From: Glossina fuscipes
Taxonomy: Eukaryota > Arthropoda > Insecta > Diptera > Glossinidae
Reading direction: 5' to 3'
Assembly (NCBI RefSeq): GCF_014805625.2
Contig: NW_023998414.1
Span: 43,861,561-43,925,560 of the forward strand
DNA length: 64,000 nucleotides
This document shows positions 1 to 64,000 of this stretch, piece by piece. The position numbers and the translations under genes are program-made. How positions within the stretch are numbered: position 1 is the first letter of the stretch; each line of letters begins with the position of its first letter. The notes under the pieces were generated by a model that saw nothing but the letters and a program-made list of their open reading frames with translations, ran no database searches and was not told where the DNA came from.

Positions 1-265
1 TGAAAATTATGATGATTGTTAGTCAGTCAGTCAGTTAATCATTCAGTCATACAGTGTTTTTATTAATATACAGATAGTGAATTAAATAAATAGAGAAAGA
101 TAGATAGATAAAAGGCCACAAATTAGCTGTTGTTAGTGTTGTTGTCATTCGATTTTTTATAAATATTTTTCAAAATTTTCATTTTTTATTCTTTATGGAA
201 TCAACGATTGCATAACAGAAGACTTCTTCTACTGCATTTTCTGCATATTCTCTACTTTGTATACA

Positions 266-300
<35 letters not shown>

Positions 301-683
301 TATATATATATATATATAGAGTTGGCTGGAAACTCTTGCTAAAATTAAAAACAAGAGCACAAACTGAACAAATAGGTAAATTATTGCGAAAGCATTAAAA
401 CAAAACAGACATGGAATAAATTTAGAAGAAACGAAAAAAAAAAAAACAGAAAACAAAAAACAAAAAATATACACAACACAAAATAAAAACCAACAATAGT
501 TTGTTAAACAATTTCGTAAATAAAACCATTTTAGAGAAAAAGATGGTGATGCTCTACTTAAGCTGCTTGGTTGGCGGATTAGTTGGCTCCGTGAGTGCTG
601 TTTTCGGTTTACTTATACATGCTGTATATATATACTGTCTCGTTGTGTAACTTGAGTTTCTTGTTTGCTTGTTTGCAACTTAC
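1..683 (-). other. tweety intron 2 (start) with AT microsatellite
   Basis: Follows the donor at 683. It contains (TA)n with a T run at about 263-319 and homopurine runs near 435-470. No gene seen. Confidence 0.6.
543..650 (+). other. short hydrophobic open frame inside tweety intron 2
   Basis: A 35-codon frame, starting MVMLYLSCLVGGLVGSVSAV, looks signal-peptide-like and contains a GTGAGT donor. It lies antisense within the tweety intron. No continuation was found, so this is probably chance. Confidence 0.1.
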
Positions 684-861
684 CTAAACCTATGGAGGCG
701 CATGTCATCAGTGTGATTATCACTAAAGAACAACTTTGGCATCGTTGTGCACTGGGTTTGCGGGGTTTGCGGTCACAGCAACGTGTCAGTAAATACAATA
801 ACAAACCAAACAGAGATAATATCAATAAACCGGCGGGTATTGAAGCCAAAATACCCAGACT
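684..861 (-). CDS. CG3638: tweety-family protein, coding exon 2 (two membrane segments)
   Basis: Internal exon of a tweety-family gene; the family comprises multi-pass plasma-membrane proteins described as anion channels or lipid-handling proteins. The minus-strand acceptor TTACAG precedes codon AGT at 861. The donor G|GTAAGT leaves phase 1 at 684, so the exon gives 59 codons plus one base. It begins SLGILASIPAG, then has a hydrophobic segment (LLILSLFGLLLYLLT), the family signature LTRCCDRKPRK, and a second hydrophobic segment (LVIITLMTCASIGLG). Joined in phase 0 to the exon at 31,240-31,350 it reads VYLE|SLGIL, exactly as tweety proteins do. The rest of the gene lies left of the window. The tweety-2 (CG3638) assignment rather than tweety itself rests on my memory of the flanking residues and is less certain than the family. 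Confidence 0.9.
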
Positions 862-1544
862 CTGTAAGTAGGTTTAAAAAGAAAAGAAAGAGAGAATGAG
901 AGAAAGAGAAACAGAGTGAAACGGTGTAAAAGAGAGAGAGAAAAAAAAAATAGTTCATTAGTGTAAAATTGTGCAGCAATATTTCTTCAAATATATACGT
1001 ATTTCGTTGTGGTAATCTTTCTCTAAATTTTCTTTCGTTTGTATTAAAGACAATGAACTCTTCTTATTAGTTATGTTGCCGTTAAGTGTTAAAAAAAATT
1101 GCATTTCCAGTCGTACAAATTTTGGTATTCCACAGAAGAGCAAAAAAAAAAGTTTACTTTCACTTTTTTCTTCTTTTTTGAGAAAATGCAGAAATAAAAA
1201 CAAATTTAACTGCTTTTAAATTAATAAGCATTTTGCAGATCCTCTTGAACTATTCACAAAACACTCATCCATTCAGTTTCACGTTTATTTAAATGGAAAA
1301 TTCATTATCAAAGGTTAGCCTAAGAAGTCTTTGTAACAATTTTTTAATTTTAGTTTTATTCACAGAATTCCATTGAATTCCCATCCTTAACTCTTTAAAT
1401 AAACCGAATTCACAATTAGGGATATATATATAAATAACGTCTACTAGTATGTGAGTGAAACGCTACATGCTAGTAAATTAATTTAACAGGCAATGTGGCA
1501 AGGAGTGCTTTAGCGTTGCATGTAAGCAAGAGGTTAATATTCGG

Positions 1545-1920
1545 CAGTGGTGAGATTTTTTTTATACCCATTTATCCTAAAAAACACAAAAAAACCTAAA
1601 AAAAAAAAAAAGCAATAACGAGGAAACGAGATTTTCATACTTTATAATATTAAAATGAGCGCGTCATTTACAGGATGTACGTGGAGATTTTTGTTGTCTG
1701 TCTAGTGCAGTTTAGGAGTAATGTGAGGCAAGCAGGCGTTCCGTGCCGTTTGACCAGTTTGCTTTGATCTACTTTCAAATATTGTAGCGACATCCTCGAA
1801 CGATGGAACACGTTTGTCACAGATACATTGATGATTTAAGGAAGGTATGTTTAAATCGATCGATGATTTGATGCTGATGACGAATATATGTATTTTATGT
1901 GGTCTCTGACCCCATTCATT
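1545..1920 (+). repeat. dispersed repeat family 1, decayed copy
   Basis: Shares with the fuller copies the start 'tttatacccatttatcctaaaa', the phrase 'attttcatactttataatat', and the end 'gatttgatgctgatgacgaatata' followed by 'ggtctctgac'. The middle is heavily diverged. Confidence 0.6.
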
Positions 1921-3439
1921 CTTCCTGCTTGTTACAAATATTTTGAAATAAAAATGGCCGAATGCTTCGATGCTAGGTAATCGACGTTTTCACTTTTAAG
2001 TGTAGCAAAATGGTGGTGGAAAACCGCGAGAGAATACAGAATTGTTTAAGCGAATTCATAATCAATTTAGAAAAGCTTTATGGTAAACTCTTAACTTCTT
2101 GGTAGAAGTATTGAAAACTCAATGCTCTATTCGACGGTTGCCTCAAAAAAGCTACACAAAACTAGTTCTATTCGTGTGTATTAAAGACATTTAAAGGGTA
2201 GGCAGGCAGCATAAATTCCCAATAGGGATTTATTTGATGTAGGTAATTCCTTTAGTGCGTCTGGAGAAAAGCCTGAGTTTTCAAAGAGAACACTCATTTC
2301 ACATATTCCAGAACATTTAAAAGCATCTATAAGGAATAAAAGTAATCATCTCCACGAATTCGATTCCATCATGACGGACTAGATTAAAAACTAAATATTT
2401 GTAATTGTCCGTTCATGATACATTTAAAGCAATTAATTACTTAATAAAGGTTTTTTGCTAAATCGATCTTTTTGACAGTTAATGTGAGCAGTATTTCGTC
2501 TATTGAAAAAAAAAAAATGAATGCTGACCTACCCCAAGGGTGCCTTCACTTCCGCTTTTTGTATTCAATTTACACGCTCCATTTTAGCAAAGCTAACAGC
2601 CGACATGCTACGTTTATTTTAATCAATGCTATCTAATGCGATGCTAATGATGTTTAGCAGTGGAATGGAAAATTCAGATTAGTCCATCTAAAACAATATA
2701 CAAGATAGAATATTTCAAGGTTATGAAGATAAATTGTAATTTAATTTGTAAAGTCACCTACCGTTTGAATTTGTTTTTTTTTTTTTTAATCATTCGACAG
2801 ATGCATTCATACAAGTTCACGTGATATAGGTGAATCCAGGTGGTATTTTCTCAAATTTGGGTCTTTTTCTATGTCTATTTTTCTATAACATACCGAAATT
2901 CAAAAAATCGTTAAAAATAGTTCCTGTAAGCAGAAGTTGGATTTGTTCAACTTGTTTGAAACGTATTTTCATATAGATCCACAAAAGTATTTTACGCTTT
3001 TTAATATGGTCGGGATGGGTTGCCAAATCCAACTATATCTTATTTGTGAATATTTAACAGAGACCTACTAGGGTATTAACGGAGCTCTGTTAAGGAAAAC
3101 GGTAGGGGTCTTTGCTAGTTAAATTCGAATTCATATTCGCATCCTTGAACATTTCGATTAAATAAATTTTCAAAGTGTCTGAACGTGATTCGAATATCGT
3201 TATCAAATCCCATCTTTTGGGATTGTTTCTTAATAAAACACTTGAGGAAAGCTCTGCAAACGGCAATAAAATGTGGAAGATTTCCTTTCATTCTTTGACT
3301 TCGACAATAAAGAGCTAAATATTAATATAAGTACACTTTAGGTTGACCCAAGGGTGCCAACCTTGATTCACGAAAACTGCGAAGCTCAGGCATCGTGTTC
3401 ATGAATTGCAAAAATAGAGAAATTTATCTGCTTTCGTTT
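1921..3439. other. intronic sequence without recognised features
   Basis: No ORF, RNA gene or repeat family recognised; only homopolymer runs (for example the T run near 2,776). Confidence 0.5.
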
Positions 3440-3870
3440 ATGAGTAATGATCAAAAAACCGATTTTTTATTGCTTTTGAAAAACAGAGGTTGTCTGACTT
3501 TACATAGTACTGTAGGCGCGTTCTTCGTCCGAATTTGCCCATTTTCAATATCAACCTGCATGTAAGAATTTCCAATGTTTCTCTTAAACTTGAAGTCGAC
3601 AGTTTAAATTTTGCGGTCAGGAGAATATTTACAACAGACATTATCCAGACGGACAGACAGCCAGATGGACATGCTTGCACTATAAAGATTTTGGAAAAAA
3701 CGAAATTATGCGGCATCATCGAATTGAAGAATATAGATGTCCTCATTTTGCGTTGTACTATAAGCGTTCTCTATGACCGATTTGCACCATTTGCAGTAAT
3801 AATCTGTGTGCAAGAAGCTCCAATGTTTCTGCAAAATTTGAAGATTTACAGACATTACATAGAGCGATTT
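3440..3870 (+). repeat. dispersed repeat family 1, copy with partial internal duplication
   Basis: Carries the family phrases 'tgagtaatgatcaaaaaacc', 'ccaatgtttctcttaaacttg' and 'gacggacagacagcc'. The block running from the 'gcgttct' phrase to 'ccaatgttt.....cttgaag' occurs twice, at about 3,518-3,600 and 3,765-3,842, so this copy is either a rearranged dimer or two nested copies. Confidence 0.65.
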
Positions 3871-4554
3871 AGAAAATCGAACCTTGTGCACTGTGAAATT
3901 ATTCATTAACTTTCGTGACAATACACCAAAAATTATGTCCGCCTTCTATGTAAAGAGATACTCCTCCTCACACGAAAGTCCTCATATTGAAAGGTGTACA
4001 AAACGTCAGCTGAAGAGGTCCAAATTTACTAAATTTAATATTCTCTAATGGTTTTTCAGTTGTATTCATCATAAAGGACTACAGATTAGAAATTATCGTC
4101 ATATTCGCGAGGAATATTATATGGGGTTAGAGCTTAAAAGTAGACTTATTCCTTTGAAATTTGATATGCTGGAATGGCGAGAAAGTTCTACCATAAATTA
4201 TATTAAATATTTTAATTTGAAGAAGTTTGATGTGCTCCTGAGCAGCCGAACGAGGAATGGTGAATTCCTTTGCAATTGCAAAGTGGGTTACTCTTCAATA
4301 TGGATCGCAAAATAACATTATTTCCCAAATGGGCAACCTTCTTTGCGAGTGAAACCTTCGCAAGCCATCATTGGCAGTTCCAAACATTTAAAGCTTCACT
4401 TCCCAATAAGTTTTTATAATTAAACAACACGTTACTTGCTTTCTGACCATTCTGACTATTGACACCTAAATGCACGTGCATCCATTGCACTTCTCTTCGC
4501 AATTAAGATATGAAGGATATTAAAAGTTGTCCTTTTATATTCTCCGATCAGTAC

Positions 4555-4700
4555 GTTAAATAAGATGTTCCTAAATGACGCATTCTATTTTCGGAGTGAA
4601 ATTCGACAAATCATATTTGACAGGGAACACATATCAAATGCAGTGTCTTAAATGGACGCTGCTATCCACAGCACTTTATTCACACTGTGCTTCGTAATCA
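4555..4700 (-). mobile_element. mariner-type transposase N-terminal remnant
   Basis: Minus-strand translation gives HLRHCI, a stop codon, then YVF. This corresponds to the mariner N-terminal helix pattern and to the better-preserved copy at 35,576-35,863 (HLKHCICCVF). The reading frame is destroyed. Confidence 0.45.
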
Positions 4701-5984
4701 ATTGATGGAGAATACTGAAAAATAGTTCTCACGGGTGACGCTAATTGGAAAGGCATTGTATGACGCACGCTAACTGATTACTTTGATATGGGAAGCAAAA
4801 TTATCGACACGTATTAAAATTCGATAGAACTTTCCGTAGACATATAAAGATCATCATAGTCATAGTTATTTATATTCAAAGTTAATCTCTAGACGAATGA
4901 CCATTGCTTAAAGGAGAACAACACGATTGTTGTTTTCGACAAAACGTTATAAAATAAGAGATCGCCTCTTTGGGAATCACTATAAATAACTTTTATTATG
5001 ATTGTTATATCTTTTCTTTGTTGCTATTAAATCTGAAATGATTCCAACTCGATCGGTATAACAAAAGTTACGTCTGTGTTAAGTGCTTTTATGTAAATAT
5101 CCACGCACACTTAACGCACTTTATTCTCTACAAGTGGTGTAAGGCATAAATACGAACGCATTAAGTTTTAGCGTTTAATATCAACTTTTATGGGCGTACA
5201 ATACGCAGCAAAAAGAAAAACTACAGATTAGTGAATATGGATAGATCGGTTAAGAATTTTAATTTTATAAAGAACATATACGCCTTCTTATGGCGGCTCC
5301 GTGTGTCAATTGTTGCATATTACAAAACTAGTGAAATCCAATGGGCTTCGGTGATAAGTGGCAAAATTATTTTCAAATCGATCTTTTTTAGGAATTCCAA
5401 TGAGTGCGTGAAATGCTATAATTTTGTAATAAAATCACGTGCAAGTGTATTAAATAGACAGACAGGCAAACATAAAAGAGGAGAAGAGTAAAAAGAGTAA
5501 AAGGAAATATATGGACGATAGTTTTTTTATTATGCTCACCAAGAATTACAAAGAAGGTGTTATTATGAACAATAAACATGACAAGAACGGATATTCATTG
5601 CCGGTTAACGTGTTTAGAATAGAAAAATATTAACACTAATGAATGGGTATACGTTTGATACAGATATGTTATCTTTTCTTCTTCCTGTTTGCCTGCTTAG
5701 AACAATGAAGAACCATATATATATATATATATGCATATATATACATATATATATCAAAATGCGTATTTAGAAATTGTCTTTAAAGTACTTTGACGTTTAA
5801 ATTTCTCGTTAATTATTTTTAAAAATATTTTAAAGCAAATTTTTTAAATATTGTTACATATTTTTAAAAAATTTTAACCAATGAAACCAAAGACGTTCAA
5901 ACTACTTTCTTTCACACCATTAAAATGCAAACATTTAGATAAGAAATTTATTAACTAATCCCTGCATACACGCACACATCTTTG
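4701..5984. other. intronic sequence without recognised features
   Basis: Only a short (TA)n tract near 5,717-5,752 was noted. An 86-codon frame at 5,231 on the plus strand has no recognisable domain and was not called. Confidence 0.5.
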
Positions 5985-6212
5985 CGGAATTTTAAAATCT
6001 ATAATCTTATACGGATTACCTATTTGGTGTGGAGCGATAAGTGTCGCCTCATATAAAAAAGGAACTTTGGTAGTACATCGTGTACGCCTACTACGAATAA
6101 TTGCGGCGTAAAACTTACGAAATCGTGGTACGAAAACGCTGATAACACTCAGCCTGGCCGGGTGCAAGCAGAGTTGGAGTAGGTCCACGAACGGGCAGCT
6201 ACATGTATAGGC
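5985..6212 (+). mobile_element. R1-clade-like non-LTR reverse transcriptase fragment, degenerate
   Basis: The plus-strand frame from 6,001 reads IILYGLPIWCGAI, later HRVRLLRIIAA, a stop codon, and then TLITLSLAGC. This order (YGxPIW, LLRxxxAYR, VLAGxxP) is the end of the reverse-transcriptase thumb region in R1-type retrotransposons. The internal stop and short extent show a dead fragment. Confidence 0.6.
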
Positions 6213-9200
6213 TTGTATTGAATATAAGATTATTTATTATTAGGAAATAGGGTAGTATAGACTTTTGCATGACTCAACTGCTTAGTAAGGCTGACGGTTG
6301 CTTCCATGCCTACAGGCTTAGAATTGAATATATTTCTTTGTGTAACGTCTGAAATATTATAAATAACGCAAAGTATATGTTTTTGGTCTTTCTGATATAT
6401 AAACACGAAAGCCAGGGGTTTGCGGGAAATGCGAATCCTGTACGGGCAGCAGAAACGCAAAATGCCTGGGGTTTTTGCCGTTAATATATTAAAGAAACAA
6501 AACTCGAAGAGCGTCGACATAGTTTCATAAGGCAATCTGTTGAGAGTGCATCTAAGCAGTCATGCCATAGACGGTTTCTAGCTGGTTGGCTTTTTGCAAT
6601 GGCTACAAGTGGCGAATTTCCATGCTTCGCTACCCAAAGAAGAATAAGAAAAACGCGCACGTATATATATATATATATTTGCGAGAGACATGACAAGTCG
6701 CAAGGCATTTGTGAAAATTTTTTTTTGTTGCGTACGTTACGTATCAACCTTGTTTTATAATAAAATGGTAAACAACATTGGAAAGTTTTATTTCTCTCCA
6801 ATGTTAAACTTAAAACAAAGTCACAAAAATTATGATAGGAACGCACATTTTTTTCTCTTACGACTAGTGAACGGTTACAGTGCCATAATGCGGCGGAGAG
6901 TCAAGCCTGTGCTTTTGGAACAAAGAACATTGCATTCTACACCACGGTCATAATTTGATATTTCTTTTGAAAAGACATGGGTATCCTTCAGGCAACCTAC
7001 ATTCAAGCCGCAGGACTGCAAGGATCCATAGTTAATTTCAGCAAAAACATATTACAGGTGCCATTCTAATCATCCGACTAAAGAATGGAGTGTGACGAAG
7101 CTGTTATTAGATGACTTCCTTTAAATTATCAATCTTCTCTGCATTGTAACCCCTTAAATAATGTATTAGCAAATCTAGACATATTCTGGTCATTAAAGTA
7201 CAATAATTTAGAAAGAAATCAAACGCAGGGTAACTCCCTTGGAATTCTGGAACATATGTATTTTATTTGGTTCCGGTAAGATGCCTGTTGTACATACGTT
7301 GATTATGTGCATCTGGCAAAAATTGAAATTTTTTATCAGCTTAAGTGAGGAAAAAGAGCTAAAACATTATAGACCGACTATTTAGTGCCACATCACAAAC
7401 AATTTATGTGTTGGATTGCTATTTTTCAGAGATTTTTATCACAATATGTAAGTAATTAAGTGTTGTTATTATGTGCTATTGTTTTTTCTACGGAACTTGT
7501 ATGGAGTTGTGTTCCCGACTTTCATTTAATACCCCAACTGCTTTTTTTTGCCATATTTGATAGAAATATGTTAAAAATTCTTTTGAAAAGAATCCATGTC
7601 GTATAAATAGCTTCTATTAAGTGGAATGTATTACGAAGAGTGCTCGTAAAAATCGATCGATACAAGTGAGTTTCTGTAAGGCTCGTGCTAGAGCCAAAAC
7701 AACTCGGTCATCGTTCTATCTACGCTGAGTGCAAAAATATAAAAAATGATTCTGAATCGATATGACACGGAGTAGCAGATAATTTCGTATTATTCTAATT
7801 GATACGCAACGAGTTAATCATTACCTATAGTCACCCAAGCCTCTGTTTTTTTTTTTTTTTTTTTTTTTTCAATCTTCTGAAGAAAGCGGAGTCGAAAGCA
7901 ATAAATCAACAGAATGAGACAACTAGAATTGAATAGTACGATATGTGTTATTAGCGTTACTGTTGCTATCTATCTATGTATATATATGTATATATATTGT
8001 TAACTTCCTGTGTTACCGAATGCTGGGCATCCCTCTCTTAAATAATTCATGTAAAAAACCATATGTTTTTGGAAGGAATTGCAGCTGCGTAACTCCACAT
8101 TTAGAATTTTATCCATCATTTCCCAAAGAATTGTTATTTATACCTCATATGTGGGATGCACATTAACTGACTAATATGCATTTTATGAGTATTTTCAACT
8201 TTTTTTTATTAAGTAAATACTTTTTTTATATTCAGAAAAAAACAAGGCGAGTTATTCTATAGAATTATTCAAACATACACCGCAGCCGAAATTCGAAAAT
8301 TAAGACGTAAGTGAGAGTATTCATTGCTTTCCAGAGAGGATAACGAAAACCTTTGAAAGCCACTTGTAAAAATATTCTCGCACTTTACACCAAAAGTGGA
8401 AAGGGAAAAAATACGAATGCTTAACATCAACCAAACATAATTTTATACAACACGATGCACCCACATGATGATGCAGATGTTAGGGTTTAAAATGGGTGTG
8501 CGTTACCAGCATATACGATAATTATGAAATTCAATTCACAACCAGCAGAAGTTTATGCAATTCATATATTAAAATATATGTATGAATAAAAGCAAAGAGT
8601 TTCACATCAAAGATAAACAAAGAAAAAAAAGAAAATCAAGCTGGAAGATACACAAAAAAAAAAACGCAAGTACTTATGAACATAAACACATATACCCCAG
8701 CGTAAGCCGAAATTAAGCCAGACAAACCGAACGAACAACAGACAGGCAAGTAAACACACATGGACAAACTGTTTCATCAACAATCGACACATGAATGTAC
8801 AGAAAGTTGCAAAGCGTGCATAAAAAAAAAAAACCAGAAAAAAAAAAGAAGAAAAGAAAAACTTTCCGCACAAATATATCTACATAAATAAAGTACAAAT
8901 CCAATTGTGTATAAGCACATAGACACATCACACATATGCATATGCATAGGCAAGAATGCATGCATGCCTGTATACAGTTGTATAAACTGTGCGTCAATTA
9001 GTGACGTTGTTATTTTATTTAAAAAATATTTTATGATCAACGCAACCGGCGTAGGAAAGAAAGACACAGTACACAGCAGATTTCTCATAATTTAAAGCCA
9101 ATCACAGAAGGCTCCTTCTGATATATTAAATACGTGTGCACCTACGAGGGCATAGCATAAAACAGCAGTTGTCTATTTAGTATTCAAAAACTTGAAAAAT

Positions 9201-9849
9201 TTCCTTTTCATATTCTCTTTTTTTTTTTTCAAAAATATAATCATTAAATTATTAGTTCTTGCGAAAAGTTTTGCAATAACTTTTAAAAACTTAATTCTGA
9301 CATAGTTTCTCAAATAATTATATCAAACTAGAAGGCTCCTACGCACTTCTACCGTACTTTAAGGGAAACGACCCACTTACTGTAATATAATTCCGACAAA
9401 CACATGGTAGATGTATTAATAGATTAACTTAAATATACTCCTTAAATATTTCTACAATCTTAATCTCACCTGGTTAACATCACACTTTGAGCAGTAAATA
9501 TGGAATCATTTTTCAAAATTTACAACCAAAGAAAAAAATAATGACCCTATGGTATGTAAGCAAACAGAATTGTGATTCCAGATTTTCTTGGAAGATAATA
9601 TATAGATATGGCAGAGATTGCCATAATCCGTACCCCGTGTACCAACATGTAAAGGCATTTTATACCTTGAACCTTTTGGAAGGATGATTCCAAAGGATTG
9701 GTCGGATTTTCTTTTGAAATCGCTCACTAAAGAAACCAACTTTCGAGATACAATTAGATAAAAATTAAAAGGAAGCAAAACCGATATGCTAAGCAAGAAA
9801 AATGCGATTTCCAGAAAAGTGCCTGAAAAGAAATACAAGTACGTAAAGC
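6213..9849. other. intronic sequence, low-complexity tracts only
   Basis: Includes a T run at about 7,847-7,869, (TA)n at about 6,662-6,679 and 7,976-7,998, and A-rich tracts near 8,620-8,860. A minus-strand frame near 6,540-6,640 weakly recalls a retrotransposon C terminus but is not convincing. Confidence 0.45.
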
Positions 9850-10335
9850 TTTCGCAATATGATCTTCTCTATGGTCTCCGACGACTCCGGCGGTTTATAT
9901 TGCCACATCTGGCTTAAGGGTAATGCATCCACAATAATGCGTTGGCGTTGTAATAATTTTCCTACTTCAGTGGAAATCCTTGAATAGCCTCCAAGTCAAA
10001 TTATCAAGATCGGTTGAACTAATTTTATCTGCCCGTTTTTTACAATAGACGATAAGAACAGTGTTGCCGTCGTCACACGCAGTTTTAAAAACCGACTGAT
10101 ATAATCAAGCAAATATTTATCCGAAATTCGATTCGGATATTTGCCGGATTGCGATGCGCTCAAGTCAACAAGGAGATTGAATTGTTTTTATATATTTACG
10201 CCAAATGATGTGTATCGAGGATTTGCTTAAAGACACAATCAACTTTTTTCATTGTTGTATACATTTATCTAAGTCATTTGTTGCCTTCACTAAAATGTCG
10301 AAGTAGTTGTCGGATTCGCTTGAGATTGAAATCAA
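9850..10335 (-). other. coding-like but broken sequence, unassigned
   Basis: On the minus strand a frame from about 10,010 down to 9,870 reads protein-like (GGYSRISTEVGKLLQRQR, then VDALPLSQMWQYKPPESS). It is preceded by further coding-like pieces with stops (for example FDFNLKRIRQLLRHFSEG near 10,340). I could not place it in a family. Most likely it is a decayed transposon or a retrocopy of a host gene. Confidence 0.25.
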
Positions 10336-11009
10336 ACATCGGCTTGTAGAAAAACAAAGTTTACGTATAATTGGAATCTTTTTCTTTTCTTCTTCTTATC
10401 TTCAATCAAGTTTAAATAAATTGAAAGCATAAAATTAAAAAAAGTTTTCACGCGATCGACACCTATTTGAACATATTCAAATATTGTGACAAGCGGGCGA
10501 ATACACTGGAACCTAGTTCTTAAGCCATAAAAAATCATAACAACAAAAAGCAATAATGCTTAACATCGCATAATATTCTTATTGGCATTTAACTCAAGAC
10601 TCCATGATTTTTCCCCCAATAAGTGCATATAACAAACCACACATGTTTGTATGTATGTGTGTAACAAATTACACTAAGAAATCTGTCAAATGTCAATAAT
10701 GAGGAGATTGTGGTGATGCACTTGTAACTGGGACAAGTCGTAAATTAACACTCACGAAATTGCACTAATATCAACCAGCAGAAGCGTAAACCACTTCCAA
10801 AGCCATAACCACGTATGCATGTAAATAGCTGTAAAAGTATTGCTGAAATCCAATAGATAACATTGCTTAAGGCCTACTGTGGGAAAGCAGTCCCTATTGA
10901 GACAAATATTACATCTTTTTAACATAAAGTCAAAATTGAAGATTCTACTAAATTACCAGCTTTATTAACCATTTCTTCTTCTTTTTTACATAAAGAACAA
11001 GGAGAGGAA

Positions 11010-11882
11010 ACAAGTATTCAGTCGTGACCGAATCCTTTATACCCATCACCGTTATCCTAAAGATGAAAAAAGAGAAAAAAAAAAGAACTACATTTTCATG
11101 CTCCATAATATTGGGTGGGCGCGGCCGATGTTTCTCCATAAAAGTAAAAATTTATATGATTTATGTGATGCGCTTTATGAGTAACAAAAAGAAAGCACGG
11201 AAAGCAAAGATGTTCACCGTTTATGTTTGTGGGCGTTGTAGGCGTTTGCAAATTTATAGGCGATGTTTTCATTTTCGCGAAGGTTAGATTGTCTACCACA
11301 GACGAACACGCGGACATGCTTAGATGGATTTCGAGTTTGAAACTGAATTTATTCACTTTATGGATTTTTTGGAAATGGCTTCTGCACGCTATAAAAGTAT
11401 TGAAAAAAAATTTAATTTTCATACACTATACTATTGAGTAGGCGTGGTCAATTCTTGCCATTTTTGTGCAGGTACTACGGCAGTACCTATAGAATATATC
11501 TTCAAATTTGCGTGGATTTATTTGCTGTAGTAATGATCAAAAAACCAATTTTTTCTTCCTTCTGAAAAACAGAGATGTTCTCAGTTTGTGTATCACTGTA
11601 GGCGTGTTCTTCGATTGACTTGACCCATTTTCAATACCAACTTGGGTGCAAAACTTTCCAATGTTTTTGCCAAGTTTGAAGCCGATAGCTTCATTTTTGC
11701 AGCCAGGAGAACAGACATTATATAGACGGATAGATAGATATGCGATCGATGGATCGATTCAAAATTTGATGCTGATCAAGAACATATATATACATTGTAT
11801 AGTCTCCGAAGCTTCTTCCCGGCCGTTGCAAACGTTTTGGGAAAATGAATATACCACTTATCCTTCGGTGATGGCTACAAAA
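11010..11882 (+). repeat. dispersed repeat family 1, near full-length copy
   Basis: Begins with the near-palindrome 'ttcagtcgtgaccgaa' followed by 'tttatacccatcaccgttatcc' and ends with 'ccttcggtgatggctaca', so the ends are inverted relatives (TATACCCATCACC against GGTGATGGNTAYA). Two internal modules each carry a gacgga/gacagacgga-type stretch (about 11,300 and 11,735). No coding capacity recognised. Confidence 0.75.
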
Positions 11883-12977
11883 ATGAGAAAAAATGCTGAA
11901 TTCAGAATAATTTCAAGTTTTATGTACACTTTACTCTTTGCACAAGATTTTTTACACATATATATATGTGTATCTATACATATATAAACGTAAATATATA
12001 TATATATATTTTCATCACATATTATTACACATATGCATAACTATTTTAAAGCCACTCTGCTGGTTTACTGCTTTTAGATATAAAAAGCGTAGAGAAAATG
12101 GGTAAGAAAAAGAAAAAACAAAACAGAGCTGCTGTAAATTGGATTAAATGAAATGCCAAAGTAATGAAGTTTAGTTTTCTTTGTTTTCGGAAAATAGGAC
12201 TTCTGATTTCAAATAGACAGATAGATAGATAGACAGATAGAGAAAGAGAGAGAAAGAGAGAGGAACGCAGAAATTCAAATACAGTATGAGGGGGTGCAAG
12301 CTTAAACGTGTGTTTACATAAATGTATGCGGTGGGTGCGCAACGGAGCAAGACCTGTGTGTCCTTCAGTTTAGCTTAGCGGGTCAGGTTGATTTTTTTTG
12401 TCTTCTTGTGCTTAGTATTATAATTTCATTTTTGATAATTGGGTCATGTTTGGAACGAAAAAACATTGATGAAAGAGAGAATTCTTTTCAATGTTAATTT
12501 GTATTTCGGTAAGGACCATGAAAAATAAAATTTAAGTAACTTTTCTGTGCACTGAGGGCTTGCTATAAGCTAGATTAACGAGAGGGTTGGCCGTTTGATG
12601 CCTCACGGTCTCAAAAATCGCAGTATGAAATATACGCGATCTTCGTCTGCGGGCCTTATACTAAGTGTAGCAAAAGCGTCTAGAAAAGGTAAAAATTTCT
12701 AGTGGATATTAATGGGTCAATGTATCGGGCCAATGATGTCATCAAGTCCGGGTCGACACGTTTAAAATTTCAAATAATTTTATATTGCCCGCATACAGTA
12801 AGGCTATAAATAGATTGTATTAGAATACCACATTTTTAATAATAGTTGGACCTTGTTGTGGCCCCCGTCGTACTATGAAAATTATTATTATTATAAATTT
12901 AGCCAGAGAATAAATTTTAAGACTAAAATTTTAAAGCACCAGTATCTAAAGCTTTCGGCTTTTATTAAAAATTCTAC
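11883..12977. other. intronic sequence with microsatellites
   Basis: Contains (TA)n at about 11,957-12,010 and a GATA/GA-rich stretch at 12,217-12,263. No gene recognised. Confidence 0.5.
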
Positions 12978-13047
12978 CGCACTTGAGATTTGAACCCTCG
13001 ACCATTGAGTTGCTACTCAAGACTCTTATCTGCTCGGCCACACAGAC
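12978..13047 (-). repeat. tRNA-like sequence, probable SINE head or tRNA pseudogene
   Basis: The minus strand has an A-box-like TGGCCGAGCAG and, about 40 nt downstream, a B-box-like GGTTCAAATCT, the spacing of a class II (Ser/Leu-type) tRNA. The acceptor stem does not pair well, so it is not a functional tRNA. Confidence 0.45.
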
Positions 13048-13147
13048 GGATACAATGAAAATTAAAAGAGGTTCGTTAATGAAAAACTCTGATACAAATA
13101 TATCCCAAGGGTAGAACCACGTTCTCGAGCGGCCAACTGACGCGTTG

Positions 13148-13714
13148 TTAATTAATAGGAAAAGGCTGAAAGACGCGAGGCGTTCCCTGCTGCTTTAAGC
13201 TAGCTTTCTTGCAACAATTTATTTGATTGTTAAAGAACCATTTGACGTTAGCATAAAAATACACAAAAAAAACTTTTCGTATTTTGCGCCAAAATGTACG
13301 CTGCTTAATACGCTTTGTCGTCAGCTGCAAAAAGGCATTTATAAATTTATTTATTTTTTTCCCCGAAAAGTATGTTTTTCTTTTCATCCCTATAAGAGAT
13401 CGGTTGAATCTTCTAGAATATGCTTTCGAAATCCTATTCTCGTATCTGTAGATTTCTAATTTCTCCAATAGTTTAACAAAGCATGCTTTTGCAAAGTCTG
13501 CATGCGCGCTTAAAAGCATTATTAAATGGATACGAGATTCGAATCCTGAGACTTCAGACCAATCGCGATAATTAACAGGAAATTTTATTTTAATAAAAAA
13601 CAGGTTTGCAATCCAAAGCAAAATCAAGGAAACTATTTCATTTTTGTTAACAAATTTCCAAGCGTCTATTAAGCCAATAAGAGAAAAAAAATTGATCATC
13701 TGAAAAGTTTGCAA
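13148..13714 (-). CDS. hypothetical 188-codon open frame, doubtful
   Basis: Long for this A+T-rich intron, and lysine, phenylalanine and isoleucine rich as expected from translating A+T-rich DNA. It starts MQTFQMINFFSLIGLID and has no motif, signal peptide or family I recognise. It lies inside the tweety intron on the same strand as the gene. Chance is the likeliest explanation; a decayed transposon frame is the alternative. Confidence 0.12.
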   Translation of the reverse strand: MQTFQMINFFSLIGLIDAWKFVNKNEIVSLILLWIANLFFIKIKFPVNYRDWSEVSGFESRIHLIMLLSAHADFAKACFVKLLEKLEIYRYENRISKAYSRRFNRSLIGMKRKTYFSGKKINKFINAFLQLTTKRIKQRTFWRKIRKVFFVYFYANVKWFFNNQINCCKKASLKQQGTPRVFQPFPIN

Positions 13715-15769
13715 TGGCTTCGAACCTTAATACGTTAACGGGTGGTACCGGTGGGAGCGTTGGGCACCGCACCGCTGATAACTTTATATGAAAGAGGGAT
13801 AAAGTAATTAATTAAAATAAAAGTTCTCAAAGTAATTAAAGCCAAATAGATAAACCTATGTCCATGTTGTGAAATGTTTAGTTTCTTTTTACAACAATTA
13901 GTTTGCAACAAAAACATATTTAAGATACATCTCTATATTGAAAGTATGATTGAAAGCAATTTGTTTTTACTTTTCTAGAGATCGTTGAAGAAACTATGCG
14001 TGTACTAGATTGCTCTTCTCGTTTGAGGGAAATGTAATAAAATTCAAAAATTCTCAAGTTAATCGGTAGCAAAGTTGAAGTTTAGTTCAAAAAATATTCG
14101 CCAAGCAGTTCGTAACAGCACTCGGATCACGGTGAAAACAGTTGAAGGTAAAATCGGTAATCACTCAGCACAATGTTCGCCTTTATTTTTTGCCATTTGC
14201 CTCAATAATTCAAAAATTGATTTTTTCTAAGGCTACACGTATTTGCTTGACGAGCCCGTAAAGTGTGATCCTAAAGGTAGCGCGCATTCACGATATGTTT
14301 CCCAACTGTTTTTGCTTTCCTGCCCACATTTGAATTACAAAAATGTAAGCACATCAGACCAGTTTTCAATTGCAGTTTGTTTACTTTGTTATAGATTGAA
14401 AAGCAGAGTCAGTCGTACATAAAATCTGTATGCGCACGAATGATTTTATTATTGCAGCAGCAGCAACAGAAGCACTTGTTGTTTTTAATGTTATGTGTAT
14501 TTTGTTTCTCTTTTGAATTTTTTTTTCCTTATTTTTTTTTTGATCATAAATTTACTTTGTCTGGAGTATTTACGTAAAAGTTGGTTGGTTGGGTGGACTT
14601 GGTGTCAGAACAAAACATCACTGCAAAATAAATGTTATTTTTTACTTCTCCTGTCTTGTTTTCGTTACAGTAAGTATAATATATCCGTGAAAATGCTTTG
14701 GCCGTATTAGTTCAGCAGTGAGTTAGAATATCGCATATAAACTTGACTACAAAAAGAGGAAACGAAATTGAAGTGAATTCCTAAAGCTTGTATTTGTGGC
14801 AATATGAAGATGTAGTGGTGAACTAAAGAGGGGAGTTAACTGTACATAATTATCCCATTATATCTTATGCATATAAGTAAACGTAAAATTTTTCATAATT
14901 TCCTTCCTTTTTTTCGACTTTGTTTTTCAAAATTTTATATATATTCACAGCATTGGCATAAATAAATGCTAAAATTATTGCAGATTTAAAAGTTTTTTCT
15001 TTAAATCTGCACGCTGCCAAATGCGCTTATCTCTATCCAGATGGCAGTCACTTTATCTCTCTGTTTCTTTGTTGTTATTTTGCCTTTTCTTATGCCATGG
15101 AGTCAACAAGATGATAACAGTAAGTAAGCATACCCTCCTAAAAACGTTACAATAAACAAGAATACGAACGGGAAGAGTATAAAAAAGCCATGCAAAGTTC
15201 AAAAAAAAAAAAAAAAAAAAAAACAAGCAAAACGGAAAGAAATTTATAAACAATTCAGAAAAGTTGTCAAGCTGGTCTTTAAATGATTTTCTACATTTGT
15301 TTATCCTCCTTGCTTGCTTATTCGTCAGAAAGTTTTACTTCCTTAAAACTAAAATAAAAGAAGGAAACAGAATTTAAGAAAATATCAACAAAAAAAAAAA
15401 AAAAAGGAATAAGACTTAAAATAGTCAAACAACTTCTTTTTAAATTCTGTTAAATTCGATCGAATGATTAAATGGCAAACAACATGCCATACTAGGTAAA
15501 CAAATACTAATGATTTAATTCGAAATTTTAGCAATGGTGCGCAAAATAAGGTACAAAAAAAAAAAAAAAAAACCAGAAAAATAAGAAAAGTTTAAAAAAT
15601 TGTGCAATAAATGGCTTGCAACTAAATTCTAAAATCTTCGAGATGTTAAGTCTTTCCGAGCGTTGCATACATTTGCGGCAATTTATCAGATGCTTGCATG
15701 TATTTTGATCAGCGTCACACATGCAATAATGCAAATGATAGAACAATTCGAACTAAAAACTTACAATGG
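13715..15769. other. intronic sequence without recognised features
   Basis: Contains A runs (about 15,200-15,222 and 15,391-15,405) and a short CAG/CAA tract near 14,456-14,470. No gene seen. Confidence 0.5.
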
Positions 15770-16330
15770 TTAAATTTGATGATTTTGACCTTTTTCTACA
15801 TAAAGTAAAACTTTTTCATTTAATATTATTGATTTATTCAGCTTATGCCGATCCTAATCTTTAAGCGGTCAAAGTTTCATTTCTGGCCTTCATTACTTTT
15901 GTCGTTCGGCTTGAAGAAATCTGCTGGCTAAGCCCACCAAACACGTTTAGCATCTTATGATGATGATGCTCCATCATATCCTAATTGTCGATTTGGCCTC
16001 AATGGTTTAAAAATGGTGATTTGGATGGCAGTGACAAAGAGCGTCCTGGAGGGCCAAAAAGATCCAAAGACAATTGCAAGACTTTTTGGGCGAAAACCCA
16101 GCACGCACTCTCAAAAGAATGTTGAACAGCTTAGCAGTTAATGAATCCACTATTTCCATACGAATTAATTGAAAATGTCATTTTGAACCATCTCAACATT
16201 GCGGTTTCATTGCTTGTCAGGCAAAAAATCGCAAACGTAGAATATCTGGGATCAGTGGAAGAAGGCTAACTGTAGATGTCTCCTCACGTCATTTGAACAA
16301 ACTCAACGATGTTGAACGTTTGCGGCGTCT
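15770..16330 (+). mobile_element. mariner (same family as 43,750-44,898), truncated copy
   Basis: Matches the 5' part of the element at 44,898 reading inward, including 'gatgattttgacctttttctaca', 'ttcattacttttgtcgtt' and 'cattgcggtttcattgcttg'. Its translation still shows the mariner helix-turn-helix region pattern GDLDGSDKERPGGPKR. Stops and frameshifts are frequent, the outer left end is missing, and similarity fades after about 16,330. Confidence 0.75.
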
Positions 16331-19300
16331 CAGTTCGGTCAGCAGGCAGGGAATTATAAGTCGGATGGTATCTAATTGGAGCAAGAGTTGAGAAAGCAAC
16401 TGATATGAAGAGTATCTTCATTCCTTAAATTCAGCTGTGGAACGTATCTAAATAAAACTTTTGCAACAACAATTCCATGATTTTTGAAGGACTAAATTTG
16501 AGCTTGGAATTATGATCTTGAATTGCTGCAACTAATTGCGTCCAGGTTGAACTCACTTCTAAAGTAACGAAAAAGTTTACGACATCAATTCTTCGGGAGG
16601 CATAAACGTTTTAAAAAAGTTAAGAAAAGTTTATGAAGATTTTGAAGAGAACATGTAAGAGACAAGACAAAGTGTCACCGACAGGAGTGCTTCTACGTTG
16701 GTCGAAGGGGGATGTAAAACGTCGGTGTATACATTCTATATATTCTTAATTGATGTCCAGAATCTTGCCTACATTAATCAAACAAGTGGACCTTCGAAAT
16801 ATTTCGTAATAAAAATTAAGCTGAAGTTATTTACAAAATCCATCGCAAACTCTAATGAGAAATACTCATCTATAGGACGAATTAATTTCAAACCCATTAT
16901 ATAAAAGTGTTGTAGATTTGGTTGACTAACTGTCACGACTACCTTCAACTAAAAACAATAATTTGTAGTTTCCGTATATAGATATTAGATGGTAGGTGCC
17001 AGCGATTTACTCAAAGGTGAATATGACTTAATTTTTGATAGTATCTATAATATAAACTGACCCTTATCTCGCGGTGAAATATTTTATATATACAACTGTT
17101 ATATTTTGATAATAGGTCCAGTCGCATTTATCTGGTGTGTTAGTGGTGATAATGTTCAAGCCACTCAACCGCACTTGAGAAGAGTCGATCTTTTAGTGAA
17201 TATACGGTGCGCTGTACTTTGAATCTTTTTGCAAATTTTAACAATTTTTAATTTGTTTTTTTTTCTTAGCGTCTGTTGTTCCATTGATATGGTTCGGCAA
17301 ATGAAACCAAAAACAAAAACTTTTTATACATTAAGTAGAAAAGTGCTTTGATGGACAAGACTTAAAAAATGTAAACACATGTATACATATGAATGTATTC
17401 GTAAACACAAACACATACAAAATATATGTTGTTCGGCGATACGCACGTAGTTTGTATTGCTTTTCAAAGTGCAGCACAACAAAAGTAATGAAAGGTACAC
17501 ATCATGCCAAGCATTTGCCCTTTGCCGATTTGTTTATTTTCTCTATTCTTGGTGAGCGTTGATGTGTCCCTGTGTGAGTGTGTTTACGACATTTTTACAC
17601 CACAATGCAGTAAAAAAGTGAAACAAGTCAAATGGTATGAATCATATATATGTGTATAAATATATGTAATGCTAACGAAAATGTTGTGTTGCACCTATGT
17701 ACACAAAACACATAAATATGCACACAAGAAAAGTTAACTCACAATAGTGCAAACGTATTTCCCAACAAAACTGTACGCTTTCCAAAGCAAAAAAAAAAAA
17801 AAAAACAACAAGAACAAGAACAAATGTGTAGAGAATTAACAATGCTCAAGCACTTACACTTGCAATCATCTTAGGACGAAATGAATTATTATGCAAAGCA
17901 TGTACCAAATGCGAAAAAATCATGCAAAATTCACAAATCGACACCAACGGACGACATAAATGTGTATTGTAAATCAAATCAAAATTGTAAATAAACAGAA
18001 ATAAATGAGATTGTGCCAGAGTCAATATGTAGATCTTTTCGGAACACAACAGTTCATAAATAATAATATTATGTTTTGCGGTAAGCAACGCATTTTAAAT
18101 GGTTTGTGAACAGAAGTAGATTCATATCACACATAAAACAGTCAGTGCGACATCTTAGTAAAAAAAACAAAAAATAATTTTAACGATTTTTTATTGTGCA
18201 CACTCCAATCAATAGGACTTACGGAAACCAATGCAGACACCGTAAATTTGTATGAGCCACTGTACGCCAATGATTAACAGAAGCTCGCGCCAATACTAAT
18301 GCTTCTTATCTCTCGATCTCGATATCCCATTTGGATTATTATAGTTTAACCACTTCCCCTACGTCATCGCGAATGTCTTGACGACTTTACTTTTAATTGA
18401 TAAATTATTATTTAAACGTATTGTTATGTATTTCACTTTTTTAAGATAGGACTCGTACCACTAGGTCGTGGATATTCTATTCAAGAAAAATACACTTCAA
18501 AGTTCTTTTATTTACAAATATATTCCTTTAGAGTAGGATTAATCACAATTTATTTTTAGCAATACTTTTGACTGCTCAACTCAAATATTCTTTTTCTACT
18601 AACTCTGCCTTCCACGAATATTACATTTATATACATTTTTAGAAGCAAATTACTATATCCAAATCCATGGTTTCATTTTTCATCTCTGTCTGCTTTTCCG
18701 GTAATCGTTTTCATCGGCCGACAGCTGCATGAGGCGCCGCGAATTTGCATTTGGTTTTTCCCTCTTTAGGGAATTTATTATTTAGGAAAATTAATTAGTT
18801 GGAATGAACTGGATTCAGGATTGCCGTAACAATATAAAAACAAGCGCAAAACTAAGCGTTTACTCCGGTAAGAAGTTCATCATTCAAAAGAAAAAACAAA
18901 TCAAATTTTTTACAAAATCATGAATTAATCTTACATCATATACCCAAGCAAAGGTAATTTTTTACATCTTTCGCACGATATATTTTATTTTATATATGAT
19001 TATATATAAGACATAGCAGGAAGAGGGAGGGAATGAAAATGCTTATGGTTCTCAAAAGTGAGCTTAACTAAGTTAAAAAATTTCAACGTTCCACGTTGTT
19101 CTCGCAAGAACAAGCCAACACAATTCTGCCATAACCGACCATGTAGTTCATAAATTAATAGAAAATGAAAAAAAAAAAAGAAAGATAAAACCGATGCCGA
19201 TAAGAACCCGCCGCCATATTGTAACCCAATGTAGAGCAAGATACGGGTCAAAGAGATTTATTTTTTTAAAAACAAACTAATATTCGTAAACGTTGTGCGA

Positions 19301-19496
19301 CAGTGTACTAAATTTGCCATTTCGTTTGATATTCATCCCACACTTATATATAATATATAATGCATCGTAATTCGAAAATATTGCAAACTATGACCATGCA
19401 ATTCGAAGTTGAGTTGATAATGCCAATAAAAATTTTCATTGATTTGATCGAAAAAACAAAAAAAAAAAAAAAAGAGTATATAGAAGACAGACTACA
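16331..19496. other. intronic sequence without recognised features
   Basis: No ORF of interest and no repeat family recognised. A-rich tracts at about 17,788-17,805 and 19,457-19,473. Confidence 0.45.
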
Positions 19497-19650
19497 ACAT
19501 ATAGCCTGGTAGGTAAAAAGCGAGACTTTTAAGTCAACATACCTACGTTCGATCCCTAGTTCATGTAATCCTGCTTTGATTCGCAGAAAAATGTACGCAC
19601 TTTCTGTGCGTGTATGCTAATAATTATTCCAACAATAAACAAAAAGCTTT
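19497..19650 (+). repeat. tRNA-like head of a probable SINE
   Basis: The plus strand shows an A-box-like TAGCCTGGTAGG, an anticodon-arm-like GACTTTTAAGTC and a B box GTTCGATCCC in tRNA order, followed by an unrelated body. It differs from the tRNA-like sequence at 12,978, so at least two tRNA-derived families are present. Confidence 0.4.
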
Positions 19651-19668
19651 GAAAATTCTTATTAACAA

Positions 19669-20340
19669 ACAAGTAAAAACATTATAGTCGGGCACGGACG
19701 ACCATACCGTACACCACATTGTCTAACACAATCCTTATTTTTGTATGAAATTACCATTAATTTTCATCACATCATATTAAAATTTAGAAGTTTCTGCTCT
19801 TGGGCCGAGGTATTCCAAATTTGGTACAAATCGTTTTTTTATGTTAAATTACTATCATGATTCAATAGTCATCATGAAGCTTTGAAAGTTATACCTTTTT
19901 TCGTATGAAATTCAGTTATCGCTATATGAGAGAGGGTTCATTAATTGCCCCAGCCCATACCAAGTTTTCACAGCAATTTAGAATGTCCAAATACTACTAC
20001 TTAGCCACTTTTGCTGAGAAATTTTGAAAATTACAATTTTTTTCCATATAATGATTTTTCAGAATAGGGCGCCATATCCAAGAGCGTCCGTCCTTGGGTC
20101 CAAAAAATGTCACTGTACCAAATTTGATCGAAATATCTCAAACATTGCGCCCTGTAGCTTGAACACAAATTTATATGGACAGACAGCAGACGGACAGACA
20201 GGAGAGACAGGCTTAAATTAATTCAGATTATAATTCTTAACCGATCGGTATAAAAAAATGTCGGTCTTATCTTAAGCCCTTCAGCGTATTAAATACAACC
20301 GCACTAACTTGATGTATCCTGTACCATAAGTGGGTGTAAG
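19669..20340 (+). repeat. dispersed repeat family 2, copy 1
   Basis: Closely parallels 50,415-51,112 along its length: 'attatagtcgggcac' near the start, 'tactactacttagccac', 'cagaatagggcgccatat', a gacggacagacagg cluster, and 'ctgtaccataagtggg' at the end. No coding capacity. It shares only the gacggacagac motif with family 1. Confidence 0.75.
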
Positions 20341-20430
20341 AAGCATAGGCATTGTGAAGACTGATTCATAATCACCACCCTATCCCATACTCTGGCAATC
20401 CAACTATGACACCTAATTTAAATTAAAAGG

Positions 20431-21127
20431 AAGTTAGAAAATTATATTCGGTCGTGATCGAATCTTTTATGCCGACCACAGTACCCCTAAAAATAAGCAA
20501 AAGAGCTAAATTTTCATACTCTATAACATCGGGTATGCACGGTTGATTTTATCTATCTTTAATGGAAATTCTATGCTGTAAAACCCGAACAACAAGGAAC
20601 CAAAGATGTTCGAAATTTTTGTTACAAAGACGTGTGAGCGTTGCAAGCGTGTTCTCTGAAAAGTTTGGGTCGCTTGGGACTTGCTTAGGTGCATTCCAAA
20701 CTTGAAATTGGTGAAAAACTTATACACTTAATGGGGTTTTGAAAATATATGATAGTGTGCCACAGTATATAAAATTAAGTAAGCCTGGCCGACTTTTTTC
20801 ACTTTTGCACTGGTGCTACAACATCGTCCATGGAATATACGGTCAAGTTTTTGTAGATTTATCTATTAAGTTACGTGGTAATGTAGGTGTGTTGTTGGAC
20901 TGATTTGGCCCATTTTTAATATCAACCTGCGCGCAAGAAATTCCAATGTGTCTGTTAAATTTGAAGTCGATAGCTTCATTTTTGCGGCTAGAAGAATGTT
21001 TATAACAGACATTACACAGATGGACAGACGGACATGCTTAAATCGATTTAGAATTTGATGCTAATCAAGTATATATACTTGCAAACGTTTTGACAAGGTG
21101 AATATCATCGTTCGCCGATGGTTATAA
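20431..21127 (+). repeat. dispersed repeat family 1, copy
   Basis: Begins 'aagttagaaaattatattcg' then GTCGTGATCGAATC; contains 'gcgcgcaagaaattccaatg', 'gatggacagacggacatgc' and 'aatttgatgctaatcaag'; ends in the degenerate 'cgccgatggttata'. Confidence 0.75.
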
Positions 21128-22741
21128 TAAAAGAATAGAAAACCGAAAATCAATGCGTGTACTCGGCCATAGCACACATGTAAGTGCTTTAAAGGGATTA
21201 AAATTGGATACTTTTGTTCATAACTTGTAGGATTTAAAGCAGAAATTTTTCTGCAGTTATATCGAATTTGAACTATATTTGAACTATTCGAAATTTGTCT
21301 CATTGTCAGGCCCTTCGCATTTACATATATATACGTATATGATTGCTATGGTTATATAAAAATGTAACAAAACGTTTGACATCATTTTAATTTTCTCCAT
21401 GTATCCATACAATACAGGCATATTATTTAAACTGCATTCGATTGAAGTCCATATACTAGTTCTTTTTTTACTTTATACATTAAGGGTAAAAATGATACGG
21501 AGATGACACGGTCTCTATGCTAAGATGCCTTCAAATAGCAAAGAATAACAAAAAATTCACTAAAAATAAAAGAAGAACGAATTGAGGGAACGTGTCTGCA
21601 TTAGATGCCAATTGTAAGAAATAAAAGCGCGGCAAGCGTAGACAAGTTGGGCTAAATAACAGTATGAAGACCCCTTTTCAAGTATCATCTTATCTGCTGC
21701 ATTTTTATGAAGAGTACCATTAGATGCATACATTTGCAACATTGCATCGTCGCTAAGGTGTTTTCCTTTCATTCGCAACTCCCTAATCATTCATTAACAG
21801 TAATATAATAAAAGCCTAGCGGATGGGCAGAAAATGATAGGAAAAATGACAAACACTGTCTGTAGACACATATGCAAAATGGAAAACGTTAAATTTAAGA
21901 AAAAAAAAAATAAAAAAAATAGAAAACATTTCCATCGTTCTACATAGTTTTTACATCGTTTTTAAAGACACGACAGTGCAAGAAGCGCTTCAAAAATAAA
22001 TCAGTTTAAATACAGCGAGGTACACCGAAGGGGAGAATTTGAAAGGAAATTTCGTTTAAATTTTCAGTTAAAATAGAAACTTTTTTTAGGAAGCCGTAGA
22101 AATATCCTTAAGGCAGTTCGCCTGTTTGTAGACACATTAAGGAAAACCTTTATATTCACTGGAAGTTTGTTAGGTCACACGCTGAATATGAAATTCTTGG
22201 TGTATCTGTTATATGCTTGAAACAATGTGCAACGTTATACTTGAGTAAGGCCAACTACTGTATTTCCTACACTGCTTCACTCATGAGAAATCTTTATCAT
22301 AATCTTATCAATCTTCGTCGTAAAATATGACATAATCGGTTACTTCTTATGAAAGAATAGACCTATGCGGTTCAAACTTAATACAATGAGTTTATATGTT
22401 AGATCGCTATTCTGAACTAATGTCTGTTATGAAATACTAAACATTAGACTAATGAAAGTTTAGCCTTGTAGGAACGCTTTTATGTGAAACAGGAGGCAAA
22501 CAATGTGTTCTGAAGCTACATAAAGCTTCTAGATTTATTTAGTATATAAAAATGCTGCTTTGCGACTCCGAAATGCTCGCTATAATAAAACATCAGTTTC
22601 TTTTTGCTTTTTGAACGCGTTGCATACATTCACACACCCGCACGCCCTTTTTGGTTTCCAATTCCCCTTCTCTCCACCTGCCGACCCTATAAGCTGCGCA
22701 ATTAATGCAATCTCTTTCTTATAAAATTTTTATCCTTGCTC
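21128..22741. other. intronic sequence without recognised features
   Basis: No supported gene or repeat family. Confidence 0.45.
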
Positions 22742-23046
22742 CAGGCTCCTCGGTCGTCGGTCATCCTGTTACATATCTCCTATGGCGCCCATCTGGGTCG
22801 CTCAAATGCCTCAAACTTTAGACGAATTACCATTACCTGCTCGACGTTGCCTACCGTGCCCCGGCAGTCCGGGCATACTGATGAGTTCTCGTGAAAGAAC
22901 CTTTGCATGTAGGTTCGAAAGGAGCCATGGCCGGTCAGAAACTGCATGAGTTATCAATATATCTCCCCCTGACGCCTCTCCATCCACAGAGCTACGTTTG
23001 GGATGAGCCAGGACGTCCACTTTTTCCCATCGGGCTTGCCACATAT
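22742..23046 (-). mobile_element. non-LTR retrotransposon ORF2 C-terminal fragment (R1-clade-like)
   Basis: The minus-strand frame reads FLTGHGSFRTYMQRFFHE, then SSVCPDCRGTVGNVEQV and RLKFEAFERPRW. This is the conserved 'LTGHG.FR.YL.RF' plus cysteine-knuckle region at the ORF2 end of R1-type elements. The original histidine/cysteine spacing has partly decayed (VMVIRLKFEAF replaces the usual C-P-R-F). The fragment is G+C richer than its surroundings. Elements 29,641 and 56,121 carry the same domain but belong to another subfamily. Confidence 0.7.
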
Positions 23047-24884
23047 TCAACGAAATGAGAATAGGAAGCTGTTATTTGGTAAAAAACATTCTTTGCTCGA
23101 TTAAGAACCTTAGCTTAGAAAACAGTAAATAATTTCGATACCTTGAAGGTATTTCCAAGAAGCTGCTATCCAAATGTTGACCGGAATCACCCGTATATTC
23201 GCTTCGAAAATGTTTCGAATTGCTTTACTAAAAGGTTCCGTAATTAGCGACAACATGTTCTTTGAAACCCGAATACTTATGGGTCAACTTGACCCATATG
23301 CAAAAGAGGACAGCTCTGCTATTAAATACATTTAAATATCTAACAAAGACTTCACTTTATTAATCATCGCAAGCAAAGTCTGGGATTAAATGGCTAGCTT
23401 AACTAAATTTTTAAGTAAATATCGCAACGTAATGTAAAGCATATCGAGTATCACACAATTGCTTAAATAATGATCTGTAACTATGTGGAAAATAATATAG
23501 GGGTAACCATGTCAATTAGGGGTAACCGCTGCGTAACATTTTACTACGGCAAAGTACTTAAATATTTTAAGTAGATTTATATTATTAGTTCACTAACGTA
23601 AACTGATTAACTGATATCGAAAATAGTTTAGAATAGATGTGTAATTGCAAACTTTATATTTTAACCGACAATTCCTCATTGAAAGTTGACGCCAAAAATG
23701 TCAAATTGCGTTCCAACCAAAAAAGGAATAAAAGAACGAAGCGAACAAGAAAATATATATTAAATTACGGCAAATTTATTCATGTAGGCACGTTTTATTT
23801 TGAATTTTTGATTTCGGATTTTGAATTTTTATGCCACCCGGTTAGTTAGTGCATACAATTTTGGTCAGTGTCGGTTAGTGTAACAATAAAAAGGCGGTTA
23901 TGACGAGGCGACTAAATACAAACATGTATGTGTATATGCACACATTCATATATATGTTTTAAAAGCACATCTCGCAAACTTAGCACGCAACATATTATAT
24001 ATAGACTGAGTGTGCGAGCGAGCGAATGGCCTACATTCTCGTGCATCATTCATACAAACACAAATCTTTTCATTGTAGGAGAGATGGTTAGAAATCTTAT
24101 TAGATTATGCTGCATTAATTGGCATTAAATGACAGCAGTCGTCTCAAATTTTTTTCGGCATTCGCGTTCGTAAATGTGCTTTACTGAATTGAATGTGAAT
24201 GGATTTAGGAAACTGAACCCAGAGCACTGCTGCACCAGAAAGCTATGAAACTTTGTCGTAATATTTCAGCTTTAGTTAAGTTTAAGAAAGTTTAATGTTC
24301 GCTTCGAACGAATACTTTTCTATACATTGCTTGCGGAAAATTTGTACTGCATCGAACCACTTTTTTCTTCCTCTTCTATATAAAAATAACCCTTTTATAG
24401 GAGAGTATTCCAGAATGGCGATCTAACGCATAAAATTTACTATATTGTGCTTTGATCATGTAGATTTATTTTTCGGAATTCTTCTCACATAAGGACTCTG
24501 ATCCAAAGTAAGTCTATTGGTGGCAATAAATTATAATTCTTGGTATTTCAAGGCGAACATAGATAAGAGATTGTATTAAGAAAAACAGTGTAAGACATTT
24601 AGTGGTCGCTCTTGTCCGACTAAAATATTTTAATTTTTTCTTTTTAAGATTCCAGCAAGAATGCATTTTTAGAATTGGAATTTTAAAAAGTTTTCTCAAT
24701 TTTCTCAACTCAATTTTTTATTTTTCTCATCATTCGTTTTGTTTATTTATCTTAAGTGTCTTCTTCTGAGTTTTACTTTTGAACCTACACTTTGTCAAAA
24801 CACAACTGAAAAGAAGAAAAAAAAAAACAAAGAAAAGTAAATTAAAAATTAATTGCAAGAAGTTCAAGCAAAATAGTAGTAAAC
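23047..24884. other. intronic sequence without recognised features
   Basis: No gene or repeat family recognised. Confidence 0.45.
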
Positions 24885-24995
24885 CTCAACAAAACAGGTA
24901 AAACCTTTCAATGTTTTTATCAATATTTAAACCGGTAACTTGATTTATGCAACCGGAATAATTTTTGCCACGGACATGCCTACATCGATTCAATG
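24885..24995 (+). repeat. dispersed repeat family 1, small remnant
   Basis: Retains 'caatgtttttatcaatattt' and 'ggacatgcctacatcgattc' in family order, immediately upstream of the mariner at 25,016. Confidence 0.4.
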
Positions 24996-25015
24996 ATATA
25001 TATATTATATATATA

Positions 25016-25667
25016 TAAGGTGTTTGCAAAAATTTTGACCAACAACTTTTACAGGCAAAAATGATGAAGCCATTGGAGATACCAATGTACGTAACGGTTG
25101 AGTTCGACTTTCCTTGAAAATAACAGTTTTCCATATAATATTGTAAATTTAGTAAATTTAGCGTACGCCGACGCCAAGCATGGAGCGCTTAAAAATTTTC
25201 TTCTTCCAAATTCATTACTTTTGTTGTTTAATTGAAGAAATCTGCTGCCGAAATTCTATCGTGATTCTGCTCCATCATAGCCCATTTATCATGGGGTTTT
25301 GAGTTCAACGATTTAAAAGAATTACAAGAGATGAGTAGGATATACCGTTGCAATTCAAATGGGAAGTTTTGTCACACCCAGTCTGATATAACGTCTCCTG
25401 ATTACTACTTGTTCAGTCCCGTGTAGCATGGCTTGGCTGGCACGCAGGTCCGAAAAGTTGAAGAAGTGCGAAAATGGGTCGTTGGGTGGATCGCTGCCAA
25501 ACCAGTATAAGTTCTTTCGATATGATGTCGTCATGTTGCCAAAAATATTGTAAAATGCCGTAGAATATACAGGAAACTATTTTGATTTTAATATATATTG
25601 GATCAATTTTTTAAAACAAATGCCTTCTTCAAGTGAAAAAGTGATCAAAATTGTTGCAAACATAAGT
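25016..25667 (+). mobile_element. mariner, internally deleted (about 650 bp)
   Basis: The left terminal repeat 'taaggtgtttgcaaaaattt' and the right end 'gatcaaaattgttgcaaac' are inverted relatives of each other and of the 43,750 element (TTAGGTGCT..GCAAA.ATTTTGGCC). Between them are the transposase start region ('ttgaagaaatctgctgccga'), then directly the C-terminal region (SPDYYLFSP, later VEEVRKWVVGWIAAKP). About half of a normal mariner is missing, and stops interrupt what remains. Confidence 0.7.
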
Positions 25668-27660
25668 TATAGGGACTCTGAACCTTTCGTCTGTAAGCGT
25701 TTCGATAAAGTGAATATTGTGAAAACAGTTCCACGTGTACTACGTTGCAGGCCAACGTCAACATGTCTTAAGACTTAACTAATTTAGCAAATTTCATTCA
25801 CATTGCATTGCTCATAGCGAGCTACTTCTTATCGACAACACACATAAGTGGTTGAATTGCTGTTAAATTCATTGTATATTTATGAAAGTCTTTCCTTCTG
25901 CTCTTCACATATCGGTCACGCGCTTTAAAAGCTTGAATGGCGTAAATTGATCTTCTGGTTTTAATAAAACAAATAACAAAGTAGACGGCCAACAACATCT
26001 TTAAAAGTCAACAACAATCAATTTTTTTTTTTAAATTTCAAACAACGCGTGCGTTTGGGATTGAAAAAGTTTTGGAAACTAGATCCAGAGAAAGGTATAC
26101 ACCTCTCTAATGCTATCAGACATTAGTCAACAAATGCGTGGAGCTAAGCAGCTGTGTGATTGATGTCTGCCACTCATCTGGAAGATAGATGTTCTAAGCA
26201 GCCTTTCTGAAGCGGCCGTTTGAAAACTTAATTACAATTTTGTATTAAAAGGAAAATTCTCAGACGGACACGTTGGCATTATTACAAAGGCCGTGCGAAC
26301 ACTCCGCTAAATTATTGATGGAAAATGTTGTGCCCAATGTCGTACATATTCTCGTTTGTTTATTGCAGGGTCTCGATTTAATGATATTTATGGTCAGATA
26401 TGAATGTGTGTGGACCAACCTTTTTCAAATCTATTGATTTATGTTGATATTCAACACTATTGAAAATGATTGGGATCGAACAATCCCGTACGACCACTCT
26501 ATATTAAAAAAAAAAAAAAACTATATGACAAGGTTTTCCATTTTTAATAAAATTTTAACGGGATAAGATGACTTTCTTTTTTTAAAGTCCCTTACATGTA
26601 AACTTTTCCTGCAAAAAAATAAACCTTTTTAAGACAATGAAGTCAATTTTTTTCTGATTATTTTGCAACGAAAGTGGGTCGAAAATTGATGACCTAACAT
26701 CGTAAGGTTAGATCGCGTAAGTGTATTTCGCACGCACCTTCTCATGTGATATTGTATAAGGTTTGCCATGAGGGATAAGTCTTTACATGGCAACAAGATT
26801 TCATTTTTGATATTTTATAAGGAAAATAAATAAAGAATTGCATTGAACGATATGGCATAGGGCTTGCCGATTATAAGACTAAAAGAACAGAAAAAAGTCC
26901 CAATCGTCTCTAATAATCAATACGAAAAGAAGGCGCAAAACAGATAATTTCTTTAAATTTTGCTATCGCCTATCGCGTTACAGATCGATTACTCGAAATT
27001 TTCCAATTAAAAGCGTGGAAAACAAATTAATCATACTAGGTCTGTGTACTCGTTTGCTTTATAGCTTAGTTGTTTGTTGTTGTGAAATGAAGTTTAAGCA
27101 CAAGGTTGATACGCCCTGGAATAAAATTGACCTATACATGTGCATATAAGGTTCTCCCTTATATATTGTGTTTATGAATAGGCAGTTAGTTGAGAGAACT
27201 CGCCATATTTTTGTTTGAATTAGTTGCAAAAAAAAAACGTTAACCTTCAGTTAAGATCACTATTATGATTTTTTTCTATTTCTTGTTTTTGTCAATAAAC
27301 AATCGGTTTTAATAAAAGGTGAAATATATTATATGAATATCGTTTAAGTCGCATTTATATCATGTACGGTGTGCAAAATAAACAAAGGAGACGCAAAAGT
27401 TTCTATCTTAACCTTCGCAATACTGGATACATGCAAACACTTTACATGCCTTTATACTATATAGATAAATGTTCAAGCATTTATATGTACAATCCCATGT
27501 GATGAGAATCTCTCAGCATAACTGTGATTAATGATGACATACATTGATTACTAAATGTAAGATAACACAAGCGTAAATGTTCAATTATCCAACATTTAAT
27601 ACAATATCTATGTTGATTAGCCTAGAATGAAGGAGAAAGAGACATAAGAACGAAAGAAAG
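25668..27660. other. intronic sequence without recognised features
   Basis: No supported gene; an A run at about 26,506-26,521. Confidence 0.45.
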
Positions 27661-27670
27661 AAAGAAAAAA

Positions 27671-27724
<54 letters not shown>

Positions 27725-27734
27725 NNNNNNNNNN

Positions 27735-27783
<49 letters not shown>

Positions 27784-27792
27784 CGTGTGTGT
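27661..27792 (+). repeat. (GA)n microsatellite containing a 10-N assembly gap
   Basis: A GA-dinucleotide tract of roughly 50 bases lies on each side of N at 27,725-27,734, followed by a short GT tract. The true repeat length is unknown. Confidence 0.95.
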
Positions 27793-29606
27793 GGATAAGG
27801 CAGAGGCAAAAAAATCAATTCAAGTAAGAACTTATTGTCATACAGGGCGCACACTTCCATAAAACTACACAATATATAAAATATACCTATATGTACCATA
27901 TGTGGCATATGGTTTTGGAATCATATGAAAACAAAAATGGAAATATTAACTAAACTACAACAATTTAATATAAAATACACGCAAGAATTGTTAGTTCATC
28001 TATCTCTCTCTCTCCCTCTCTCTCTTTCAGTCCGTGTGTATGCATGTGCCTGCATGCTTGTGCATGTGTGTTATTAGTTTTTCTACGTAAGACGCTGGGA
28101 TTGCACGACTTTAATTGAATGCTCTAATTGAATTAAATTCAAGAATATAATTAGTTTATTAGCTTTTTAAATCATTATTTAATTATCTAATTTAATTGAT
28201 TTTTTTTACTTTTTTATTAATATTCGAAAAATTCATTTTCCTTTCTTTTCAATTTATTGAAATAGTACAAAACGTCGCCTGCATGCATGCATGAAGAAGA
28301 AGTGTTTAAAAACAATTTTTACAAATTTTGCAGGGATTTTTGCAATTCACAAATCCGTACACGATTATATGTAGATTTATGAAAACGTATAAATTATTGA
28401 TACATTGAGGTCAGGCAACTAGGTCAGAGCTGCCAACTGAGTGTGTTGTGTAATACAGATAATCATTGTAAGAATGACGGCTGGGATATCAGAGAGCAAG
28501 CGTAAGCATCATTTCATCTTTTTCTAGGCAACGCAGTTAAATGCCGCTAATACATTATATTATTATCATTTATATACATAGACAACGTGAGAAAGAATCG
28601 CCGAATACTGCCATTTTAACCGACTTCCTTGCATTCAATTATATATTATTTAAATGAACACTTTTTCTTTTTGTAGGAATTGGTGAAAATTTCTCTATAT
28701 ATGAGAAATTATTACCACTGACCCATCTTATTGCTTTTTAGTACGTACATGTATTCATTTAATGTGTTGTATGCATGCTACGGGCTCCTCTATACGATGT
28801 TGTTGGTGATGTTTTCATTTGCGTTCATTTCGGTTTCGTTCCCTGTACATGTACAACTATAGAGGATTTTGTCTATGCATTTAAATATCCTTTTTCATAT
28901 CAAAACAGCCTGGCCTAGCAATTTGTGAAATGTGTACGTGTATATAAGTGTATGCATCCGTGTGTGTGTGTGTGTGTGTATGTATGTGTGTACAAAACAG
29001 GCTAGTGTTTGACATGTCATATCGGAGGGCAAAATAGGGTAAATTACCCTTTTTTTAAAGCAATGACGTGCATTTAAATGTTAAAAGTAGGACAATGGCA
29101 AGGATGTCTCTGACGTTAGTATTTTTATTTTCTTCTTTTTCTATTTTGCAGTTTTTTTGTTTTTTTTTTTGGCATTAGACGCCGTAAAACTTGCAATAAA
29201 TTATGCTTTGCATCGAATCACAAAACGATTGTTGACGATTATGATCGCTATAAATAAATGCACAAATACGTATACAACACACACACATGCGTATACATAT
29301 TTATACATAACGTGCAATATCTTTTACGTCATCAGTGTTGAGTTAAATAATCTGGCAAAATTTTTTGTTTGTTTATTAAGGCGTGACAAGATTTTTTTTT
29401 GGTGCATAACAAGGTTAAAAAATGTTATAATAGAAACTTTAGTATAGCAAATAACAATTTACGTGCATGTGTAATGCCCAAGGATAACGTTTAACAATGC
29501 AAACATTGTTTCGTTTAGGATATAATTTTTTATGCCGCTTAGTACATGTCAGAATAACTTGGAATATGACGACGATTATATTATAAAGCTTTTACAAACG
29601 CAAACG

Positions 29607-29608
<2 letters not shown>
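27793..29608. other. intronic sequence with short microsatellites
   Basis: Contains (CT)n near 28,003-28,027 and (GT)n near 28,960-28,979. No gene seen. Confidence 0.5.
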
Positions 29609-29638
<30 letters not shown>

Positions 29639-29640
29639 GG
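29609..29640 (+). repeat. (CA)n microsatellite, 5' flank of the Waldo-like insertion
   Basis: CA tract that stops where the retrotransposon fragment begins; CA repeats resume directly after the fragment at about 30,049. Confidence 0.9.
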
Positions 29641-30048
29641 AGATAAATTAGTATTTCACCCAGTTCCTGACTGGCCGGGGTGTTTCCGAAACTATCTGTT
29701 CAGGTGCAGGCACGACAACTCGCCATATTGCCCGGCATATCCGGAAACGAATGAAGAGAGCATAGCATCTTTCGCTTCAGAGGGTTCAAGAATGGCAGAC
29801 TTCAAATGGAGCCAAATGATTGGAGGGGTTAATTGCCAGCAAAGAAGTCTGAAGCATCGTAGGCGACTTTGTAAGCGGAGTGCTCAAAGAACTACGGCGG
29901 CTTGAAAGGCAGCGGGTGGAGAACAGAGGGGGTGGAAGCCAATAGTGTATTCCACTGAGGTCCCACGTACATGAAAATTGTGCATACGGCTACTAAGGAA
30001 CCAGCAGTATCTTTTGAAAATTTTCTACCTTCTACGCGCAGAGAAAAA
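29641..30048 (+). mobile_element. Waldo-like R1-clade retrotransposon, 5'-truncated copy in a CA repeat
   Basis: Translation gives the ORF2 C-terminal finger region in broken form (CFRNYLFRCRHDNSPYCPAY) and then the tail pattern shared with 56,121-56,607: KAAGGEQRGWKP against VESRGSGSR in another frame, 'cagcgggtggagaacagagg', 'attccactgaggtcccac', 'cagcagtatcttttgaaaat' and 'cgcgcagag' at the 3' end. It is flanked on both sides by (CA)n. Known Waldo elements of the R1 clade insert into ACAY-type repeats, which fits. Frameshifts show it is dead. Confidence 0.75.
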
Positions 30049-31239
30049 CACACACACGCACACACACCATTACGCAAAAACGTGTTTGTAAACAAATGAT
30101 TTGTCAACAAAGCTTTTGTCTTAATGATGGCTAGTGCTACATAGAGTAATTTAAATGCGCATTAACTCTTTCATCCCTGCTCCGTTCGGTTTTCCCTTTT
30201 CCGTCTTCTATATGTTCTCATATAAATTATCATTTTTTCACAGAACACCTAGTTTATGTTGTGCCCGCAATATTGGCCCTATCTCTAAAAAGTTTGCAAA
30301 AAAAACAAAAGCAATTCTTTTTCATTTTTTATTAATTGATCAACGTTACATAGATGACCGTGTCATAGAATTTCGGCCTTAGTATTAGAAGCAAAATTGT
30401 TCTTTCAAATAATTAAATAAATGTTTTTAAACAAAAGACATAAGTAAAAATTCAATTTCAATCCCTGAGCTTTGGACGAAAGTTGAATGCCCATTACTTA
30501 TAATAGACATGCAAATAGTTGCCGTTTTATTTGCGAGTCTCTTAGAATCACTTTAACAAGGAATTATAACCGATAAGTTTTACGAATCGATAGTTTGTTA
30601 TAACTCATGGATTAATGATTTTAGGTTCTGATCTTTATCGAAGTCACTAATACATTGAACTTAAGAGTAAATATTCGTTCTATTAGCTTTCAACGAACGA
30701 AATAGCCCCCTATTATAGGCAGTTTCAAGAGGTTGGTCTACGGAGGAGATAATTTCCATGTTGCAAATATTACTCTTACTCGCTTGCCTTGCTGTGTGTA
30801 TATTCATATAAATATGATTCTTATTTGCACTTCGAGTGGAAATTTTCATTTAGACCTGCCAAATGAGTAAAGGCAATGTTCAAGTGATCTATTTCCAAGT
30901 TTTCAAGCCCATGACAGACTTTTAGCATTTTCTTTAAAAATTCTTGAAAAGACTAAGGCTTCCGTTTCGAGCTTAGTATCGTCGTTGCGCTTCAAGTTAA
31001 ATTAGCCAAATGTATTCACCGACGCTGCTCAGGCGAAGAAAGGCAAAAACTAAAACAACAATAAAGTACAAAATTTCCAATTAAGGTTTCCACGAAAATT
31101 GTATATTTTCCAAAAAAAGGAAGAAACAAAAAGAAGAAAGCCGCGAAACACACAAGAACAAGAATAAAAAAAAAATTGAGAGGGAATGAAAGCGAATTAG
31201 AAAACATAATAAAAAAAAAGAAAGCAAAAGAAAACTTAC
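30049..31239. other. (CA)n flank and intronic sequence up to tweety exon 1
   Basis: Begins with 'cacacacacgcacacacacc'. No gene recognised in the remainder. Confidence 0.5.
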
Positions 31240-31350
31240 CTCTAAATAAACATCACTATCTGGATTAAAAGTGTCGTTAACCCGACAAAATGTGTAATTC
31301 ACATGCGGTATCGAGTGTAGAATTCGAACAAGTATACTGGGTTGCTCCAT
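31240..31350 (-). CDS. CG3638: tweety-family protein, coding exon 1 (start codon)
   Basis: First coding exon of the tweety-family gene whose second exon is at 684-861. The ATG at 31,350 has A at -3 and G at +4. The exon encodes 37 residues, beginning MEQPSILVRILHSIPHVN and containing the typical tweety N-terminal pattern of an amphipathic start followed by VNDTFNPDSDVYLE. It ends in a perfect donor, GAG|GTAAGT, in phase 0, matching the phase-0 acceptor at 861. The reading frame stays open past the donor, but those residues (VSFLLLSF onwards) are translated intron. No TATA box or clear initiator was found; the (CAG/CAA)-type repeats just upstream (31,360-31,460 read on the minus strand) are probably 5' UTR. 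Confidence 0.88.
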
Positions 31351-32064
31351 AATAGTGCTGTGTTGTGTTAGCGTTGTGGATGCTGCTTATATTGGTGCTG
31401 CTGTTGTTGTTGTCGTTAACGTTATAATTGTGATGGTGGTAGCGGCGACGGTGGCGGTGGTTACATACGTATAGAATAGTGTTTCTTGATGTTGTTGGTG
31501 TTGTTGTTCTTCTTTTCTTTTCGTTTTTTTTAATGATACTAAATGCAGTTGTTTGCTAAAAAAATTTTTGATAATCTAAAGCCAGATAGTGGAGGTAGTT
31601 TTAACTGCTGTTTGATGTGTGCGTTAAGTTGTCGCAATTGGAATTTTGCACAAAAAAAAAAAAAAAAAAAAAAAATTAAAGGCCTACACACACGCTCGGT
31701 ATGCTTTGCTCTCAAGTAATTCGTTCGATTTTTTTTCTCTTAAGTGTTTAGTTTTTTTGTCTTTTCTTTAAATATTTTTCGATTTGCTTATGGATCTTAT
31801 TTGATTTCTCGAAAAATCCTACGGGGTATAAACGGGAGCAGAAGCGAACTTTTTTGCAAAGAAGTTATCTGCGTGCATTTGTAAATAAAAATACATATAT
31901 GCGTGTGTGTGCGAAAATACACTCGCAAGAACAATAGTTGCGATTACTACTTTTTGACGTCACAAGCACGCACACCATTTCATCTGCAAAAAACACACAT
32001 AAACACGCATATAAAAATGGTCATATTGATACATACATGCATGGCCAGAGACTTTTCTTTGAGC

Positions 32065-32101
<37 letters not shown>

Positions 32102-35100
32102 AAAAAAAAAATTGTATAAATAAATAAAACGTTTTTCTTCTTTAACTTCAGTGTACTCTGGTGTTTTAAATTCTATTGGAAAATTGCTAGGCAATGCAGG
32201 ATATGTGTTTGTAGTTTTATAAAATTTTTTAAAAATTTAATTTTCTGCGTATCCTTTACCTGCAACATTTTTATTTTTTTTACATACATTTTTTTCCTTT
32301 TCCTTTTTGATTTTTATATAACACATGTGTACAACCTTTACATTTTTGTTGGGCAGATTTATATGAGATGCAGTGCACGGAGTTTGAAAGGGGTCGCGTG
32401 CACAGCAACAACAAGGCGAACCCAGTAAAGCTGGTCTTTACATATAATTACCGTACATGCTTGCCTCGCTCGCCGAACTTTCGTCCTCGTTGAGGCTCGT
32501 TGCTGTGTGTGCTAGATTTTCACTTTCGTTTTCACACCCAAAAAATTCTTACTTATAAATGACTTACACAAATTTACACACTGATTCGGCCACTCATACT
32601 CTTTAAATTCAGTTCATTTTACAGCTATTAATCACATGCCATATTTTCATACGGATTGACTGAAACTAAGGACACATTATTATTCGTATCATTTCCTATT
32701 CACTTGCGATTGCTGGCAACAGTGAAGTTAGCGAAACTTTTTTGCTTTTCTATTTTTTTACAATCATATCTCTCTTCTTTGCCCGGTTTTTCGTTTTTTT
32801 TTTTTTTTTTGTTTTTCTAATTTTAAATCTTTTTATATCTCTTGTATAAATTTTTCTTTTGTTTCCTCTCTCAGTTATTTTCTGACTGTGATTTTTCATA
32901 TACCGTGTGCACGATGTTCATTCTATCGCGTATATGTACGTTTTGTTCCACAACATTTCACATATTATTTACATTGCAGTTGAATTGAACGATAGGAGCA
33001 GCATTGAAGCTATCGCGAAGTATGTTAGTGGTGAGGAAGCAAGTTAAACTCACCATACTCCTTCATGTCTTTGTGTCATTTTACCATTGTGGTGTGTATG
33101 CCCTATGTATTTGAGGCTGTCAATTGAAAGTAAGGATATTTATCGCTTACTTACTAAGCTATTACGGCGAATTGGCTTCAAATCAAAGCCATAAGAAATG
33201 TGTCGGTGGTTCGTAATCCTGTTTTCATTTTTCGTTTGTGTGCTTCACTCCGATAGGGTTACCTTAAATTTCAAACTGCAAGGACATCGAAAGAAAGAAA
33301 AAAAACTCTTAGCAAACAATTCAATATATATGTATATCCACTTACAAACAAAAAGTGAGGCCAATAATTATAAATTAATAAAGAACCATAAATAAATAAA
33401 ACTAAAAAATGCAATTAGAAAGAACCCTCTCTCTCTATCTCTCTCGCTCGTTCGCTCACCATAGCATATTACAGAAAGCAAACAAGGAATGAATGAAAGC
33501 GGATGAACAGTTGTTGTTGGTTGGTTAACCGACATCATTTTTATTTTAATTATAAATTTTTCGTCGCAGGCAAAACATTTTCGATTTCCGGACTTCCTGC
33601 ATTCCTCAAAACTGATAAGCATTTGTTTATTGTTTCTCTATGTAAATTAAACTTAAAAATTCACTTTTTATCTCGTATGCATTTATGCATGTATTCAAGT
33701 ATTTAGTTTGCCTTTGCCCAACAAACAAGTTTTATTTACTCACAATGTTCAATTTAAAGTTATGATACAACGGTACAAACATCTCGCCTTTTATTTTTAA
33801 ACCTTGTACGTACACACACAAAACACATTATACCCGATGAAAAGTCGCAGAATAATAAAACCTGATTAAGTGAAAAACAAAATAAAAAACTCTTCGACTA
33901 TATATGGCAACTCTTTCTTATGTTAAAGGTAGATCCTCCGCCATCTAAGCACAAAAGTTGTAATGTGTTTGCTTTTAATAAATAGAGGAAAGGGAATGGG
34001 GTTTTGTTCACGCATTTCTAAATTCCATTCAACTCCAACGCAAGAGAATAACATAAAGAACTCTTCTTCTCCTGGGTTTTGTCCAACTTTTTACACGGGA
34101 GTGAAAAGAAATGTTTCCGATTCTTTTTTCATATTTCGAATTTTTCTTTTTTTTTTTCTTATTCCCGAGTTTAATTGAAGTTAAAAGTGAAGACACTTTA
34201 CGGCTGCCCATCTTCCCCTCTCTCGCCAACAACGGAAGAATTTAAGTGTGTGAATGAAAATATTACAATACACTCGCGTTTATACATAGAGTTATATGCA
34301 ATACACACACGCTTTACACTTTTTCTTATTCAAAAACATTTTAGAAAAAGTAATAAAAACCATGCTTGCTTACTATTATCCATTACTCACTTTGTTGTTA
34401 AAACGTTAGCTTTGCCGTAATTTTTTAAAGCATTTGCTAAAAATATCTCACTACATTTTTTCTCTTTTCGTTAAATAACTAATAGTTAGTCAACAAAGCA
34501 TTTCTTTTCTTCTTGTTACTCCATTTTAAAAATATTTTTAAAATTTATGTAGATAATTAAAAAATTGTTTTCAATAAAAACACTTCATTATCTCCTACTT
34601 AAACTACCATCATCCGTATTCAATGCAAATTCAAGCAAAACTAAAGCAAAAACAAAGGAAATATACTTCGATAAGAAACACATAGTAAGGTAAAATTGTA
34701 TTCTCAAAACGGCGACATTTTCAATGTTGTTAGTGTTTCGTCACTTGCCATAAACATTAGCGTTCAAACTCTGGCGAATTTAAAGTGCATAAAGCGATGC
34801 CATATCGTTTAAAATAAATTGGTCATAAAAGTTAAGTGAATCCAAGTATTTCGAAATGTTTTTTAAAAATATACACTTTGAAGTATTTTTCAACACATTT
34901 TATCCAACATTTTTTAATTTCATATTTTTTGACGAAAGTTTTTTATTCTATTTTAGTTGTTTTCATATATAAAAACTCTTCATAATAAAGATTCTCGAAT
35001 AAACCTAAAAACACTTCAACGAGCTTTCGGGAAATAACATATTTATGATATATGATGGGAAAATTTCTAAAAAGAAAAATGTGGGGACTTCAACATTTCC

Positions 35101-35575
35101 AACTTTTTACAAAACTTTATGACAATTGATAAATCAGATAGATAGCTTTGCATGTATACAAACAGAATCAACAAAAATAAAAACAACATCGAAGAAGGAA
35201 TAAAAACAGTTTGTTTTAAATGAAAAGCCATTTATCTATAATTTAATGTTTATTTTGGTCTAATTTAAGTTTTGGTTATGATATCCGAGGGGAAATTTTG
35301 TTTTATACTCGATATTATGTTATGAGATGTGAAGAGCAACAAATTAATGCAATTTGTTTTCAAATCAAATTCTTTAGGCAACTCTTTTGCTTTGTGCAGC
35401 TGCAACAGTGAACTTCATCTTTATGCTCTTTCCTTTATATTCAATTTCTTTACAATCTGTTCCATAGTATAATCAACCAAACACTTGACTTGCCTTTATG
35501 TTGTGTTTCGTTATTTTGACTTCTCAAACCTTATGTTTTGGTTTATATTTACATCGATTTGCTCATGTTTTCTTA
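31351..35575. other. tweety 5' region and intergenic DNA
   Basis: Directly upstream of the tweety ATG lies a CAG/CAA and GCC-like repeat region (31,360-31,465 on the minus strand), probably 5' UTR. Further on are an A run at 31,652-31,674, (TA)n at 32,065-32,100 and a T run near 32,797. No protein-coding exon or core promoter was recognised. Confidence 0.45.
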
Positions 35576-35880
35576 TCAAATAACGTGATAATGCATCTTC
35601 CTTTTTAATACGAAAAATGGTATAACGCAGCATTGTGTCATTTTCTCTATTCTCCAACATCGCTCGGAAAATGTTTGGATCCTCCAGATCGTGCGATTTT
35701 CGTTGAAACTGAAATTTGAGAAATCATCTTTGGATGAACACTCACAATTGCATGTTCCAAACGTTTTACATAAATTTTTGCGAGCAACCAATGCGTTGCT
35801 TCCTTTCCGGAACACACAGCAAATGCAATGTTTTAAATGGGGGCCATCCACTGCACCTCGCAATTAGACGAAGTTGAAGA
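35576..35880 (-). mobile_element. mariner-type transposase N-terminal fragment
   Basis: The minus-strand frame begins MRGAVDGPHLKHCICCVF, then RKGSNALVARKNLCKTFG. This is the typical mariner N-terminal pattern 'HxRHCxxxxFxxGxxAxxAxxxICxxFG'. The frame then drifts (TIWRIQTFSERC) without the second helix-turn-helix or the DD34D region. It belongs to a different mariner lineage from the 43,750-44,898 family. Confidence 0.55.
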
Positions 35881-36220
35881 CCATTGAAAGACTATGAAAA
35901 CAATTCGACTCTATATAACGAATTGTAATTGCTTTCCTTGACCTGCACCCCCTTGAGGGTATCAATAGCTTAAATAAACTTGGCGTCTAGCTTCTCTTTT
36001 GAAATGATTTCAAATATTCTATCATACTTTGGAAAAACAATAAATAACTGGAATAAGCTTTATTTGTAAAATTGATAAAAAAAACCTTTTTAAGGGGTAT
36101 AGCTTTCAAAATATTCTCTGCTATTATCCACAGTTGAAATTACGGTTCAAACGCAAAAGACTACTATTTCCCTTATTAATATATTTGTTTGTAAAAAAAA
36201 ACCGAAAGTAATTGAGCAAA
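35881..36220. other. intergenic DNA downstream of the EndoU gene
   Basis: No feature recognised. Confidence 0.5.
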
Positions 36221-36226
36221 TTTATT
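36221..36226 (-). terminator. polyadenylation signal AATAAA of the EndoU gene
   Basis: AATAAA on the minus strand about 50 nt after the EndoU stop codon, a normal distance for a compact 3' UTR. Confidence 0.55.
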
Positions 36227-36276
36227 AGGTCTCTTTAAAATTCTGATATTAATTTCAATTCATTTTTAGATAAACC

Positions 36277-36510
36277 TCATATCTCGGGATAGGCGCTGCC
36301 AATCAGATTTTTGCCACGATAACGCCATGAGTAGGTAACAATACCGAAATTGCTGCCGCCCAAGGATACCGGACAAGTACGATCTGGTCTTAGTTGGAAG
36401 CATAAAGTATACAAAGCCAATTCTAGTTCAGGTGAAGTACCAATGAATAAAGTATTGACCGGCTTATTCAGCCCATTGTGCGTAAAACGAACTTTCATAA
36501 CCTTCGCTTT
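36277..36510 (-). CDS. CG2145: EndoU gene, exon 4 (second half of catalytic domain, stop)
   Basis: Acceptor TTTCGTGCAG at 36,511, then KAKVMKVRFTHNG, the catalytic Lys in NKPVN, the GTSPELE motif and the C terminus ending at TGA (36,279-36,277). Joining after LDLGA gives LDLGAKAKV, as expected for the family. Confidence 0.85.
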   Translation of the reverse strand, partial: KAKVMKVRFTHNGLNKPVNTLFIGTSPELELALYTLCFQLRPDRTCPVSLGGSNFGIVTYSWRYRGKNLIGSAYPEI

Positions 36511-38435
36511 CTGCACGAAATTCATGAGAATGCGTTTTTTTGATGGAAAGTGATAATCTAACGAATGTTTACTTACCGCTCCCAAATCCAATTGATTTAA
36601 ATACCCTTTATAATCTAAACGGCCGCCTTTTTCCTCGTCGTAGAAATATACCCAGTTATGTAGGCCGATGATTGTGCCGTTCTTCACTTCGTTTACGAAG
36701 ACGTGTTCAAAGCCTGAGCTTCCAATTTTACCATTACCTCGCGAATATTGAGTAAACCATAGCTCCTTAACCAAATCGCGGTGGGTCTTTGGATCGGGGC
36801 TAACTAGACCTTTATTTTGCAAAAACAACATGGCCTGACGCATAACATTCGTAGACATAACAGCGTCCACAAAGTCATTTTCCTCTTTGCGTTCATTGGG
36901 AGTGACGTGTTCGTTGACCATGGTATCCATTTCATAGTTATTAAACAGTGTACGCATTGCGGCAATTGTGGGCGCATCAAAAGCTTTGGCATCGATTTCC
37001 AATAACCTAGAAAACACTTTGTTTTAAATTTAGATTCGTTTTTTGAGTAAGTCTTACTAAGCTTACGGTTGTGGAGCTTCATCGGTACTATCAATGGATC
37101 GAGTTTTTCCCTGAACATTAACTTGTATTAAATTTATTTGACTGTTAACTTCTTTGCTATATAACGTTTCAGTTAAAGTTCTGATTTCATCGTCGGTGGC
37201 TAAATTATTTATAGCGGAATTTTCACGCGCACCGGGACGTATAGTAGTAGTAGTGCCCGTATGTGGAACGAAAGATATTCTATTATTTGAGCCACCAGTT
37301 ACCGGCAAATTAGGGTTTAAAGGCTTTGGAGTGGTAACCTGATTGAGTACATCTGCGGTAACTGCAGGTAAAGGTTGATTCCAGGCTGAGGACGCTGAAG
37401 ATATTATGGGTGAACGAGTCGTGGGGGTGGGCGACTTTGGTAAAGGTAAAGCCGGGAAATCTTCCTTAATGGGAGTTTTCTTCGTTGTAGATTCAGTGCC
37501 AGTTCCCATTCGCAAATCAAATTGTGGATCAACCGTTTTAGGTTTGGTTGTACTGGTTGTTGTAGTAGGTGCAGGGAAACTAGCAAAAGGTTCTCGACCC
37601 CCTGCGTTGGTAACTGCCGGAGCCGGTTGTTGAGATCGACTACCCCCATAACTCAAATCTATGCCAGAGGGTTGAGATCTGGGTGACTGATAAGGTCCAA
37701 TTACCCCACCTGATATTTTTGGTTGGTCTTGTTTTGTGGGAATATTTGGACCAATTAATGTTCGTTGATCATTTGCTAAGGGCAATTGAGGACTTTTATC
37801 TGGTTGGGATTGAGGCTGAGGCCACTGTGGTGGCTGCTGCGATGCTCCTGCTACTGGAGACGAGGGCGGCGTATTTGGCCGAGGACCCAGAGGCATTAAA
37901 GGTGCTTTCGGTATTGTCAACGGTGGAGGTTTTTCAGCGCCGGACACCGGCTCATAACCTCTAGCTGGCACGGTATGTGAGAGGGGGGGCTTTTGAGGTG
38001 AACCTAAAGCATTCTTAATTGTTGTACTTTCAATATCAGGTGCTATTGGTGTGGTGGAATCACTTCCACGAAAAAATTTTTTAATGCCACCAAAAAAACC
38101 CGATTTTTTAGTGGCCGATTCCTCAACCGGGGCTGGTGTTATTGCGACTTCAGTTTTATAAGCATCTGCAAAGAGTAAAATTTTTCAAATGGCTTCTTTT
38201 ACTTTCAGATCAATATGAACTTTTTCCGTCATTTTAAGCATCGGTTTCTGAAACGCTAAATTGTATTATGAGATAAGGATTAGCTTAAAGTTAATCTATT
38301 GCTTTGTCTTTTTCGTTAGATTAAATATCACCCTTCTTAAAACTTCGTTTTACTCCCGAATTGTAAAATACCTCCGATTTGGCAATAGTTGACATAAACC
38401 GCCCACAGCAATACAATGGTAGTTACTTTCAACAT
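36277..38435 (-). CDS. CG2145: secreted EndoU (XendoU-type) endoribonuclease, complete gene of four exons
   Basis: EndoU enzymes cleave RNA at uridines, usually leaving 2',3'-cyclic phosphate. Exons: 38,435-38,372, 38,165-37,067, 37,006-36,577 and 36,510-36,277; the total of 1,827 nt keeps frame for 608 residues. Residues 1-19 (MLKVTTIVLLWAVYVNYCQ) form a signal peptide. About 20-330 is a Pro/Ser/Thr-rich, low-complexity region. The EndoU domain occupies about 380-608 with the catalytic triad visible: His489 in GFEHVFVNE, His504 in GLHNWVYFY and Lys547 in LNKPVN, followed by FIGTSPELELALYTLCF and the end motif NLIGSAYP. All splice sites are canonical. The ATG has A at -3. Domain order and length resemble the Drosophila endoribonuclease CG2145 (about 590 residues); that name is from memory. 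Confidence 0.9.
36577..37006 (-). CDS. CG2145: EndoU gene, exon 3 (first half of catalytic domain)
   Basis: Acceptor TTTTCTAG at 37,007, then codons reading LLEIDAKAFDAPT. It contains both catalytic histidines and ends GCG|GTAAGT after LDLGA, in phase 0. Confidence 0.88.
37067..38165 (-). CDS. CG2145: EndoU gene, exon 2 (Pro/Ser/Thr-rich linker)
   Basis: Acceptor CTTTGCAG precedes 38,165; donor CC|GTAAGC at 37,067 leaves phase 2. It includes the patch KKSGFFGGIKKFFRG near the start and then a disordered linker rich in Pro, Ser, Thr and Gln before the EndoU domain. Open without a stop over its full 1,099 nt. Confidence 0.88.
38372..38435 (-). CDS. CG2145: EndoU gene, exon 1 (signal peptide)
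   Basis: Encodes the first 21 residues plus one base and ends at donor GAG|GTATTT. The hydrophobic core IVLLWAVYV is typical of a signal peptide. The exon is too short to appear in a simple ORF search but supplies the only plausible ATG for the downstream frame. Confidence 0.85.
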
Positions 38436-40449
38436 ATTTGATTAAATCTCTTTCTTATGTCGAAAAATGAACATTCAATATAAATATAATGTGAAATAAA
38501 GATCCGCGATAAAAATTCGAAGTGTTTGCAGTTAATGGCTGGCAGAGACTGATTGTAGTAAATAAAGACAAAACAGATCTACCTATCTACCTCAGTAATC
38601 AATTCAATTTTTCACACTCATCCGTTGTTCGTAGACGCATTCATTATGATATCACGAACGAAGTATAATAACATGAGAACCAGTTTTCTAAATATTTAGC
38701 AGCGTTGGCCAACCTTGTCTTGTTGTCTTTACATAATTGAAATATTGTTTGAAAAATATCTCGTCATTGATTAAATAAAATTTCTTCACGGAGAAGATCG
38801 AATCATTCTTTAGAAACGTTGCTAGCTACCTAATCGATTCCCTCACTTTCTTTGCAAAATCGTTTCTATCATTTCACTTATGTTTGCATTGTGTAAGAAA
38901 TCGGGCACTATTGACCGCAACTAATGTACAAGCCGAGATTATGCGTGCAGAAGTTAGGACAACGAGAATGGAGAAAGACAAAACAATTGTTTTCTCATCA
39001 GTCTTTTGCACAATTCAAGCGATTTTGTCGAGAACGCGGAGTGTAGAAAAGACACCGAAATTTGAGATCATTTTATCTGATTTTTCTTTTTAATTTCGAT
39101 TCGAAGCAATGGTGCAGTTACTAAGTCGCTTATGTTCTCTTTTCGCCGTCAGAATACTTGTTGTGCGTATCAATTAAAGCAGCCTTGTTTTAATTTTTTT
39201 CTTTGTACTTTTTTAGCTAATCGTTTTAATAATTCATATATATAATTTCGCTTTCGAAAAAGTTTAAAAGTCTCGAGATGAAGGGCAATTAAATCGTACT
39301 ATTTTTTTTCAGAAATACAAAAGGAAAAATTGTTAAAAAAAAAGTGAAGGTAAAAGTTCGTGGCGCCTTTTCAAAAAATTGAAATATATTTTTCTTATAC
39401 ATTTGAGAGAATCTTATTAAAGGAAATGTCTTCAGAAGGCTCCTCCAAGTATCCTGCATTGCAAGCGCAGAAATAACTTAAGCCGATTTCGTAGTTCGCC
39501 ATCAAAATCGTTGAATATAATAAGAACAAGAACCTCTCTTAGCTTAACTAAAACTATTGCAGCATCATCGATTTATTGTAGTCTACTCGTTTAATAATCA
39601 TTTATGGCTAGTTTACACTTTCATATATTTCCACATAATGTAAATGTTGCTATAACCTAGTTAAGATAACCTACTTTAGCTAAAGCCCACATTAAATGTA
39701 ACTTTAATAATAACCTAGTTTAAAACTATTATTTTGCTTAAGCTAGCATAATTATTTATTATATAAGACACTGACCACAGTTTAGTTCGGTCATAGTCAT
39801 AGAGTCAAAATTAAAGTAAAGCTTCTTAAACCTTTTTCTTCATTTTTAATTTACCTACAATTAATAGTACGAGTAAATCGTAAGAGGAAAGCAACAATCT
39901 TTGGAGGTAATCTCGGATAAAGCTTTAGTGCGAAAAGGCCTTGTTTTACTTATAACAAATAAATAAAATACTATGTCTATATAGATAACGGTTGAAGTTT
40001 TTTTTTTAAAATACACCGATCTTCTTTTAGAAACGCTTTCCAGTACAATTCCGCTGAATATAGAATACTTTTATTGCTCTTATGTTATTGTTTATATTGA
40101 TTTATCGACTTGCGCACCGCAATTGCGTCAACCATGGTTGACTTTGGTTTGCCTTGACAACTTATTTATTGGATTTTCTTTAGCTAACAGTCTGGACGGA
40201 TAGGTAGGGTGATGTCAAATTTATACTCATTTTATACCTATAAAACAGTGTTGAAACATGGGAAAATATAATTGAAACAATAAAAACAATTGTGGGGATG
40301 ACAGAATAATATCGAAAATAATTTCTGAATAATAAGTTGTTTTCCGAAAAGCAAAAGAATTCTCTGCAGTACCACACACGGTGAGCAATTAAGTGAGAAG
40401 GATTAGTGAAAAAACATTGCCGTCAAGAAGCGAAAGGTGTCGCGCTTCT
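38436..40449. other. intergenic DNA upstream of the EndoU gene
   Basis: The EndoU promoter should lie at the left end. A TCAGTC initiator-like motif occurs on the minus strand near 38,550, but no TATA box or downstream element was found, so no promoter is called. No gene recognised in the rest. Confidence 0.4.
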
Positions 40450-42710
40450 CTTTCGAAATATAGCATCGTTGTGCTTATGAAGTGATCTTTCACAACCACG
40501 GTCATAGCTTGTACTTGAGGGTACATGATGTGGTTAAAGAGCATTTGGTAGAGAAGGTTCATGGAGACATTTTAAAATGTTTGCACTAGTATATCTTACT
40601 GAAAGTCAATCAAGCTTGGATCAATCATCAAACTTCAATGGCTGCGATACATGGCATTTTATTGTACATGGATCTTGTATATGTAAAGCATGCAGATATA
40701 GAAAGTGAGTACAATTTAGGTTAAATTCTGCTCAGAGAGGAGATTGTTCATTATTCTATCATACGAAAGAGGTTGCGTGACACTTTGTTAGTTAGGATTG
40801 CAGAAGTTCGCAGCGACGAAGATAATAATCGTTTGGCTATTAAAAATGGTTGCCAAATGTTGATGGCTTTGAGTATTAATTCGCGTTCAGTATACGAAGA
40901 TGATTTTGAGAAGCCTTTTCTGACGCAAATTGCTTCGTTCTATAGTTGCAGAAACCCTTTTACCTAAAATAAGTCCATGAATGCTGTCAAGAAGAATCAG
41001 GACGAGTAGCTTTGTGTTTCAATAAGGATACCGAGCCGCGTGTTGTTAGAGTTGTGAAAGACGAGATGATACAAAACACAGCAGTACAATTAGGGCAATG
41101 GGAAATCCCAGCGTGGTGTATATGATAAAAAACTCTAAATTTGGAGATTTGGCCTACATATTGCAGTGTGATCGCATATCGTTATATGCATCCACTTTGA
41201 AGTGTGACAGAATTATGCAAATTCAGCATAATTCTTTTGCTGAAAGAAAATTGAAAATTATGTCACACTTCAACTGACTGAGTATTGCATTACAAAATGC
41301 AATGCGATAATTTATGTAATAATTTGTGTATAATAGCCAGGTAAGAATTGAATAAAGTCAATTGTCAAAATGCAATTCAGAAGCGTTTAATTTGCTAGAC
41401 CCACAAAAGGCGTTCCATCCGCCTAAAATTATAGATAGGGACTGCAACGTGCCGATCTCGATTGGCATTTTATGAAACAGATTGACTTGGCGTTCTGAAA
41501 CCGAGCAGTCAGGGTAAAACACCACAAAAGATCTGGTCACTAAAATAAAATATTAGTAAATCAAACTTTTTAATATTACAACATAAAAAATGTATACTCG
41601 ACTCAAGGAAGAGGGTCTAAAAATCATAGCTGACACGATATCAGTTTCTTTACGAGACAAGGACGAAATGCTTGTTAAGGAAAAAGAAACTAACAAAGAG
41701 AATCCAGTAGATTTTGTTGAAAATTTGTTCGATGTTCAAGATCATATTGATCAGTTCCTTCATCAACAATGAAAGGCTCATCGCAAATGCCATTTCTTTT
41801 GATTTTGAGCATTTTTTTAACTTGAATAATAAGCTCGCCGAGCGTTTATCCTTATTTATTGATGATAAGTTGAGAATAGTCGGCAAAGGTGTGACCGAAC
41901 AAGAAATTGAAAATATATTAAACAAAACAATGGTTCCATTTCGGTTTTTACGGGAAAAAGGGCGAATTTGTGGCACACTGCAAGGCACATTTAGTTAAGC
42001 GTTTTCTGCTCAATAGATCAGTTTTGGGCGACAGTGAAAAAGGCTTGGTTTCTCGGTTGACCACTGAATGAGGATATTAATTTACCTTGAAATTTGAGGG
42101 CATGCTGAACGATATGTTTTCATCCGACATCATTAATCAGGAATTTAAGACTTATATTAACAATTATAAGTTATCATTATTCGAAGTTGAATTAACAATT
42201 AAAATACTTACAGCTGATCACTGGCCTATGCAGACCCCAACGCCAAATTGCAATATACTATCTATAGTGCCGGACGAATATATCAGAACGTGAACTGCAC
42301 TGAGCTTTGCAATCGCTATTAATGGGGAAACTGCATCAGTGTTTACTAGTGCGCAATTCTAAAACAAAGACTAACGATATAGAAGATGCGTATGAGTTTC
42401 TGATCAATGATTCTTTTGTTTTGAAATTCTGCCAAGTTAAAATTCAAACCGTGCCCGCTAAGGAAAATTGGAAATTTAAACGCAAGGAGACAAGAACTAA
42501 GGTATATGAGGATCGTAAACATCAAATTGAAGCAGCTATCGTGCGGAGAATGAAAGCTAGAAAACGCTTGCCGCATAATATTTTAGTGTCAGATGTGACG
42601 TCTCAGGTAACATCACATTTCCTGCCGTCACCTATGTTCATTAAGCAACGAACAGAACACTCATTCAAACTTAACCAATACATTCCACAACTGCAACTAT
42701 TAAAACACTT
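40450..42710 (+). pseudogene. Cul3: processed pseudogene of cullin-3 (Cul3)
   Basis: Cullin-3 is the scaffold of BTB-adaptor ubiquitin ligases. Scattered frames follow cullin-3 from its N-terminal repeats to the winged-helix end: HNHGHSLYLRVHDVVKEHLV (about 40,490), RLRDTLLVRIAEVRSD, NSRSVYEDDFEKPFL, VVYMIKNSKFGDLAY (about 41,120), TRLKEEGLKIIADT, LSLFIDDKLR, VELTIKIL, then LLVRNSKTKT and VSDVTSQVTSHFLPSPMFIK. There are no introns in the cullin-coding stretches, but several frameshifts (for example about 41,765 and 41,965), stops, a foreign insertion at 41,161-41,590 and an internal deletion near 42,265-42,305. The neddylation-site region is present but broken. It cannot make a working cullin. 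Confidence 0.88.
41161..41590. mobile_element. about 430-bp palindrome-rich insertion in the cullin-3 copy
   Basis: Cullin-3 homology stops after GDLAYI and resumes at YTRLKEEG. The insert holds three perfect inverted repeats: arms 41,197-41,209 with 41,261-41,273 (13 bp), nested arms 41,209-41,218 with 41,226-41,235 (10 bp, 7-nt loop), and 41,284-41,303 (8-bp arms, 4-nt loop). A minus-strand frame at 41,358-41,540 faintly recalls a leucine-rich repeat (MPIEIGTLQSLSI). The origin is unknown; a small non-autonomous element is one possibility. Confidence 0.55.
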
Positions 42711-43747
42711 GTTATTGTTTCAAATTTATTGTGATATGATAAGAAACGCCATTGCGGGATTCAAGCAAAAACCATCCGGTTGAAATAGCTTCTATTATTT
42801 ACGGGCACGTTGTAGAAATTGTTGTAGTTCTTTATATTTAATAATTAGTTGATAATAACATAAATAAAAAAACTCCACGGTTCTGTACTATGTCGTTTAA
42901 CAGGGGCCGACGCATGCTAAGAAATAAAAAAGTTTGGTTGGCATTTGATCGGTGACTGATTACCTGCCCTCTTCTAAAACAAGGCACGAGTTGCATTCTT
43001 TAAAAAGTAAACGTTACACCAGCTCTATATGGAAATCGAAAACCCAGTTGCTTAGTGATGCCAGGAAATGTTACAAATTTGTGAATTCAAAATGTCAAAT
43101 AAAGGAATCGATAGCAACAGAGAGACTTTCCGTAATCAAGATTTAAATAACGATGATGTAGAGATAATTGGTTGGCACGACTACTTTTGTGGTAGCGTGC
43201 ATAATGCGCTTTCTATCTAATGTTTCCAATTATTTAGGACATGGTATTGTTCATCTAGAGTTTTTCCATCCCCCGAGTCGCCCAGTACTAAACAATTAAT
43301 AATGGCGATGTTGCAACACACCTTTAAAACATTTTCTCTACTGGAAATATTGAATCTTAGAAGTGAGCTAATCTAGAATCCCTAAGACGTTGTAATTGTA
43401 AAAAATTAAAGAGAAAAAAACCTGGCAGACGTACAACACGCAAATAAAAATAGAACATTGATTTAAATGAAATTAAGAAATAAAAGATATAAAACAATGA
43501 AGCACAAATGCTATAACCTAAACTAAGATTCGACTTTATTAAGTCTCAGGAAAAGAATATCATGTTCATTTTGAACCTTTACGACTTGGTGACGACGGTG
43601 AATCATCTGTCGTTCACTAATTCAATTCGCCAATTTTTGGAAGAAGAACAAGAAAATGATGCAAAAATCAATAAATACGACATGAAGGGAAATAAAAACA
43701 AGCCAAGACGATATAAGCCCAAGACTTAAACAGGAAGCTCTGGAATA
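42711..43747. other. intergenic DNA with short unassigned frames
   Basis: A 64-codon plus frame at 42,952-43,146 (RYTSSIWKSKTQLLSDARKC and so on) and a 55-codon plus frame at 43,561-43,728 ending NKNKPRRYKPKT look more protein-like than neighbours, but neither could be placed. They may be pieces of other decayed copies. Confidence 0.25.
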
Positions 43748-43749
43748 TA

Positions 43750-44898
43750 TTAGGTGCTTGAAAATATTTTGGCCGTTTTCTCACTTTAAAAAGGACTTAT
43801 TGAGGAAAATTGGTACAATGTACATTAACCAAAATATTTTCTGTTATTTTTTACAACTTTTGGTTTGGCAGCGTTCCAATCATCTTTATATTCTCGCACT
43901 TCTTCAAATTTGCGGAATCGCATGCCAGCCAAAACAAGCTCCATCGATCAGAACAAGTGGTAATATTTTGAGTGTGCTAGGTGTAGCCGAACTTCCGCTT
44001 CGAGATGCAACAATGTATCCCTGACAGCTCTTGCAACGTGTGGCCGGGCATTGTCATGGAAGATGATGACTTTTGCTGGTCGTTTTTCCAAGAATATATA
44101 GTTCAATTTGTTCAACTGACGTCTACAGACATCTGCAGTAAGAGTTTCATTCACTTTTAGCAGTTAGTAATACACTACACTTTTCTGATCCCACAATGTG
44201 CAAACTTTGCAAATATTGCAAATATACTAACCCATGATTTTTTGCGTTTAGGATTCTTGTAGTTGGTCAACTATTCATTGCCAGCAAACTCTACCTCTTT
44301 TGCCTGACAAGCAATGAAACCGCAATGTTGAAATGGTTTGAAATGACATTTTCAGTCAATTTGTAGACATATTCCCTCTTTTTGGAGCCTTTCTATCGCA
44401 TGTAAACCTCTAGACACAGTTGATTTATCAACTGCTGAACTACTCGAAAGTTCTTTAAGAGTTTGAGATGAGTTTTCGTCCACTACGTCTTGCGATTCAT
44501 TGTCTTCGAACTTCTTCGGTCCTCCAGGCTATTCTTTGTCATTGACATCAAAATATCTTTAGCAGCTTTTAAGCCATTGAAATCAAAACCGACGATTGAG
44601 ATATGATGGAGCAGCATAACTATGAGCTTCTGAAAGTGTTTGGTGGGCTTCGGCAGCAGACTGCTTCAACTCAAACGACAAAAGTAATGAATATCGAAAA
44701 TGCAGTTTTAAGCGTTTCACGCGTATTCCCACATCCTGAGAATCGTGAATAAATCGATAATACTAGGTAGAAGACTGTTATTTTTTGTAGAAAAAGGTTA
44801 AAATCATCGAATTTGGTTGTTATGTCCATTGGTAATTCCCATGTCTTTGTCATTTCTACCTGTGGAAGTCGCTGGCCAAAATGTTTGCCAGCACCTAA
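43750..44898 (-). mobile_element. mariner transposon with both terminal inverted repeats, dead transposase
   Basis: Ends at 43,750 (TTAGGTGCTTGAAAATATTT and onwards) and 44,898 (reverse complement TTAGGTGCTGGCAAACATTT) match over about 25 bp and are bounded by TA on both sides, the mariner target duplication. On the minus strand the transposase shows IIFHDNARPHVARAVRDTLL and YYHLF, the HDNARPH motif with the second catalytic Asp of the DD34D mariner type. About 1,149 bp is slightly shorter than a full mariner, and stops and frameshifts interrupt the frame. Confidence 0.9.
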
Positions 44899-44900
44899 TA

Positions 44901-45627
44901 ATATGAGAGAATCGCCGCTACTAGAGACGGTATTGAAAAGAATCCATCGGCACCAACTGGCACTGTAGCTATTGAAAAGACCTTATCAACCTCATCTTGA
45001 CTCGAATTGCGTATTCTATTCATACTTAACGCTTCCTTTCAACGATTAGAAAATTACAGCGTTTTTGAAACAATATTAAAAACAGAGTGCATGACAACAA
45101 ATTATCTATTACATTACTTATTTATTATTATTCATTTATTGTATATACGTATATATGTCATAGAAAAAACTTCTTCATTCGAAGTACACATTGTCGTATG
45201 GATTGAAAAGTTGAAGGCATAAATGAAAATCAACAATTTTTTAAAGCTTTTTTCCATTCCCTTTTTGTGTGTATGTATTAAAGCAGGTCAAGATTTCAAT
45301 CGACAGTGGCACTAAACATTCAGAAAGCGTGTGCAATCGGGCGTATTTGCTTATGTATAAGTAAATTCACAATGTGAAGCGATGGCCGTCCATAAATGAT
45401 TCAAAGGTTATAATTACTGATGCGCGCCAGCCAACTTAAAAAATGAGTAGAGATTTTAACTATGCTTTTGAAAAATAAAAAATGTTATACTAAGTTTTGT
45501 ATAAACCAGTGCCTCTACCTTTGCAATGAATATCATTGGATTTCTTTTCATTGCCAAAAATTGATACAGTTTGATCAGCTTTACACAAATTTCAACTTTT
45601 TTTAAAACAATTTTCTTTCCATTCCAT
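44901..45627. other. intergenic DNA without recognised features
   Basis: No gene or repeat family recognised. Confidence 0.45.
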
Positions 45628-46286
45628 CATCGAAGGATGAGGGGTACATTCGTTTTCTCAAAACGTTTGCGACGCCCAGAAGGAAACATTAGAGACCTCA
45701 CAAATTATATATATTCTTGATCAGCATCAAATTCTAAATCGATTTAAGTATGTCCGTCTGTCCGTCTGTGTAATGTCTGTTGTAAATATTCTCCTGGCCC
45801 CACAAATGAAGCTATCGACTTCAAATTTGGCAGAAGCATTGAAAGTTCTTGCGCGCAGGATGGTATTCAAAATGGACCAAATTGTAGAAACAAGCTTCAA
45901 AAATACAATAAAGTATGCAAACCCTTAGCCAGTTACAACTTTTAAATGCACTTAAACATGTCCCCCTGTTCGTCTGTCCATCTATCTGTTTGCATAACTT
46001 TGTAGTATTTATGATAAGCGTTCTCCCATCAGCGAAAATGGAGATAGCGCCTACAAATTTGCAAAAGAATTCGGATTTGATCTGAGCTTTTCAAATGACT
46101 CGCCTACAAAGGCCCCATGCATCTACAGCAAAAACTTTAATCTTGAAAATTGAGAAAATCAACTACGACCGCTCTATATTATCGAGCATTAGAATTTTGT
46201 TCTTTTCCTTATTTTGTCTTTTTCGGGGATAAAAGGTAACGGGTATAACAGATTCGGTACCGACCGGATTTAATTCTCTTACTTGC
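45628..46286 (-). repeat. dispersed repeat family 1, inverted copy
   Basis: On the minus strand it begins AAGTAAGAGAATTAAATCCG, continues GTCGGTACCGAATC and TTATACCCGTTACC, contains GACGGACAGACGGACATAC and TTGATGCTGATCAAGAATAT, and ends TGTACCCCTCATCCTTCGATG. Same order as the plus-strand copies. Confidence 0.75.
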
Positions 46287-48655
46287 TAGATTTTATTTTG
46301 TTTTTTTACAGCTGTTTCTTTATTTGTGAGTGCAACATCGAACGTGCATTTCTAAGCTAGATTTGCTCGAAACAATACTTATTTTGCTTTCCATCTCGTT
46401 TGACAGTTATGGAGAGATCATATTCACAGCTGCTGTGCATACTCCACATAATACACAAGAAAAAAAGCAGATAAATCTATCAATATCTTCTTAGAGGCGA
46501 AACAAACGAAAGTGAAACTCTTGAGACATGATCCTGATGCTCCTGATCATTCGTAACATTTAACCATAAAAACTTCAAAGTTCTTCCTCCGTATTCATCA
46601 TAGGCATATTTGTAATTTAATATTTTTTCTCTTTATTATTATTATTTATTCTCTTTTTTATTTATTGATTTGATTGATTTTATACAGATTTGTTGCTAGT
46701 TTTGCAGCCGTTATTACGAATTCGTATGCATTGTGTTCTGATAATCCGTATTTTAGTTGTAATTTTGTAATTTTTCCCTTCTTTCGAAATATTTTATAAT
46801 AATTTTATTTACTTTAAATATTTTTCGTTTTTAATTAGTTGACACGTACACATAAAGACATAAATGTATAATTTGTTTTTCCTTTTGTTTTTTTTTTACA
46901 ATATATATTTGTTTTCAATAGTATTCAATAGCAGATTATACATTTGGGGATAAATGTACATCTGATTGTAAATAATTAACACACTTATAATTATTGTAGT
47001 GTGTGCTTTATATTATCATGAGTTTTTATATATATCTTCTCTTTGGTTTGTTGCTTTTGTTTTTTGTTTCTATGAGTGCGTCACGTGTCTTGCCAAGCTT
47101 AAATAAATGCCTTTCCTAGTATGTTTGTTTGTTTTTCTTCTTCTCTTTTTTGCTGCATTTCAACGATAAATTATTAAAAATGGTTTTAAAGACGAGATTG
47201 TCACGTTAAACATTTAACTAAAATTTGGGAAAAAGGAAATTTTGCAATTCAGTTTTTATTTATACAGCTATACGCATCTTCGCGACTACACTGTTTCCAG
47301 CGCGTATTTAATATTATTTTCTTAGGTAACCCTGAAAGTAGGCTTTTGTAATTTTCCAAAATTAGGAAAAAAAAAAAAATAATAATATATAAATAACACA
47401 AGGACTCATTTTCGTAAAACGAAAGTTACACATAACACATAATACATAACACACAATACACGCACACATATGCATACGTGTGCGCGCGTTTACATACATC
47501 AGAAATTCAAATTAATTTTTATCAAGTTGTAAAATCATTTTTAAAGAATGTAATTTTTTTCTTTTCTTTATAAATATACATATATGTATATATATAAGTA
47601 TATATGTATATATATATATATATATATAGATATATATGTACATATATGTATTAATTTTCAAGTTCTTCGTTTTCGTGCTTGTGTGCTTTTGTTTCTTTGT
47701 TTGTTTATTTAGTTTCCTTCCTTTCTGTCTATAATCCACAATACATTTTCTTATAGTAAAATTTATCATCAATCATCATTATATCGTCGCGTCATCGTTT
47801 TAACTAAGGTTTAAAGATAATTCATTTAAATATATAATTTTTGCAATCATTATTATTTCATTCGACAAGAGAAAGCAAACATATTGTGTTTCTGCCGATT
47901 TCTCAGATCTTTTATTATTATTATTTATTTACTTGAGTATATATTTTTTTCTTGTTATTATTCAATTTTCTTCTTTTTTTTCTGTATTTTAATACATTAT
48001 TTGAACAATTAGTCTTGGTTTTTTTGTTTCTTTCTTTTGAAAATTGAAAATAAAAAAATCTAATTTTCACATTTTATTATATGTATTTACATAAAAAATA
48101 AAGACATAGAAAATCCGTTACCTTGTATGGTTAATCAGTTATAAACATTCATTTGTATATCAAAAGAAAAAAAGTCTGTGCTAACCGAGAATGTTAACTA
48201 AGTAACAGGTAATCCGGAAGAAGAAACCTTAAATTTCAATTCGTTAGTTTTAGTTTATGTCATAAGCTGCCTGCAGTATTTGTCGGCTGAGTAGAAAAGC
48301 AAGTAAATAAATGAAAGAGATAATGTTGATAAGTGATAAGAAGATGCTGGAGCATCAATTTATTTTCAACATACATACGGCAGAAAAAAGTAAAAGGGAT
48401 GCAGAGAGAGATCAATTTCGTCAATCCTTTTTTTTTTTTTTTTAAATCGATTAGATAACGACATTAGTCGTTTTTTCTTTTTATTTTTTCTTCCACAGGC
48501 TTTTTTAAGGAGTAAGGAGGAGGAGCCGATTAAAAAAAATATTCAACAAATTTCTTTATAATTATTCACAAGTATTTCCGTATAAGATAAGTTTACCGTT
48601 ATATATGTATGAATACCGAGTGAAAGGCAATAAAAGAAACAATAAAAGAAAAAAA

Positions 48656-48658
<3 letters not shown>

Positions 48659-48697
<39 letters not shown>
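48659..48697 (+). repeat. (GA)n microsatellite
   Basis: About 19 GA units in a pure run. Confidence 0.95.
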
Positions 48698-48700
<3 letters not shown>

Positions 48701-48950
48701 AATGAAGAAATAAATAGATTGAATTTTGGTCCATTTAGAGGGATTATATATACATACATACAAAGCATGTATATATATGTATATATAATGCTTTCAATAG
48801 GTTTTACGTTAGATCTTCTTTTCCTCCTATTTGCATTTGTATTTTTATTTATAATTATACACCTATTCTTAGACGAATTATATTAAAATATTAAAACACT
48901 GATCACTTAAGTAGATAAGATAGACAAAAAATATTGAATAGTTATATGGA

Positions 48951-48953
<3 letters not shown>

Positions 48954-48998
<45 letters not shown>
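48954..48998 (+). repeat. (CA)n microsatellite, unoccupied
   Basis: About 22 pure CA units without a retrotransposon insertion, in contrast to the CA tracts at 29,609 and 56,099. Confidence 0.95.
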
Positions 48999-49000
<2 letters not shown>

Positions 49001-50414
49001 GGAATTATTTATTGATTATTCTATTCATATATTCATTTATTTATTTATTTTTCCATTCATAATGTAAATATGCTCTCTTATGTATATTTTTATGTGTATT
49101 TCGTGATAATATTAATAATAACAGGTCAGGGAATAAGTACATCAAGTGCTTAATTGATTTTCGTTAAATACATTTTACATAAGTTTTTATATCCATCACC
49201 GCGTCACACATCAACCATGCTCATTCAATTTCAATTTTGACAAAATCCGTCAAGATTTTAATATTACCCTGGCAAATGATAAAATGATGAAATTATTTGT
49301 CAAAGATAATTATTTAATTTTTGTTGAGATTGTATTTGTTTACATCATCAAAGGAATTGAGTTTTCATATGCAATGTCATGGATTCGTTTATCAGGTTAC
49401 GTTCGTTACTTAAGTCATTGAATCAATCCTAGGTGATGGACACGTGAAAAATTCGCCTTTTAACCGAATTCCGATTTAATTTGTGTTTCATTTTCCTTTT
49501 TTGTTCTTTTTTTTAACGCTTTCTACTTTCTTTATTACTTGCTGTTTTAAATAAGTGGGCCTTTATTATTAATTCTCTCAGACGATTTTCATTACAACTT
49601 TTCAATGTTTTTTTTTTTTTTATATTCTCTTTGATAAAATAATCTAGAAAAAGTTTCTTTCTTTTATTGTTGTTGTTTGTTTATGTGGGTCGTTTATCTC
49701 ATTTTCTTAAATAGGTTTTTTTCTTTAGTTAAACTTGATTTAATTGACTGCTAAAAAGTAAGATTTATTTTTGTAAGTCGTGATTTCCTCAATTTTTTTT
49801 TTTTTTTTTTATTTAAAATTATTTATGCAATTTTTTTCTTTGTTTTATTATTCTTCTATTCGTTTTTAGAACTGTTTTTCTTTATTTAAATTCAGGTTTA
49901 AGTCTTTTAGTTTTAGGTGTAAAAAATTAAATTAAGTCATAACCCAGATCAAGCGAGAATATTGCGGAAGATAAAGTCGACAATCTGGCCCTCTCTTATA
50001 CCACATTGTCATGAACGTGTGGTGTGGCACGAATCTCCTTCAGTGGTTCTTTCTTGCTTGTTTTTTTTTTTTTTTTTGTAAACTTGAGCAGAGAGAACAG
50101 GCAACCGACTCATATATGAAAAAAGCATTTACTTTTCTTTTTGCGAGACCTTTTGAAAATTCTTTACTAGAAAATTAAATTTTGATGTCTAGCAGAAGAA
50201 AAGTACTAGGCATAATCATCGCGAATCTAATAACTAATGCTTTAAAAAAGTACGCTTGAATTTGCTGAATATTAATCCTCCTCATCCACTTTCTGTTACC
50301 CATGTGACGCCACTGTATTTCTTATACGAGTTCCTATCTCGACACAGAGTGATCATTATTTGAAACTGTTAATTAAGGAGTCATCAGTAGGTAAAATAAG
50401 AAAAAAATAAATAA

Positions 50415-51112
50415 AACAAGTAAGAGCATTATAGTCGGACAAGGGCGACCATTAGCCCCACCCTACACCACATTGTTTGGCACAATTCTTATTTTTGTAT
50501 GAACTTTGAATTTTCTGCTCTATAAAGGATAAATTTTCGTAAAAATCCTTATTACGGTAATATCCAAAAAGTAGGCCGGGATGGTCCAAGTTTGAGGCAA
50601 TTAATTTTTTAATGTTCAATTCCTCTTATGATATAATTTTCATCATGAAGCATTGGAAATTATACTTTTTTTCGTATGAACATCAGTTATCATTTTACGA
50701 GGGGACTCAAAAATTGCCATAATCGGTCCAAAGTTTTCATACCAATTTAAAATGCTCAAATACTACTACTTAGCCACTTTTGCTGAGAAATTTTGAAAAT
50801 TGCAATTTCTTTCATTATAACGACTTTTCAGAATAGGGCGTTATATAGGGAATGGTCGAAAAAGTGGACCGATCCGAACCATTTTCAATAGCGTTCGTCC
50901 TTGGGTAGAAAACGCGCCACTGTACCAAATTGCATCGAAATATCTAACAAATTGCGATCTATACTTAGAACACAAATTTGCATGGACAGACATCAGACGG
51001 ACAGGTGGACAGACAGGCTTGATCGGTGAGCTTATCTGAACCTCTTCTGCGTGTTATATACGACTGCAATAAATTCATATAAGCTGTACCACAGATGGCG
51101 TAGGGTATGTAA
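50415..51112 (+). repeat. dispersed repeat family 2, copy 2
   Basis: Parallels 19,669-20,340 over the whole length, including 'tactactacttagccacttt', 'gacttttcagaatagggcg', 'gacggacaggtggacagac' and 'ctgtaccacagatggcgtag'. It has an extra stretch around 50,845-50,885 ('gggaatggtcgaaaaagtgg') absent from copy 1. Confidence 0.75.
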
Positions 51113-52235
51113 GTACGCTTGCAAGGAGTTATAAATGAGTTAGAAATTCTCGCATAATACTTGAAGCAATTGATGGGAACATGTTGTCAGGTAAAGGTTC
51201 CACTCAACACAACTCAGTTTAAATTGTGTCGCATTAATATAAATAAGTTTCACGTACAAAATCGTATTTCGATTCTGCAACATTTAATGGAATCTTTGTG
51301 TTTAGTGATCAAACGTAGTATTCTAAAAAAAAAAAAACATCATAAGTCACAAGGGTTTCCCTTTTTTGGTGGCTTCTTTGACTTAATATCTCATCGACTT
51401 TACTATAAGTCGGTATTTAAATGTTTTATTGCAATTATTCTTCTTTCGGAATACGAAAGTTGATACAAAATCGGAAAAAGTGTAATAAGAAAAGAACAGA
51501 ATAGACTTCTAAAAATCTTCACGTAACAGTGACTACTTTTGCGTTCTAAATGGGCAAAACGCCCAGACATATATCGGACTTTTCTGAATTTCTGCAGATT
51601 ACTCTGAATAGTTTTAATATACCAAGCAGCCCCATCTTTGTGTGTGCGGTCATGTTGCTTTCAAAATAATACTGTTCTTTTCTTTTCTTATTAAGCATAC
51701 GATCACGTTTTCGATCAAATCTTCATTAAGAACGCGACGATGCAGTTGTATGGTAAACACGGAAGAGCCTTATATTGATGAAAACAATAAAAAGTAGGAG
51801 ATGAGCAGTAAATTTAAATCCATCATATATAAAAAGTGTTCAATTGCATCTCTTTGTGTAACTTCTCTGTAGTTATAGTTGTTCAGCAGGGATAAAAAGT
51901 GACTATCAACTTTCTCATGTATTTATCGGAGAAAGGTCCTTCTTTAGTCGTGTTGAATGCCTCTGCAATAGTCTGCTTGTATTTCAATCATCATTCTTTA
52001 GGTTCGTGCATTTCAATTCAAACTTTTCAAAACACTAACTGGCGATATTTTTATCTATCAAAAAAGCATTTTCTGCCACGATCCATGACAATGCCAAACA
52101 TGATTGCTTACCAAATCAACTGCTGGTCAGTTGTAATTACCTTTCGTAAATCAATATTTTTGTTGATTTGATAAAGATTGTTTTAGTCATAAGCTAAAGT
52201 CATTCCAAATGGACTTCTTTAGTAAGAAAAGAAGC
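51113..52235. other. intergenic DNA without recognised features
   Basis: A 90-codon plus frame at 51,899-52,171 shows no recognisable domain. Nothing else seen. Confidence 0.4.
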
Positions 52236-52942
52236 AAGTAAGAAAATATTATTCGGTCGTGACCGAAAACTTTACACCCATCCCCGTTATCCTAAAAACG
52301 GCAAAAAAAATAAAAGAACTAAACTTTCATGCTCTCTCGTATAAGCGTATGGGCGTTATAGGCTCACTTCCAAAATTCGATATCTTGTTACTCGCTAACG
52401 AACAGACAGACATATGGATAGACGAACAGACGAACAGAGGGACATGTTTACGTGCATGTCAAATTTGAAATTGCCCAAGAATTTATATATTTTATGGGGT
52501 TTCTGAAGCTACGTGGCTTGCGCATTATAAAGGTATAGAAAAAAAATTAAATTTCGATAAACCGCACACTACTATTGGATGGGTGCGATCAAATTTTCGT
52601 AGAATTTTCTGCTGTAGTTTATGAGTAATTAGCACAAATTCATTTTTTATTCCATTGAAAACTGGAAAGGTGCTCTCATTTCACTTGATAATGTGTACGA
52701 GTCCTTCGACCGATTTGGCTCATTATTAATATCAGCCTGCGTGCAAGAACTTCCAATTTATCTGCATTAAATGCGAAGTGGACAGCTTCATTTTTGCGGC
52801 CAGGAGTATATCTACAACAGATATTGCCGGACAAACGGGCAGACGGACATGCCTAAATCGATTTAGAATTTGATGCTGATCAAGAATATATATACTTTGC
52901 TGTGTCTCTGAAGCTTCTTTCATTCGGTGATGGGTATAAAAA
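52236..52942 (+). repeat. dispersed repeat family 1, well-preserved copy
   Basis: Begins with a perfect inverted repeat TTCGGTC-GT-GACCGAA (52,252-52,267), then 'acacccatccccgttatcc', and ends 'ttcggtgatgggtata', giving inverted ends. Two gacaga-type modules (about 52,400-52,445 and 52,828-52,850) and 'aatttgatgctgatcaagaa' lie inside. Confidence 0.8.
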
Positions 52943-52970
52943 GGCAATAGTGGAAACTCTCTGAGAACCG

Positions 52971-52982
52971 GAGAGAGAGAGC

Positions 52983-53024
<42 letters not shown>
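52971..53024 (+). repeat. (GA)n microsatellite, imperfect
   Basis: GA tract with a few interruptions immediately after the family 1 copy. Confidence 0.9.
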
Positions 53025-53028
<4 letters not shown>

Positions 53029-54949
53029 AAGCATTTAAAAGTGAATATCTCTGATTTTCCTTTAAGCGCAAATGAGTTCTCATCATTAACATCAGATTGA
53101 AGGCTGGGTGAAATGAAGTTTAGTTAAGATCGCTTATCATATTAGAAAGCGTCACACTTTCGCTCCTCGATCGGATCAATTCTCTAAAGTATTTGCTAAA
53201 ACTAATCTTCTCTAAAACAAACATTTGCTAACATTACTGAGGCTTCCATTTCTAGATGACCTCGGCAAAAGGTGTTCAGAATTTCAAGTTGTAAGGACAT
53301 ATCATATACAAACAGAATTGCGTTTGCTATCGCACATTAAAACTGAGAGTTAATCAAGAATTTTTTATTATATTTACTTAAAATTTTATCATATATTCAT
53401 CATTATTATTATTGTTATTATTATTGTTTTTTAACCATACACTAATAAATAAAATTAATAAAGATTTAAATGTTTATTACTGATATTTATGGAGGTTTTG
53501 CATTATTTTTTTTTATAAATATTTTCAAGTAATTTGTATTCGTATTGATAAACATACGTGGAGATTGCATATTCATCTATTTCGATTGAATCAAGATCCA
53601 GCTTGATTACAATTTTTGAAATATGATTTTCAATATTTATATATAATAAGGATATGTTGTTATTAATACATTTTTTATTTATTTATTTATTTCATCGATT
53701 TTTTAATCATTTTTTTTTTTAATTTTCATGCCATCATCATAGCAAAGTAAAAATATTTCATATAAAGTTTTTTTTCCATTTGAATTCAATTTTTTGTAAT
53801 TGCAGTCACTTCGTCAGAAATGTGTGTGGAACACAAAAACATTTCTTTCCAAAAGCTATCCTAGTTGTTACCGGAAATGCCAGCTCAAAATGCCGTATAA
53901 AATGTGAACTAATGAAAGAGTTCTTGCTTTAGTTTGAAACGAAACTAAAAATGGAAAATGAATTCAATAAAAACTTTATCGATTTACAGAAAAAGGAAAA
54001 TATATAATCGTAAATAGGTATATGTGAGAAAAATTAATTGCTTTGGGTGGCTAAAAATTTGACAAACTACTGAGCATCTACTTTCATATATTCCGCATGG
54101 AAACACAGGCAAATGGTAATTATATTCTAATCATATTCAAATCAAGCATAAAACGCGGTTGCGGTTTTCCCGGATTCCCCGATGCAAACGAACGTTTGAT
54201 TATAATCGCACATTTCTTTGTAATTCTTGATGATGGCGGAAAGTAGCGCAATAAGAAATCGTTTTAATAATAATATTTGTATGACGTAATACGTTAAACA
54301 GAAAACATATTTTAAAAGAGAACAACAAAAAAGATGGTAGAAAGAATTTTTTGCTTTCTTAGCACTTCTCCTTCTAAATGCTTTCAAAGCAGGTTGACAA
54401 CGTACACAAATATTTATCCGAGACTTGATGAAATTGACATATGGGGACATCAGCAAAACGAGCGAATCGATATGAAGATATGCCTGCCGTCTGCCTCCTA
54501 TCTGTCTGTCTGTCTGTCCGTCCATAGAAACCATAATTACGCTGCCAAACGCCTAGAACAATCAACTTAATCTTCATTTTTTTTTTTGTATCATCCTCGT
54601 TAACCTATCATTATCGAAAACCGATAATTTCATGCCTTTTTCTAAATTCTCAATATTGGCTGTATTAAAAGTTTGCTCGTAAAAGTTTCTTCACTGGAGA
54701 TTCAGCTAACAGGTAAAAAACTTGTCGAATTATGACCTCAAGTACTTGCGACGCGAACGTCGCGTGACGAACGATCGATCGCAGATAAATGTACAAAAAC
54801 ATGGCGCTGTTTTCTATGGGAGTTGCTGTAGTATCTCCACAAAATTGGAAAAAATTGGTCAAGCCTACCAAACCTTATACTGTATCATGCTTTCATATTT
54901 TTCCGGCACCTTTATGCGACAGCTATGTTGAAAAATACGATAGTTTGTA
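53025..54949. other. intergenic DNA without recognised genes
   Basis: A+T-rich with ATT/TTA repeats at about 53,401-53,430 and 53,680-53,700. A 'ctgtctgtctgtctgtccgt' cluster at 54,501-54,522 suggests an inverted repeat-family remnant. Confidence 0.4.
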
Positions 54950-55412
54950 GTGTATACATTCTTGGCCAGTTTCACATTTGGAATGCATCCAAACTTGCCC
55001 GTGTGTTCGTCTCTCCATCTGTCCGTTTACCAAACTATGTAGAAGCTGTGGTCAACATTCTCTCGTCAGCTGAAATGAAGATATCGGCTAGTAATTTGCG
55101 AAAGAGTTGGAAAATGATCCAAAGTGGTCAAAGGACACGCCTATAACACCCACACGTCTATGCAACAAAAACCGAAAACATGGTTGCTTCCCAAGATTTT
55201 TTCATCGTTACTCATAACCTACACCACACAACACAAAAAATAAATTCATACTTTTACTAAAAAAACAGAACAGAAAAAACAGTCGGCCATGCTAATATTA
55301 TAGAGTATGGGAATTGAGTTTTCTAGTTGTTATTTTTAGGGTTTAATAGGATAATGTTGATGAGTATAAATGATTCGGTCTCAACCGAAGCAATATAATT
55401 TTCTTACTCCTT
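54950..55412 (-). repeat. dispersed repeat family 1, inverted diverged copy
   Basis: On the minus strand it starts AGTAAGAAAATTATATTGC, then CTTCGGTTGAGACCGAATC, and carries CTCTATAATATTAGCATGGC and the gacagatgga-type module near 55,010-55,025. Confidence 0.6.
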
Positions 55413-56077
55413 TTGTTGTGTTATGTCGGCCGGAGCAAAATATGAGAAGAACAATTGTAAGGGTGTGGTGACGGTATAAAGTTATTTATAGTTTCCATTT
55501 TATGGAAGATTGTTAAGATAAGTATTATAGATTTGTGCGCCGTAAGTCCAGTTATTTTTTAAACGTGACTTAGCTGTGAAGTGTAGTCTACTCTCTTACT
55601 TTTGTTGATCGTAATCTACAATTTTTTGCAATGTGGACTAATAGATGTGCAAATGGTGGATAGGCAGGTAGACAGGCAGACATGTACTAAACGATTTTGT
55701 AATTTGCTAACGCACATGCAATTTAGGAGTGAAGATATCGTGAAAACTTGAAAAAAGAGGGAAGAATTTAATTTTATTTACACAAAAAGTTAGTTTAGTG
55801 TAATTGCTTTTTTTTCAATTTTTTTTTATTTTGTCCAAATGTCTAGAAAAAGTTTTAACAACTAAAGAAATTTTATACAAAATTGAAGTAAAAGAGTGCA
55901 AAATAATAATTCTAAATAAAAGAGTATTAAACAATTTTCTGCAATGCTTGCATCCTTTCACAAGTCTAGTTTGTACAATCAATATAAATATACAGGGCGG
56001 AAAGGTGAAGAAATGTTATACTTTACTTACTTATAAAATATACTACTTACACTGACATACATATGCACATGCACATG
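55413..56077. other. intergenic DNA with a small repeat-family trace
   Basis: 'gtagacaggcagacatgtac' near 55,668-55,690 is reminiscent of family 1; no gene seen. Confidence 0.4.
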
Positions 56078-56081
56078 CCCC

Positions 56082-56112
<31 letters not shown>

Positions 56113-56120
56113 ACACACAG
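56078..56120 (+). repeat. C run plus (AC)n, 5' flank of the Waldo-like insertion
   Basis: About 21 C followed by about 11 AC units, ending exactly where the retrotransposon fragment starts. The long C run may be an assembly or polymerase-slippage artefact. Confidence 0.9.
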
Positions 56121-56590
56121 ATTCGGGCACGACAGTTCGCCTAACTGCCCGGTATGTGAGGATATGGAGGAGGACGCAGAACACGTAATGCTCTACTGCA
56201 ACAGGTTCGAGAATGGGCGGCCTCAAGTGCCACCTAACGAGATAACAAGCGCAATGGTTGGCAGTCCAGCAGCCTGGAACGCCGTAGACGCATTCGCCAG
56301 CAATACTCTCGTGGAGTTGCGGCGATTGGAGAGGCAACGGGTGGAGAGCAGAGGGAGTGGAAGCCGATAGTGCATTCCACTGAGGTCCCACCATCAGGAG
56401 CGTGCTAGCGACAACCAGCCCCCGCGAAGTAATACCTAACGGTGGTTCCGCGGGGGAGAGTGGTAGAAGGAGTGTGTGTGTGGGGGGGTAGTTTTTAGTA
56501 CGTATGCGCCAGGGATGGCGAATCGTGCATGCTGCTACTAAGACCCAGCAGTATCTTTCGAAGATTTTCTACCTCCAGCTCACAGAGCAA

Positions 56591-56607
<17 letters not shown>
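56121..56607 (+). mobile_element. Waldo-like R1-clade retrotransposon, 5'-truncated copy in a CA repeat
   Basis: The plus strand encodes the ORF2 C terminus in frame: RHDSSPNCPVCEDMEEDA, then EHVMLYCNRF (a Cys/His finger, CxxC-H-C type), WNAVDAF, LVELRRLERQR and a stop at about 56,370. A G+C-rich 3' UTR of about 215 bp follows, ending 'ccagctcacagagc' and a poly-A tail of about 19. (AC)n lies on both sides. The intact C-terminal frame suggests a younger insertion than 29,641-30,048. Confidence 0.85.
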
Positions 56608-56645
<38 letters not shown>

Positions 56646-56670
56646 CAAACACACACAACAATAAACACAC
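56608..56670 (+). repeat. (CA)n microsatellite, 3' flank of the Waldo-like insertion
   Basis: CA repeats with occasional CAAA interruptions, continuing the repeat interrupted by the insertion. Confidence 0.9.
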
Positions 56671-56783
56671 ATATTGACTTTATGTGACATTTAAGTTGGG
56701 AGCTTCGCTATAATCTAAAACGAAAATAATATCAATATTTGCTTCTTTTTGAACTGCACTGTCAATATAGTTTCATCATCATT

Positions 56784-57041
56784 CTACACATTTTCCGGCT
56801 CTGGCAATTTCCGCTCACAACAGTGACATACCAAAGCGCTTAATCTCTGGCCCAGAGCTGACCACACAGTCATCGACATCGAAGAGGAAATATTGCAGCT
56901 AGAAGTCTGTACACCGGCTGACTTAGTCATTGGTTTTGCCATCGGCAGACCTTGCTGATGCTCTTGATGCTTCTGCATCAAGGCGGCCAAGGCGCCATTA
57001 TTCGACAAAGAGTTAGTGGTCGTCTCTGAGCTACCGCGTTG
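56784..57041 (-). CDS. Pde9: Pde9 candidate stop-codon readthrough extension
   Basis: Directly after the TGA at 57,044-57,042 and in the same frame lie 85 sense codons, beginning QRGSSETTTNSLSNNGALAA and ending RKLPEPENV before TAG at 56,786-56,784. The stretch contains AALMQKHQEHQQGLPMAKP and WSALGQRLSALVCHCCERK and is as G+C-rich and non-repetitive as exon D, unlike the non-coding sequence around it. The stop context is TGA-C, known to be leaky in flies. Alternatives: a recent CGA-to-TGA mutation, a sequencing error, or an unrecognised splice. Confidence 0.6.
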   Translation of the reverse strand, partial: QRGSSETTTNSLSNNGALAALMQKHQEHQQGLPMAKPMTKSAGVQTSSCNISSSMSMTVWSALGQRLSALVCHCCERKLPEPENV

Positions 57042-58406
57042 TCAAATTTTTGGTGGTTCAGTCGCTGAAGAGCCCAAATCAATACTAAGACTAGGTTCGG
57101 CGGCGTCGCCTAAATTAGTTGGCGTAAGTACGCTAGAGAGGCCACCAGTAGTAATCAGTATCGTATCACTAGCATCGACACTGCCTATTCGGATAGGCGG
57201 AGGCATGCAAGTAGGCATCTCACTGCCAGTTCCACTGCTGCTGTGTAAAGTGTTATTACTGTTGTTTACGTCGCCCAGACCACCACCATCATGGCGAGAG
57301 CTTTTGCGGCTGCTGTCTCCGCCACCGCCACTACTGCTGCTATAACGAGGATTACTGCGATTACAGGGTACATCTAAACTGTAGGCACGATGACGTCCTG
57401 CGGCCGCCGCTGCAATTAAGTCCTGTTGATGTTGAACAAGTTGCGTTTGCCTTAAACTGGGCGACTGCAGGTTATTTGAGATAGTACAACAAATGCCAGT
57501 AGGTTTACCCGTAAGTGGATCTACATACGTTCCACTACGTGGGCCAGTTATGGTGGCAGCATGAGCTGTATTATTGTTACGCATCGAGCAAGGGCTACTG
57601 CGTGTGCTACCGAAACGTTTGGAACTCTTGTCAAAGGAAAAACTAAAATATTCGGAGAACTGTTTAAGGCGTGCTTTCCACGACGATTTCGGTGGTGCGG
57701 TTATTTCAGTGCTGTGTGGACCCGTAACACCGTTCAATGTGTTATTGGCAGCGACAGACGTTGCCGTTGTACAAATATGCTGTCTGGGCTGTAATATTTG
57801 CGTAGGCGACATATTACCATTGGAGGACATTGTAGACATATTAATAATATTGTGCTGATTGGCTGTGGCAGTGATTGTAGTCTGTAGTGTCAACGATGCA
57901 GGCTGAGCCACGTTATTGACAGCGGTGGTGACATTACTTCCGGTGGTACTATCGCTAATAGAACCTTCCAAATTTGGCACTAGCTGAGATGTATCACTCA
58001 ATGTGTGATTAGTGTTACCATTTGCGGTACTTATTTGCTGATTCATGTTCATATCTTCGGCCAAGCGACAAATGACCGTTGAAGCTTCCAAGCTGCTGCG
58101 ATTGTGACGATTATAAAAGACATTACTATCAGATATGACCTGCTGCAAGCCATCCGATGAACGACGATTATTTGTGCTATACTGATCCAAGCTGACCGCA
58201 CGATTTGAACTGAAATGCCCTCGATTTGCATGGTAGCCATGAATATTACCATAAGAATTGCGTATGCGTTGACCACTGCTGCACATTTCCCCAATCATAG
58301 ATGGACGCTTCTCACGTGATGATTTGCGTGACGTGGAATGCGACGACTTTGAACGATTACTACTGCCTTCGGTGTCGACTTTAAATTTTGAAGTCTTTTC
58401 GGCAAC
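57042..58406 (-). CDS. Pde9: Pde9 exon D (long disordered tail) to first stop
   Basis: Acceptor TTTTCAAG at 58,407, then VAEKTSKFKVDTEGSSNRSK in phase 0. It holds 454 open codons, with G+C content well above the surroundings and no recognisable domain; Ser, Asn, Thr and Arg dominate. It ends ATEPPKI-TGA. Confidence 0.82.
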   Translation of the reverse strand, partial: VAEKTSKFKVDTEGSSNRSKSSHSTSRKSSREKRPSMIGEMCSSGQRIRNSYGNIHGYHANRGHFSSNRAVSLDQYSTNNRRSSDGLQQVISDSNVFYNRHNRSSLEASTVICRLAEDMNMNQQISTANGNTNHTLSDTSQLVPNLEGSISDSTTGSNVTTAVNNVAQPASLTLQTTITATANQHNIINMSTMSSNGNMSPTQILQPRQHICTTATSVAANNTLNGVTGPHSTEITAPPKSSWKARLKQFSEYFSFSFDKSSKRFGSTRSSPCSMRNNNTAHAATITGPRSGTYVDPLTGKPTGICCTISNNLQSPSLRQTQLVQHQQDLIAAAAAGRHRAYSLDVPCNRSNPRYSSSSGGGGDSSRKSSRHDGGGLGDVNNSNNTLHSSSGTGSEMPTCMPPPIRIGSVDASDTILITTGGLSSVLTPTNLGDAAEPSLSIDLGSSATEPPKI

Positions 58407-60179
58407 CTTGAAAATATAGAAACGCAAAGCAAAAGAAAAGTCAATATGTCCTCTCGTTTATTTCAAAAGGCTATTGGATTAAATATAATACAAAATCGCA
58501 GAGGGAACGCATTAATCTAGTTGCAATGATCGACTCATCTAAGCAAAACAGCCTTAACGGCTGCATTTGCATTTAAAGTTTTTAAAATACTAGCCTCTAT
58601 CACGAATTGCCCTTTGCGCTTAGTTGAACGTACGAATCGACTAAAAAAAACCTTTTTTTTCAGCCAAGAATTGATAAACAAATCACTTTCTCTACATGTG
58701 TAAGAACAATGTGCTCGAAAATGTACGACTGTTGCATACTTGTCATTAAACATAAATAAGATAATCTTAAAATTGGTGGCTGAGCAGTAGGTTTGTCAAC
58801 AATCGGAGCGGAACAACTTTGATATTATGTTTTGTTATAGATTCGTTCACAGTTTTAGATCGACATATGCTACAGCTACAAAGTTATTGAAAACGTGTTC
58901 GATATTTCCAAGATTATTTCGGTTCGGTTTTTCGATTATTATGGGTGTCTGAAAATGGAAAAGAGCGTAATGAGAAACGAAAATGAATTACATGCTGTTT
59001 TGTTTTTCTTTTAAAGTAGCAAAGTAGTAGTACTTGATCTTCTACAGAGGACGCCATACTTTTAAAACTTGCATTTGCATTATTTACCGGTGACTATATA
59101 GCATATTTTATCTTTGACAAGCATACACAAGAAAATAAGGCCTGATAAAAAGTCAAGTTTAAGGGAGGAGAAGCAAGAAAGGGAAAAGGATCGATCTATT
59201 CAAGTAAAAACACAACTACAAGGCGGGAGCAAAAAATAATTTGACCATCAAAATCAATATTTACATCGACTTCGGTTGCAGTTTCCGAATCACCACTTTC
59301 ACTGCCTTCGGGCAAATCATGTAATTCGGCGGGAATGCCACCAGGCTCATCAACTGAAGTACGTGATGCTGACTTTTGTGATGGTATACTCCGGCGGGAC
59401 TTCACACTAATGCCTGACTGTGAGCGTGGCATTTGGGGTGAAATACTGCCGCCAGAGTTGCCAACACTCGGTGCGGACGCAGTCGTGTCAGCACCATTAG
59501 CCATGCCACCACCTACTGTGGCAGAACTGTTAGAGTTGTCTTTGTTATCCGAAGCACCGCTGTTATCACCCGAAGGACCTGCCGAACTTGTATCAGCCAT
59601 AGATTTGCGGGATTTTGTTTGAGCATCATTTAAACGTCTGAAAGAAAATAATAAATTTCTAATATAATGAATACTTATTATTGACATACTTGTAATAATC
59701 GAAAGCTATTCGTACTGGTATTATAATAAGTTCCGTAACTTCGGGCACCAGATCGCCTAAAGCTTCAAATAGAGGCAACAGCACCAAGCCAATGAAGCGA
59801 ACTTGCGAACCGGGCTTACTAATCTTGTCGGGATCCATGAACGGTGTAACCGGTAAGCCCTCTGATTTTTCTGCTGCACTTTGAGCAAAAAATTCTTGCA
59901 GTAAACGATCAAGCCAAGGCTCAGCTACATCCATGGGACGTGCTTCATTTGAGATATCTGCGACTTTAATTAAAATCATGCAAAGCTATGTAAGAAAATT
60001 AATAATGAATAAGATCTTCACAATCGAGTACGAAAAGAGATTAACAACTTGCCAAATTTATATGCGCTCGATTGGTGTAATCGAATGTTGATGTGATATC
60101 TTTGAACTGAGTTAAAATTTCATTGTGTCTGGCCATGTCTGTGGCTAAAATGCAACGTATAATGCCTTCGCGTATTTGG
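57042..60179 (-). CDS. Pde9: phosphodiesterase 9 (cGMP-specific), 3' half of gene
   Basis: PDE9 hydrolyses cGMP to GMP. Visible exons are 60,179-60,053, 59,985-59,690, 59,637-59,265 and 58,406-57,042; the 5' exons, including the metal-binding HD motifs, lie beyond the right edge. The catalytic part reads QIREGIIRCILATDMARHNE, then MILIKVADISNEARPMDVAEPW (the metal-binding Asp of ADISNE) and EKSEGLPVTPFMDPDK, followed by the invariant purine-binding Gln in GSQVRFIG, all as in PDE9A. A tail of about 575 residues follows (Ser/Asn/Gly-rich, with SRKSSREKR-type basic patches), predicted disordered. Phases are consistent: 0, 2, 0. The main stop TGA is at 57,044-57,042. Homology of the catalytic exons is clear; attachment of the last exon rests on phase and splice sites. 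Confidence 0.9.
58407..59264 (-). other. Pde9 intron between exons C and D
   Basis: 858 nt with GT-AG ends (GTAAAT...TTTTCAAG). No other feature seen. Confidence 0.75.
59265..59637 (-). CDS. Pde9: Pde9 exon C (post-catalytic, Ser/Gly-rich)
   Basis: Acceptor TTTCTTTCAG at 59,638. It begins KRLNDAQTKSRKSM, continuing the final PDE9 helix, then becomes Ser/Gly/Asn-rich and ends in an acidic stretch (EGSESGDSETATEVD) at donor GAT|GTAAAT, phase 0. Reading through the donor would end the protein after about 20 more residues. Confidence 0.85.
59690..59985 (-). CDS. Pde9: Pde9 exon B (catalytic domain end)
   Basis: Acceptor TTACATAG at 59,986, then LCMILIKVADISNEARP. It contains the catalytic Asp and the conserved Gln and ends DYYK at donor AA|GTATGT in phase 2. 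Length and order match PDE9A over nearly 100 residues. Confidence 0.92.
60053..60179 (-). CDS. Pde9: Pde9 exon A (catalytic domain)
   Basis: Acceptor TTCATTTTTAG precedes 60,179; the first base completes a codon from the missing upstream exon. It encodes QIREGIIRCILATDMARHNE and then a stretch ending NRAHINL. The donor is TTG|GCAAGT, a GC donor; using a GT site instead breaks the frame with the next exon. Confidence 0.85.
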
Positions 60180-61824
60180 CTAAAAATGAAGAATGAGAAA
60201 CGTGAAGTTGAAGTCAAAGGCATTGAAAGCGTTTTTAATCAAAAACGAAGTACATTTCTCAAATTTTATTCATTTAATAATTTCCAAGCAGATTATGGTT
60301 TTTGATTATTACTAAAATTTTCTATAGATGAAAAATTCGAAGGGGTAGATATTTTGATGCCCTCTTCTCTCTTCTCTTAATACCACAAAAGTATTATTGT
60401 TAGCATTTATTAACGTTTCTTTCTAAATTTTTAATTTAACAATTTTTCTTTTTAGCACAAGTCTCTTGTGTGTAAGGAAGGTTCCTACAGTAACAAGAGC
60501 TCGTCTCCCTCAAGGAATGTCTAATAATAGGTAATACGTATGCTATTTAAACGCGCACATACAGACAAGAATGTGAAATGAACTTCACAGTTTGTGTAAA
60601 TGCGTTTAAATGCATTTATATGTATATTTATAGTCATTTTACGGTTGAACTGGTGAAATACGATAAGAAGGGAAAGAATAACTAAAGCTTGCATTTAATT
60701 TATCAACTTCCAAAGACAGAAGGGTGAGATTATTATTGTTTGACGGCAAGCAATAAGTCACGATTGTCTTAAGTGTCATTTGCACAAATATAAATCAGAG
60801 ATCAGTTATTTCTTAGTAATCTTTAAGATACCGTCTCTGTGTCGCTTTGTATTCTTATTAAAATTTTCGAATTCTTTTTTTTTTTTTGCTTTTCGATATG
60901 TGGATACTTATCATCTACAATTGAAGCGTTTTATTACCTTTCTTCTTCTTCTTTTTTTTTTTAATAATTAAAACAGTCACCCAGGGCTCAATTCACAATT
61001 ATTTGAAGTTCATCTGCTGGCTGTCTGTCTCCTCGGCTGCTGCCTGGGACATGAAATTAAGTGTCTTGGCAGGTTTTCGCCCACGGACAATGGCTTACAT
61101 TGAACCATTTGACTGGCGATAGAATGTTGGATTTAGAAATATCGATGCAAAATGGTATTTTAATTTATGAATTTGGGAAATTGAGTTGCGATTGGTAACC
61201 CCTCGTCTTTTCGTTAGAAAGTAAGTATCTATACGGCAACATCGTCTAGTTTTTATTATCTTTTTTTCGTATCTAAATTTATTGCATTAAGTTTAAACCG
61301 TACAGATATGTATTTTGGATCCCTCCCACATATAAAGACTCTTATGAGAAATAAGCACTTACACGGCAGCTATGTATAACTATTCATATTTTATGAATAA
61401 AAACGAATGAGAAAGTTATACTCGGCGGCTGGCGGACCTACCCACCACTATGCTTTTCGCATTCTACTCGCCAAGTTCTTTTAGTTGATACGCATGTCGA
61501 TGGTATTATTAAGAAAAAATTAATTTATCAGGCAACGGTGTCTATTAATCATATTCATTTTAGAATTAACCCATTTTTAGGCAGATAATACATGATTGTT
61601 TGAGGAATGTACAAAATAATTTTTAACATCCTTCGTTGTTTGCATTATAATAAATACGTATAAAACTTCGAAAACGTGAAAAAAATAAATTTTAATCACT
61701 TGTAACATTGTGTGTGGGCATGGCCGATGAAGAATTGAGTTTTTCGTAAAGTAAATATGACAATATTTCAGCCTTTTAAATTTTATAAATTCTGAGTAAC
61801 CAACATTATTTTTGTTAAGAAAAA
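60180..61824. other. Pde9 intron, partial
   Basis: No PDE9 core exon (no CHDLDHPG-type sequence) was found on the minus strand. A short G+C-richer island lies at about 61,010-61,100. Confidence 0.5.
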
Positions 61825-62117
61825 CGGAGTTGCGTTCAGTTTAACAACTCGAATGCGGGCTGCCCCTCTGACCAATTTAGCCCGTTTTCAATACCAACCT
61901 GCGTGCAAAGACTTTCAATGCTTCTGCAAAATTTGAATTCGATATCTTTATTTTTGCGAGTAGGAGAATGCAAACAACAAACACAGCACAGACGGACAGA
62001 CATGACTAAAACAATTCGAAATTTCACCGTGATCAAGAATATACATACTTTAAAGGGTCTATGGAGCTTTCTGTCGGGTGAATAAGTGTACCCCATGCTA
62101 CGGTGGTCGATATAAAA
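61825..62117 (+). repeat. dispersed repeat family 1, 3' half only
   Basis: Contains 'accaatttagcccgttttca', 'ctgcgtgcaaagactttcaa', 'cacagacggacagacatgac', 'gtgatcaagaatatacatac' and the end 'ggtggtcgatata'. Confidence 0.65.
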
Positions 62118-64000
62118 AACTACATGAAGAATGATAAGTAATGGCATTATTTTGAGTGAAAAAAAATTCGAGCCTTTCAAGTTTTAGGCCTTCGCTTGTA
62201 TAAGGACCTCTAACGACAAATAAGTGTTTGTAATAGGTATAAGCCATAGTTTTTCACACAGATAGGTGAGGAATTGTGGTAGATGAGTCCGATTAAGGTA
62301 TTTGATAGGGTGGATTTACCGACTGCGCAAATAAAAAAAAAATTTTTAAAAGAATTTCGTATGCTTGACTGATTGTGGAAATGAGAAAAAATTTTTTTTA
62401 AAATATGGTCTCTAGTGCAATCACCAAGATTCTTGGGCTTCGTACTTAGCTGCTAAATTCATAATTCTGTGCGCAAAGCTTTAGTTAAGTCAAAACGTTT
62501 GGTTCTGAATTTTCAGTGATGTGAGATTAAATTCGAAAACATAATTACATTATAGACTCGTCCTGAGTATTGAAAAATTTGGACATTAAAAATCTATCTC
62601 ACGACGTTGTTTATGTAGTAAGCTTTATATAATATTATTGTCTATTAAGTACATTACTATCAGTATGCATATGTGCGTTATACTATGAGTAGGCACATTT
62701 GGCAACATTACTGTTCACAAGCATCAATATGTTGCTACGAAAATTCCAAATCCAGTTAATTCCAGCTAAGTAATTTTTCCCAAAAAAAAAAATTCCCTAA
62801 AGAAGGAAAAACCAAATGCACATTCGCAGGCGCGACATGCAGCTGCTGGTCGATGGAAACGATTAGCGGGAAAAGCAGACAGGGATTAAATATGAAAACT
62901 ATGAATTTGGGTATAGTAACCTGCTTGTGAAAGTGCATATAAATAGAAGATTTGTGGAAGGGAGAGTTAGTCGGGCAAGAACATAGAAATTGAGAGTACG
63001 GCCAAAATAAGTTGTGAATAATCCTTAAGTAACATAATTGTAAAAGAACTTTGAACTGTACTTCTCTTGAACAAAATATCCGCGTTCTAGTGATGCGGAC
63101 TGTATCTTACAAAAGCGAATTTCGTAAATTTATATATATGCCATGCATATGCATAGCATGCAGGAAGTGCACAATTCCCATTATGTCGAAGTCTTTATTG
63201 CCATCTGCTATGAACTGTAAATTATTGGATGGTCCTGCAAAATATGATATAGTGATCATGTATGAGTTCATTGCGACGGCTTGGTGGTGTGGACCTAAAC
63301 CAAGCAAACATCCAGCGACTTCTGAACTTTTCATAATTTCAGTGATATCGGTAACTGAACAACAAATGGTCAAGCGGGCTTGATTAAATTAAGTTGGAGT
63401 TCTGGATTAGTTGAAAGTACCTATACCCCATGGGATGTTTAAGCTATGCTTTTAACCCCTACCAATGGCAAAAGTATTGAGTCGCGAAACAAAATCTTGC
63501 CTTCGCGTTTTTTTTTTTTTTTATATATACATGTTCAAGGTATCCACTAAATATGTAGGAACGATAATGCTCAGAAGAAGTTACAGATAGAAAACGAAGG
63601 AAAAATGTTTGTGTGTGCCTGAAATGGCAGGCAGTTGAAGAACGCTCAGTAGGGTTAGTAGGTTCTGTTATAACGCCAGGTAACAGGCACGGACAATTGA
63701 GCGACAAGCGCTGAGAGAAGCAAGTAATCTTATTACACAAGCCCCTGCTGGTGCGTATGGTAGGAAAATCTACCTAACAAAAGTTTTAAAAAAACCAAGT
63801 GGGGTTTGAATTATTCAAAGACTAACTATTCTAAGAACTTTAGGTGTTCTTTGCAACGTTAGAGTTTTAAGTCATCAGCAGTAGTAATAGTAGTAGTAGT
63901 AGTAGCAGCAGCAGCGGCAGCGCGATTTTTTAAGACTGCTGCAATCGTTTCTCACAGTCGCCTTAGATTTAAAAGAACAGCTGAATAATTAAATAAGTTT
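62118..64000. other. Pde9 intron continuing to the window edge
   Basis: Overlapping frames on both strands at 63,051-63,383 (110 and 88 codons) show no family I recognise. An (AGT)n/(GCA)n tract occurs at 63,879-63,922. No PDE9 exon found. Confidence 0.4.
63879..63922 (+). repeat. trinucleotide repeat (AGT)n then (AGC)n
   Basis: About eight AGT-type units followed by five AGC/GGC units. Confidence 0.85.

Follow-up and report, generated by a model that had tools for sequence, protein, structure and literature searches.

Pde9 exons and the open frame past the stop codon

The window, the whole 64,000-nucleotide stretch of Glossina fuscipes DNA that was analyzed, carries exons of a Pde9 gene on its minus strand. 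The exons were placed by tblastn of the Drosophila sechellia protein P0026 on the window, which matched at 60199-60053, about 59985-59690, 59637-59265 and from 58406 on. These exons and the features past the stop codon are as follows.

60053..60199, minus strand: Pde9 exon within the catalytic domain, with an approximate 5' edge at 60199 taken from tblastn
59690..59985, minus strand: Pde9 exon in which the PDEase_I catalytic domain ends (Pfam PF00233); splice edges set by eye
59265..59637, minus strand: Pde9 exon, Ser/Gly-rich linker (tblastn)
57042..58406, minus strand: last exon of Pde9, with 454 main-frame codons and the TGA stop
57042..57044, minus strand: candidate leaky stop TGA, in the context AAA ATT TGA CAA CGC
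56787..57041, minus strand: putative 85-codon readthrough extension, from the open frame and the tails of relatives
57018..57041, minus strand: first 8 codons past the stop, QRGSSETT, matching QQGSSDTT of D. hydei
56787..56903, minus strand: conserved tail, extension residues 47-85, with all 24 columns that are invariant among the 8 sequences aligned here
56817..56885, minus strand: predicted amphipathic helix, residues 53-75, ending in CHCC (AlphaFold2; hydrophobic moment)
56784..56786, minus strand: second in-frame stop TAG

The upstream exons encode the last part of a class I phosphodiesterase catalytic domain (PF00233, E 2.7e-25). Over this part the domain is closest to PDE9, and its best PDB matches are PDE9A. 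Residues 1-202 of P0026 gave no tblastn match across the window, so the 5' exons of Pde9 probably lie outside it. The intron after the exon ending in RAHINL has, by eye, an apparent GC donor at 60052-60051 on the minus strand (TTG/GCAAGT), which would make it a GC-AG intron. The main C-terminus has clearly diverged: where the last exon matches that of D. sechellia, the agreement is 48%.

The main frame ends in the TGA at 57044-57042, and the same frame then stays open for 85 codons (57041-56787) before the TAG, as the earlier note had claimed. Its statement that a C follows the TGA holds for the window sequence, in which the next codon is CAA, and the CHCC cluster that it pointed out is real, lying at extension residues 72-75 (56828-56817, minus strand). 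The other two minus-strand frames contain 4 and 6 stops across the same stretch. An open run of 85 codons would arise by chance with P of about 0.015 given the base composition of the extension and about 0.002 given that of the window, so the openness is suggestive only. The extension has a G+C content of 50.6%. This compares with 46.3% for the last main exon, 34.2% for the window and 42.8% for the 1001 bases that follow the TAG, a stretch that includes part of a retrotransposon.

RNA structure past the stop was also considered and is unconvincing. The RNA that directly follows the stop has an unremarkable folding energy (-31.5 kcal/mol, z -1.42), with 23 of 200 shuffles equally good. The stretch 60-79 bases past the stop (56982-56963, minus strand) forms a perfect 8-bp hairpin, CTTGATGC-AGAA-GCATCAAG. 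Farther downstream, the 3' region of Pde9 holds a 5'-truncated non-LTR retrotransposon fragment on the opposite strand (56120-56607, plus strand) with CA repeats on its flanks. The fragment includes a poly-A tract and, over 56383-56583, a match to the R2_retro_el RNA (RF00524, 63.5 bits). It also has a zf-RVT-like zinc finger (PF13966, E 1.7e-4), whose 22.6 bits are below the cut-off of 27.5.

Conservation of the extension in other flies

With the 85 residues as a query, 7 of 12 candidates matched at E 3.6e-14 to 1.7e-10 (database of 5.77 billion). All seven are separate predicted proteins, found by a search that admits short proteins only; one is labelled D. hydei and six are unlabelled. Their tails end in LVCHCCERKLP[ED]PENV. 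When the window sequence was aligned with the seven, the 24 invariant columns all fell within the last 39 residues, with a common final Val. A second search, in which proteins of about 420-1335 residues were scored with the extension alone, found the tail in 2 of 290 candidates, D. sechellia GM11531 (968 residues) and D. busckii Pde9 (777 residues). The CHCC cluster is invariant among the eight aligned sequences and reads CNCC in D. busckii (P0027).

Across ten sequences (the window and P0019-P0027), the last 31 residues include 19 that never vary, and the final residue is identical in every one; the window shares 23 to 29 of these 31 residues with each of the other nine. Changes among the drosophilid tails are mostly conservative (I/L, S/N), with P0025 diverging more. 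Between the stop and the tail lies a linker with little conservation beyond its first residues, which were compared between the window and D. hydei only, and its length changes preserve the frame of the tail. Of the seven relatives, five have 39-53% Asp/Glu in the linker, P0023 has 22% and P0025 has 5%; the window has 4%. P0023 alone appears to extend back to the stop, and the other six start at a predicted internal start. The earlier note had proposed that orthologues lacking the open frame would speak against readthrough; at the protein level, the relatives instead retain the tail with the same end. This conservation in other flies, confirmed by protein comparison, is the decisive support for a coding extension. 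When viral_contigs and genome_contigs were scanned with the extension alignment, 12 and 51 pattern matches were obtained, none of them a confirmed relative.

The main-frame terminus was inspected in the same way. With the 268 C-terminal residues of the main frame as a query, 18 of 829 candidates matched; judged from protein ends only, every one of the 18 finishes with the Lys-Ile that precedes the TGA in the window. The terminus is thus kept in relatives. The residue at position -3 is P in 12 of them, S in four and A in two. Lys-Ile (57050-57045, minus strand) is invariant at the protein level while the preceding residues vary, which may reflect a nucleotide context that aids readthrough. An ungapped comparison of the last 31 main-frame residues gave only 4 to 8 shared residues, a figure that understates the conservation since insertions were left uncorrected. 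A sense codon replacing the TGA, which the earlier note had named as another possible refutation, was seen in none of the relatives from three length-limited protein searches, in which the length limits and a shared-word requirement could cause some relatives to be missed. For both P0018, a main-frame protein, and P0022, an extension protein, the longest contig given is one of 6795 bases from jgi, and the two probably come from one contig.

Probable readthrough and its alternatives

We consider it highly likely, from the sequence comparisons, that the UGA of fly PDE9 undergoes conserved translational readthrough. Some of the ribosomes that reach this UGA at the main-frame end would insert an amino acid there and translate on to the next in-frame stop, so that a minor form of PDE9 would carry 85 extra residues at its C-terminus. 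At the protein level, the comparisons show the frame, the kept terminus and an extension that other flies conserve; from these we infer that the joining occurs by ribosomal readthrough, helped by the C after the UGA. The readthrough interpretation of the earlier note is accordingly supported, and the tests by which it could have failed came out mostly in its favor.

The main rival is alternative splicing, in which a short intron would excise the TGA and join the main frame to the tail. The D. sechellia and D. busckii entries look spliced in this manner, as both lack the main-frame end, and the variable linker would also be compatible with an alternative exon for the tail. However, the two entries leave the main frame at different points, by eye after GLE in D. 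sechellia (28 residues before the end, compared with P0017) and near SSSEA in D. busckii. Because the exits differ between the species, we read the entries as gene-model introns drawn around a stop, and the introns in both models are probably spurious. We scanned the window for donors at 57400-57045 and acceptors at 57040-56830, using approximate matrices. None of the eight highest-scoring in-frame GT/AG pairs would leave a stop, and their best donor, at 4.0, is near the weaker of the two GT donors of Pde9 itself (6.7 and 4.6). The best in-frame pair nevertheless combines this donor with an acceptor of only 2.5, and no scanned acceptor exceeds 4.0, whereas the acceptors of the gene itself score 6.1, 10.9 and 7.6. 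The resemblance of the first residues past the stop to those of D. hydei also argues against an intron at this place. We regard splicing as unlikely.

The same D. hydei protein bears on the idea that the tail is encoded by a separate downstream cistron or a misannotated neighbor gene. NCBI lists the stretch as a partial protein of its own (LOC115482974), and all seven extension matches are separate predicted proteins, though the search that returned them was confined to short ones. Yet the similarity of the D. hydei protein to the window starts at the codon directly past the stop, and among its 120 residues Met occurs only at 90 and 92, which lie in the conserved block, so that a start codon is not conserved. 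In this one species, the alignment from the stop together with the lack of an earlier Met favors coding that continues from the stop over a separate gene with its own AUG. If the protein starts directly past the stop, its first residue, Gln, also implies a C after the stop. A separate gene is therefore very improbable. We give slightly less weight still to a recoded UGA, whether read as selenocysteine or changed to UGG by A-to-I editing. The stop is indeed UGA, which both routes need, but an Rfam scan for SECIS elements over 55000-57200 on either strand (E up to 10) gave five matches, none of them SECIS, and a selenoprotein was rejected on this basis. ADAR disfavors an A preceded by G, as in UGA, which argues against editing. 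Least probable of all, and close to negligible, is that the downstream conservation reflects an RNA element or a chance open frame, given the same end residue in all ten sequences, the mostly conservative drosophilid changes and the frame-preserving length changes of the linker.

Possible function of the tail

In the readthrough isoform, the extension would act through its last 31 or so residues, a predicted amphipathic helix that ends in CHCC; this part of the proposal is more speculative. The AlphaFold2 model of the extension is poor (mean pLDDT 55.1), with helix blocks at pLDDT 56, 69 and 62. The hydrophobic moment of the segment TVWSALGQRLSALVCHCC, which was chosen by eye, was reached by 234 of 10,000 shuffles. 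The amphipathic helix with a Cys-His-Cys-Cys end suggests membrane contact with S-acylation, and zinc or partner binding by the CHCC tail is possible. The change of His to Asn in D. busckii keeps the cysteines and so slightly favors lipidation over metal binding. The tail may thus be membrane-contacting, possibly S-acylated, or partner-binding, and could place part of the cGMP-hydrolyzing PDE9 at the membrane; a lipid-linked membrane anchor is our guess at its function. A further proposal, which we hold to be rather doubtful, is that leakage at the stop determines how much of the PDE9 carries a probably S-acylated CHCC amphipathic anchor, that the efficiency of termination thereby splits cGMP breakdown between cytosol and membrane, and that this arrangement has been selected since before the split between the fly of the window and Drosophila.

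A known domain in the extension was considered and rejected. Pfam returned one match for the window extension, at 13.4 bits against a cut-off of 23.4, and a PDB profile search with the extension returned a single match at E 2.3. TrAA12 (1.1e-5, in one of the eight aligned extension sequences) and Secretin_N_2 (in two of the eight, best 0.0063) are scattered matches that are probably low-complexity noise.

Comparison with known readthrough genes

Readthrough in flies is itself a known phenomenon, and Pde9 is at most an added case. Jungreis et al. in 2011 reportedly described conserved stop-codon readthrough genes of Drosophila, and in yeast, readthrough of the PDE2 stop codon is said, after Namy et al. 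in 2002, to modulate cAMP levels. Yeast PDE2 and Pde9 are alike in being cyclic-nucleotide phosphodiesterases with readthrough, which for Pde9 is a probable one, and differ in enzyme and organism. A well-conserved readthrough extension on a signaling enzyme is of interest as its tail is short and its function directly testable. The probable PDE9 readthrough also suggests how such genes go wrong in gene models: the D. hydei stretch stands as a partial protein of its own, and the introns drawn for D. sechellia and D. busckii are probably spurious.

By 2015, 328 readthrough genes were annotated in FlyBase according to PMC4528330, and Jungreis and colleagues used 333 D. melanogaster candidates in 2016 (PMC5100048). 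The function of most of the fly extensions is stated there to be unknown (PMC5100048). The main text of PMC4528330 does not name Pde9, and those of PMC3840789 and PMC5100048 name neither Pde9 nor CG42276; the gene lists of all three papers sit in their supplements. Because the extension is so well conserved, our guess is that D. melanogaster Pde9 probably stands on the published lists already.

The Pde9 case resembles these genes in several respects. Readthrough stops of flies and mosquitoes are described as tending to TGA followed by C (PMC5100048), and many longer extensions as mixing variable low-complexity stretches with conserved ones (PMC4528330). Pde9 shares with the Drosophila and Anopheles genes, as described in PMC5100048, the TGA-C, a kept terminus, a conserved extension, and a variable linker with a conserved patch; it differs in that its conservation is known from protein comparison. 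Among ribosome-profiled fly genes, extensions with localization signals have been described (Dunn et al. 2013, PMC3840789), and the proposed Pde9 tail would be like them.
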